The notes beneath the pieces were generated by a model. It was not told the origin of the DNA. It searched no databases and was given only the letters and a program-made list of their open reading frames with translations. From assembly GCA_919903025.1 (NCBI GenBank), contig CAKKSE010000097.1, positions 1 to 46,916 on the forward strand: a DNA stretch of 46,916 nt. Direction: 5' to 3'. Positions 1 to 46,916 of this stretch are shown piece after piece. Source of the stretch: Nitrospiria bacterium. GTDB lineage: Bacteria > Nitrospirota > RBG-16-64-22. How positions within the stretch are numbered: the first letter of the stretch is position 1; each line of letters begins with the position of its first letter. The position numbers and the translations under genes were made by a program.

Positions 1-216
1 TCTCCTCCCCCCTGGCGGGGGAGGAGAGTGTGGGGGGATGAAAACGTGGACACCCCAGGGCCACAAGATCTTGGGGCGACCCACTAGAAAGCCGGAAGAA
101 CCATTAGTAATTGGGGCGGGCGGGGGCGTACGCCTGTCGAGGAGGGGGATGAGGAGCGGAACGGCGCGTCAGCGCCCGCGTTGACACCCCTTCGAGGCGG
201 GGCGTAAGATCGGGCC

Positions 217-2253
<2,037 letters not shown>

Positions 2254-2358
2254 ATTGGTTAAGCGGTCACGAGGGAAGCTCTCAGCACTCAGCGATCAGC
2301 GGTCAGCTCAGGGCTCCAAGCTGATGGCTGAAAGCCGATCGCTGACAGCTGCTGGTGA

Positions 2359-4218
2359 ATGGGTGAATCGATCAATCGGTCAATGATGGGACTTGAGGCC
2401 GGGTCCCTGAATTCGGTTCTCGCCGGCCTGCCCGCCCAGCCGGGGGTGTATCTGCTCAAGGGCGAGCGGGGGCAGGTCCTATACGTCGGGAAGGCGAAGT
2501 CGCTCCGGAGCCGGGTGCGGAGCTACTTTCAGGCCGGCGCGGACCTTGCCGACCGGACCCGGACACTCGTCTCCCAGATCCGGGATCTGGAGTTCATCGT
2601 GGCGCCCTCCGAGGTCGACGCGCTCATCCTCGAAGGGAACCTCATCAAGAAGCACCGGCCGCGCTTCAACGTTCTTCTCCGCGACGACAAGACCTACCCG
2701 TACCTGCGCCTCTCCGTCCAGGAGCCGTACCCGCGTCTAACCGTCGTGCGCCGCGTGACGCGGGACGGGTCCGCGTACTTCGGTCCGTACACGGCGGCCG
2801 GGGCGATGCGCGAGACCCTGGAATACATGCAGAAGCTCTTCCCCCTGGCGACCTGCGCCGGGCCGATCGACGGGAAGTCGCCTCGTCCGTGCGTCGAGTA
2901 CGAGATCGGCCGCTGTCTCGGCCCGTGCTGCGCCCAGGCGTACCGCGGGGGTTACGGAGAGGCCGCCCGGCAGGCCCGCCTTTTCCTGGAGGGCCGCAGC
3001 AAGGACCTCCTGTCGTCCCTCCGGTCCCAGATGCGGGAGGCGGCGGACGCGCTCCGGTTCGAGGAAGCGGCGGAGATCCGGGACCGGCTGGACCGGATCG
3101 AGAAGGTCCTGGCGAAGCAGGTCGTCGTCTCTCCGACGCTGGAAGACCAGGACGTGCTCGGGATCGCGCGCGAGGGGACGGCCGCGGACATTCAGGTCCT
3201 CTACGTGCGCGGGGGGCGGCTGTTGGGGCGCAGGGATGTGTTCCTGGCCGACGTCGGGGACCGGGACGATGCCGGGCTCCTGAGCGATCTCCTGCCGCAG
3301 ATCTACCGCGAGGCGGCGGTGGCGCCGAGAGAAGTGGTCGTTCCGCTCCTTCCTCCCGATGCCGATCTGCTGGCTGTGTACCTTTCGCGTAAGGCGGAGT
3401 CTCCCGTCCGGATCTTCGCCCCGCGCAGGGGGCGGAAGCGCCGGCTCGTCCAGATGGCCGAGGAGAACGCCCGGGCCGCGCTCTCCTCCCGGATCCAACG
3501 GGCGGGGGCCAAGGGTGACCTCCCGGATGAAGTGATGGCGCTCCTGGGGCTTTCGCGCCTTCCGCGGCGGGTCGAGGCGTTCGATGTCTCGAACATCCAC
3601 GGAGCCGAGGCCGTCGGCGCGATGATCGTCTGGGAGGACGACCAGCCGAAAAAGGACGAGTATCTCCGCTTCAGGATCCGGACCGTGTCGGGCGCCGACG
3701 ACTTCGCGATGATGGAGGAGATCGTGGCGCGCCGTTACCGGAAAGCCGTCAGGGAGGGAAATCCGCTCCCCGATCTCGTCCTCATCGACGGAGGAAAGGG
3801 GCAGATCTCCTCGGCCCTTCGGGGGATGGCGGCGGCGGGCGTTGCGATCCCGGACGTGATCGGCTTGGCGAAGGCCCGGGGAGAGAAGCAGGAAAGGGTC
3901 TATCTCCCGGGGGTAGAGGGGCCCCTTCCCCTGCCTCCCGATTCCCCGGCGACCCATTTCCTCCAGCGCGTCCGTGACGAGGTCCACCGCTTCGCCGTCT
4001 CGTACCACCGGGGGCGCCGCGAAACCGAGGCGCGGCTCTCCGTCCTGGACAAGATCCCGGGAATCGGCGCCGCGCGAAAGAAGCGGCTCCTCTTGAGATT
4101 TGGGAGCGTTGAGAATATCATCAAGGCGTCCGAGGAAGACCTTGTTGCGCAGGGCGGGCTTCCGCCGCCGGTCGTCGCCCGTCTCCGTGAATCTCTCGCG
4201 AGAAGGGCGGACCGATGA
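2359..4218 (+). CDS. uvrC: Excinuclease ABC subunit C (UvrC); start may be at the internal ATGs near 2383/2386 because the 5' end lies in an intergenic repeat
   Basis: GIY-YIG-type N-terminus (PGVYLLKGERGQVLYVGKAKSLRSRVRSYF), UVR motif, DVSNIHGAEAVGAMIVW, HhH C-terminus. Confidence 0.97.
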   Translation: MGESINRSMMGLEAGSLNSVLAGLPAQPGVYLLKGERGQVLYVGKAKSLRSRVRSYFQAGADLADRTRTLVSQIRDLEFIVAPSEVDALILEGNLIKKHRPRFNVLLRDDKTYPYLRLSVQEPYPRLTVVRRVTRDGSAYFGPYTAAGAMRETLEYMQKLFPLATCAGPIDGKSPRPCVEYEIGRCLGPCCAQAYRGGYGEAARQARLFLEGRSKDLLSSLRSQMREAADALRFEEAAEIRDRLDRIEKVLAKQVVVSPTLEDQDVLGIAREGTAADIQVLYVRGGRLLGRRDVFLADVGDRDDAGLLSDLLPQIYREAAVAPREVVVPLLPPDADLLAVYLSRKAESPVRIFAPRRGRKRRLVQMAEENARAALSSRIQRAGAKGDLPDEVMALLGLSRLPRRVEAFDVSNIHGAEAVGAMIVWEDDQPKKDEYLRFRIRTVSGADDFAMMEEIVARRYRKAVREGNPLPDLVLIDGGKGQISSALRGMAAAGVAIPDVIGLAKARGEKQERVYLPGVEGPLPLPPDSPATHFLQRVRDEVHRFAVSYHRGRRETEARLSVLDKIPGIGAARKKRLLLRFGSVENIIKASEEDLVAQGGLPPPVVARLRESLARRADR

Positions 4219-4272
4219 GACGAAGGTTCCGGATCATCATGCCGGGCTTCTCAGACACCATGGGAGGGTGAC

Positions 4273-4743
4273 ATGCCGAGAGGATCGCGCGCTTCTTTTC
4301 TGCGGATTGTGTTGGCGCTGGCGTGCGGAGCGGTCGTCTCCTTCAATGCCTTGCCGACAGCGGCCGTATCTCCTTCTCCATCGGAAGGCGCAAATGCCTC
4401 TCCGGAAACGGGAGAGGCGCCCGCCGAAGAGCCCCCGGCCGTCGTTTCCACTGATCCGAAGGACGGCGACAGTATCAACTATTTTCTTTACCAGTTTCCC
4501 CGTCCTATCTCCATCACGTTCAGCAAGGAGATGGACCGCGCCTCGGCCGAGCAGGCATTCTCGGTATCGCCAAGCCTTGAGGGCGCTTTTTCCTGGGACG
4601 GCAACACGATGATCTTCACTCCCTCCACCTATCCGTTGACGTTCGAGATGACGGTCACCGTGGGAACGGGCGCCAAGGACGCGCGAGGGAGCCCCCTCCG
4701 GGAGCCTTATTCCTTTCGATACCGCCTGGTCATCATGAAATGA
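4273..4743 (+). CDS. Secreted protein with a bacterial Ig-like (Big_5 type) domain
   Basis: N-terminal signal-like segment then STDPKDGDSINYFLYQFPRPISITFSKEMDRASAEQAFSVSPSLEGAFSWDGNTMIFTPS, typical Big_5 pattern. Confidence 0.7.
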   Translation: MPRGSRASFLRIVLALACGAVVSFNALPTAAVSPSPSEGANASPETGEAPAEEPPAVVSTDPKDGDSINYFLYQFPRPISITFSKEMDRASAEQAFSVSPSLEGAFSWDGNTMIFTPSTYPLTFEMTVTVGTGAKDARGSPLREPYSFRYRLVIMK

Positions 4744-4830
4744 GACCTTCGTATCCCGAAGGTTGCGGGTCTGATTCATCCCGGTTTCTCCATCCGCGAA
4801 TGAGGAAGCCGTGATCGGGACTATATCGTA

Positions 4831-6975
4831 ATGCGATTCTGGACCGACGATCGGCGCGAAACTCTTCTCATGCGCCTGCTAGTGCTCGTTGTCATCCTGT
4901 TCTCCCTCCTCGTGTTCGATCCGTCCGAGATCCGGCGGATCCTTCCCCATCACATCGTCGCCGGGATGCTGGCCTTCGTGGCCGTCGGCGTGTACGCCCG
5001 TCTTCTCAGGGAGCGCCGCCGGACCCGGGCCGTCCTGAAGTTCGATTCCTCCCTGCGGGCCGCATCGGAGCTGGCGGATGCCACCGACAGGATTATGGCG
5101 GCCCTGGGCGCCTTGGCGGAGTTCATCGGCAAACAGAGCGGGGTCCGGTTGGTTCTCACGCGGCGCCAAGCCGGTTCGCTCGGCCTTCGCGGGTCGGCGT
5201 CGGGGGACGCCGTTTCCCTTCAGATCGCGGAACCTCCTCCATCGGGAGGATCGGACCGGTTTCGGATCGAGGAGGGGGCGGCGGCGCGGAGCGGAGACGG
5301 CGCGGAATGGATCGACGACCGCGCGGTCTTTGCCGGCCGGGTCTACGCGGACCCCGCCCGGCGCGAGGGGCTTCTCGTTGTCTGGTCCCTGGCCGGGAAC
5401 ACGCCGCAAGGAGACGAGGCTCTCCCGGTCGAGGGCGCCGCCGGGAAGATCGTCTCGTTCCTCGGTCGGGAGTGGAGGCAGGCGGGGTATCAGGAAAAGG
5501 TCGAAGAAGCGCGAAGAGCGATCGAGCGGGCCGAGAACGCCCGCCGGGAGGCGGAGCGGAAAGCGGTCCTCCAAGAGGAAGAAGCGGAGCAGGCCGCCGA
5601 GCGGGCCGAAGAGACGCGGGCCAAGATCGCCGAGGCGGAGCGTTTGTTCGAGGAGGCCCGCAGGGAATACGAGCGGCAGTCGTCACGCTCGACCGAGGAG
5701 CTGATGGGGGCGTACGCCCGGCTCGACGAGCGGGAGGAAGAGCTCAAGAGGCGGCTGTCGGAGAGGATCGGCGGCATCGAGATGCAGTCCCTGGCCGAGG
5801 TGGTCCTCGACGAAACGTTCTTTCTGGAGATGACGCTGAACGCGGGGCTCGGCGAGACGCAGGCGGAGATCGGATCGATCATGCTGTTGGACCCCACGAC
5901 GGACGAGCTGGAGATCGTCGTCTCGCGGGGACTCTCGGACGAGGTGGTCAAGACGACGAGGATCGCGGTGGGGGAAGCCATCGCCGGCTACGTGGCCCAG
6001 CAGAAGAAGCCGCTGTTGGTCGCGGATATCGAGAGCGAGCCGCGCTTCCAGGGAGTCTCTCAGGTGAGAAACCGCCGGACGTCGTTCATCTGCGTTCCGA
6101 TTGTCGGGCGGGACCGCGTTCTGGGCGTGATGAACGCGAACAACAAGGCCGGCGGGGGAGCGTTTACGAACCGGGATCTGGCCGTGATGGAATGGCTGGC
6201 CGGCCGGGCGGCCCATTTCCTCGAGAGCCTTTCCGTCCTCGGCGCTTCATCCAGCGGGGCAATCTCCATCAAGAACTACATGGAGCAGACCCTGACGGGG
6301 AGGTTCGTTCGCGAGTTGCCCCTCCTGGAGCCGCAGGGGACGGTGCAGAGGGTGACGGCCGTCTTCGTCCAGATCAAGGGTGTGCCGCGGATGGTGTCCT
6401 GGCTCCCGATCGGGGCGGTCATCGAGACGCTGAACCGGATCTACAAACTGCTCTCCGGAATCGTCACGAAGTTCAGAGGTACGGTCGACCGGTACGGCGG
6501 AGACTCCATGGTGGCCGTCTTCGGTCTTCCGTTCGCGGGCGCCGAAGACGCGGAGCGGGCGGTTCGCTCGGCCATCGAGATCGTCGTCCGGTTCCTGAAA
6601 CAGCGGAATCCCGACGAGATCCGGATGGATCTCGGGATCGCCGTCGGGATCTCCACGGGAGACGTGGTCGTGGGCGTCGTGGGCACGCCGGGAAACAGGC
6701 GGCACACGGTTGTCGGCGACGTGGTCGAGATCGGCCGGCGCCTTCAGATGACGGCCCAGACGGGCCAGGTCCTGATCGATCATGCGACTTTCGAGAAACT
6801 GGAAGGGCGCCTCGAGGCCGAGCCGTCCGGGACCGTCTCCCTTCCGAACAACCCGGCCGTTCCGATCTACGGCGTGCGGCGCTTCAAGAAGACAACGCCC
6901 GCGGGCGTCCCGGCGCCAAAGGATGTTGCGGTTCCTTCCATGAAGATCGACGGCCCCGGGCATCCGGCCCTCTAA
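4831..6975 (+). CDS. Membrane-anchored GAF domain protein with C-terminal class III nucleotidyl cyclase fold (probably degenerate)
   Basis: N-terminal hydrophobic segments, long coiled coil, GAF (IGSIMLLDPTTDELEIVVSRGLSDEVVKTTRIAVGEAIAGYVAQ), cyclase-like VTAVFVQIKGVPRM...DRYGGDSMVAVFGLP...TVVGDVVEIGRRLQ. Confidence 0.85.
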   Translation: MRFWTDDRRETLLMRLLVLVVILFSLLVFDPSEIRRILPHHIVAGMLAFVAVGVYARLLRERRRTRAVLKFDSSLRAASELADATDRIMAALGALAEFIGKQSGVRLVLTRRQAGSLGLRGSASGDAVSLQIAEPPPSGGSDRFRIEEGAAARSGDGAEWIDDRAVFAGRVYADPARREGLLVVWSLAGNTPQGDEALPVEGAAGKIVSFLGREWRQAGYQEKVEEARRAIERAENARREAERKAVLQEEEAEQAAERAEETRAKIAEAERLFEEARREYERQSSRSTEELMGAYARLDEREEELKRRLSERIGGIEMQSLAEVVLDETFFLEMTLNAGLGETQAEIGSIMLLDPTTDELEIVVSRGLSDEVVKTTRIAVGEAIAGYVAQQKKPLLVADIESEPRFQGVSQVRNRRTSFICVPIVGRDRVLGVMNANNKAGGGAFTNRDLAVMEWLAGRAAHFLESLSVLGASSSGAISIKNYMEQTLTGRFVRELPLLEPQGTVQRVTAVFVQIKGVPRMVSWLPIGAVIETLNRIYKLLSGIVTKFRGTVDRYGGDSMVAVFGLPFAGAEDAERAVRSAIEIVVRFLKQRNPDEIRMDLGIAVGISTGDVVVGVVGTPGNRRHTVVGDVVEIGRRLQMTAQTGQVLIDHATFEKLEGRLEAEPSGTVSLPNNPAVPIYGVRRFKKTTPAGVPAPKDVAVPSMKIDGPGHPAL

Positions 6976-6981
6976 CTGGAT

Positions 6982-7128
6982 GTTGAAAAAGTCCATCCAT
7001 GGCTTTTTCAACCACGACCTGGACGAAGTGAATTCGTCCAGATCTCACAAATTGCTCGACTTTTCAAGTCTCGCAATTTGGCAATCCATCCATGGATTGC
7101 ACTCGCAGGGTGTTTTTCAACACCCTGC
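6982..7128. repeat. Cassette of five consecutive perfect hairpins
   Basis: GTTGAAAAAG/CTTTTTCAAC (6982-7012), TGGACGAA/TTCGTCCA (7020-7040), CAAATTGC/GCAATTTG with inner GACTT/AAGTC (7048-7080), GCAATCCAT/ATGGATTGC (7081-7100), GCAGGGTGTT/AACACCCTGC (7105-7128). Confidence 0.9.
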
Positions 7129-7145
7129 TAAAGACGGAAATCGCA

Positions 7146-7174
7146 TTGACAGGCCAGGGGCGATGTGTTAAATA
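7146..7174 (+). promoter_or_regulatory. Putative sigma70 promoter for yebC-ruvCA
   Basis: TTGACA (7146-7151), 17 bp spacer, TAAATA (7169-7174). Confidence 0.5.
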
Positions 7175-7243
7175 ACCTTATCTTTCAATGGTTTCTGGCG
7201 TGTATTCACAGCGGCGCGCAAAGATAGCGGAGGGTCTGCGGCA

Positions 7244-7996
7244 ATGTCGGGGCATTCAAAGTGGGCGACGACGAAGCACAAGAAGGCCGTCGTGGACGGC
7301 CGTCGCGGGAAGCTCTTCACGAAGTTGATCAAGGAGATCACCATCGCCGCGCGGATGGGCGGGGGGGATCCCGAAGGAAATCCCCGGCTGAGGCTCGCCA
7401 TCGCCAAGGCGAAGGAGGCGAACATGCCTCATGACAACATGAAGCGGGCGATTCAGAAGGGGACGGGAGATCTCCCCGGGGAATCGTACGAGGAGATCGT
7501 GTACGAAGGGTACGGGCCGGGAGGCGTCGCCGTCCTGATGGAGATCACGACCGACAACAAGAACCGGACGGCCTCCGATATCCGGCACATCTTCTCGAAG
7601 GCCGGAGGGAACTTGGGAGAGGCCGGGTGCGTGGCCTGGATGTTCAGCAAGAAAGGGTACCTCCTGGTGTCGAAGGGAGGCGTGGACGAGGAGTCGCTGA
7701 TGGCCGCGGCGCTGGAAAGCGGGGCGGAAGACATCCGGTCGGACGATCCGGAGAGTTACGAGGTCCTCACGGCGCCGGCCGACTTCGAGCGGGTGAGGGC
7801 CGCGTTGTCGGCGGCCAAGCTTCCCGTCACGACGGCCGAGGTCACCATGATTCCGAGTTCGACCGTGGCGATCGAGGGGAAGGACGCCGAGGCGATGATC
7901 CGCCTCATGGACGCCCTCGACGATCACGATGACGTCAACCACGTCTACGCGAACTTCGACGTTCCGCAGGACGTTCTCCAAAAGGTGGAAGCCTAA
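7244..7996 (+). CDS. yebC: YebC/TACO1 family protein
   Basis: [32 protein letters not shown], highly characteristic N-terminus. Confidence 0.98.
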
Positions 7997-8018
7997 ACAA
8001 GTCGCGGCGGAGGAACGA

Positions 8019-8636
8019 ATGCGGATCCTTGGGATCGATCCCGGGACGCGGACGGCCGGCTACGGCGTGATCGATGGCGACGGCTACCGCGTTCGATTCA
8101 TCGCGGCCGGCGTCATCCGTCCCGCCGCCCGGGAAACGCTCCCGCGGCGGCTCCTCCATCTGGCGGACTGCGTCGACGAGATGATTCTCGCGCACCGGCC
8201 CGACGTCGTCGTGGTCGAGAACCTCTTTTTTTCCCGAAACGTCCGTTCCGCCCTGGCCCTGGGGCAGGCCCAGGCGGCCGTCTTTCTCTCGGCGGCCAGG
8301 CGGGACATTCCTCTTTTCGAGTATCCGCCGGCCACGGTCAAGAAGGCCGTCGTGGGGACCGGGAACGCCGAGAAGGCCCAAGTGCGGCGGATGGTCCGCG
8401 TTCTGCTGAACCTGGACCACGATCTCGATCCGATGGACATCTCGGACGCGCTCGCCGTCGCGATCTGCCACTTGCACCAGCATCGCCATCTGTCGGCGGT
8501 CAGCGGTCTGCCGGGGGTCAGCGGTCTGTCGGCGGCGGTTGCCCGGTCCGTCCGTTCGTCCCATCCGGCATCCGTCGTCCCGGCCGGGGGTGCGCCCTCT
8601 TCGGCCGGTCTTCTTCGCCGAGGCGGGGGCCGGTGA
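8019..8636 (+). CDS. ruvC: Crossover junction endodeoxyribonuclease RuvC
   Basis: MRILGIDPGTRTAGYGVID, VVVENLFFSRNVRSALALGQAQ, DISDALAVAICHLHQHR; ORF-track start 7929 overlaps yebC and is too early. Confidence 0.96.
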   Translation: MRILGIDPGTRTAGYGVIDGDGYRVRFIAAGVIRPAARETLPRRLLHLADCVDEMILAHRPDVVVVENLFFSRNVRSALALGQAQAAVFLSAARRDIPLFEYPPATVKKAVVGTGNAEKAQVRRMVRVLLNLDHDLDPMDISDALAVAICHLHQHRHLSAVSGLPGVSGLSAAVARSVRSSHPASVVPAGGAPSSAGLLRRGGGR

Positions 8637-9244
8637 TCGCCCGGCTGGCGGGCACCCTCGCCGCCAAGTCATCCGATGCCGTGATCGTCGACGTGGGAGG
8701 GGTGGGGTACGAGGTCGTTTGCCCTCTCGGGACGTTCGCGGCCCTTCCGGCCGTCGGCGAGCCGGTCTCCCTCTTTATCGTCACGCAGATTCGCGACGAC
8801 GCGATCCGCCTGTTCGGGTTCATCGCCGAACAGGACCGGATGCTCTTTCAGAAACTGGTCAGCGTGACCGGTGTGGGTCCGAAGCTGGCCATCGCCGTCC
8901 TGTCCGGCGCCGGGACGCCGGATCTCGTCACGGCCATCCGGGCGGGCGATGGGGACATGCTCCGGCGGATTCCAGGCGTGGGAAAGAAGACGGCCGAACG
9001 GATCGCGCTCGAGCTCAAGGGGTCGCTGGACGACTTCATCGCGGCGGCGGGCTCGGGGCCGCGGCCGGCGCTCAGGAAGGGAGAGGCCCTCAACGAAGCG
9101 GTCCTTGCGCTCATCTCCCTGGGGTACAGGCGGAACGAGGCCGAAAGGGTCCTGGCGGACGTGGCTCGGGCCAGGCCGGACGGGCTGACGGAAGAACTGG
9201 TCCGCGCGGCGCTCCGGGAACTGGGACGGCCGGTGACTCGGTGA
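8633..9244 (+). CDS. ruvA: Holliday junction branch migration protein RuvA (GTG start)
   Basis: MIARLAGTLAAKSSDAVIVDVGGVGYEV, TGVGPKLAIAVLSG, IPGVGKKTAERIALELKG; 4-bp overlap with ruvC. Confidence 0.97.
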   Translation: MIARLAGTLAAKSSDAVIVDVGGVGYEVVCPLGTFAALPAVGEPVSLFIVTQIRDDAIRLFGFIAEQDRMLFQKLVSVTGVGPKLAIAVLSGAGTPDLVTAIRAGDGDMLRRIPGVGKKTAERIALELKGSLDDFIAAAGSGPRPALRKGEALNEAVLALISLGYRRNEAERVLADVARARPDGLTEELVRAALRELGRPVTR

Positions 9245-9252
9245 AAACGGAA

Positions 9253-9336
9253 GCTTTCAGCAGTCAGCGATCAGCGGTCAGCTCACGGCTTGAAGCTGAT
9301 GGCTGAAAGCTGACCGCTGACAGCTATTGGTGAATC
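9253..9336. repeat. Snap-back intergenic repeat (GCTGAAA/GGTCAGC type)
   Basis: cagcagtcagcgatcagcggtcagct ... gctgatggctgaaagctgaccgctgacagct; also at 2275-2390 and 10557-10672. Confidence 0.85.
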
Positions 9337-9345
9337 GAAGACCTT

Positions 9346-9406
9346 CCCCTCCCCTTTGTAAGGCCCCGATATCAAAGTCGGGGCAGGGGATGTTGGGTGG
9401 GGTGGA
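9346..9406. repeat. CCCCTCCCCTTTGTAAGGCCCCGA palindromic intergenic repeat
   Basis: Near-identical copy at 27659-27720; internal GCCCCGA/TCGGGGC arms. Confidence 0.75.
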
Positions 9407-9436
9407 GCGAGTAGATTGAGTGGAGTCGACGAACGC

Positions 9437-10486
9437 ATGAGCGAAGAACAAAGAATCGCCTCTCCGGTGATGACGCCCGAGGAGATCCACTTCGACGCGA
9501 GCCTCCGCCCGACCCGGTTCGAGGAGTTCATCGGCCAGGAAAAGGTGAAGGAAAATCTCCGGATCTTCGTTCAGGCGGCCCGCGAGCGGAAAGAGGCGCT
9601 TGACCACGTTCTCCTGGTCGGCCCGCCCGGGTTGGGGAAGACGACGCTCTCGCACATCCTGGCGCGGGAGCTGGGCGTCGAGGTCAAGGTCACGTCGGGG
9701 CCGGTCCTGGAGCGGCAGGGGGATCTCGCCGCGATCCTCACGAACCTGAGTCCGCGCGACATCCTCTTCGTCGACGAGATCCACCGGATGAACCGGGTCG
9801 TCGAGGAGGTCCTGTATCCCGCGATGGAGGAGTTCCAGCTCGACATCCTGATCGGCCAGGGGCCGTCGGCGCGTTCGATCCGGATCGACCTTCCGCGGTT
9901 CACGCTGGTCGGCGCCACGACGCGGTCGGGGATGCTCACCTCTCCGCTCCGGGACCGCTTCGGAATATTCGTGCGTCTCGACTACTACGGGGCGGAAGAC
10001 ATCGCGAGAGTCGTCCGGCGCTCCGCCTCGATCCTGAACGTGGGGCTGACCGACGGGGGAGACGAAGAGATCGCCCGCCGGGCCCGGGGCACGCCCCGGA
10101 TCGCCAACCGGCTCCTCCGCCGAGTCCGCGACTACGCCCAGGTGCGCGGGGACGGGACGATCACGCGCGAGGCGGCGCGCGAGGGACTCGCCCTCCTTGA
10201 GGTGGACGAGCGGGGCCTGGACCCGATGGATCGAAAGCTCCTTCTCACGATCATCGACAAGTTCGACGGGGGGCCGGTTGGGATCGATACGCTTTCGGCG
10301 GCTCTCTCCGAGGACAAGGAGACGCTCGAGGACGTCTACGAGCCGTTCCTGATCCAGGAAGGTCTTCTCGATCGGACGCCGCGGGGGCGGGTGGCGACGC
10401 GCCGGACGTTCGAGTACTTCGGCCGGCCCGCGCCGGAGAAGCGGCAGAATGGACCGGCCGGCGGCGAACAGGGAAGACTTCTTTGA
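9437..10486 (+). CDS. ruvB: Holliday junction DNA helicase RuvB
   Basis: [77 protein letters not shown]. Confidence 0.98.
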
Positions 10487-10652
10487 AGAGCCTGAAAGGC
10501 CCATTGAAAATTGAAAATTGAAAATTGGAGATTCGGAAGACGGTGAATGGGTGAAAAGGGAAGCTCTCAGCAGTCAGCGATCAGCGGTCGGCAAACCAGG
10601 GCGAAACGCTTCGGCTGATTGTTGAAAGCTGACCGCCGACAGCTATCGGTGA

Positions 10653-11846
10653 ATGGGTGAATCGGTGAATGGGAAAATGCCAAGAGTGATGGGGGCGGTT
10701 ATCGCGGGCCTCATGTATCTGGCCGCGGGCGCCGCGGGGGCCGAGACGATTCGCGTGGCCGTGGTCGAGAAAGCCAAGGAGGTCAGGCTCTCGTCGTCCG
10801 GGCCTCTGCGGTTCCTGGACACGAAAGGGGCTTCGCTTGCGCTCAACTCGGGGCGGCAGACGTCCGTTCGGGCGCAAGGGGGAGGGCTCGCCGTCGGCGA
10901 TCAGCCGGTCGGCCGGTCTGTCCGTCTTCGCTCCTCAGGCGAATCCCTGGCCGTGGACGGCGTCTCTTATCCCGGCGAGATCGAGATCCGCGCCGCCCCG
11001 GGGGGGCTGCTCCAGGTCGTGAACCACGTCGACATCGAGACCTACGTCGCGGGGGTCGTCCCGCGCGAAGTGCCGGCCGCGTGGGATATCGAGGTTCTGA
11101 AGGCCCAGGCCGTGCTCGCCCGGACGTACGCGCTCTCTCTTCGGCAGAGGAGCGCGGGTCAGGCGTTCCATATCGGCGCGGGCGTCGATCATCAGGCCTA
11201 CTCGGGGGAGAGCGCTCTCCATCCGAAAGTCCAAGAGGCCGTGCGGTCGACGCGGGGCGAGGTCCTCGCTTTCCAGGGGGAGCTTGCCGAAGCCGTCTAC
11301 CACGCTTACTGCGGAGGCGTGACGGAGAACGCCGCGGACGTCTGGGGACGGAGTTTTCCGTACCTCCAATCCGTTCGCTCTGAGTGCAGGCTGGGCGACA
11401 CGCCTCCCACATGGACGTACCATGTCGAGGCGAACGATCTGGCGCGGCGTCTTCGGGCGGCCGGCGTCGTCTTTTCCGGGGCGGTCACGGCCGTTGAGCC
11501 GGCCGACCTCTCCCAGACCGGGCGGATCAGGACGGTTCGCGTGAGGACCTCCGAAGGCCCGCGGGAGATGCGGGGCATCGACTTCCGGAAGGCCGTCGGG
11601 CCGGACCTGATCAAGAGCACGCGATTCACGATCGAGCCGGAGGGAGGCGGTTTCCGATTCGCCGGCCTCGGGTCGGGTCATGGCGTCGGCCTGTGCCAGC
11701 ACGGCGCGCGGGCGATGGCGGACGGAAAGGCCGGGTATCGGGAGATCCTCGCCCGCTATTTTCCGGGGACGGCGGTGACTCCCTGGTCGAAGGTGAAAAG
11801 AAACGGAAATGTCCGGATGACACGGCAGGCGGTTCCGCATGATTGA
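10653..11846 (+). CDS. SpoIID/LytB domain protein (start uncertain; 5' end lies in a repeat)
   Basis: VDIETYVAGVVPREVPAAWDIEVLKAQAVLARTYAL, AYCGGVTENAADVW, GLGSGHGVGLCQHGARAMA. Confidence 0.93.
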   Translation: MGESVNGKMPRVMGAVIAGLMYLAAGAAGAETIRVAVVEKAKEVRLSSSGPLRFLDTKGASLALNSGRQTSVRAQGGGLAVGDQPVGRSVRLRSSGESLAVDGVSYPGEIEIRAAPGGLLQVVNHVDIETYVAGVVPREVPAAWDIEVLKAQAVLARTYALSLRQRSAGQAFHIGAGVDHQAYSGESALHPKVQEAVRSTRGEVLAFQGELAEAVYHAYCGGVTENAADVWGRSFPYLQSVRSECRLGDTPPTWTYHVEANDLARRLRAAGVVFSGAVTAVEPADLSQTGRIRTVRVRTSEGPREMRGIDFRKAVGPDLIKSTRFTIEPEGGGFRFAGLGSGHGVGLCQHGARAMADGKAGYREILARYFPGTAVTPWSKVKRNGNVRMTRQAVPHD

Positions 11847-12927
11847 GACATCCGTTCTCGACTATGTTCTTCCCGAGGAGCGGATCGCGGACCGCCCCGC
11901 GTCCCCGAGGGACGCCGCCCGGCTTCTCGTCGTTTCGCGGACAGCGGGCATCTTGTCGCACCGCCGGGTTCGGGATCTTACGGACCTGCTCGATCCCGGG
12001 GACCTCGTCGTCCTGAACGACACGAAGGTCGTCCGGGCCCGCGCCGCCGCCAGCAAGGTCCCGACCGGAGGGCGCGTGGAACTCCTCTTCCTGCTGCGCG
12101 GAGACGCGGGGCGGGACGACCTGCCTGCCGCGTCGCGGGACACGGCGCAGGCAGGTCGGACGTGCGAGGCGCTCGCGCGAGGGGCCGGAAGGCCCGGAAC
12201 GCGCCTTCGCCTGGAGCCGGACGGCCCGGAGGTCGAAGTCCTCTCGGCCGCCGCCGGAACGATTTCCGTCCGTCTGCCGGACCGGTTCGATCTCCGGGCA
12301 TGGCTGGAAAAGAGCGGGGACATTCCGCTTCCCCCTTACATCCTGCGGAGGCGGGGGGAGAGGACGGCGCGTCCGGAGGACTTCGAGACGTATCAGACCG
12401 TCTACGCGAGGACCGACGGATCGGTGGCGGCCCCGACGGCGGGGCTTCATTTCACGCCCGGCCTCCTCGCGGAGCTTGAGCGTCGGGGAATCGAAACGGC
12501 GTCCGTGACGCTCCATGTGGGCCCCGCCACGTTCCGGCCCGTTTCGAAGCCGGGGTTTCCCGAAGGGGAGCCCGATGCGGAGTGGTATTCCGTGCCGCCG
12601 GAGACGGCCGGCGCATGGGAGAGAGCGCGACAGCGGGGCGGCAGAGTCGTCGCCGTCGGGACGACGGCCGCGCGCGTTCTGGAAACGGTCTCTCGCGAGG
12701 GGGCGGGAATCCGGGCGGGGGATGGATGGACGTCTCTCATTGTCCGGCCCGGCCACCGGTTCAGGGCGATCGACGGACTGCTCACGAATTTTCACCTTCC
12801 GCGGACGTCGCTCCTTCTTCTTGTTTCGGCGTTCGCGGGAGAGGAGACAACGCGGGCGGCGTACGGCGCCGCCATCCAGGAAGGGTACCGGTTCTACAGC
12901 TACGGCGACGCGATGCTGGTGCTCTGA
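11839..12927 (+). CDS. queA: S-adenosylmethionine:tRNA ribosyltransferase-isomerase (QueA)
   Basis: DYVLPEERIADRPASPRDAARLLV, LPPYILRR, YQTVYARTDGSVAAPTAGLHFTPGLL, TNFHLPRTSLLLLVSAFAG. Confidence 0.97.
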   Translation: MIETSVLDYVLPEERIADRPASPRDAARLLVVSRTAGILSHRRVRDLTDLLDPGDLVVLNDTKVVRARAAASKVPTGGRVELLFLLRGDAGRDDLPAASRDTAQAGRTCEALARGAGRPGTRLRLEPDGPEVEVLSAAAGTISVRLPDRFDLRAWLEKSGDIPLPPYILRRRGERTARPEDFETYQTVYARTDGSVAAPTAGLHFTPGLLAELERRGIETASVTLHVGPATFRPVSKPGFPEGEPDAEWYSVPPETAGAWERARQRGGRVVAVGTTAARVLETVSREGAGIRAGDGWTSLIVRPGHRFRAIDGLLTNFHLPRTSLLLLVSAFAGEETTRAAYGAAIQEGYRFYSYGDAMLVL

Positions 12928-12934
12928 GATAAGT

Positions 12935-13005
12935 TCGGAGTTCGTAGCGGGGAGTTCGGAGAAACGACCTCTGAACCCTGAACTCCGAACTCCAAACTCG
13001 CAGAG
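12935..13005. repeat. GAACTCC-type heptamer repeat tract
   Basis: ggagttcgtagcggggagttcgg ... gaactccgaactccaaactcg. Confidence 0.75.
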
Positions 13006-13018
13006 GAGGTGACGAGGG

Positions 13019-13945
13019 ATGATGGACGAAGATGAATTGAACGAGAGCGCGCGAGTCGCTCCTCGAACCGGGGTGCGCTACGAAAGCCGGCAGATCGGCC
13101 TGCTGATCGCGGGCGGCGTAATGGCGGTCGTGGTCGTCTTCGCCCTGGGCATTCTCGTGGGGCGCTACCTGATGGGGGGATCCGCCTCCCGGAACGAGGC
13201 GGCGCCCGGCCAGCCGCCAGTTCCCCCGGTTGTCAAGGCGGTCCCGAAGGAGGAAAAGCCGGCTCCAGTGCCGCCCCCTTCGCTCTCCCAGCTCCCTCCG
13301 GCGCCGCCGGTGGCACTGCCGGCCCTTCCGCCTCCGCCCGCTCCGGTTGAAGCGAAGAAGCCCGCCGAGCCGGCCGCGGCATCAAAGCCCGTTGTGGAGG
13401 CCAAGACGGCGGCACCGGCCGGGAAGGCTCCCTCCCCGGAGAAGACGAAGGAGCCTGCGGCCAAGAAGGAGCCTGACCGTTTCACGTTCTATCGGACGCT
13501 GACGGCCAAGAAGGAGAGCGAGAAGCGCGTCGATCTCAAGCCCGCCAAGAAGGAGAAGGTGCCGGCCAAGAAGATCGCGAAGGCCGATCCGGAGAAGACG
13601 GCCGCGAAGAAACCCGAGAAGTCGGAAGAAGCCGCGGGCAAGGTGAAGGAAAAGGCCGCTAAAGCGCCGGCGAAGGATGAGAGCGCGGCGGCCGCTCCGA
13701 AGCCGGCCGCCAAACGGTACGTGGTTCAGGTCGGTTCGTACAGACAGGAATCGGACGCGGAGAAGGTTGCCGGCGAGCTTCGTGACAAAGGGTATCAGGC
13801 AACGGTGACATCCGTCGACCTGGCGGACAAAGGGAAATGGTACCGCGTCCGCGTCGGAAGTCCGGCCGCGAAGGAGGAAGCCGAGATCCGCGCCAAGGAG
13901 TTCGAGGAAAAAGAGAAGAAGAAAGCGGCCGTATTGTCGGAGTGA
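13019..13945 (+). CDS. Membrane-anchored SPOR domain protein
   Basis: Single TM (LLIAGGVMAVVVVFALGILVGRYL), Pro/Ala/Lys-rich linker, C-terminal RYVVQVGSYRQESDAEKVAGELRDKGYQATV. Confidence 0.9.
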   Translation: MMDEDELNESARVAPRTGVRYESRQIGLLIAGGVMAVVVVFALGILVGRYLMGGSASRNEAAPGQPPVPPVVKAVPKEEKPAPVPPPSLSQLPPAPPVALPALPPPPAPVEAKKPAEPAAASKPVVEAKTAAPAGKAPSPEKTKEPAAKKEPDRFTFYRTLTAKKESEKRVDLKPAKKEKVPAKKIAKADPEKTAAKKPEKSEEAAGKVKEKAAKAPAKDESAAAAPKPAAKRYVVQVGSYRQESDAEKVAGELRDKGYQATVTSVDLADKGKWYRVRVGSPAAKEEAEIRAKEFEEKEKKKAAVLSE

Positions 13946-13946
13946 G

Positions 13947-15221
13947 ATGCCCGCTCCTTCCCGCCTCGCGGCTGACGCCATCGTCCGAGTTCTCCGGCAG
14001 GCCGGTTACGAGGCCTACCTCGTGGGCGGATGCGTCCGCGACCTTGCCTTGAACGTTTCTCCGCAGGACTTCGACGTGGCGACTTCGGCGCCCGTGGACG
14101 CGATCCGATCGCTCTTCCCCCAGACCGTCCCCGTCGGCGCGGCTTTCGGGACGGTCCTCGTCATCGACGGAGGCGCCCCCTACCAGGTCTCTACGTTTCG
14201 CGGGGACGGGACCGCCATCGGGGACGCCCTTCGCCGCGACTTCACGATCAACGCCATGTTCCTCGACCCGGAGACGGGCGAAGTCATCGACTTCGCGGGC
14301 GGACGCGAGGATCTGGCCGGGCGGATCGTCCGGAGCGTGGGAAGCGCCGAGGACCGGTTCGCCGAGGACCCGGTCCGGATTCTCCGGATGGTCCGCCTGG
14401 CGGCGGCCCTTCGGTTCTCGATCGCCGAAGCGACCGAGAAAGCTGGCGCGGACATGGCGTCCTCCCTATCTTCCGTGAGCCCGGAGCGGGTTCGGGACGA
14501 GTTGGTCTCGATCTTCACGGGTCCAGACCCCGTCCGGGGTCTGGACCTTCTTGACCGTCTTGGGATCCTCTCCCTCCTCCTTCCGGAAGTGGAAGAGATG
14601 AAGGGAGTCGCCCAGCCGCCGGCGTACCACCCGGAAGGGGACGTGTACGCGCACACCCGCCTGGCCCTCTCGCTCCTCAAGGACCCGTCGCCGGTCCTGG
14701 CGTTCGGCGTCCTCTTTCACGACCTCGGGAAGCCGGCGGCGATGACCGTGACGGACCGGATCCACTTCTACGGCCACGAGGAAAAAGGCGCGGAGATATC
14801 ACGAGCGATCTGCTCGCGGCTCAAGTTCTCGAGCGCCGAGACGGAGAACGTTTGCCTGCTCGTCCGGCATCACGGCGACCTCTGCAGAGCCGGCGAGATG
14901 CGTCCGGGCAAGCTCGCGCGGATGCTCGACCGGCCCACGTTCGAGGAGGAGCTGGAGCTCCATCGGGTGGATGCGCTGGCTGGTCCGGGGGATCTCTCCA
15001 CATGGGAGTTCCTCAAGGCGGCTCACGAGGCGCGGCGGGCGGCCGGTCCTCCGAAGGCCCCTCTTCTGACCGGCAGGCACTTGATCGAGATGGGGTTCGC
15101 GCCTGGGCCGATCTTTCGCGAGATTCTCGAGAGCGTCGAGGAGGAGCGGGAAGAAGGGCGGATCGCCGACGCCGAGGAGGCGCGGGCATGGGTCCTCAGG
15201 CAGTTTGGTTCCGCCCGATGA
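13947..15221 (+). CDS. cca: CCA tRNA nucleotidyltransferase / poly(A) polymerase family protein with HD domain
   Basis: GYEAYLVGGCVRDLALNVSPQDFDVATSA, RRDFTINAMFLDPETGEVIDFAGG, HD motif LFHDLGKPAAMT. Confidence 0.94.
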   Translation: MPAPSRLAADAIVRVLRQAGYEAYLVGGCVRDLALNVSPQDFDVATSAPVDAIRSLFPQTVPVGAAFGTVLVIDGGAPYQVSTFRGDGTAIGDALRRDFTINAMFLDPETGEVIDFAGGREDLAGRIVRSVGSAEDRFAEDPVRILRMVRLAAALRFSIAEATEKAGADMASSLSSVSPERVRDELVSIFTGPDPVRGLDLLDRLGILSLLLPEVEEMKGVAQPPAYHPEGDVYAHTRLALSLLKDPSPVLAFGVLFHDLGKPAAMTVTDRIHFYGHEEKGAEISRAICSRLKFSSAETENVCLLVRHHGDLCRAGEMRPGKLARMLDRPTFEEELELHRVDALAGPGDLSTWEFLKAAHEARRAAGPPKAPLLTGRHLIEMGFAPGPIFREILESVEEEREEGRIADAEEARAWVLRQFGSAR

Positions 15222-15267
15222 TGGAGGCCCCATCCGGGGAGGGTCCACGCCCTGCCGGCTGAGCCGC

Positions 15268-15296
15268 TTGACAACCCGGGACCGGGGGACTTACAT
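15268..15296 (+). promoter_or_regulatory. Putative sigma70 promoter
   Basis: TTGACA, 17 bp spacer, TTACAT. Confidence 0.4.
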
Positions 15297-15334
15297 TGGG
15301 AAGCAAGATGCTGTGGAAGGAGGTGATCCGACCC

Positions 15335-15415
15335 ATGTTTCGAAAGGAATGGATGATTCGCGCGGTGGCCCGTTGCTCGGAGGGCTGCAAACGCCGGTCC
15401 TGGGCACGACGGTAA
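15335..15415 (+). CDS. Candidate 26-aa peptide MFRKEWMIRAVARCSEGCKRRSWARR (possibly from an in-frame ATG at 15308)
   Basis: Preceded at 6 nt by AAGGAGGTGATCC (15317-15329), a 13-nt complement of the typical 16S rRNA 3' end; promoter-like sequence upstream; hairpin downstream. Confidence 0.35.
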   Translation: MFRKEWMIRAVARCSEGCKRRSWARR

Positions 15416-15519
15416 ACGGCCCGACGTACGGTATTGGTTCAGACGGTGGAAAGACCTCTTGGCGAGGGGAGTAAGAATCTCCGAGAGGGTGTCACCCCGG
15501 CTGAAATCGCGGGCGTTAC

Positions 15520-15550
15520 GGCGGGGCCATGTTGTCCGCATGGCCCCGCC
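15520..15550. terminator. Strong hairpin, possible terminator or RNA element
   Basis: GGCGGGGCCATG ttgtccg CATGGCCCCGCC, perfect 12-bp stem; no T-tract. Confidence 0.5.
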
Positions 15551-15619
15551 GAGTGTGCGGCAGGAATGAATAACAGCCGGTTATTGTTTTGACGATCAAG
15601 GTTATTCTGGGAGGACTAA

Positions 15620-15820
15620 ATGAACGATCCCTCGCCTAGAGAAAAAGACATCTCCCACCTCGTTGACGAATGGTGGAAAGGCCTCCCGGCGTGGGAAAGA
15701 GAGGTCATGCACCAGACCTACGGCGGGGACAGAAAGACCGCCTACCTCGCAACGAAGGCGTTCGAGTCGTACATGGAGCGGAATGCTCCGGACGCCGTCC
15801 TCTGCGCCGACCGCTCCTGA
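15620..15820 (+). CDS. Small hypothetical protein (66 aa)
   Basis: ATG with GGGAGGA upstream; MNDPSPREKDISHLVDEWWKGLPAWEREVMHQTYGGDRKTAYLATKAFESYMERN. Confidence 0.55.
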   Translation: MNDPSPREKDISHLVDEWWKGLPAWEREVMHQTYGGDRKTAYLATKAFESYMERNAPDAVLCADRS

Positions 15821-15941
15821 CGATTCACCGAACCAGCTAATCCGCAGATTACGCAGATTGCCGCAGGTTTGCTCGTTGGAAGACCGGACTTCTGTCCTTC
15901 TTTCCGATTCACCCATTCACCCATTCACCAGTCCTCTGATC

Positions 15942-17015
15942 CTAGAGTTCCATCTTCTTCTTGCTTTCAAGGATCAGTCTCTCGTACGCGGTCCCCGCGG
16001 CGGCTAGGAGTCTGGAGAGCCTGGCCGGAAGCGTCGGGTCGATATCCGAGCGTCCCGCGTCACCGTAGAAGAGGTTGACCACTCTCCGGCGGACGTGAAC
16101 CGGGAGGACGAGGGCGGTCGCGGGCCGTTCGCGGCCCAGGGCGCGGAGAAGCGCTTCGTTCAGCGGCTCGGAACCCACGGGGCCGAGGTAAATGGCCCCG
16201 CTCTCTTTGACGGTCTTCAAGACGGACGGTCCGTCCAGCGGCAGGATGGTCTCTCCGATCACGGCCAGAGGTCCGTCGGCCGAGACACCCACCCAGCCGA
16301 TCGCCTCGTCCGTTTTGACAAGGAACAGGGCCGCCGTCGAAAGATACTGGCGCGCGAACTGAAGGATCGTCAGCCCGATCCTGGTCCGGTCCGGGGCCGC
16401 GTCCATCTGCTCGATCGCGTTTTCCAGCGGGAGAGGGCCCGTCGGGACGACCAGGGGAGGTTCCGCGGCCTTGAGGCGCGATTCCGGCAGGGGCCGGCCC
16501 GGAGTCACTCCTGGACGGGACCGGTCCGGGATTCTCCCGCCGAAGATGGCGACGCGCTCCACTTCGGAGAGGCGCGCGTGGTATTCGCGGCGGGGAATTC
16601 CATAGTTCCGCTCCAGATAGTACGCGAGGACGATCTCCGGGACGGCGTATGGGACGACCATCAGGCCGGTGAGGAACGAGATCTCGTCCAGGACCATGAG
16701 ATCGCGCGGGTTGGCCATGGCGAGGTGGAGCCTTCGCCCTTCGATCTTGATCGGGTGGACGCTGTGCTTCTGGACGAGATCGGAGGGGATTCGTTCGATG
16801 AGATCGCGCGGAGCGTCCTCGAGATCGGACTGGCTGGCGCACGGGACACCGAAATGCCGGGACAGAAGGCGCTTGTGCGTCTCGATATCGATGTGGCCGA
16901 GCGTGAGCAGGATCGTCCCAAGCCGTCCACCGTAGACGACCTGGTTCTTGAGGGCGTCTTCAAGCTGCTCGGGCGTGATGACCTTCTCGCGCGCGAGAAG
17001 GGTCCCAAACTTCAT
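15942..17015 (-). CDS. Standalone MshEN / GspE-N-terminal domain protein (candidate c-di-GMP binding)
   Basis: MKFGTLLAREKVITPEQLEDALKNQVVYGGRLGTILLTLGHID...LLSRHFGVPCA; no ATPase domain. Confidence 0.75.
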   Translation of the reverse strand: MKFGTLLAREKVITPEQLEDALKNQVVYGGRLGTILLTLGHIDIETHKRLLSRHFGVPCASQSDLEDAPRDLIERIPSDLVQKHSVHPIKIEGRRLHLAMANPRDLMVLDEISFLTGLMVVPYAVPEIVLAYYLERNYGIPRREYHARLSEVERVAIFGGRIPDRSRPGVTPGRPLPESRLKAAEPPLVVPTGPLPLENAIEQMDAAPDRTRIGLTILQFARQYLSTAALFLVKTDEAIGWVGVSADGPLAVIGETILPLDGPSVLKTVKESGAIYLGPVGSEPLNEALLRALGRERPATALVLPVHVRRRVVNLFYGDAGRSDIDPTLPARLSRLLAAAGTAYERLILESKKKMEL

Positions 17016-17081
17016 GGCTGTTCCTCATGGCGCGGGATTCGGCTTGCGGAGCCGTCAAGACCGACGGCTTGTCTAGACCCC

Positions 17082-17297
17082 TCACGTTCCGCCGAAGCCG
17101 ACAGCCGTTCGCCCGTTTTCCTCGATGATGACGGGGACGTTTCGTCCTCCTCCGGTGACGGCGAGCATGCGGGCCATGGCGTCCGGGTCGTCCTTGACGT
17201 TGAAGTATTCGATCGTGAATCCGCGCTGGGCGAAGTCCTCACGGGCTCGCGTCGTATACGGTCAGGTGTCTTTGCCGTAGATCGTGACTCTGGGCAT
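17082..17297 (-). CDS. UXX-star family glutaredoxin-like selenoprotein; in-frame TGA (17262-17264) read as selenocysteine
   Basis: ATG with GGGGAGG upstream; MPRVTIYGKDT[TGA]PYTTRAREDFAQRGFTIEYFNVKDDPDAMARMLAVTGGGRNVPVIIEENGRTAVGFGGT then TGA stop; thioredoxin-fold pattern on both sides of the TGA. Confidence 0.88.
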
Positions 17298-17367
17298 CGA
17301 GAACCTCCCCTTCTGAAAGCTGACCACTGAAAGCTGATCGCTCTTTTACCAGACGCGGGGCGGGGCG

Positions 17368-18225
17368 TCAATCGCAAGGAAGGCGGACATTGTCAATCAG
17401 CCGCACGCTTCCGATCCGGCCGGCGACGAGGGCGACGGCCGGTCGGTCGCAGGTCTCGATCGGGTCCAGCGTGCCGGCGTCGCGGATCTCGAGGTATTCC
17501 GGCGTGAAGGCAGGCTCGGCGCCGAGAACGGCGAGGCCTCGTTCGCGCAGGGCGGAAACGCGCCGTTCTCCGTTCGCGCGCGTACGGGCGATCTCCCGCA
17601 GGGCGCGGGAAAGAACGGCGGCGGCTTCTCGGCCGCCAGGGGAAAGGAGGGCCTTCCTGGAGCTCATGGCGAGACCGTCGGCCTCACGGACGGTCGGACA
17701 GGGGACGATCTCCACGTCGAGGTCGAGGTCCGTCGCCATCTGCCGGATCACGGCGAGCTGTTGGTAGTCCTTCTCTCCGAAATAGGCCCGAGTCGGGCTG
17801 ACGATGTTGAATAGCTTGAGGACGACCGTGGCCGCGCCCCGGAAAAGGTCGGGCCGAGATGCGCCGCAAAGGCCCTCCGCGGCCCTTCCCGGCGCGACGA
17901 ACGTGTCGAATCCCGGGGGATAGATGTCCGCAACCCGGGGAAGGAAGAGGAGATCGACCTTTTCCCGCTCGCAGAGAGCCGTGTCCCGCGGGACGTCCCT
18001 GGGGTACCGGTCCAGATCCTCCGTCGGGCCGAACTGGGCGGGATTGACGAAAACGGACACGACGAGCAGGTCGTTTTCCGTGCGCGCGCGGCGGATCAGG
18101 GAGGCGTGCCCCTCGTGGAGCGCGCCCATCGTGGGGACAAAGCCGATCGTCTTGCCGGCCTGGAGGGCGGGGCGGACCCGGCCGCGGAGGTCAGCGGGAG
18201 AAGAGATGGTTTCCACGGATCGCAA
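17368..18225 (-). CDS. panC: Pantothenate synthetase
   Basis: TIGFVPTMGALHEGHASLIRRA, VFVNPAQFGPTEDLDRYPR, YFGEKDYQQL, MSSRKALLSP. Confidence 0.97.
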   Translation of the reverse strand: MRSVETISSPADLRGRVRPALQAGKTIGFVPTMGALHEGHASLIRRARTENDLLVVSVFVNPAQFGPTEDLDRYPRDVPRDTALCEREKVDLLFLPRVADIYPPGFDTFVAPGRAAEGLCGASRPDLFRGAATVVLKLFNIVSPTRAYFGEKDYQQLAVIRQMATDLDLDVEIVPCPTVREADGLAMSSRKALLSPGGREAAAVLSRALREIARTRANGERRVSALRERGLAVLGAEPAFTPEYLEIRDAGTLDPIETCDRPAVALVAGRIGSVRLIDNVRLPCD

Positions 18226-18284
18226 ATTGTAAATTGAAAATTGAAAATTTCAAATTCTCAATTTTAAATTCCTCGATTCCACCT

Positions 18285-18911
18285 CTACCACTCGGCGAAG
18301 AGGTCGTCCGCCTCCACTTTGATCGGAAGGCGGCCGAGGGGCCGGCTGCCGCCTTTGACGCACGCGCCGGTTTGGGGATCGAATTCCCAGTGGTGGCCGG
18401 GGCAGACGATGTTCCCCGCCGCGTTCTGCTGGAGGGGGATCTTCGTTTTCCTGTGCGGGCAGTGGTCGTCGTAGACGGCGGCGCTTCCGTTCCGGCGGAC
18501 GATGATCACCGTTCTGTCCTCAATGGTCCGCCACGCGGGATGCTCCTCCGGGAATTCCGCGAGGGGGCCGATTCGGTGCCAGCCCGCCGGACGGCCCAGG
18601 TTCTCCGCGCGGAACTCCGGAAGGTCCATCGAGAGAAGAACGTCGACGGCGCCCAGGACCTTCGTGAGACCTGCCGCCGGGAAGGAGCACAGGATCGCGT
18701 CGAGAATCTCGTTCGGAGTGGCGCCGGTTTCGATGGCGCGCGGAAGGTACTGCTTGAGGCCCCGCTCGCTTCCCGTCACGACCTTCGTGACGACGGAGAT
18801 GAGCCAGCGCGTCTTCGGGTCGAGGTGGCGCGCCGATTCCTTGAGGAACTTGAGGTAATGCCCCATCGCTTCGGGGCGGACCTTGGCAAGATAGTCGAGG
18901 GCTTCGCTCAT
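18285..18911 (-). CDS. Carboxymuconolactone decarboxylase-like domain fused to Rieske [2Fe-2S] domain
   Basis: N-terminal CMD-like helices (ARHLDPKTRWLISVVTKVVTGSERGLKQYLPRAIETGATPNEILDAILC); Rieske CPH-x16-CPGH in C-terminal half. Confidence 0.82.
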   Translation of the reverse strand: MSEALDYLAKVRPEAMGHYLKFLKESARHLDPKTRWLISVVTKVVTGSERGLKQYLPRAIETGATPNEILDAILCSFPAAGLTKVLGAVDVLLSMDLPEFRAENLGRPAGWHRIGPLAEFPEEHPAWRTIEDRTVIIVRRNGSAAVYDDHCPHRKTKIPLQQNAAGNIVCPGHHWEFDPQTGACVKGGSRPLGRLPIKVEADDLFAEW

Positions 18912-19010
18912 TTCTTGATCTCCTCGCGCGTCATTGGGCCAGGGGGATCATCCGAACGCCTGGGAAGTGGGAGTTTTGGCGGTGAGCCTTTCCAATTCAC
19001 CCATTCACCG

Positions 19011-19733
19011 TCAGATCAGCGTGATCTCCTCGTCGCAGTTGGCGCAACGGACGAAGCTCCAGTACCCGGACGGGCACCGGGGGTTGGGGCATCCCAGAGG
19101 AAGGCCGGGGCCGTATCGAAACGACTGGCGGCACTCCTCGCACGTGTACGTCGTCACCGGGGAGACGACGGAGCAGTTGGGGCAGGCCAGTTGCGGGTTG
19201 GCGAAGGCGGCCATCTCCCAGAGGTTGAACGACGGCGGGCTCGCCTTCGCGGAGACGATGATATAGCAGTGGCCCGGATGGCGTCCGTAGGGGACGAGGA
19301 GCTTTTCGAACTCGTCCCTCGGCATGGTCCGGTTGGGGCCGTGCAGAGGATCGTGGAACGTGACCGTGACCTCGTCGACCTTGATGATGAGCTTCGCGCC
19401 GGTGGCCCAGAGCTGTTCGTGAGTCCGGGCGAAAGCGATGACCTGGGCCCCTTTCGCAATCGCCCACTGGACGGGGTCAAGCCCCGCCTGGACGAGGGAC
19501 GCCTCGAAGCCGTGTTTTTGGGCGAAGAGGGTCAGGCGCGAGAGAGTCGTGTAGGCGGGTTCCCGGTCTTCTCCGGCCGTCTTGACCTCGGACCAGATGT
19601 CCTGGGCCGTGAGGTCCCACCCGAGGGCGCCGAGGGCCATGGCCAGGGCGCACGGCCCGGCCATCTGTTGGGCCGCCATCGGCGGGGCGCTATGGGCTGA
19701 GTGAAACGGGATTGTCGGCGCTTTCTTTTCCAC
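19011..19733 (-). CDS. Peptidase C39-like domain protein with C-terminal zinc-ribbon-like Cys motifs
   Basis: QQMAGPCALAMALGALG, VTVTFHDPLHGPNRTMPRDEFEKL, CPNC...CEEC and CPNPRC...CANC. Confidence 0.6.
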   Translation of the reverse strand: MEKKAPTIPFHSAHSAPPMAAQQMAGPCALAMALGALGWDLTAQDIWSEVKTAGEDREPAYTTLSRLTLFAQKHGFEASLVQAGLDPVQWAIAKGAQVIAFARTHEQLWATGAKLIIKVDEVTVTFHDPLHGPNRTMPRDEFEKLLVPYGRHPGHCYIIVSAKASPPSFNLWEMAAFANPQLACPNCSVVSPVTTYTCEECRQSFRYGPGLPLGCPNPRCPSGYWSFVRCANCDEEITLI

Positions 19734-19815
19734 GATGAGTCTCCTTTGTTACCTGTATACCGCAATCCTTGGCCCGTTTTCAAGCGCGGTTTCCTCGAAT
19801 CCGGGCCGGCGCGGC

Positions 19816-20478
19816 TCAGCTCTTGTCGGGCGGGTTCTCTCCCGAGCTCATCGGCACGTAGTACTGGGTTCCCCGGCGCATCTGGCGGATCTGCTTGAGA
19901 AGATCGTCCAGGTCTTCCTTCCGGTTGACGAAATCGATTTCCGTCGTTCGGATCACGAGCAGGGGGGTGTCGGAATAATGGAAGAAAAAGTGGTTATAGG
20001 CCTGGTTGAGGTTCTCGAGGTACTCCCGCGAGATCTCGCGTTCGGAGGGCCGGTTTCGAAGGCGGATCCTCTTCCAGAGGGTCTCCGTCGCCGCCTGGAG
20101 ATAGATCACCAGGTCCGGCCGGACGGACTCCCGATCGAGGATCGTGAAGATCTCCTCGTAAAGCCCAAGATCGTGATCGCCCAGGGTCTGGTAGGCGAAG
20201 ATCTTGTCCTTGGCGAAGATGTAGTCGCTGATGACGGCGCGGTTGAAGAGATCGGGCTGTTTGAACTCCGCCTGCTGGTGGAAGCGCGCCAGGAGGAAAT
20301 GGAGCTGGGCCTGGAGGGCGTTCTTGGCCTGGTCCCGGTAGAACTCCTCGAGAAAGGGGTTGTCATCGGCCGGGTCCAGGACAACCCGCGCGTTGAAGTG
20401 CTCGGCCAGGAGATGGGCGAGGGATGTCTTGCCCACGCCGATCGGGCCCTCTATGGCGATGAAACGCGGCTCTCTCAA
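19816..20478 (-). CDS. Deoxynucleoside kinase family protein (TTG start)
   Basis: FIAIEGPIGVGKTSLAHLLAEHF, DPADDNPFLEEFY, DLVIYLQAATETLWKRIRLRNRPSEREI. Confidence 0.9.
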   Translation of the reverse strand: MREPRFIAIEGPIGVGKTSLAHLLAEHFNARVVLDPADDNPFLEEFYRDQAKNALQAQLHFLLARFHQQAEFKQPDLFNRAVISDYIFAKDKIFAYQTLGDHDLGLYEEIFTILDRESVRPDLVIYLQAATETLWKRIRLRNRPSEREISREYLENLNQAYNHFFFHYSDTPLLVIRTTEIDFVNRKEDLDDLLKQIRQMRRGTQYYVPMSSGENPPDKS

Positions 20479-20957
20479 GCGGCCTCCACGGCCGATCGGT
20501 CCGGACAGCGGCGGAGGAGGCCGGCGATGGTTTCCCCGGAGACGGGATCGACCGCATCGGGCGCCACCTCGGCCAGCGGCACGAGGACGAAGCGCCGGTC
20601 CCTGAACCGAGGATGGGGGACGGCGAGATCGGGGGATGAAAGCCGCTGATCGTCAAACATGAGCAGGTCCAAGTCAATTGTCCGGGGGCCGTTGGGGAAG
20701 GCAACGGCCTTGCCGAGGGCTGATTCGATACGCCGGAGGACGGCCGCGAGGTCCCGGGGCGGAAGGTCCGTGTCGATTACGCACGCCGCGTTGACGAACC
20801 AGGGCTGGTCGCGGTGTCCCACGGGCTCCGACCGGTAGAGCCGCGAAACCCGGACGATCCGGACGGCCGGATGGTGCCTCAGCATGCGGATCGCTTCGCG
20901 GATCCGCCGGACCGGGTCTCCCTGGTTGCTTCCCAGGCCGAGATAGGCCCGGTGCAC
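20475..20957 (-). CDS. folK: 2-amino-4-hydroxy-6-hydroxymethyldihydropteridine pyrophosphokinase (FolK)
   Basis: AYLGLGSNQGDPVRRIREAI, LYRSEPVGHRDQPWFVNAACVIDTDL, GPRTIDLDLLMFDD, PHPRFRDRRFVLVPLAE. Confidence 0.96.
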   Translation of the reverse strand: MHRAYLGLGSNQGDPVRRIREAIRMLRHHPAVRIVRVSRLYRSEPVGHRDQPWFVNAACVIDTDLPPRDLAAVLRRIESALGKAVAFPNGPRTIDLDLLMFDDQRLSSPDLAVPHPRFRDRRFVLVPLAEVAPDAVDPVSGETIAGLLRRCPDRSAVEAA

Positions 20958-20967
20958 GCCCCTTCCC

Positions 20968-22212
20968 TCACCACTCGAATTCGACGTTGGAGAGCCGCCG
21001 CCGGACTTCGTCGATGACACGCCGCTCTTCGCTCTCGCCGGAGGCCGCGAATGTGCAGGAGAAGCGAAGGTACGCGCCGACGTCGTCCCAGGGAACGGTC
21101 GAGATCTGCTTCCGGCGGATGAGCCACTGGGAGGCTTGTTCGGCGGACTGAAACCGCTCGCCGCCCCGGATCCCCCGGGGGGCCCGGACGTAGAGAAAGA
21201 ACGAGCCGCCGGGCATCCGGGCGCCGAACCCCTTCTCCCGAAGGAGATCGACCATCATCCCAAGCCGCCGCTCGTACTTGGCCGCGATCGCCCGCGTGAT
21301 TTCCGGATGGGCCAGGCAGTAGATCCCCGCCTTCTGGATTGCCGCGAACTGTCCCGAATCCGTGTTGTCCTTCACGGCGGCGAACGCGGAGACGACCAGG
21401 GGATTCCCGGCCAGGAAGGCGAGGCGCCAGCCCGTCATGTTGTAGGCCTTGGAGAAGGAATGGACCTCGACCCCCACCTCCTTGGCGCCGGGAATCGCCA
21501 GAAACGAGAGGGGGCCCGCTCCCCCGTAGACCAGCCCGTTGTACGCGGCGTCGGAGACGACCAGGACGTTGTTGCGGCGGGCGAAGTCGACCACCCGCTC
21601 GTAGAACTCCCGCGTGGCCGCCGCTCCCGTCGGGTTGTTCGGATAGTTCAGGTAGAGGACCTTGGCGCCGGCTCCCTCGGGAGGGACTGCGTCCAGATCA
21701 GGGAGAAACCCGTTCTCTTCCTTGAGCGGCAGGTTGACGACTCTTCCGCCGTACCAGCGCGCGTGCGTGCCCAGGACCGGATATCCGGGCGTGGTCATCA
21801 GGACCGAGTCGCCGGGGTTGACGAAGGCTGACGCCAGCATGGCGAGCGCCGGCTTGGCGCCGATGGAATGGATGACCTCGCTGTTCGGGTCGATCCCGGA
21901 GACGCCGTAGACCCGCTCCATGTACGCCGGGACGGCGTCCTTGAGCGCCTGGATGCCGTTGTCCGTGTATCCGCGGTTCTCCGGATTGGCCGCTTCGGCC
22001 CGGAGGACCTCGACCACTTCCGGAAAGGCCATCTCGTCCGGCTCGCCGACGCCCATGTCGATGATCTCAACGCCGGGGAACTCGCGGCGGGCCCGGGCCT
22101 TGGCTCTCTTGATCTTCTCGAACTTGTAGATGACGTCTTCCCTGCCGAACCGGACCCCTCCGATCCGCTCGGCGATGAGAGACTGGATGTACGAATCTGT
22201 CTCGACTGCCAT
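20968..22212 (-). CDS. Class I/II aminotransferase, probable LL-diaminopimelate aminotransferase
   Basis: DMGVGEPDEMAFPEVVEVL, NYPNNPTGAAAT, SDAAYNGLVY, HSFSKAYNMTGWRLAFLAGN; adjacent to dap genes. Confidence 0.88.
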   Translation of the reverse strand: MAVETDSYIQSLIAERIGGVRFGREDVIYKFEKIKRAKARARREFPGVEIIDMGVGEPDEMAFPEVVEVLRAEAANPENRGYTDNGIQALKDAVPAYMERVYGVSGIDPNSEVIHSIGAKPALAMLASAFVNPGDSVLMTTPGYPVLGTHARWYGGRVVNLPLKEENGFLPDLDAVPPEGAGAKVLYLNYPNNPTGAAATREFYERVVDFARRNNVLVVSDAAYNGLVYGGAGPLSFLAIPGAKEVGVEVHSFSKAYNMTGWRLAFLAGNPLVVSAFAAVKDNTDSGQFAAIQKAGIYCLAHPEITRAIAAKYERRLGMMVDLLREKGFGARMPGGSFFLYVRAPRGIRGGERFQSAEQASQWLIRRKQISTVPWDDVGAYLRFSCTFAASGESEERRVIDEVRRRLSNVEFEW

Positions 22213-22299
22213 CAACGCGTCTCCTTCAGCACTCAACCTTCGACCTTTGACTCTCGCTTTCCAATTTCCAATTTCAAATTTTCAATTTTCAATTTTCAA

Positions 22300-23058
22300 T
22301 CATACAACCCTGTTCCTCAGCGTCCCGATCCCGCCAACGGTGATCTCGATCGTATCTCCCCGCTCCATGGGACCGATCCCGGCCGGCGTTCCCGTGAGGA
22401 TCACGTCGCCCGGAAGAAGCGTCATGACGCGGGAGATGAAGCTTACGAGGAATGGAACGCTGAAGATCATCTTGCCGGTGCTCGATGACTGTTTGATCTC
22501 TCCGTTCAGCCGCGCTTCCACGGCGCAGGACGACGGATCGAGGTCCGTCTCGATCCAGGGGCCCAGCGGCGCGAACGTGTCGAACGACTTCGCCCGGGTC
22601 CACTGGCGGTCCTTCTTCTGCAGGTCGCGGGCCGTGACGTCGTTTCCGCAGGTGTATCCCAGGACGTGCCGGAGGGCTTCCTCCGGCGGAATGTTTCGGG
22701 TTCGGCGGGAGATCACGACGGCCAACTCCGCCTCGTAGTCGACGCGTTCGGACATCTCGGGATACACGATTGCGTCGTCGGGCCCGATGACGGCCGTCGC
22801 CGGCTTGATGAAGAGGCGCGGCTCCTCCGGAAGCTGGGCGTTCTGCTCGTCGGCGTGGTCCTGGTAGTTGAGGCCCACGGCGACGATCTTCGACGGAAGG
22901 ATGGGGGCGAGGAGACGCGTCTCCGAGAGGCGAAGCCCCTTCTCGCCGGGACGAAGGCCCGCGAACGGGTCTCCCGCCGCCGGAATCAGCCGGTCGTTCT
23001 TCGGCTCGGCGACGGCGTAGGTCTCGTGATCGTCCATCCGGACGCGGGCGATCTTCAT
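22300..23058 (-). CDS. Fumarylacetoacetate hydrolase family protein
   Basis: VAVGLNYQDHADE, YEAELAVVISRRTRNI, GYTCGNDVTARDLQKKDRQWTRAKSFDTFAPLGPWI. Confidence 0.94.
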   Translation of the reverse strand: MKIARVRMDDHETYAVAEPKNDRLIPAAGDPFAGLRPGEKGLRLSETRLLAPILPSKIVAVGLNYQDHADEQNAQLPEEPRLFIKPATAVIGPDDAIVYPEMSERVDYEAELAVVISRRTRNIPPEEALRHVLGYTCGNDVTARDLQKKDRQWTRAKSFDTFAPLGPWIETDLDPSSCAVEARLNGEIKQSSSTGKMIFSVPFLVSFISRVMTLLPGDVILTGTPAGIGPMERGDTIEITVGGIGTLRNRVV

Positions 23059-23105
23059 GGGTCAATTGTCATTGGTCATTGGTCAAGGGTCATTGGTCAA
23101 GGGTT

Positions 23106-23185
23106 AATCGTTATTGGTCAATGATCAATAGTCAATGGTGAACAACGAATGGCCAATGACGAATAACGATTGACCAATAACGATT
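23106..23185. repeat. Heptamer repeat tract (CATTGGT type) with perfect 17-bp inverted repeat
   Basis: AATCGTTATTGGTCAAT (23106-23122) and ATTGACCAATAACGATT (23169-23185). Confidence 0.9.
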
Positions 23186-23193
23186 GATGGTTT

Positions 23194-24000
23194 TCACTGC
23201 TTCAGCCCCAGGACATCCTGCATGTCGTAGAGTCCGGGCGGGCGGCCGAAGAGCCACCTGGCCGCAAGGATGGCGCCCCGCGCGAAGTTTCCGCGGGAGT
23301 GGGCCCGGTGGATGAATTCGAGGCGTTCTCCCGGTCCGGCGAAGATGACCATGTGGTCGCCGACCACGTCTCCGCCGCGGAGGGTCTGGATGCCGATCTC
23401 CTGAGCGGCGCGCTCTTCCATGACGCCGTGCCGCTCGTACCGGGCGGCCTTCTCCAGGTCGCGTCCGAGGGCCTCGGCGACCACCTGGGCGAGGCGGATC
23501 GCCGTCCCGCTCGGCGCGTCCTTCTTCAGCCGGTGGTGCATCTCGACGATCTCCACGTCGTAGTTGTCTCCGAGGGCCTTGGCGGCGACGGCCAGGACCT
23601 TGAGAAGGACGTTGACGCCCACGCTCATGTTGGGCGCGAGGACGATCGGGATCTTTTCGGACGTCCGGCGGATTTCTTCCAACTGGTCCTTGCTGAAGCC
23701 GGTCGTGCCGATGACGGCCGGGACCTTGTTCTCGGCGGCGGGGCCGAGGTGCTCGATCGTTCCTTCCGGCGTCGTGAAGTCGATCATCGCCGAGGCCCCG
23801 GGCAGGACGGCTTCCAGCCTGTCGGTCAGGAGGACTCCCACCTTGCCCCGGCCGATCAACTCCCCGATGTCCTTGCCAAAGGAGGGGTGCCCTTTCCTCT
23901 CTGTCGCCCCGCCCATCTTCAGGTCGCGGGCGTCCAGGACCGCCGAGACGATCTGGGAACCCATTCGGCCGGCCGCGCCGGTTACGACGATTCGGTTCAT
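23194..24000 (-). CDS. dapB: 4-hydroxy-tetrahydrodipicolinate reductase
   Basis: RIVVTGAAGRMGSQIVSAV, EIVEMHHRLKKDAPSGTAIRLAQ, HRAHSRGNFARGAILAARWL. Confidence 0.97.
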   Translation of the reverse strand: MNRIVVTGAAGRMGSQIVSAVLDARDLKMGGATERKGHPSFGKDIGELIGRGKVGVLLTDRLEAVLPGASAMIDFTTPEGTIEHLGPAAENKVPAVIGTTGFSKDQLEEIRRTSEKIPIVLAPNMSVGVNVLLKVLAVAAKALGDNYDVEIVEMHHRLKKDAPSGTAIRLAQVVAEALGRDLEKAARYERHGVMEERAAQEIGIQTLRGGDVVGDHMVIFAGPGERLEFIHRAHSRGNFARGAILAARWLFGRPPGLYDMQDVLGLKQ

Positions 24001-24013
24001 TTTTCGGAGACCC

Positions 24014-24901
24014 TCACGCGCGGACCAGCCCGGCGGCCCGCAGGGCGGTCCGGAGCTTTTCCTTGTTCCCTTCTCCCATGGGAGAGAGGGGGAGACGCAT
24101 TTCGTCCGAGCACCGGCCCATGAGCGAGAGGGCCGTCTTCACCGGGATCGGGTTCGTCTCCAGGAACATCGCCCGGTTCAGCGGCTGGAGGGACTGATGG
24201 ACGCGGAGCGCCTCGTCCCGGTCTCCGCGCGTCCAAGCGTCGTAGAGAGCCGCGATCCGATCCGGGGCGACGTTGGCGGTGACGGAGATGACGCCGACCC
24301 CGCCAACGGCGAGCGTCGGGAGAAAGGTCATGTCGTCGCCCGAGATGACGGCGAACTCCGGTCCGCACCTCTCGATCACTTCGCTGATCTGGTCGAGGTT
24401 CGCCGTCGCCTCCTTGATCCCGACGATCCGGGGATGGCGCGAGAGCTCCTCCACCGCGGCCGGCATCATGTTCACCGCCGTCCGTCCCGGGACGTTGTAG
24501 AGGACGATGGGAATGTCCACCGCGTCGGCGACGGTTCGGAAGTGGCGGATCAGACCGTCCTGGGTCGGCTTGTTGTAGTACGGCGTGATGAGGAGGGCGC
24601 CGTCCGCTCCCGCCGACTTCGCGTGCCGGGTCAGGGCGACGGCCTCGTCCGTCGCGTTGGACCCGGTTCCCGCGAGGACGGGGACGCGCTTCGCGGCGGC
24701 CTTGACGACGATCTCCACGACGCGGCCGTGCTCGTCGTGCGAAAGCGTGGCCGATTCGCCCGTCGTCCCGCACGGCACGATCCCGTCCGTCCCGGCGGCG
24801 ATTTGGAATTCCACGAGGGCCCGGAGGGTTTCCTCGTCGACTCTCCCGTTCTTGAAGGGCGTCACAATGGCGACGTAGGCGCCCGCAAAGCGTGGACTCA
24901 T
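24014..24901 (-). CDS. dapA: 4-hydroxy-tetrahydrodipicolinate synthase
   Basis: FAGAYVAIVTPFKNGRVDEETLRALVEFQI, VPCGTTGESATLSHDEH, YYNKPTQDGLIRHF, VLYNVPGRTAVNM, GIKEAT. Confidence 0.98.
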   Translation of the reverse strand: MSPRFAGAYVAIVTPFKNGRVDEETLRALVEFQIAAGTDGIVPCGTTGESATLSHDEHGRVVEIVVKAAAKRVPVLAGTGSNATDEAVALTRHAKSAGADGALLITPYYNKPTQDGLIRHFRTVADAVDIPIVLYNVPGRTAVNMMPAAVEELSRHPRIVGIKEATANLDQISEVIERCGPEFAVISGDDMTFLPTLAVGGVGVISVTANVAPDRIAALYDAWTRGDRDEALRVHQSLQPLNRAMFLETNPIPVKTALSLMGRCSDEMRLPLSPMGEGNKEKLRTALRAAGLVRA

Positions 24902-25737
24902 TCCCAGGCCTCCCGCATGATCTCGCCCTTGCACACGATCCGGGCGTCTCCTTCCAGGTCGATGTCGCCGAACGTTCCGTTCGAGCGGGCGAAGTGGACG
25001 CTGAGGCCGATGCCGCTCCGGGCGGTGAGCGTCACGGGCGAGTCCACGAGACCTCGCGCGGCGGCCACGACGGCCGAGGCGACCGACCCGGTGCCGCAGG
25101 CGAGCGTTTCCCCTTCGACGCCCCGTTCGTAGGTCCGGATCCGCATCGCGTGGCGTCCGTCCACGCGGACGAAGTTGGCGTTGGCGCCGGCCGGGGCGAA
25201 CTCGGGATGGAACCGGATCACGCGCCCCATTCCGGGGACGTCAACCGAATCGGGATTGTCGACGAACACCACCGCGTGGGGAACGCCGGTGTTCACGAAA
25301 TGGGCCGCGACCTCCGCGTCGCCGTTCATCTGAAGGCGGATCCCGAGGGTGAGCCCCCGCGGGTCCGTGAGCCGGACGCGGACCCGCGCGCCGGCGACTT
25401 CGGCCCGAATGGGCCCCGCGATCGTCTCGAACGTCATCCGGGCGGGGGCGATCCCGTTCAGATGGGCGAACCGGGCGGCGCACCGCGCGCCGTTGCCGCA
25501 CATCTCCGCCTCCGATCCGTCGGCGTTGAAGAAACGCCACTTGAAATCGGCCCGGTCCGACGGCTCGATCAGGATCAGTCCGTCCGCCCCGAGCGAGACG
25601 CGGGGGGCGCAGAGACGCGGAACGAGGGGCCGAATCTCGTCCGCGGAAACGAGCCCCGCCCTGTTGTCGATGATGATGAAGTCGTTTCCCGCTCCCGACA
25701 TCTTCCAGAACGGGATCGAATCGGGGAGACGGGTCAC
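24898..25737 (-). CDS. dapF: Diaminopimelate epimerase (GTG start)
   Basis: FWKMSGAGNDFIIIDNR, FFNADGSEAEMCGNGARCAARF, ERGVEGETLACGTGSVASAVVAA. Confidence 0.97.
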   Translation of the reverse strand: MTRLPDSIPFWKMSGAGNDFIIIDNRAGLVSADEIRPLVPRLCAPRVSLGADGLILIEPSDRADFKWRFFNADGSEAEMCGNGARCAARFAHLNGIAPARMTFETIAGPIRAEVAGARVRVRLTDPRGLTLGIRLQMNGDAEVAAHFVNTGVPHAVVFVDNPDSVDVPGMGRVIRFHPEFAPAGANANFVRVDGRHAMRIRTYERGVEGETLACGTGSVASAVVAAARGLVDSPVTLTARSGIGLSVHFARSNGTFGDIDLEGDARIVCKGEIMREAWE

Positions 25738-26216
25738 GACGCCTTCTTCTTGGCGGCGAGCCGGTAGCTGAACATGCCAAGGAGCTTGTTGATCGGGTGA
25801 TCCCGGTCCAGGGACCCGATGACGGGCTTCCGGCGGGGCTGGAGCTTCTTCAGCATCGAGAGGAGCTCGCGGTGGCCGTTCTCCGCCACGAGGCCCCGGC
25901 GGAGGACATCGACGGCCTCGTCCTTCCGGCGCGACTTCTCGTACACCGTGGCCAGATTGACGTACCACTGCCCGACGTAAGGCTGTTCGTCGATCGCCTT
26001 CCGGCAAAGCTCGAGCGCCTTCTTCACGTCGCGCCGGACCAGGGCCGTCAGGACGCCGATATAGGAGACAAAGCGCGGATCTCCCGGGGCGAGATCGAGC
26101 CCTTTCTCGAACACCGTCAGGGCCTGGCCGAAGTAGCCGCCGCGGTACAGGGTCTGCCCCAGCTTGTAGAATTCCGCGGGCGTCTTGGGTTCCGCGTGGA
26201 CCTTTTGCTCCGACAT
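25734..26216 (-). CDS. TPR repeat protein
   Basis: MSEQKVHAEPKTPAEFYKLGQTLYRGGYFGQALTVFEKGLDLAPGDPRFVSYIGVL, TPR-like periodicity. Confidence 0.8.
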   Translation of the reverse strand: MSEQKVHAEPKTPAEFYKLGQTLYRGGYFGQALTVFEKGLDLAPGDPRFVSYIGVLTALVRRDVKKALELCRKAIDEQPYVGQWYVNLATVYEKSRRKDEAVDVLRRGLVAENGHRELLSMLKKLQPRRKPVIGSLDRDHPINKLLGMFSYRLAAKKKAS

Positions 26217-26235
26217 CCGTTCGGCTCCTTCCCGC

Positions 26236-27513
26236 TCAGGCCAGGAGAAGTTCCGGGACCTGTTCGCCCCGCACCAGGTCATCGAGCGTCTCCCGCTCGC
26301 GAACGACGAAAAAGCGGTCTCTCCGCACCATGACTTCAGGGACGCGGGGGCGGGAGTTGTAGTTGGACGACATCGTGAAGCCGTACGCGCCCGCGCTCAT
26401 GACGGCGAGAAGGTCGCCGGAGGAGACGGGCGGGATCTCCCGGTCCTTGGCGAGAAAGTCGCCCGACTCGCAGATCGGTCCCACGATGTCGGCCTTCACG
26501 GGCCTCCCCCCCCTTTCCCGGACGGGGACGATGGCGTGATACGCCCCGTACAGAGAGGGGCGCGTGAGATCGTTCATGGCGGCGTCGACGATGACGAACG
26601 TCTTCCCGCCGGAGCGCTTCACGTAGAGGACGCGCGTCACCAGGATGCCGGCGTTTCCGACGAGCGCCCGGCCCGGTTCCAGGACGAGCGTGCAGTCGAG
26701 GCCGTCCAAGAGCGGAAGAACGGCGTCGGCGAGCTCGTCCGGATGCGGAGGCGTCTCGTCCTTGTACACGATCCCGAGGCCGCCGCCGATGTCGATCTGG
26801 CGGATGTCGATTCCCTCCGCCCTCAGGCTCCTGACGAGATCGACGATCCGCGCGAGGGCGTCGGCGAACGGCTGAACCTCGGTGAGCTGTGAGCCGATGT
26901 GATGGTGGATGCCGACCAGGGAGAGATTCCCGAGTGTCCGGGCTTCCCGGTAGTGTTCCAGCGCCTCCTCGATCGCGATGCCGAACTTGTACTTCCTAAG
27001 GCCGGTCGAGATGTACGGATGGGTCTTGGGATCGATGTCCGGATTCACCCGGAGGGCGATCGGCGCCTTCGCGCCCATCTTTCCGGCGACTTCGTTGATC
27101 GCGACCAGCTCTTCGCGGGATTCGACGTTGAACATTCGGATTCCGGCCTCCAGCGCGGCCCGGATCTCGCTTCGCTTCTTGCCGACGCCGGCGAAAACGA
27201 TCCGGTCGGCGGGGACGCCCGCCTTGAGAGCGCGGAAGAGCTCGCCCCCCGAGACGATATCGGCCCCCCCTCCTTCCTTCGCGAATAGGGAGAGGACGGC
27301 GAGATTCGAGTTCGCCTTGACGGCGAAGCACGTCAAATGGGGCATCCCGCCGAAGGCCCCGTCGAACGCCCGGAAGTTGGCGGTCAGCGCCTCGTGGCTG
27401 TAGAGGTAGAAGGGCGTGTCGATCCGGTCCGCGATGGCGGTGACGGAGACGTCCTCGGCGTGAAAAGAGCCGTTTCGGTGTTCGAATGATGACAAGACGC
27501 TGCACCTCTTCAT
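26236..27513 (-). CDS. lysA: Diaminopimelate decarboxylase
   Basis: TPFYLYSHEALTANFRAFDGAF, CFAVKANSNLAVL, GIHHHIGSQLTEVQPF, IDIGGGLGIVY, SGDLLAVMSAGAYGFTMSSNYNSRPRVPEVMV. Confidence 0.98.
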   Translation of the reverse strand: MKRCSVLSSFEHRNGSFHAEDVSVTAIADRIDTPFYLYSHEALTANFRAFDGAFGGMPHLTCFAVKANSNLAVLSLFAKEGGGADIVSGGELFRALKAGVPADRIVFAGVGKKRSEIRAALEAGIRMFNVESREELVAINEVAGKMGAKAPIALRVNPDIDPKTHPYISTGLRKYKFGIAIEEALEHYREARTLGNLSLVGIHHHIGSQLTEVQPFADALARIVDLVRSLRAEGIDIRQIDIGGGLGIVYKDETPPHPDELADAVLPLLDGLDCTLVLEPGRALVGNAGILVTRVLYVKRSGGKTFVIVDAAMNDLTRPSLYGAYHAIVPVRERGGRPVKADIVGPICESGDFLAKDREIPPVSSGDLLAVMSAGAYGFTMSSNYNSRPRVPEVMVRRDRFFVVRERETLDDLVRGEQVPELLLA

Positions 27514-27658
27514 CGAGCGGATACGGACCTATCGGGCGCGCAAGTCCAAGCGGATCGCCGGGTTACGCGCGTCCGAATATATCAGCCGGGACGGGGGTTT
27601 TCAATACTCTTTGTGGTCGGTGAACGTTTGAATCGGTGAATGGGTGAATGGGTGAATC

Positions 27659-27772
27659 GAACCCCCTCCCCTTTGTAAGGCCCCGAAGTCACTCGGGCCA
27701 GGAGAGGCTGGGTGGGGTAGAGACGGGGAATTCTACCTCCCCTCACCCCTCCTTACAAAGGAGGGGGAGGCC
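27659..27772. repeat. Paired palindromic repeats CCCCTCCCCTTTGTAAG ... CTTACAAAGGAGGGGGAGG
   Basis: Imperfect inverted arms around internal GGCCCCGA...TCGGGCC; related copy at 9346-9406. Confidence 0.75.
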
Positions 27773-27797
27773 AGCGGGATGATTGAATAGATCTTCA

Positions 27798-29027
27798 TCA
27801 TCTCTTCCGAACGGAGACCTTGGCGGGGGATGACGGCGGCGATTCGTTCGGCGGTTTGGCGCGGTCGAAGGACGTGACTGTGTAGATGTACGTGACGCCG
27901 GCGCGGACGGTCTTGTCTTCGTAGGCCGTTTGGCCGGCGGCGGCCGTGGCGATCTTCCGGCTCCGCCCGCCCGCCTCGTCGCTTCGGTAGATGCGATACC
28001 CGGCGACGTCTTCCTCGGGACTCGGCGACCAGGAGAGCCGGGCGCGGCCGGGCGCCGCTGTCGCCTTGAGATCGCGGGGAGGAGACGGGGGCGTCTTGTC
28101 AATCGTCACTAGGGAGATGGATGCGGACCGCTCGCCCGCGTGCCACGGGGCCCTCGCCCCCGCGACGGCGGCGACAGAATAGGTGTAGCTGAGGCCCGGC
28201 GAAAGGTGGATGTCGGTGAACGCCGGCTCGCGGACGGGCTCCGGCGACACCAGAACTTCGCGCGCGTACTTTTCCGACGACCGGTAGACGAGATATCCCG
28301 AGACAGCGGCCCGACCTTCCTCCGTCGCGGGAGGGGTCCACTTGAGCGCGGCCGTGTCCTCCCCCGGCGCGGCGGAAAGACCGGTGGGCTGTCCGGGAGG
28401 GAGAGTGAGCGCGACCAGAACGGCCTTGGAGGTCTTTCCCTTGTAGTCCCTCTTCGTGACCGCCGCGACTTGGTACGAGTACGTTCGTCCGTGGGGGAGT
28501 CCGCCGGGATATAGACTGCCGCCCCGGTCCTCGAACCGGATGCGGTTTCCTTCCATCTCGCCGGGCTTGGGATCGTCGAGGTCGACCCGGCCGGCCGGCT
28601 GGTGCTCGCACTCGCACTTGTCTCCCTTCGCTCCGGGAGGGACTTCTCCGCGAAGGATGATGAATCCTGAGAGGTCGACGGCGAGCGTGCCGTCCGTATT
28701 CTTGCGCGGCTTTGTCCATGCCAGGGATACGTTCCTGCCGTGGGGGGCCGCTTCAAGGTCGGTCACAGCCTCGGGAACGACCGAGCCGGGAACGATGGGG
28801 GGGCCCTTCTTTCCGCAGGACAAGGATGCGGCGCCGAGCAGGAGAACGATCGTGGCGGTGAGGAGGGATGTCGTCGTCCCCCTCCCCCTTGAGGGGGGAG
28901 GGCTGGGGTGGGGGTGAGAAGAAGGAGTGCCCGCCGATCGCCCCCCCACCTTCATCCTCCCCCGCGAGGGGGGAGGATATGATTGGGTCAGGCGTCTGCC
29001 GTCTCTGGGAGGGAGCTGCATTATCAT
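27798..29027 (-). CDS. Fibronectin type III repeat lipoprotein, translationally coupled to argH (ATGA overlap)
   Basis: Lipobox LLLGAASLSCGKKGPP; FN3-like segments (VTDLEAAPHGRNVSLAWTKP, PTGLSAAPGEDTAALKWTPPATEEGRAAVSGYLVYRS, PRDLKATAAPGRARLSWSPSPEEDVAGYRIYRS). Confidence 0.82.
   Translation of the reverse strand: MIMQLPPRDGRRLTQSYPPPSRGRMKVGGRSAGTPSSHPHPSPPPSRGRGTTTSLLTATIVLLLGAASLSCGKKGPPIVPGSVVPEAVTDLEAAPHGRNVSLAWTKPRKNTDGTLAVDLSGFIILRGEVPPGAKGDKCECEHQPAGRVDLDDPKPGEMEGNRIRFEDRGGSLYPGGLPHGRTYSYQVAAVTKRDYKGKTSKAVLVALTLPPGQPTGLSAAPGEDTAALKWTPPATEEGRAAVSGYLVYRSSEKYAREVLVSPEPVREPAFTDIHLSPGLSYTYSVAAVAGARAPWHAGERSASISLVTIDKTPPSPPRDLKATAAPGRARLSWSPSPEEDVAGYRIYRSDEAGGRSRKIATAAAGQTAYEDKTVRAGVTYIYTVTSFDRAKPPNESPPSSPAKVSVRKR
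28878..28978. repeat. Two adjacent GC palindromic repeats (CCTCCCCC-loop-GGGGGAGG family)
   Basis: CCCCCTCCCCCTTGAGGGGGGAGGGCTGGGGTGGGGGTG and CCCCCCCACCTTCATCCTCCCCCGCGAGGGGGGAGGAT; in frame with the FN3 lipoprotein ORF. Confidence 0.85.
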
Positions 29028-30502
29028 CGGTCCTCGGCCAGACGCCGCTCCCAGAACTCGATCTGGGCCGAGACGGAGGATGCCGACGTTCCTCCGGGGC
29101 TCTTCCGCCGGCGGATCGAATCGAGGGGGTCGACGCGCTTGAGCGATTTCCGGTCGAACGCCGGTTCGTGCCGCCTGAGATCGGCCAGGGTCAATTGGTC
29201 GAGCGTCCGGCCCCTTTCCTGGCACTCGCGGACGATTCCTCCAACGACTTCGTGGGCCGTCCGGAAGGGGACGCCTTTCTCCACGAGATCGTCCGCGAGG
29301 TCGGTGGCCGTCATGAATCCTTCGCGGACAGCGGCCCTCATCCTTTGTTCGTCGAACGAGATCGAGCTGACGAGGGCCGTCATGACGGCGAGCGTCCGCC
29401 CGACGGCGTCGGCCGTGTCGAAGAGGGGCTCCTTGTCCTCCTGCATATCCCTGTTGTAGCTGAGCGGCAGTCCCTTCATCACCGTGAGAAGAGCGATGAA
29501 GTTTCCCGCCGTGCGGCCAGCCTTCCCGCGGGCGATCTCGGCCACGTCGGGGTTCTTCTTCTGGGGCATCAGGGAGGAGCCGGTGGCGAAGGAATCCGGG
29601 ATGCGGACGAAGCCGAATTCGGCCGAGTTCCAGAGGACGATCTCCTCGGCCAGCCGGGAGATATGCACGGCCAGGATGGCCGCCCCCGCCAGGTATTCGA
29701 GGGCCGGGTCCCGATCCGACACGGCGTCCATCGAGTTCCGCGTGATCCGCGGGAATCCGAGCAGTTTCGCGGCGTAAGCCCGGTCGATGGGGTGAGGCGT
29801 TCCGGCCAGGGCGCCCGACCCCAGGGGCATGACGTTGATCCGCTTGAAGGCGTCGCGGAGGCGCTCCCGGTCCCGCTCCAGCATCTCGACGTAAGCGAGA
29901 AGGTGGTGGGCGAGGAGGACCGGCTGGGCGCGCTGGAGGTGCGTGTACCCGGGCATGGCGGTCTCCTGGCCCCGGGAGGCCTGCATGAGGAGCGCCCGCT
30001 GAAGAGCGGCGATCTGGCGATCATTTTCGTGGACGACGTCCCGGAGGTAGAGCCTGAGGTCGAGAGCGACCTGGTCGTTCCGGCTCCGCGCCGTGTGAAG
30101 ACGCCGCCCCGCGTCCCCAATCATCTCCGTGAGCCGGGCCTCGACGTTCATGTGGACGTCCTCGAGGTCCGTCCGCCACGTGAAGCGGCCCTCCTCGATT
30201 TCCCGCCGGATCTTCTCGAGCCCCCGGACGATCTTTGCGCCGTCGGTCTTCGAGATAATCCGGCACTTGGCGAGCATCTTGGCGTGGGCGATCGAGCCGG
30301 CGATGTCGTACGGGGCGAGCCGGTGATCGAACGAGACCGATTGCGTGTAGGTCTCGACGAGGGGGCTGGTCCTCTCTTTGAACCGGCCGGCCCATGGCTT
30401 GCGGGGCTTGCGGCGGGCGGGACGCGCCGAATTCCCCTCTCCCCTCGGGGGAGAGGGCGAGGGTGAGGGAGATTTCTTTCTTGTCCGGGAGGCGGGCGGC
30501 AT
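29024..30502 (-). CDS. argH: Argininosuccinate lyase
   Basis: WAGRFKERTSPLVETYTQSVSFDHRLAPYDIAGSIAHAKML, DVHMNVEARLTEMIG, HTARSRNDQVALDLRLYLR, GSSLMPQKKNPDVAEIARGKAGR. Confidence 0.97.
   Translation of the reverse strand: MPPASRTRKKSPSPSPSPPRGEGNSARPARRKPRKPWAGRFKERTSPLVETYTQSVSFDHRLAPYDIAGSIAHAKMLAKCRIISKTDGAKIVRGLEKIRREIEEGRFTWRTDLEDVHMNVEARLTEMIGDAGRRLHTARSRNDQVALDLRLYLRDVVHENDRQIAALQRALLMQASRGQETAMPGYTHLQRAQPVLLAHHLLAYVEMLERDRERLRDAFKRINVMPLGSGALAGTPHPIDRAYAAKLLGFPRITRNSMDAVSDRDPALEYLAGAAILAVHISRLAEEIVLWNSAEFGFVRIPDSFATGSSLMPQKKNPDVAEIARGKAGRTAGNFIALLTVMKGLPLSYNRDMQEDKEPLFDTADAVGRTLAVMTALVSSISFDEQRMRAAVREGFMTATDLADDLVEKGVPFRTAHEVVGGIVRECQERGRTLDQLTLADLRRHEPAFDRKSLKRVDPLDSIRRRKSPGGTSASSVSAQIEFWERRLAEDR
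30433..30472. repeat. GC palindromic repeat copy inside argH 5' end
   Basis: CCCCTCTCCCCTCGGGGGAGAGGGCGAGGGTGAGGGAG; encodes SPSPSPSPPRGEG in the argH frame. Confidence 0.85.
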
Positions 30503-30505
30503 CGG

Positions 30506-31762
30506 TTATCCTGGGTGCCCGCCCGGCTCGGGACCGCGCGGACGCCGTGGAGGCGTCTTGGCCTTGCGCGCCATCCGCTCGACCCGGAGGCGGAGGGCGT
30601 TCAGCCGGATGAATCCCTCGGCGTCCTTCTGGTTGTAGACCGCCTCCTCCTCGAACGTGGCGAGGTCGAGGTTGTAGAGCGACCGGGGCGCTTTCCTCCC
30701 GACGACCATGACGTTCCCCTTGTAGAGCTTGAGGCGCGCGGTCCCCGTCACGGGCTCCTGGATCGAGTCCACGAGCGCCTGGAGCGCCTCCCGCTCGGGC
30801 GCGAACCAGTAGCCGTAGTAGACCAGCTCCGCGTACTTCGGGACGACCTGATCCCGGAGGCGCATCACCTCGCGGTCGAGCGTGACCGATTCGACGGCGC
30901 GGTGGGCGGCGTGGAGGAGCGTTCCGCCGGGGGTCTCGTAGACGCCGCGCGACTTCATTCCCACGTACCGGTTCTCCACGAGGTCCACGCGGCCGATCCC
31001 GTGCTTCCCGCCCAGACGGTTGGCCTCGGCGAGGAGCGAGGCGGGGGAGAGCCGCTTTCCGTTGACCGCCGTGGGGTTTCCCTTCTCGTAGTCGAACGTG
31101 GCGTACTCCGGCCGATCGGGGGCTTTCTCGACGGGAACGGCCAGCGTGTGCATCTCCTTCGGAGGCTCGGTCCACGGGTCCTCCAGGATGCCGCCCTCGT
31201 AGGAGATATGGAAGAGATTGCGGTCCGTGGAGTACGGCTTCGCCTTCGTGACCGGGACGGGGATGCCGTGTTTCCGCGCGTAGTCGATGAGCGACCGGCG
31301 GGACTTGAATTCCCATTCCCGCCACGGCGCGACAATCTTGATCCGGGGGGCGAGGGCCATATACGTCAGCTCGAACCGGACCTGGTCGTTCCCCTTGCCC
31401 GTCGCGCCGTGGGCCACGGCGTCGGCTTTCTCCCGCCGGGCGATCTCGATCTGGGCCTTCGCGATGAGCGGCCGGGCGATCGACGTTCCGAGAAGGTAGC
31501 TTCCCTCGTAGACGGCGCCCGCGCGGAGCATGGGAAAGACGTAGTCGCGGACGAAGGTCTCCTTGAGGTCCTCGATGTAGACCTTCGATGCGCCCGTGGC
31601 GAGCGCCTTCTTCCGGACGGGCGCGAGCTCCTCTCCCTGGCCGAGATCGGCCGAGAAGGCGATCACCTCGCAGCCGTACCGCTCGATCAGCCACTTGATG
31701 ATGACGGACGTATCGAGCCCGCCCGAGTAGGCGAGAACGACCTTGCGGATTGCTGCACTCAT
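30506..31762 (-). CDS. argG: Argininosuccinate synthase
   Basis: [64 protein letters not shown]. Confidence 0.98.
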
Positions 31763-31793
31763 TCGAAGGTATTCTCCGTCATGTCAGCACTTT

Positions 31794-32627
31794 TTACCCT
31801 TTCCGCCCCGTCCGTTCAAACAAAAAATCAGCCAGACGGGCGAATTCGTCGAGGGAAAGAGTCTCTCCCCGCCGGGCCAGATCGATGTCCGCATCCTTCC
31901 CGGCGGCCGAGAGAGCTTCCGCGTCGGCGATGGACCGGAGAGCGTTCCGGAGCGTCTTCCGCCTTTGCCCGAAGGCGGCCCGGATGACGGAGAAGAGGAA
32001 CCGTTCGTCTCGGACCTTCACGCGCGGGGCGGGGAGGGGAACGAGCCGGACAACGGCCGAGTCGACCTTGGGGGGCGGCGAGAACGCGCCAGGCGGGATC
32101 TTGAAGAGAATCTCCGCGTCCATGACGTACCGCACTGCGAGCGTGAGGGAGCCGTAGTCCTTCGTTCCGGGCGACGCCGTGATCCGGTCGGCCACCTCCT
32201 TCTGGAACATGAGCACGAGCCGGGAGAAGCGCGTGCGCTCCTCGACGAGCCGCATGAGGATCGCCGTGGCGACGTTGTATGGAAGGTTCGCCACGGCGGC
32301 CGATCCGAACGGGAGGCGGTGAAGCGGAAATGTCAGCGCATCGCCGCGGACGAGATGCACATTTCCCAGATCCCGCAGATCGGACTGGAGCGAAGGGATG
32401 AGCCGGCGGTCGAATTCGACGGCAAAGACGCAACCGGCCGCGCGGCCGAGGTGCCGCGTAAGATCGCCCCGGCCGGGACCGATCTCGATGACCGTGTCGG
32501 CGGGCGAGAGCCGGGCCGCGTCGACGATCTTCCGGAGGATGTTCGGGTCCGTGAGGAAGTGCTGGCCGAGGGACTTCTTCGGGGGGGCGCCGGCCGCCGT
32601 CCGGGCCTCGGACGCCGAATGTCTCAC
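31794..32627 (-). CDS. rsmA: 16S rRNA (adenine(1518)-N(6)/adenine(1519)-N(6))-dimethyltransferase
   Basis: KKSLGQHFLTDPNILRKIVDAA, VIEIGPGRGDLTRHL, VANLPYNVATAIL, FSPPPKVDSAVVRL. Confidence 0.97.
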   Translation of the reverse strand: MRHSASEARTAAGAPPKKSLGQHFLTDPNILRKIVDAARLSPADTVIEIGPGRGDLTRHLGRAAGCVFAVEFDRRLIPSLQSDLRDLGNVHLVRGDALTFPLHRLPFGSAAVANLPYNVATAILMRLVEERTRFSRLVLMFQKEVADRITASPGTKDYGSLTLAVRYVMDAEILFKIPPGAFSPPPKVDSAVVRLVPLPAPRVKVRDERFLFSVIRAAFGQRRKTLRNALRSIADAEALSAAGKDADIDLARRGETLSLDEFARLADFLFERTGRKG

Positions 32628-33202
32628 GCGTGGACGGAGAGGGAGTCGATGAAGGAGACGCCGGCCGAGCTCATCTCTTCAAGGGCGCGTTCGACGTCTC
32701 CGGGAGAGGCTTCGACCCCGCGGACGGCGTCCACGACGACGTAGACCTCGAACCCGTTCTTCTTCGCGTCGAGCGCCGTGGCCTTGACGCAGTAGTCCGT
32801 GGCGAGGCCGGTTACGAAGACCCTGCGGACGCCCAGGGTGTGAAGATATTCCGCGAGGGTCGTCCCCGCAAAGCCTGAGTAGGCTTCGGCGTTGGCCGTC
32901 GCGGCCTTGGAGACGATGTGCATGATCCGCTCGGCCCGGAGGCCGGGATGGAGCTCCGCGCCGTGGGTCGTCTGGACGCAGTGCGTGGGCCAGGGGCCGC
33001 CATGCTCCGCAAATGAAACATGGTTCGCGGGATGCCAGTCGCGCGTAGCGACGACGGTTTTCCAGGGAAGATCGAGCAGGCGGTTGACGACGGGGACGAC
33101 GGCGTCGCCCTCGGGGACGGCAAGCGCCCCGCCGGGGCAGAAGTCGTTCTGCACGTCCACGACGATCAGCGCGTCGTTATCGGGATGGACGGTGGTGGAC
33201 AT
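32624..33202 (-). CDS. pncA: Nicotinamidase / isochorismatase family
   Basis: ALIVVDVQNDFCPGGALAVPEGDAVVPVVNRL, TRDWHPANHVSFAEHGGPWPTHCVQ, GLATDYCVKATALDA. Confidence 0.95.
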   Translation of the reverse strand: MSTTVHPDNDALIVVDVQNDFCPGGALAVPEGDAVVPVVNRLLDLPWKTVVATRDWHPANHVSFAEHGGPWPTHCVQTTHGAELHPGLRAERIMHIVSKAATANAEAYSGFAGTTLAEYLHTLGVRRVFVTGLATDYCVKATALDAKKNGFEVYVVVDAVRGVEASPGDVERALEEMSSAGVSFIDSLSVHA

Positions 33203-33654
33203 GGCGCTCCCTGCCCTTTGGGTTTGGTCCGAGACGTATTCTACTCTTGAAGTCGCTGCGAAGGGAAGGGGTCGCGAAGGGGGGAAGGAACGAGGCGGGC
33301 GGAAGGGCGGGGGTCTCCCGCATTGATGAGATAGGCTAAGCCTGCCTCTTGGCGGCGAAAGTGTCCTTCGTAGCCGGAATCGAAAGTGCTTTCCTCGGAG
33401 ACTTGTTCTGTCTTTGCAAATTTTTCTTCCACGGACCCTATCTCCCGCCTTCCTTATCCACGATAATCCGGCCGCCAGTATAGATGAAGCCTGCCCTTCG
33501 TTCCAGCGACGGAGATCCAGCGACGGAGATCCGCGTCTGGGCCGGGGGGCCAGGGGGCGAATTAATAGTTGACAAGATTACTTTGGAATAGGCTAGACTG
33601 GGGTTTGATTCGGGAACGGCAGGGTCGGGCGGTCCGCTTGGCCGGGAGGAACGG

Positions 33655-34116
33655 TTGAAGTTTTCGACGAAGGGCGAATACGGGGTCCGGGCGGTTTTCG
33701 AGATCGCGAAGCGGTACGGGAAGGGGCCGATCCCGATCCGGGAGATCGCGGAGCGCCAGGGGATCGACTCGGTCCCGTATCTTGAACAGCTCCTCAACAA
33801 GCTCGTCCGCGGCGGGATCGTCGAGAGCACGCGCGGGCCGGGGGGCGGTTACGTCCTGGCCCGGCACCCGGACGAAGTGACGGTGGGAGAGGTCATCCGC
33901 GTGCTCGAAGGGCCGATCGCGCCGATGGCCTGCCTCCTGCCCGACGATTCGTCCGCGGACTGCAGCCGGAGCGCGGCCTGCGCCACGCGTCTCCTCTGGA
34001 AGCGCGTGGGGGACCGGATCGAGGAAACGCTGAACGAGACGACGTTCGGGGACCTGTGGGCGGAAGAAGAAAAGCTCGTGCGGGGGAAGGTGAGGGCCAA
34101 GGTGACGGCGGGGTGA
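33655..34116 (+). CDS. Rrf2 family transcriptional regulator (IscR-like; TTG start)
   Basis: MKFSTKGEYGVRAVFEIAKRYGKGPIPIREIAERQGIDSVPYLEQLLNKLVRGGIVESTRGPGGGYVLARHPDEVTVGEVI; C-x9-C-x5-C cluster; RBS GGGAGGA. Confidence 0.94.
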   Translation: MKFSTKGEYGVRAVFEIAKRYGKGPIPIREIAERQGIDSVPYLEQLLNKLVRGGIVESTRGPGGGYVLARHPDEVTVGEVIRVLEGPIAPMACLLPDDSSADCSRSAACATRLLWKRVGDRIEETLNETTFGDLWAEEEKLVRGKVRAKVTAG

Positions 34117-34194
34117 CGGAAGGCGAGATTTGAAATTGAAAATTGGAAATTGGAAATTGGAAATTGGAAATCGAAAAGCAGGGAGGAATCGGCC

Positions 34195-35376
34195 ATGAGA
34201 AAGGTGTTCTTCGATCACATCTCGACGACCCGGCCTCACGCGGAGGTCGTGGAGGCGATGATGCCGTTCTTCCGGGACCACTTCGGGAACGCCCTGAGTC
34301 TCCACCAGTTCGGGTCGGAGCCGAGGCGGGCCGTGGACGACGCGCGGGAGAAGGTCGCCGCGCTCATCGGGGCGGCGAAGCCGGACGAGATCATCTTCAC
34401 GTCGAGCGGAACGGAAGCCAACAACCTGGCGCTCAAGGGGATCGCGATAGCCCAGCAGAAGCGGGGCAAGCACATCGTCGTCTCGGCGATCGAGCACTTC
34501 TCCGTCCTCCATTCCGCGCGTTCGCTCGAGAAGCTCGGCTGGAGCGTCACGACCGTTCCCGTGGACTCCACCGGGCTGGTGAATCCGGAGGAAGTCGCCA
34601 AGGCGATCACGAAGGAGACGGTCGTCGTCTCCGTGGGCCTCGCGAACAACGAGATCGGGACGATCCAGGACCTGGCGGCGGTATCGAAGGTCTGCAAGGA
34701 GAAGAACGTCCTCCTCCACACGGACGCGATCGCCGCGGTCGGCCACGTGCCCGTCAATGTTCAGGCTCTCGGCGTCGATCTACTCTCGATGGCGGCGCAT
34801 CGCTTCTACGGGCCGAAGGGGGCAGGGGCGCTCTACGTTCGGAAGGGCGTGCGGATTTCTCCATTGATCGACGGAGGCATTCAGGAAAACGGCCGGCGGG
34901 CCGGGACGGAGGACGTGCCGGCGATCGTCGGTTTCGGCAAGGCGGCGGAGATCGCGAAGGCCAAGGCCCCGGAATGGGAAGCCTCCGTCAGCCGTCTGCG
35001 TGACCGCGTGATCGAGGGGATCAAGGAGCGGATCGACCACGTTTACTTCAACGGGCACCCGACCCGGCGGCATCCCGGGAACGTCTCGCTCTGCGTCAAG
35101 TACATCGAGGGCGAGGCGATGCTCCTCTTCCTCAACCAGCAGGGGATCGTGGCGTCGAGCGGCTCGACCTGCTCGTCGCGGGCGCTCAAGACGTCGCACG
35201 TTCTGACGGCGATCGGCGTGGACGCGGAGCTGGCGCAAGGCTCGCTCATGTTCACTCTGGGGATCGACAACGACGACGGGGACGTGGACGCGCTCCTGGA
35301 GGTCCTCCCGAAGGTCGTCGAGCGGCTGAGGATGATGTCGCCGCTCTATACGCCCGCCGAGGGGACGAAGGTATAG
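34195..35376 (+). CDS. Cysteine desulfurase (NifS/IscS family)
   Basis: VFFDHISTTRPHAEVVEAM, FTSSGTEANNLALKGIA, HTDAIAAVGHVPVNV, SMAAHRFYGPKGAGALYVRKG, SSGSTCSSRALKTSHVL. Confidence 0.95.
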   Translation: MRKVFFDHISTTRPHAEVVEAMMPFFRDHFGNALSLHQFGSEPRRAVDDAREKVAALIGAAKPDEIIFTSSGTEANNLALKGIAIAQQKRGKHIVVSAIEHFSVLHSARSLEKLGWSVTTVPVDSTGLVNPEEVAKAITKETVVVSVGLANNEIGTIQDLAAVSKVCKEKNVLLHTDAIAAVGHVPVNVQALGVDLLSMAAHRFYGPKGAGALYVRKGVRISPLIDGGIQENGRRAGTEDVPAIVGFGKAAEIAKAKAPEWEASVSRLRDRVIEGIKERIDHVYFNGHPTRRHPGNVSLCVKYIEGEAMLLFLNQQGIVASSGSTCSSRALKTSHVLTAIGVDAELAQGSLMFTLGIDNDDGDVDALLEVLPKVVERLRMMSPLYTPAEGTKV

Positions 35377-35402
35377 CGCGGTGAGCGCGGCGCCTGCGCT
35401 AA

Positions 35403-35447
35403 CACCCCCATCCCGACCTTCCCCCGTCGAGGGGGAAGGGGGAGATT
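35403..35447. repeat. GC palindromic repeat copy
   Basis: CACCCCCATCCCGACCTTCCCCCGTCGAGGGGGAAGGGGGAG. Confidence 0.75.
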
Positions 35448-35468
35448 TCTTGAGAGAGTAGGGGCAAA

Positions 35469-35714
35469 ATGATGCTCGATGTCAAACCGGATGCCACGGT
35501 CGATACCCGGGGGACGTACTGCCCCATGCCGATCGTCCTGGCGAAGCAGGCGATCGAAAAGCTGGCCGCTGGCGAGGTCCTTCAGGTCTTCTCGGACGAC
35601 GACGGGGTGCTGAAGGATTTCCCGGACTGGTGCGCCCGAACCGGCCACGAGTATCTCGGGACGGTCGAGGAAGAGGGGGAGTACCGCTCGCTCATAAGAC
35701 GGAGGGATTGGTGA
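35469..35714 (+). CDS. TusA/SirA family sulfurtransferase-like protein
   Basis: VDTRGTYCPMPIVLAKQAIEKLAAGEVLQVFSDDDGVLKDFPDWCARTGHE. Confidence 0.93.
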   Translation: MMLDVKPDATVDTRGTYCPMPIVLAKQAIEKLAAGEVLQVFSDDDGVLKDFPDWCARTGHEYLGTVEEEGEYRSLIRRRDW

Positions 35715-35749
35715 ATCGGTGAATCGGAGGAAAGCTGCCGGCGGCCCAT

Positions 35750-35785
35750 AAAAAAGCTGGGGCGGTTTCGGCAAACCGCCCCAGC
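35750..35785 (-). terminator. Rho-independent terminator of the minus-strand cytochrome c gene
   Basis: GCTGGGGCGGTTT cggc AAACCGCCCCAGC, perfect 13-bp stem, then T6 on the minus strand. Confidence 0.85.
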
Positions 35786-35819
35786 CTCTCTTGTAACTTA
35801 ACCCTTAACCCCGCTTTTA

Positions 35820-36230
35820 CTACTTCTTCCCCAGAGACCTCAGGTAGTTGACCACCGACCAGATGTCGTTTTCTTCGAGGACGATGTCCCAGCGGGGCAT
35901 CATGCCTCGGCCGTTGGCCGTCTTGTAGGAGAGGTCCCCGTCCGAATTGGCGGCCATGTACTTCTTGTCGAGGAAGCTGGCCGGGGGAGGGTTCAGCGCC
36001 GAGGCCGAGGCGCCCTTTCCGTCGGCCTTCTCGCCGTGGCAGATGGCGCACCGCTCCGCGAAGATCTTCTTTCCCTTCCCGATCGAGGCGGCGTCCGCCT
36101 TGACCGGGTTCTTCTTCTTGGACTCCTCGGCCGGGACCTTCCACGGCTCGGCGCTCCAGGCCGCCGGGGCAACCGTCAGTCCCCACAGGGCCAGGGCAAT
36201 CCCGAAGAGCTTGAATGTGCTGTGCTTCAT
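35820..36230 (-). CDS. Class I monoheme c-type cytochrome, secreted
   Basis: Signal peptide MKHSTFKLFGIALALWGLTVAPAAWSA; heme motif CAICH; MMPRWDIVLEENDIWSVVNYLRSL. Confidence 0.93.
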   Translation of the reverse strand: MKHSTFKLFGIALALWGLTVAPAAWSAEPWKVPAEESKKKNPVKADAASIGKGKKIFAERCAICHGEKADGKGASASALNPPPASFLDKKYMAANSDGDLSYKTANGRGMMPRWDIVLEENDIWSVVNYLRSLGKK

Positions 36231-36496
36231 GGCAAACCCTCCTTCGAATTCCACAATACTGTGTTTGGATGATGCCTTCTTGAAGAAACCTGGATATTGG
36301 TTGCGTTGCCGGACCACCTCCTCTGAACGGGTTGCGGGGGAAGCCGCGAAATATTAAGGAAGAGATCCGCTCTTGTCAACGGCCGGGGGGCTCATTTTTT
36401 CTCGCTCGGCCGGGGGCTTCCATCCCAGATCGACGTTTCGCCGCGCCGCTCCGTTCAATCGAACAAAACCCGGTAGAACGCCGTTTCTTTTTTGCC

Positions 36497-36525
36497 TTGA
36501 CATGAAAGGGGGCGGTTTCTATAAT
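36497..36525 (+). promoter_or_regulatory. Consensus sigma70 promoter TTGACA-N17-TATAAT
   Basis: TTGACA 36497-36502, 17 bp spacer, TATAAT 36520-36525. Confidence 0.75.
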
Positions 36526-36799
36526 CCGCCCCACTTTTTCACCGAACCCATCGGCAGAAAAAAGGCAGTCATCATAATCGCTTGTTGCACGATAAGCGGA
36601 TCCGGGGTGGTTCTCCGGTGGGCGTTCGAATTCAGCTTCTCGAAGGGGGGGATGCCTGGGAAGAACGGCGAAGAAGGCACGCGCAACGCCATTCAGAAGA
36701 AGACCCGACAGAAGAAAAAACTAGAAAAATCAGAGAAGCCCCCCGGTTCCTGACGGGGGCGTTGGCTCGACTGCCATTCTATAAAATGGAGGGGGAATA

Positions 36800-38383
36800 A
36801 TGAGTAACGGGGAGCGATCGCCCGCAGCTTTGATTATCGGTTTGATTCTGCTCGCCTATGCCTGGATTATCTCGGGAGCCTGGGTTGACCTTCCAAGCTG
36901 GCTCCATGCCGGCAAGACGATTAACACCCACGTCGGCGTCGCATGGTACGCCGGTCTTGTCATTGCGATCTTCGGCCTGTGGAACATGGTCCAGCCTCTC
37001 GCGGGGACCAAGCTCGACAACGTCCTCCGGGCGCCCATGGCGGGGATCGGCTACATCATGATCCTGGCCGTTATCGTCCGGTACTACGGAGAGCCGCTCT
37101 TCAAGCACTGGGGCAAGCTGGCGAAGCCGTCCCTGGGCTGGGACTTTTCTTCGGTTCTTAACTTCAACTACGTTCTCCTGGGAATCATCATCGGGGTCAT
37201 CCTGACCAACACGATCGGGATCCCGAAGTGGGCCGCCTCTGGCGTCAAGACGGCGCGCCTGGCCCTCAAGACGGGCGTCATCACGCTGGGCACGATGTAT
37301 TCGATCACCGAGCTCGCCTACCTCGGCCAGCTCTCCATCGTCATGATCGGCATCTTCGTCATGGGAACGACGATCATGACCCTCTGGCTCGGCGGCATCT
37401 TCGGCACCGACCGCTCGCTTACGGGAACCCTCTCGTCGGGGCTCGGAGTCTGCGGCGTCTCGGCGGTCGTGGCGGCCGCTCCCGTCGTCAAGGCCAAGTC
37501 GATCGACATGGCGTACTCGATCGGAACGGTCCTCCTGATCGGCGTGATCTTCCTCTTCATCTTCCCGCCCGTGGGGCAGATCTTCAGCATGTCGCCGATC
37601 CAGTTCGGCGCGTGGGCGGGGACAGGGATCCTCAACTCGGCGCAGGTCGCGGCGGCGGCCCTGATCTACGATCCGAAGGGGATCGAGACCTTGAAGGTCG
37701 CCGAGATCTTCAACATCACCCGCGTTCTCTTCCTGCCGCTCATCGTCATCCTGCTCGCCGTCTGGTTCGCCAAGGGCGAGGAAGAGGCCGAGGCCGGCGG
37801 AAAGGTCAGCATCGGGAAGGTCCTCATCGACAAATTCCCGGTCTTCGTCCTCGGGTTCATCCTGATGTTCGCGTTCAGCTCGACGGGCGTCTTCCGGCCC
37901 GCGGGGTACGAGCTCTACAAGGCCAAGAGCTACAACTTCTCGGCGGAAAAGAACAAGGACCCCAAGAAGCACATGATCAGCGCCGGCGACGCCGAGAAGC
38001 TGACGGCGTTCCTGGCGACCGGCAAGGTGAAGGATCCGGCCCAGAAGACGGCTCTCGAGAAGCTCGCGGCCGAGAAGCGGGTCACGAGCGCCGGTACGCT
38101 CGCGGCGATCCAGGATTCCCGCGGCGCACTGGACAAGGACACCAAGAAGATCGTGGACCACTCGATCAAGATCGCCCAGCACACGCCGAATGTCCAGAAG
38201 ATCATCCGGGAGTACATGATCTGGTTCTTCGCGTACGGTTTGATCGGCCTGGGGATGCAGATCACCTGGTCGACCATGGCCCAGGCGGGCGGGAAAGCGG
38301 CGCTCATCGGCGCGATCGCCGGTGTCACGAAGGCCGTTCTCTCGCTCATCGTCGTGCTGGCTTTCATTACGATGACGGTCTAA
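36800..38383 (+). CDS. YeiH / UPF0324 family putative sulfate exporter with a large soluble insertion
   Basis: NFNYVLLGIIIGVILTNTIGIPKWAASGVKTARLALKTGVITLGTMYS, GLGVCGVSAVVAAAPVVKAK, FGAWAGTGILNSAQVAAAALIYDPKGIETLKVAEIFNITRVLFLPL; insert around 37910-38220. Confidence 0.88.
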   Translation: MSNGERSPAALIIGLILLAYAWIISGAWVDLPSWLHAGKTINTHVGVAWYAGLVIAIFGLWNMVQPLAGTKLDNVLRAPMAGIGYIMILAVIVRYYGEPLFKHWGKLAKPSLGWDFSSVLNFNYVLLGIIIGVILTNTIGIPKWAASGVKTARLALKTGVITLGTMYSITELAYLGQLSIVMIGIFVMGTTIMTLWLGGIFGTDRSLTGTLSSGLGVCGVSAVVAAAPVVKAKSIDMAYSIGTVLLIGVIFLFIFPPVGQIFSMSPIQFGAWAGTGILNSAQVAAAALIYDPKGIETLKVAEIFNITRVLFLPLIVILLAVWFAKGEEEAEAGGKVSIGKVLIDKFPVFVLGFILMFAFSSTGVFRPAGYELYKAKSYNFSAEKNKDPKKHMISAGDAEKLTAFLATGKVKDPAQKTALEKLAAEKRVTSAGTLAAIQDSRGALDKDTKKIVDHSIKIAQHTPNVQKIIREYMIWFFAYGLIGLGMQITWSTMAQAGGKAALIGAIAGVTKAVLSLIVVLAFITMTV

Positions 38384-38413
38384 CCGTCTCGTCGACCGTT
38401 TAGGGAGGGAATC

Positions 38414-38569
38414 ATGGCTGGACCAAGAACGACAGCGACAGAAGCGGAAGTCAAGGATCTGGAGGAAAGGGCCCTGTCCGTCTTCGCGTCCGAGCGGCGG
38501 GAAGACATGACGGCGCTCATCATCTCGTTCGTCCTCGCGATCATCATGATCGTGATGATTCAGGGGTAG
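38414..38569 (+). CDS. 51-aa single-TM small protein directly downstream of the YeiH-like gene
   Basis: ATG after TAGGGAGGGAATC; MAGPRTTATEAEVKDLEERALSVFASERREDMTALIISFVLAIIMIVMIQG; below the ORF-track cutoff. Confidence 0.75.
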   Translation: MAGPRTTATEAEVKDLEERALSVFASERREDMTALIISFVLAIIMIVMIQG

Positions 38570-38606
38570 TTCGCGTATAATCTCCCCTGGACTTGGTGCT
38601 GGGGAA

Positions 38607-38637
38607 GGGGCGGCCCGCCGGGTCGCCCCTTTTTTTT
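38607..38637 (+). terminator. Rho-independent terminator
   Basis: GGGGCGGCC...GGTCGCCCC followed by T8. Confidence 0.85.
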
Positions 38638-38647
38638 GGAGGAAAAA

Positions 38648-39100
38648 GTGGAAGGACCGATCTTGCTGGCGACGCATGGAACGGAGAACGCGGTCCGGGC
38701 CGAGGACGAAGCGTTCGAACTGAGCCGACAGCTGGGCCTGCCGGTGACCGCCCTCTACGTGGTCCACGAGAACTGGGCGAAGGTGATCGGCGCCGACTGG
38801 CTCACTTCGTACTCGACCCGGCGGACGTTCATCCGCCACGCGGAATCGGAGCTCAAGAAGCGGGCGGACGCCGTCCTGGACGCCGCGGCCGCGAAAGGGC
38901 GCGGGGCGGGCATCGAGGTCCGGCGCGTAATCCGGATCGGAGAGCCGGGCCAGGCGATTGGCGACGAGGCCCGCGAGATGAAGGCCGGACTGATCGTGAT
39001 GGGCGGACGGGCGCGGAAGAGATCGAAGGAGTTCAAGGCGCGGATCAAGATGGACCGGTTCCTTCGCGAAGCGCCCTGTCCGGTCCTGGTTATTCCGTGA
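38648..39100 (+). CDS. Universal stress protein (UspA) family (GTG start)
   Basis: PILLATHGTENAVRAEDEAFELSRQLGLPVTALYVVH, GLIVMGGRARKR, REAPCPVLVIP; RBS GGAGGA. Confidence 0.88.
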   Translation: MEGPILLATHGTENAVRAEDEAFELSRQLGLPVTALYVVHENWAKVIGADWLTSYSTRRTFIRHAESELKKRADAVLDAAAAKGRGAGIEVRRVIRIGEPGQAIGDEAREMKAGLIVMGGRARKRSKEFKARIKMDRFLREAPCPVLVIP

Positions 39101-39693
39101 CCGAAGGAAAAGGCTTTTTCTGGAGTGTCGCCGCCCTCCTCCGGCCGGCCGGCGCGGCGAGGGCGGCTCAGGTCTGGAAGGACCCGGTCGTTTTCCTGGG
39201 GTTCTCTCCGTACTGGGAGGTGCAGGCCGGCGAGGGTCCCGCCAAGAGCCGGCCAACGGACCGGCCTGCCGGCCTGCCATCAGGCCGGATCGTCCCGTAC
39301 GCCGATTTCGAGCCGTGGAACTTCTCCGCCGCCTGGTCGGAGAGTGAAGCGGCGTGGACCTGGGAGGGAGTGCCGTGGCGCCGCGTCTCGCTCAGGGAGG
39401 AACCGCGCGGCGGGGAAATCGCGCTGACCATCACGGTGGAGTTCGCCGAGGAGCCCGATCCGGCCCTTCTGTTTCACTGGCAAACCTGGTTCCGGTCGCT
39501 CCGCGAGTACCTTCGGTTGTACGAACGCTGGGGGGTCTGGAACCGGCTCTGGCGCCTTTTCATGGAGCGCCTCTGGCTGTCGATGACGCCCTCCCAGAGA
39601 ACGCAGGCCGTCCTCATCCTGAAGATCACGGCGCTCGAGTTCGTTCTTTTTCTCGCCGCCGTGGTGATCTTCCTGATCGCCTGGAGAGACTGA
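39097..39693 (+). CDS. Hypothetical protein with C-terminal TM helix (GTG start, 4-bp overlap with usp gene)
   Basis: VTEGKGFFWSVAALLRPAGAARAAQVWKDPVVFLGFSPYWEV...ILKITALEFVLFLAAVVIFLIAWRD. Confidence 0.65.
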   Translation: MTEGKGFFWSVAALLRPAGAARAAQVWKDPVVFLGFSPYWEVQAGEGPAKSRPTDRPAGLPSGRIVPYADFEPWNFSAAWSESEAAWTWEGVPWRRVSLREEPRGGEIALTITVEFAEEPDPALLFHWQTWFRSLREYLRLYERWGVWNRLWRLFMERLWLSMTPSQRTQAVLILKITALEFVLFLAAVVIFLIAWRD

Positions 39694-39701
39694 TTCGCGC
39701 C

Positions 39702-40817
39702 TTGGGGTCCCCATTCCGGGGCCGTCTAGCGGCCCATCTCCCGGCCGCGCTTTCGGTCGCGCTTCTCGCTCTTGTCGCCCTCCTCTTCGCCGGCTCGGGT
39801 CCGGCCAGGGGAGTCCTGAACGTCGAAGGGCTCGACCGCTGGATCGGGCGCAACTGGTTCCTCGGCCATCGCTTTTTCCAAATGGACGGTGTTTTTCTTC
39901 CGTTCGTCCTGGGGTTTCTCCTGAGACGCATCCGCGCGTGGCCGGCATCGCTCCCGGAAGGCGGCTTCTTCGGCCGCTGGGCGCTGGTCATCGGCGTGGC
40001 GCTTCTCCCATTTTCCTTCGCCCTCGCGATTCCTCCCGGGCTGATCAATGGAGGAAGCCTCGCCCTGATGGCCGCGTTCCTCGCCGTTACGGCCGGCGGG
40101 GTTCTTGCGATCGGCTGGCTGATCGGATTCAGGGACGAGCGGGTGCCCGTGGCGGTGGCGTGCGCGCTTCCCGGGGTCGGAATGGCCGGCGCCGCGGGCG
40201 GTAGGGGAATCTGGAACCAGTCGGAGTCGGTCGTCCAGTGGATGGTTCTCTCGCTCTATGTCGTGGGGATCGTCAACGCGCTGGCCGTCCTTGGGATCTC
40301 GACTTGGCTGAACATCGGGAGCGCGGGGCACGGCGTCTGGCTGGGCATCTCGTCGGCGGGCCTGGGCCCGCTTCGCGCCGTCGCCCTCCTGATCGATCCC
40401 GGTTCTCCGGACGGGATTTCGACCGCCCTCGCGGCGGGGGAAGAGGTGTTCCGGCTGAGAATCCTCGGTTTCCCCTTTCTGGTCCTCTTGCTGGCGATCG
40501 TTCTCTTGCTCTGGCGTACGGGCCCCTGGGAGAAGGGGGGGCGGTGGGGTCTTCTGATCGTGGCGATCGGGGGAGGAGCCGCCTCGGTCCTCGTTCTGAA
40601 CGAGGGGAAGGTCCCGCTGACTCTCGCGGACTGGCTCTCCTGGATCGGCCGGTTTCTCCTGGCGGCGGGGATGTTCCATCTCGGACTTCTGCCGACAAGG
40701 CTCTCCTGGCGGCGCGAGGGACGGTACGTCGCGGGTCTCGTCGCGCTCACCGGCGTGACGGCGCTTTGCGTGGGACTCGCCGCGGGCGCCGTCCTGTCAC
40801 GATCGTTGACGCCGTGA
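39702..40817 (+). CDS. Multi-TM protein, divergent YeiH-like paralog (start uncertain)
   Basis: GHGVWLGISSAGLGPLRAVALLIDPGSPDGISTALAAGEEVFRLRILGFPFLVLLLAI lines up with FGAWAGTGILNSAQVAAAALIYDPKGIETLKVAEIFNITRVLFLPLIVILLAV in the upstream gene. Confidence 0.6.
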   Translation: MGSPFRGRLAAHLPAALSVALLALVALLFAGSGPARGVLNVEGLDRWIGRNWFLGHRFFQMDGVFLPFVLGFLLRRIRAWPASLPEGGFFGRWALVIGVALLPFSFALAIPPGLINGGSLALMAAFLAVTAGGVLAIGWLIGFRDERVPVAVACALPGVGMAGAAGGRGIWNQSESVVQWMVLSLYVVGIVNALAVLGISTWLNIGSAGHGVWLGISSAGLGPLRAVALLIDPGSPDGISTALAAGEEVFRLRILGFPFLVLLLAIVLLLWRTGPWEKGGRWGLLIVAIGGGAASVLVLNEGKVPLTLADWLSWIGRFLLAAGMFHLGLLPTRLSWRREGRYVAGLVALTGVTALCVGLAAGAVLSRSLTP

Positions 40818-40898
40818 AAATCGGTATGCCACAATCTCGGACAATCGTACTATCCGAGTCACCCCAATATGCGATCGCTTGTCCGTTCGGCCCGTTCC

Positions 40899-41041
40899 TC
40901 CCCCCCCCCCCACCTTGATCCTCCCCCGCAAGGGGGGAGGAGAGAATGAGGCGGGAGCGCCGATTTTCAAATGGATGGGAGGAAACCGGAAAGAAGTCAA
41001 TCCCCTCCCCCTTGAAGGGGGAAGGGCGAGGGTGGGGGTGG
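40899..41041. repeat. Two GC palindromic repeat copies between transporter cluster and moeA
   Basis: CCCCCCCCCCCACCTTGATCCTCCCCCGCAAGGGGGGAGGAG (40899-40942) and TCCCCTCCCCCTTGAAGGGGGAAGGGCGAGGGTGGGGGTG (41001-41041). Confidence 0.85.
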
Positions 41042-41100
41042 TGAGGCGTGATGGTGACCCGAAAGATATCGGGACCACCTAGACAAAACGCGGAAGCGCC

Positions 41101-42366
41101 ATGAAGGACATGCTGGGTCGTGAAGAACTGGTGACGTCGGCCGAGGCGGCCGATCGGATCGCGCGGGAGTTTCCGGTCCCGGGCCGCTCCGGGACGGAGA
41201 GGGTCCCTCTTGCGTCCGGGCTGGGAAGGGTCCTGGCCGAGGACCTGGCGAGCCCGGAAGACCTTCCGCCGTTCGATCGTTCCACGGTCGACGGATTCGC
41301 GCTCGCGGCGGCGGACACCTTCGGCGCGACGGACGCGATGCCGGCCTACCTGAAGCTTGCCGGGGAGGTGGCGATGGGCGAGCGCCCCGTCCTCCGCGTC
41401 GGGAAGGGGGAGACGGTCCGGATCTGGACGGGAGGGATGCTTCCCGAAGGGGCCGACGCCGTGATGATGCTCGAACATGCGAGCGTCATCGACCATGAGA
41501 CGGTCGAGTGCGTTAAAGCCGTCGCCCCCGGGGAAAACGTGCTCTTCAGGGGAGAGGACGTGACGAACGGCGAAGCCGTCCTGCCAAGGGGGCACCGTCT
41601 CCGTCCCCAGGATCTGGGGGCGCTGGCCGGTCTCGGGATCGTCGAACTTCCCGTCTTCAAGAAGCCGCGCGTGGCCGTCCTCTCGACGGGGGACGAAATC
41701 GTTCCGGCGGAGGCCACGCCTTCTCTCGGCCAGATCCGGGACATCAACGCCTACACCCTGATTGGTCTGATCGCCGAGGCGGGGGGAGAGGCGCTTTACC
41801 GGGGGATCGTTCCGGACGACCGGGAGGCCCTTCGGCGGGCGATCGGATCGGCGCTCGATTCCGCCGACATCGTCGTCCTCTCCGGGGGAAGCTCAGTCGG
41901 CGTGAGGGACATGACGCCCGAAGTGTTGAACGAGATGGGCAAGCCGGGGGTCTTTCTTCACGGCGTCTCGATCCGCCCGGGAAAACCGGTGCTGGCGGCG
42001 AACATGGACGGGAAGCCCGTCTTTGGACTCCCCGGCAATCCGGCGGCGGTTGCCCTCACGTTCGAGTTGTTCGTCGAGCCCGTTATCAGAAGCTGGGCCG
42101 GCGAATTAGGGACGGAGTCCGCTTTTCTGCGGACGGTCCGGGCCCGTCTCGCGCGGCGCATTGCCTCGTCCATGGGGAGGGAGGACTATGTCCGCGTCCG
42201 CCTGGAGGAGAGGGACGGAGAGTGGTGGGCCGTGCCGGTCCTTGGGAAGTCGGGCTTGATCACGACGCTCGTGCGGGCGGGCGGGACAGTCGTGATTCCC
42301 CTGCACAAGACGGGATTCGAGGCGGGGGAGATCGTGGACGTGAGGCTGTTCGGGCAGCGCGGGTGA
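41101..42366 (+). CDS. moeA: Molybdopterin molybdenumtransferase MoeA
   Basis: PPFDRSTVDGFALAAADTFGA, IWTGGMLPEGADAVMMLEHA, AVLSTGDEIVPAEATPSLGQIRDINAYTLIGL, GGSSVGVRDMTPEVL, VFGLPGNPAAVALTFELFV. Confidence 0.97.
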   Translation: MKDMLGREELVTSAEAADRIAREFPVPGRSGTERVPLASGLGRVLAEDLASPEDLPPFDRSTVDGFALAAADTFGATDAMPAYLKLAGEVAMGERPVLRVGKGETVRIWTGGMLPEGADAVMMLEHASVIDHETVECVKAVAPGENVLFRGEDVTNGEAVLPRGHRLRPQDLGALAGLGIVELPVFKKPRVAVLSTGDEIVPAEATPSLGQIRDINAYTLIGLIAEAGGEALYRGIVPDDREALRRAIGSALDSADIVVLSGGSSVGVRDMTPEVLNEMGKPGVFLHGVSIRPGKPVLAANMDGKPVFGLPGNPAAVALTFELFVEPVIRSWAGELGTESAFLRTVRARLARRIASSMGREDYVRVRLEERDGEWWAVPVLGKSGLITTLVRAGGTVVIPLHKTGFEAGEIVDVRLFGQRG

Positions 42367-42374
42367 GAAGAACA

Positions 42375-42482
42375 AGAAATTGAAAATTGGAAATTGAAAA
42401 TTGAAAATTGAAAATTGGAAAGTTGCGGAAGACCTCCTTCGTTTTCCAATTTCCAGTTTACAATTTGCAATTTACAATTTGT
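42375..42482. repeat. GAAAATT heptamer tract forming an inverted arrangement
   Basis: gaaattgaaaattggaaattgaaaattgaaaattgaaaattggaaa ... ccaatttccagtttacaatttgcaatttacaattt. Confidence 0.85.
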
Positions 42483-42511
42483 ATTCGGGCTTTGTCCCTT
42501 AGGGTGGAGCG

Positions 42512-44446
42512 ATGAAGCGGAATGTTTTTCTGGACAACACGCCTCTCAATGAGGCGCTCGCGCGCTGGACCGCGGCGCTTGAGCGCGCGGGCGCGGCGAA
42601 CCCCCTGCCGGGGGAGGCCGTTTCCGTTGAGAGGTCGCGGGGGCGGGTCACGGCGGCGCCGGTGACGGCCTTGGTCTCTTCGCCTTCCTACCACGCCGCG
42701 GCCATGGACGGGTACGCCGTCCGGTTCGCCGACACGTTTGGGGCGACGGAGACACGGCCCAAGAGGCTTGCGATCGGCCGAGAGGCCTTTCCCGTCGATA
42801 CGGGGGACCCCTTGCCGGAAGGGTGCAACGCCGTCGTCATGATCGAGCACGTCCAGCCGGTCGCAGGTCCCGGCGGCGATGCGATCGAGATCATCGAGTC
42901 CGTCACGCCGTGGCACCACGTCCGGACGACGGGCGAGGACATCGTGGCGACGGAGATGATCGTCCCGGAGAACCACGTTGTGCGGCCGGTGGACATCGGC
43001 GCCATGCTGGGCGCCGGGATTACGGAGATTTCGGTCCGTCGCCGTCCGCGCGTCGTGGTGATTCCCACGGGCGACGAGCTGATCCAGCCCGGAGAGCCGC
43101 CGGGGCCGGGGCGGATCGTCGAATTCAACTCCCGCGTTCTGTGCGGCTTGGTCGAGGAGTGGGGAGGCGAGCCGGTCCGGTCCGAGATCGTCCGGGACAA
43201 CGTCGAATCGCTCCGGACGAGGATCCGCGAGGCCGTCGGGGAAGGGGACGTGGTCGTAGTAAACGCCGGCTCCTCCGCGGGTTCCGAAGACTACACGGTC
43301 CACGTCCTCCGAGAGCTTGGCGAGGTCGTCCTCCACGGCGTGAGCATCAAGCCGGGGAAACCGGTCATCCTGGCCCTTGTCTCAGGCAAGCCTGTCCTGG
43401 GCATACCCGGCTATCCCGTTTCGACCGTCCTCACGTTCGAGCTGTTCGGGAAGCCCCTGGTTTTCGCGCTCCAAGGAAGACGGGTCCCCCCGGCCGAGAC
43501 GATCCGCGCGCGGATGTCGCGCCAGACGGCCTCGCCCCTCGGGCAGGAGGAGTTCCTCCGCGTCAAGGTGGGCCGTGTGGGGGAGAACGTCGTCGCCACG
43601 CCGATCTCGCGCGGCGCGGGCGTCCTCATGTCCCTCGTCCGGGCGGATGGGATCGTCCGGATCCCCGCCGCGTCCGAGGGCGTAGGCGCGGGAGTGGAAA
43701 TAGACGTGGCCCTCCTGCGGCCCGCCGAGGAGATCTCGAAGACGGTCGTCTGCATCGGAAGCCACGACAACACGCTGGACCTGCTCGCCAACGCCCTCAA
43801 GAAACGCCATCCGGAGATGAGCCTCTCCTCGGCCCACGTCGGGAGCCTGGGCGGCCTCCTGGCCCTCAAGCGGGGGGAGGCCCACATCGCCGGAACGCAC
43901 CTGCTCGACGAAGAGACGGGAACCTACAACGTCTCCTATCTCAAGAAAGTCCTTCCCGACAGGCGGATGACGCTCATCCGGCTGGTCGATCGTGAGCAGG
44001 GGTTTGTGGTTCCGCGGGGCAACCCGATGGGGATCAAGGGTTTCGACGATCTCGCCCGCCCGGATGTCGTCTACATCAACCGCCAGGCCGGCTCGGGGAC
44101 GAGGCTCCTCCTCGACCACCACCTGAAGAAGAACGGGATCGATCCGGGGAAGGTGACGGGATACAACCACGAGGAATACACCCACATGGGCGTGGCCGCC
44201 GCCGTTCTTTCCGGCGCGGCAAGCACGGGGCTCGCCATCCTCGCCGCCGCCAGGGCGCTGGGCCTCGACTTCGTCCCCGTGGCCGTGGAGGAATACGACC
44301 TTGCGATCCCGCGGGAGTTCCTCGATCTGCCCATGGTCAAGGCTTTGCTGGAGAGCATTCGGATGGACCGGGGATTCAAGGACGCCGTCGTCGCTCTCGG
44401 AGGTTACAACGTCGAACGGATGGGGGAGGTCGTGTGGGAATCGTAG
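42512..44446 (+). CDS. MoeA domain fused to C-terminal periplasmic-binding-like (PBP) domain
   Basis: MoeA motifs (YHAAAMDGYAVRFADTFGAT, VVIPTGDELIQPGEPPGPGRIVEFNSRVLCGL) then GSHDNTLDLLANALKKRHPEMSLSSAHVGSLGGLLALKRGEAHIAGTHLLDEETGTYN...INRQAGSGTRLLLDHHL. Confidence 0.95.
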   Translation: MKRNVFLDNTPLNEALARWTAALERAGAANPLPGEAVSVERSRGRVTAAPVTALVSSPSYHAAAMDGYAVRFADTFGATETRPKRLAIGREAFPVDTGDPLPEGCNAVVMIEHVQPVAGPGGDAIEIIESVTPWHHVRTTGEDIVATEMIVPENHVVRPVDIGAMLGAGITEISVRRRPRVVVIPTGDELIQPGEPPGPGRIVEFNSRVLCGLVEEWGGEPVRSEIVRDNVESLRTRIREAVGEGDVVVVNAGSSAGSEDYTVHVLRELGEVVLHGVSIKPGKPVILALVSGKPVLGIPGYPVSTVLTFELFGKPLVFALQGRRVPPAETIRARMSRQTASPLGQEEFLRVKVGRVGENVVATPISRGAGVLMSLVRADGIVRIPAASEGVGAGVEIDVALLRPAEEISKTVVCIGSHDNTLDLLANALKKRHPEMSLSSAHVGSLGGLLALKRGEAHIAGTHLLDEETGTYNVSYLKKVLPDRRMTLIRLVDREQGFVVPRGNPMGIKGFDDLARPDVVYINRQAGSGTRLLLDHHLKKNGIDPGKVTGYNHEEYTHMGVAAAVLSGAASTGLAILAAARALGLDFVPVAVEEYDLAIPREFLDLPMVKALLESIRMDRGFKDAVVALGGYNVERMGEVVWES

Positions 44447-44489
44447 AGGGAAATTGGAAATCGGAAATCCGAAAGTCGAAGGTCGGGGG

Positions 44490-45092
44490 ATGATCCGCCC
44501 CGCTTTCTTCGACGACGTGCGAAAGATCGCTCTGCGCGATCCGCTCGCCGAATTCCTCGGCGCGGCGGAGGGCGGCGTAATCGAGTACGGCTGCCTCGAC
44601 GCGGTGAAGCTCGCCGGCCACTCCTGCCCCACGGTCGCCGCTGCCTATCTCATGACGCTCAAGGCGCTCACGCATCTTTACGGGGACGAACTCCCGGAGC
44701 GCGGCGCGGTGCGCGTGCTTTTCCGCGACGACATGACATCCGGCGTCACCGGCGTGATGGGGAATGTCGCGGGCCTTCTCACCGGGGCGGCTGGGCCGGG
44801 CGGCTTCAAGGGGATCGGCGGGCGCTTCGACAGGCGCGGCCTGCTGGTCTTTGGCGCGGGCATCGAGAGCGACGTGCGCTTCGAGCGCGTGGACGGCGGG
44901 GGCGGCGTGGATGCGGCGTTTCGGCCCGAAATCGTTCCGCCGGCTCCGGAGATGAGGGCGCTCATGCCGAAGGTCTTGAGCGGCGGCGCCGCGCCCGAGG
45001 AGCAGCGCGAGTTCGGTCGGCTGTGGCAGGAGCGCGTGAAGCGCATCCTGATCGATCATGCCGATGACCCGGCGCTCGTGATCTTGGGCTGA
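44490..45092 (+). CDS. FmdE family-like protein
   Basis: IEYGCLDAVKLAGHSCPTVAAAYLMTLKAL; follows two moeA-type genes. Confidence 0.7.
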   Translation: MIRPAFFDDVRKIALRDPLAEFLGAAEGGVIEYGCLDAVKLAGHSCPTVAAAYLMTLKALTHLYGDELPERGAVRVLFRDDMTSGVTGVMGNVAGLLTGAAGPGGFKGIGGRFDRRGLLVFGAGIESDVRFERVDGGGGVDAAFRPEIVPPAPEMRALMPKVLSGGAAPEEQREFGRLWQERVKRILIDHADDPALVILG

Positions 45093-45162
45093 AAGGACCC
45101 GCGCTCGGGGCGGCGATCCCCCCCTGTCGCTCCGGGGGAACCGCCGCTTCCGGCGGGCATGG

Positions 45163-46449
45163 CTATCCGTTTAAGGTTAAGGGGCGGGCCGGACGCGATC
45201 GGCCGGGTTCGGTCCTTCCGGCCTGGCGGAACGTGAGGCCGCGGCCTCGATCGTTCCCGCCGAAACGCTTCGGGCGGCCGGATCGTTCCATCGGCGCCTG
45301 CCGGCGCGGCGCTCGGCTCGGCTCAAGACCGGGGATCACGAGGGACGGGATGGCGTGTCCGGTGAAACGCTCGATCTCTCTCACCTGCTGGAAATCGTCG
45401 GGCATGACAAACGAGATGGCGATCCCGTTGTTTCCCGCCCGGCCTGTGCGGCCGATGCGGTGCACGTAATCCGCCGCGGTTTTCGGCAGGTCAAAGTTGA
45501 TGATGTGCGTGATGCCGCTCACGTCGATGCCGCGGGCCGCCACGTCGGTGGCCACGAGCAGGCGTACAGCACCCCCGCGCAGGCCCGCGATCGTCCTGTT
45601 TCGCGCGTTCTGATTCATGTTGCCATGGAGCGCCGCCGCCGCGTGGCCCTGCGCGTGCAGGGTCTTCGCGAGCCGGTCGGCTCCGCGTTTGGTGGCGGTG
45701 AAGACGATCGCTTTGCCGAGACCGGCGTCCGCCAGGTGGTGCGCGAGAAGACGGTGCTTGTGCGCCGCGTCATCCGCGTGGTGCAGACGCTGATCGATAT
45801 TTTCGTGCCGCGTCTGGGGCGGCGTGATCTCGATTCGCTTCGGGTCCTTCAACAGGCGCTTGGCCAGGGCGGCGATGTTCCCTTCGAGCGTGGCGGAGAA
45901 GAGGAGCGTCTGGCGGCTTGCGGGCGTCGCGGCCGCGATCTGCTCCACGGCGTGGATGAAGCCCATGTCCAGCATGCGGTCGGCCTCGTCCAGGACCAGT
46001 ATCTCGAGCCGAGAGAAATCGACCCGCCCGCATTTCATGTGGTCGAGGAGACGCCCCGGCGTCGCCACCAGGATGTCCAAAGGCTGGGACAAAAGCCGGT
46101 TCTGCGGCGGGTAGGGCATGCCGCCCACCACGGCGCCGGTTCTGAAGCGCGCATGACGGCCGTATCGGGAGGCGGCGTCCGTGACTTGCTGGGCGAGCTC
46201 GCGCGTCGGCGTGAGCACCAGCATCCGCGGACCGCGGGACTTGCCCGCGGACGGCGCGCCCAGACGCTGCAGGGCGGGGAGGACAAATGCGGCGGTTTTG
46301 CCGGTGCCGGTCTGGGCGGAGGCCATCAGGTCGCGTCCGCTCAAGACTTCCGGGATCGCTTGGGCTTGGATCGGGGTCGGCGTGTTGTAGCCGCTCTCGG
46401 CGATCGCTTTGAGCAGGGCCGGGTGTAAAGCCAGTTCTTCGAAGGTCAC
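45163..46449 (-). CDS. DEAD-box ATP-dependent RNA helicase (RhlE-like; GTG start proposed)
   Basis: TPIQAQAIPEVLSGRDLMASAQTGTGKTAAFVLPALQRL, VLDEADRMLDMGFI, LLFSATLEGNI, ATDVAARGIDVSGITHIINFDLP, HRIGRTGRAG. Confidence 0.96.
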   Translation of the reverse strand: MTFEELALHPALLKAIAESGYNTPTPIQAQAIPEVLSGRDLMASAQTGTGKTAAFVLPALQRLGAPSAGKSRGPRMLVLTPTRELAQQVTDAASRYGRHARFRTGAVVGGMPYPPQNRLLSQPLDILVATPGRLLDHMKCGRVDFSRLEILVLDEADRMLDMGFIHAVEQIAAATPASRQTLLFSATLEGNIAALAKRLLKDPKRIEITPPQTRHENIDQRLHHADDAAHKHRLLAHHLADAGLGKAIVFTATKRGADRLAKTLHAQGHAAAALHGNMNQNARNRTIAGLRGGAVRLLVATDVAARGIDVSGITHIINFDLPKTAADYVHRIGRTGRAGNNGIAISFVMPDDFQQVREIERFTGHAIPSLVIPGLEPSRAPRRQAPMERSGRPKRFGGNDRGRGLTFRQAGRTEPGRSRPARPLTLNG

Positions 46450-46829
46450 TTTGACTCCTTTTTGAGTTGCGTGGATAGATCCCGCGCCCGCGGAATTGGG
46501 GAGCCGGCTCCCGGCGAGGAGGAAACGGCATGGCACAACCCTGCTGGCGCAACCGCATCGTCGCCAACCGGTTGCTGAATTTTCAGACGGGACTGAAATC
46601 AGGATGGGTTAGAGAGCGATGAACGAAAGGCAGGACCGGACCTTGCGGCCGGTCGGCTGTCTGCTCCGTACTGGAGCGAGGCGTACACTATCATACTCAT
46701 CCGAGGATTGCGAGCGAATTCTTTCGGGACGCTCGCGGATGCCGCCCATCGATTGTTCAGCGGGGGGCGTATGGCCATATGTCCCTACGACCACGATTCG
46801 CTATTGCCTCACGTTCAGGAACAGCAGGT

Positions 46830-46912
46830 GGGCAGGCACGGTGTGCTGCCCTACGGGGCTATTCGTAGCAGGGGGGCAGGCACGGTGTGCTGCCCTACGG
46901 GGCTTTTCGTAG
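46830..46912. repeat. Tandem direct repeat (~44 bp spacing) with internal imperfect palindrome
   Basis: GGGCAGGCACGGTGTGCTGCCCTACGGGGCT[A/T]TTCGTAG at 46830 and 46874. Confidence 0.85.
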
Positions 46913-46916
46913 GGCG

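Follow-up and report, generated by a model that had tools for sequence, protein, structure and literature searches.

A probable double-selenocysteine gene of UXX-star selenoprotein family 1 in a Nitrospiria bacterium

In complexes of glutaredoxins with glutathione, the loop before the cis-proline is where the backbone of the protein pairs with the glutathione cysteine, beside the active-site cysteine. The fold, the active-site position and the cis-Pro loop of the classical glutaredoxins and NrdH (PDB 1h75, 3grx and 4tr1) are, according to a structural model, shared by the UXX-star protein described here. However, this protein lacks the second cysteine of the C-P-Y-C motif that defines the classical dithiol glutaredoxins, its chain ends where theirs continue, and a second selenocysteine (Sec) would be carried in its tail. 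The closest described system is found in Table 1 of a 2026 review, where a "Distant Grx-like protein 1 (UXX-star selenoprotein family 1)" is listed under NF041114 with the motif UxxT and 2 Sec (PMC13188914). A family with two Sec residues and UxxT has thus already been catalogued, and the gene studied here is a further member of it. With NF041114 it shares a match to the whole profile, the UxxT motif, two Sec residues and a C-terminal U-x-x-stop, and no defining difference was observed; compared with most relatives, the protein is longer by three residues in the segment that joins helix 1 to strand 2. The Cys-only members of NF041212 in Thermus and Sulfobacillus share C/U-P-Y-T and C/U at the tail position, but Cys replaces Sec in them, their Cys tail runs 3-14 residues further, and they are located in hydrogenase-maturation operons.

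The gene is situated on the minus strand of the window, i.e., the whole stretch of 46,916 nucleotides that was analysed (contig CAKKSE010000097.1), and its features are listed in Table 1. Its start codon ATG (17295-17297) opens a frame of 74 residues, which runs through MPRVTIYGKDT, TGA, PYTTRAREDFAQRGFTIEYFNVKDDPDAMARMLAVTGGGRNVPVIIEENGRTAVGFGGT, TGA, GV and TAG; with both TGA codons taken as Sec, the translation is MPRVTIYGKDT-U12-PYTT...VGFGGT-U72-GV. The UxxT active-site motif is present as U12-P-Y-T15, and the second Sec codon stands three codons ahead of the stop (TGA72-G-V-TAG). In the original prediction, the gene had been described as a UXX-star selenoprotein gene with a single Sec at residue 12. 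The start codon, the in-frame TGA, the peptide quoted on either side of it, the GGGGAGG ribosome site and an ORF of another frame at 17012-17377 were all found again, and the family identity was borne out by a score of 107.5 bits against NCBIfam NF041114 (UXX-star selenoprotein family 1, cut-off 72), with the whole profile covered. Two points had to be revised. The TGA at 17082-17084 had been taken as the end of the gene, but the frame continues with U-G-V-TAG to 17073, and a TGA followed by two residues and a stop is found in 41 of 41 relatives; without the terminal GV the score is 103.4 bits, and reading on lifts it to the full value and extends the match to the very end of the profile (position 70/70). 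Moreover, the U after which the family is named is the C-terminal Sec at residue 72, not residue 12 as had been supposed. The gene is considered to encode a UXX-star family 1 selenoprotein with two Sec residues with a probability of roughly 93%. It escapes ordinary ORF calling.

Table 1. Coordinates of the UXX-star gene and its associated elements in the window
Feature	Position	Strand	Remarks
UXX-star family 1 double-selenoprotein gene (probable)	17073..17297	-	74 codons + TAG stop (17073-17075)
UGA codon for Sec12 (U-P-Y-T active site; predicted)	17262..17264	-	TGA in 38/41 relatives
UGA codon for Sec72, the U of UXX-star (predicted)	17082..17084	-	TGA in 41/41 relatives
Shine-Dalgarno-like GGGGAGG	17304..17310	-	6 nt before ATG
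Putative SECIS 1, within coding region	17230..17250	-	Twice-bulged helix; apical loop CGUGA, 18 nt past UGA12
Putative SECIS 2, 3' UTR	17050..17069	-	AGCCGUCG-GUCU-UGACGGCU; loop 20 nt after UGA72

Searches with the family profile gave matches in 64 of the 396 genomes of the phylum, and the match at the window locus, with E = 3.7e-26 in the search of the whole genome, was far beyond chance. Altogether 41 distinct genes were read, i.e., 37 found with a pattern that demanded U or C at both sites and four more matches that this pattern had missed, which were viewed separately. In every one of them codon 72 was TGA, and the two residues after it, in most cases G-V, always preceded a stop, which varied among TAA, TAG and TGA. 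At codon 12, TGA occurred in 38 genes, and the remaining three had TGC (L018), TGT (L050) and TAA (L055); the Cys homologues at residue 12 for which the original prediction had recommended a search are therefore represented by two of the 41 relatives. These counts indicate that Sec72 is more strictly kept than Sec12. Three different stops are used at position 75 and TGA alone at position 72, a pattern that would be expected of Sec coding at the latter but not of termination. The gene with TAA (G355:C63:5125-5325) belongs to a genome that carries a second copy with two TGA codons, and its TAA could be caused either by decay or by an assembly error. Under the standard code the frame contains in-frame stops, as would be expected of a pseudogene or a sequence with errors, but this explanation is already contradicted by the recurrence of both TGAs across dozens of independent assemblies and by the mostly synonymous differences between close relatives (e.g., 21 vs 7 and 17 vs 8 codons), and it can hardly be correct. 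In ten relatives (L018, L021, L034, L037, L060, L063, L064, L065, L066 and L075) the true stop is itself a UGA, nine bases past the Sec-UGA. Pairs of this kind, with the two UGAs three codons apart, make it possible to examine in a clean natural setting how a Sec codon is distinguished from a stop by the spacing of the SECIS. No relatives were found in the phages or viral contigs searched.

In the published model of the bacterial SECIS, the loop lies 16-37 nt after the UGA and has a G among its first two positions (PMC13188914). A hairpin of this type was found after each UGA codon, and the evidence was strong for UGA72 and moderate for UGA12, where the stem is also protein-coding. The hairpin after UGA72 (-11.6 kcal/mol in the window) lies wholly past the stop codon, and therefore it cannot be explained by protein constraint. 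It can be formed in 37 of 37 genes, with the loop 16-23 nt downstream, and all seven family pairs covary, with changes on both sides, in a MAFFT alignment that was built without structure. Of the cells in this alignment 82% pair, a value from which a few misaligned rows, including that of the window itself, detract, compared with 22-50% in slid controls, and the covariation score was reached by no shuffle. When 60 nt were folded freely, the stability was ordinary after UGA72 (z = 0.27), and after UGA12 it was raised only weakly (z = -1.49). After UGA12 the window has a bulged stem with a local fold of -7.1 kcal/mol; the family stem consists of five pairs with the loop 18 nt downstream and is kept in 91% of cells, with covariation, although part of this conservation may stem from the protein (A-R-x-A) because the element is in coding sequence. 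No Rfam family matched the window at the gathering threshold. SelB would decode UGA12 by means of the hairpin within the gene and UGA72 by means of the second hairpin directly past the true stop. It could be argued that only UGA12 encodes Sec and that UGA72 is the true stop, as UGA can terminate too and some failure of read-through at UGA72 is likely in vivo. However, this reading is very unlikely, since codon 72 is invariably TGA while the stop three codons on is freely any of the three, the G-V downstream of U72 is conserved among the aligned relatives and is then followed by a covarying hairpin, and the Cys-only relatives carry Cys at position 72. With two Sec-UGAs and two SECIS elements in one gene of 74 codons, the locus presents a compact natural case.

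The host, a close relation of Nitrospirae bacterium RBG_16_64_22, was also expected to decode UGA as Sec, and this agrees with the content of its own genome, which is 98.7% complete. The gene selA adjoins selB on one contig, a tRNA-Sec was detected at 70 bits (gathering score 47), and two selD genes are present (L079, G000:C226:3799-4710; L080, G000:C178:18795-19715). Since each selD has one in-frame TGA, both selD products are probably selenoproteins as well. Together with the U or C in relatives and the SECIS-type hairpin, these genes uphold Sec at residue 12 as originally proposed; that proposal was incomplete in that a second Sec is predicted at residue 72. None of the observations named beforehand as speaking against it, namely a lack of homologues with U or C at residue 12, a complete genome without sel genes, or reads turning the TGA into TGC or TGT, was encountered. 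Reassignment of UGA to another amino acid throughout the genome would account for the in-frame TGAs, and for nothing more; it is already contradicted by the full Sec machinery and by the adjacent panC, which ends at TGA and so indicates that UGA is an ordinary stop elsewhere in the genome, and is extremely improbable. Among the genomes of the phylum, selA was present in 57 of the 64 with a UXX-star gene and in 117 of the 332 without one (Fisher p = 4e-16, which is too small because the genomes are related). As for the seven gene-bearing genomes without a full selA, selB was seen in four, in one case alongside a partial selA, and neither gene was seen in three (G040, G084 and G143), where either missing contigs or a real mismatch could be the reason.

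The Cys-only members in Thermus and Sulfobacillus are plasmid-borne, match NF041212 with 75 and 68.5 bits and retain C12 and T15 (C-P-Y-T) as well as C72. As Cys is kept at both Sec positions, both positions appear to matter without selenium too. These genes are flanked by hypE and hypF within operons for the maturation of NiFe hydrogenase (L091:6157-12616 and L092:6036-12551), which suggests a maturation role for the Cys-only genes there. The hypF of the second locus is annotated as an acylphosphatase, and the name given to it here is based on its location and length. A hydrogenase role in the organism of the window was rejected, as hypD is absent from its own genome.

When 37 sequences were supplied to AlphaFold2 with Sec modelled as Cys, the fold of glutaredoxins and NrdH was predicted for the 74-residue chain (pLDDT 96.3, pTM 0.85). 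The model has two strands of two residues each, at 53-54, directly ahead of cis-Pro55, and at 72-73. In a model without residues 72-74, strand 53-54 was lost, the mean pLDDT was 90.9 and that of the remaining end residue was 39. The simplest reading of these models is that the Sec72-Gly73 tail pairs with the loop ahead of cis-Pro55; Sec72-Gly73 is similar to the Cys-Gly found in glutathione. The attacking selenol would be that of Sec12, where helix 1 starts (U-P-Y-T). Since Thr stands without exception at position 15, the second motif position, in all 37 aligned sequences instead of the usual resolving Cys, Sec72 is proposed to resolve Sec12. As far as the chemistry can be deduced, Sec72 on its short folded-back tail would most likely be a built-in resolving partner, with a Sec12-Sec72 diselenide replacing Cys15 and glutathione. 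The complete proposal, in which the Sec-Gly-Val tail mimics glutathione from within the chain, pairing with the cis-Pro loop as glutathione does and joining Sec12 in an internal diselenide, so that the protein would be a glutathione-independent, self-resolving glutaredoxin, is tentative, and its chances are put at less than even; it would provide a testable mechanism for the uncharacterised UXX-star family. The main alternative is a metal site (for Hg, As, Ni or similar) made up of the two Sec residues, in place of a redox pair. Roles as metal ligands, rather than in redox, have been proposed for UXX-star proteins (PMC13188914), and the occurrence of the Cys-only relatives in hydrogenase-maturation operons points in the same direction. 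However, the glutaredoxin active site and the cis-Pro loop are kept, the lack of hypD leaves no hydrogenase link in the organism itself, and metal-resistance neighbours were not seen in the loci read, so that a metal site is regarded as unlikely, though by no means far-fetched. In a limited search of the literature, which is no proof of novelty, descriptions were not found for the tail acting as glutathione, for a second SECIS beyond the stop, or for a Sec-UGA and a stop UGA separated by nine bases, as in the relatives.

The loci read showed no conserved operon context; panC is near the UXX-star gene in genomes of family f4 (L021, L024 and L025), as it is in the window. Immediately upstream of the gene there is a short intergenic repeat, GAAAGCTGACCACTGAAAGCTGA, at 17315-17337, which occurs at one place in the window, and directly downstream, at 15942-17015 on the minus strand, a protein with an MshE-type cyclic di-GMP-binding N-terminal domain is encoded. 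Other in-frame TGAs conserved between the window and a same-genus contig were mostly shadow-frame noise, and the four candidates left by a stricter third-position test, which is blind to Sec codons near gene ends, were rejected as they look like shadow frames too. The intergenic segment 23088-23187 is similar to several places on the same-genus contig G002:C53 and is probably a dispersed repeat. At 18285-18911, on the minus strand, a protein of 208 aa is encoded; its C-terminal half contains a Rieske-type ferredoxin domain, and its N-terminal half looks by eye like the AhpD/CMD type.
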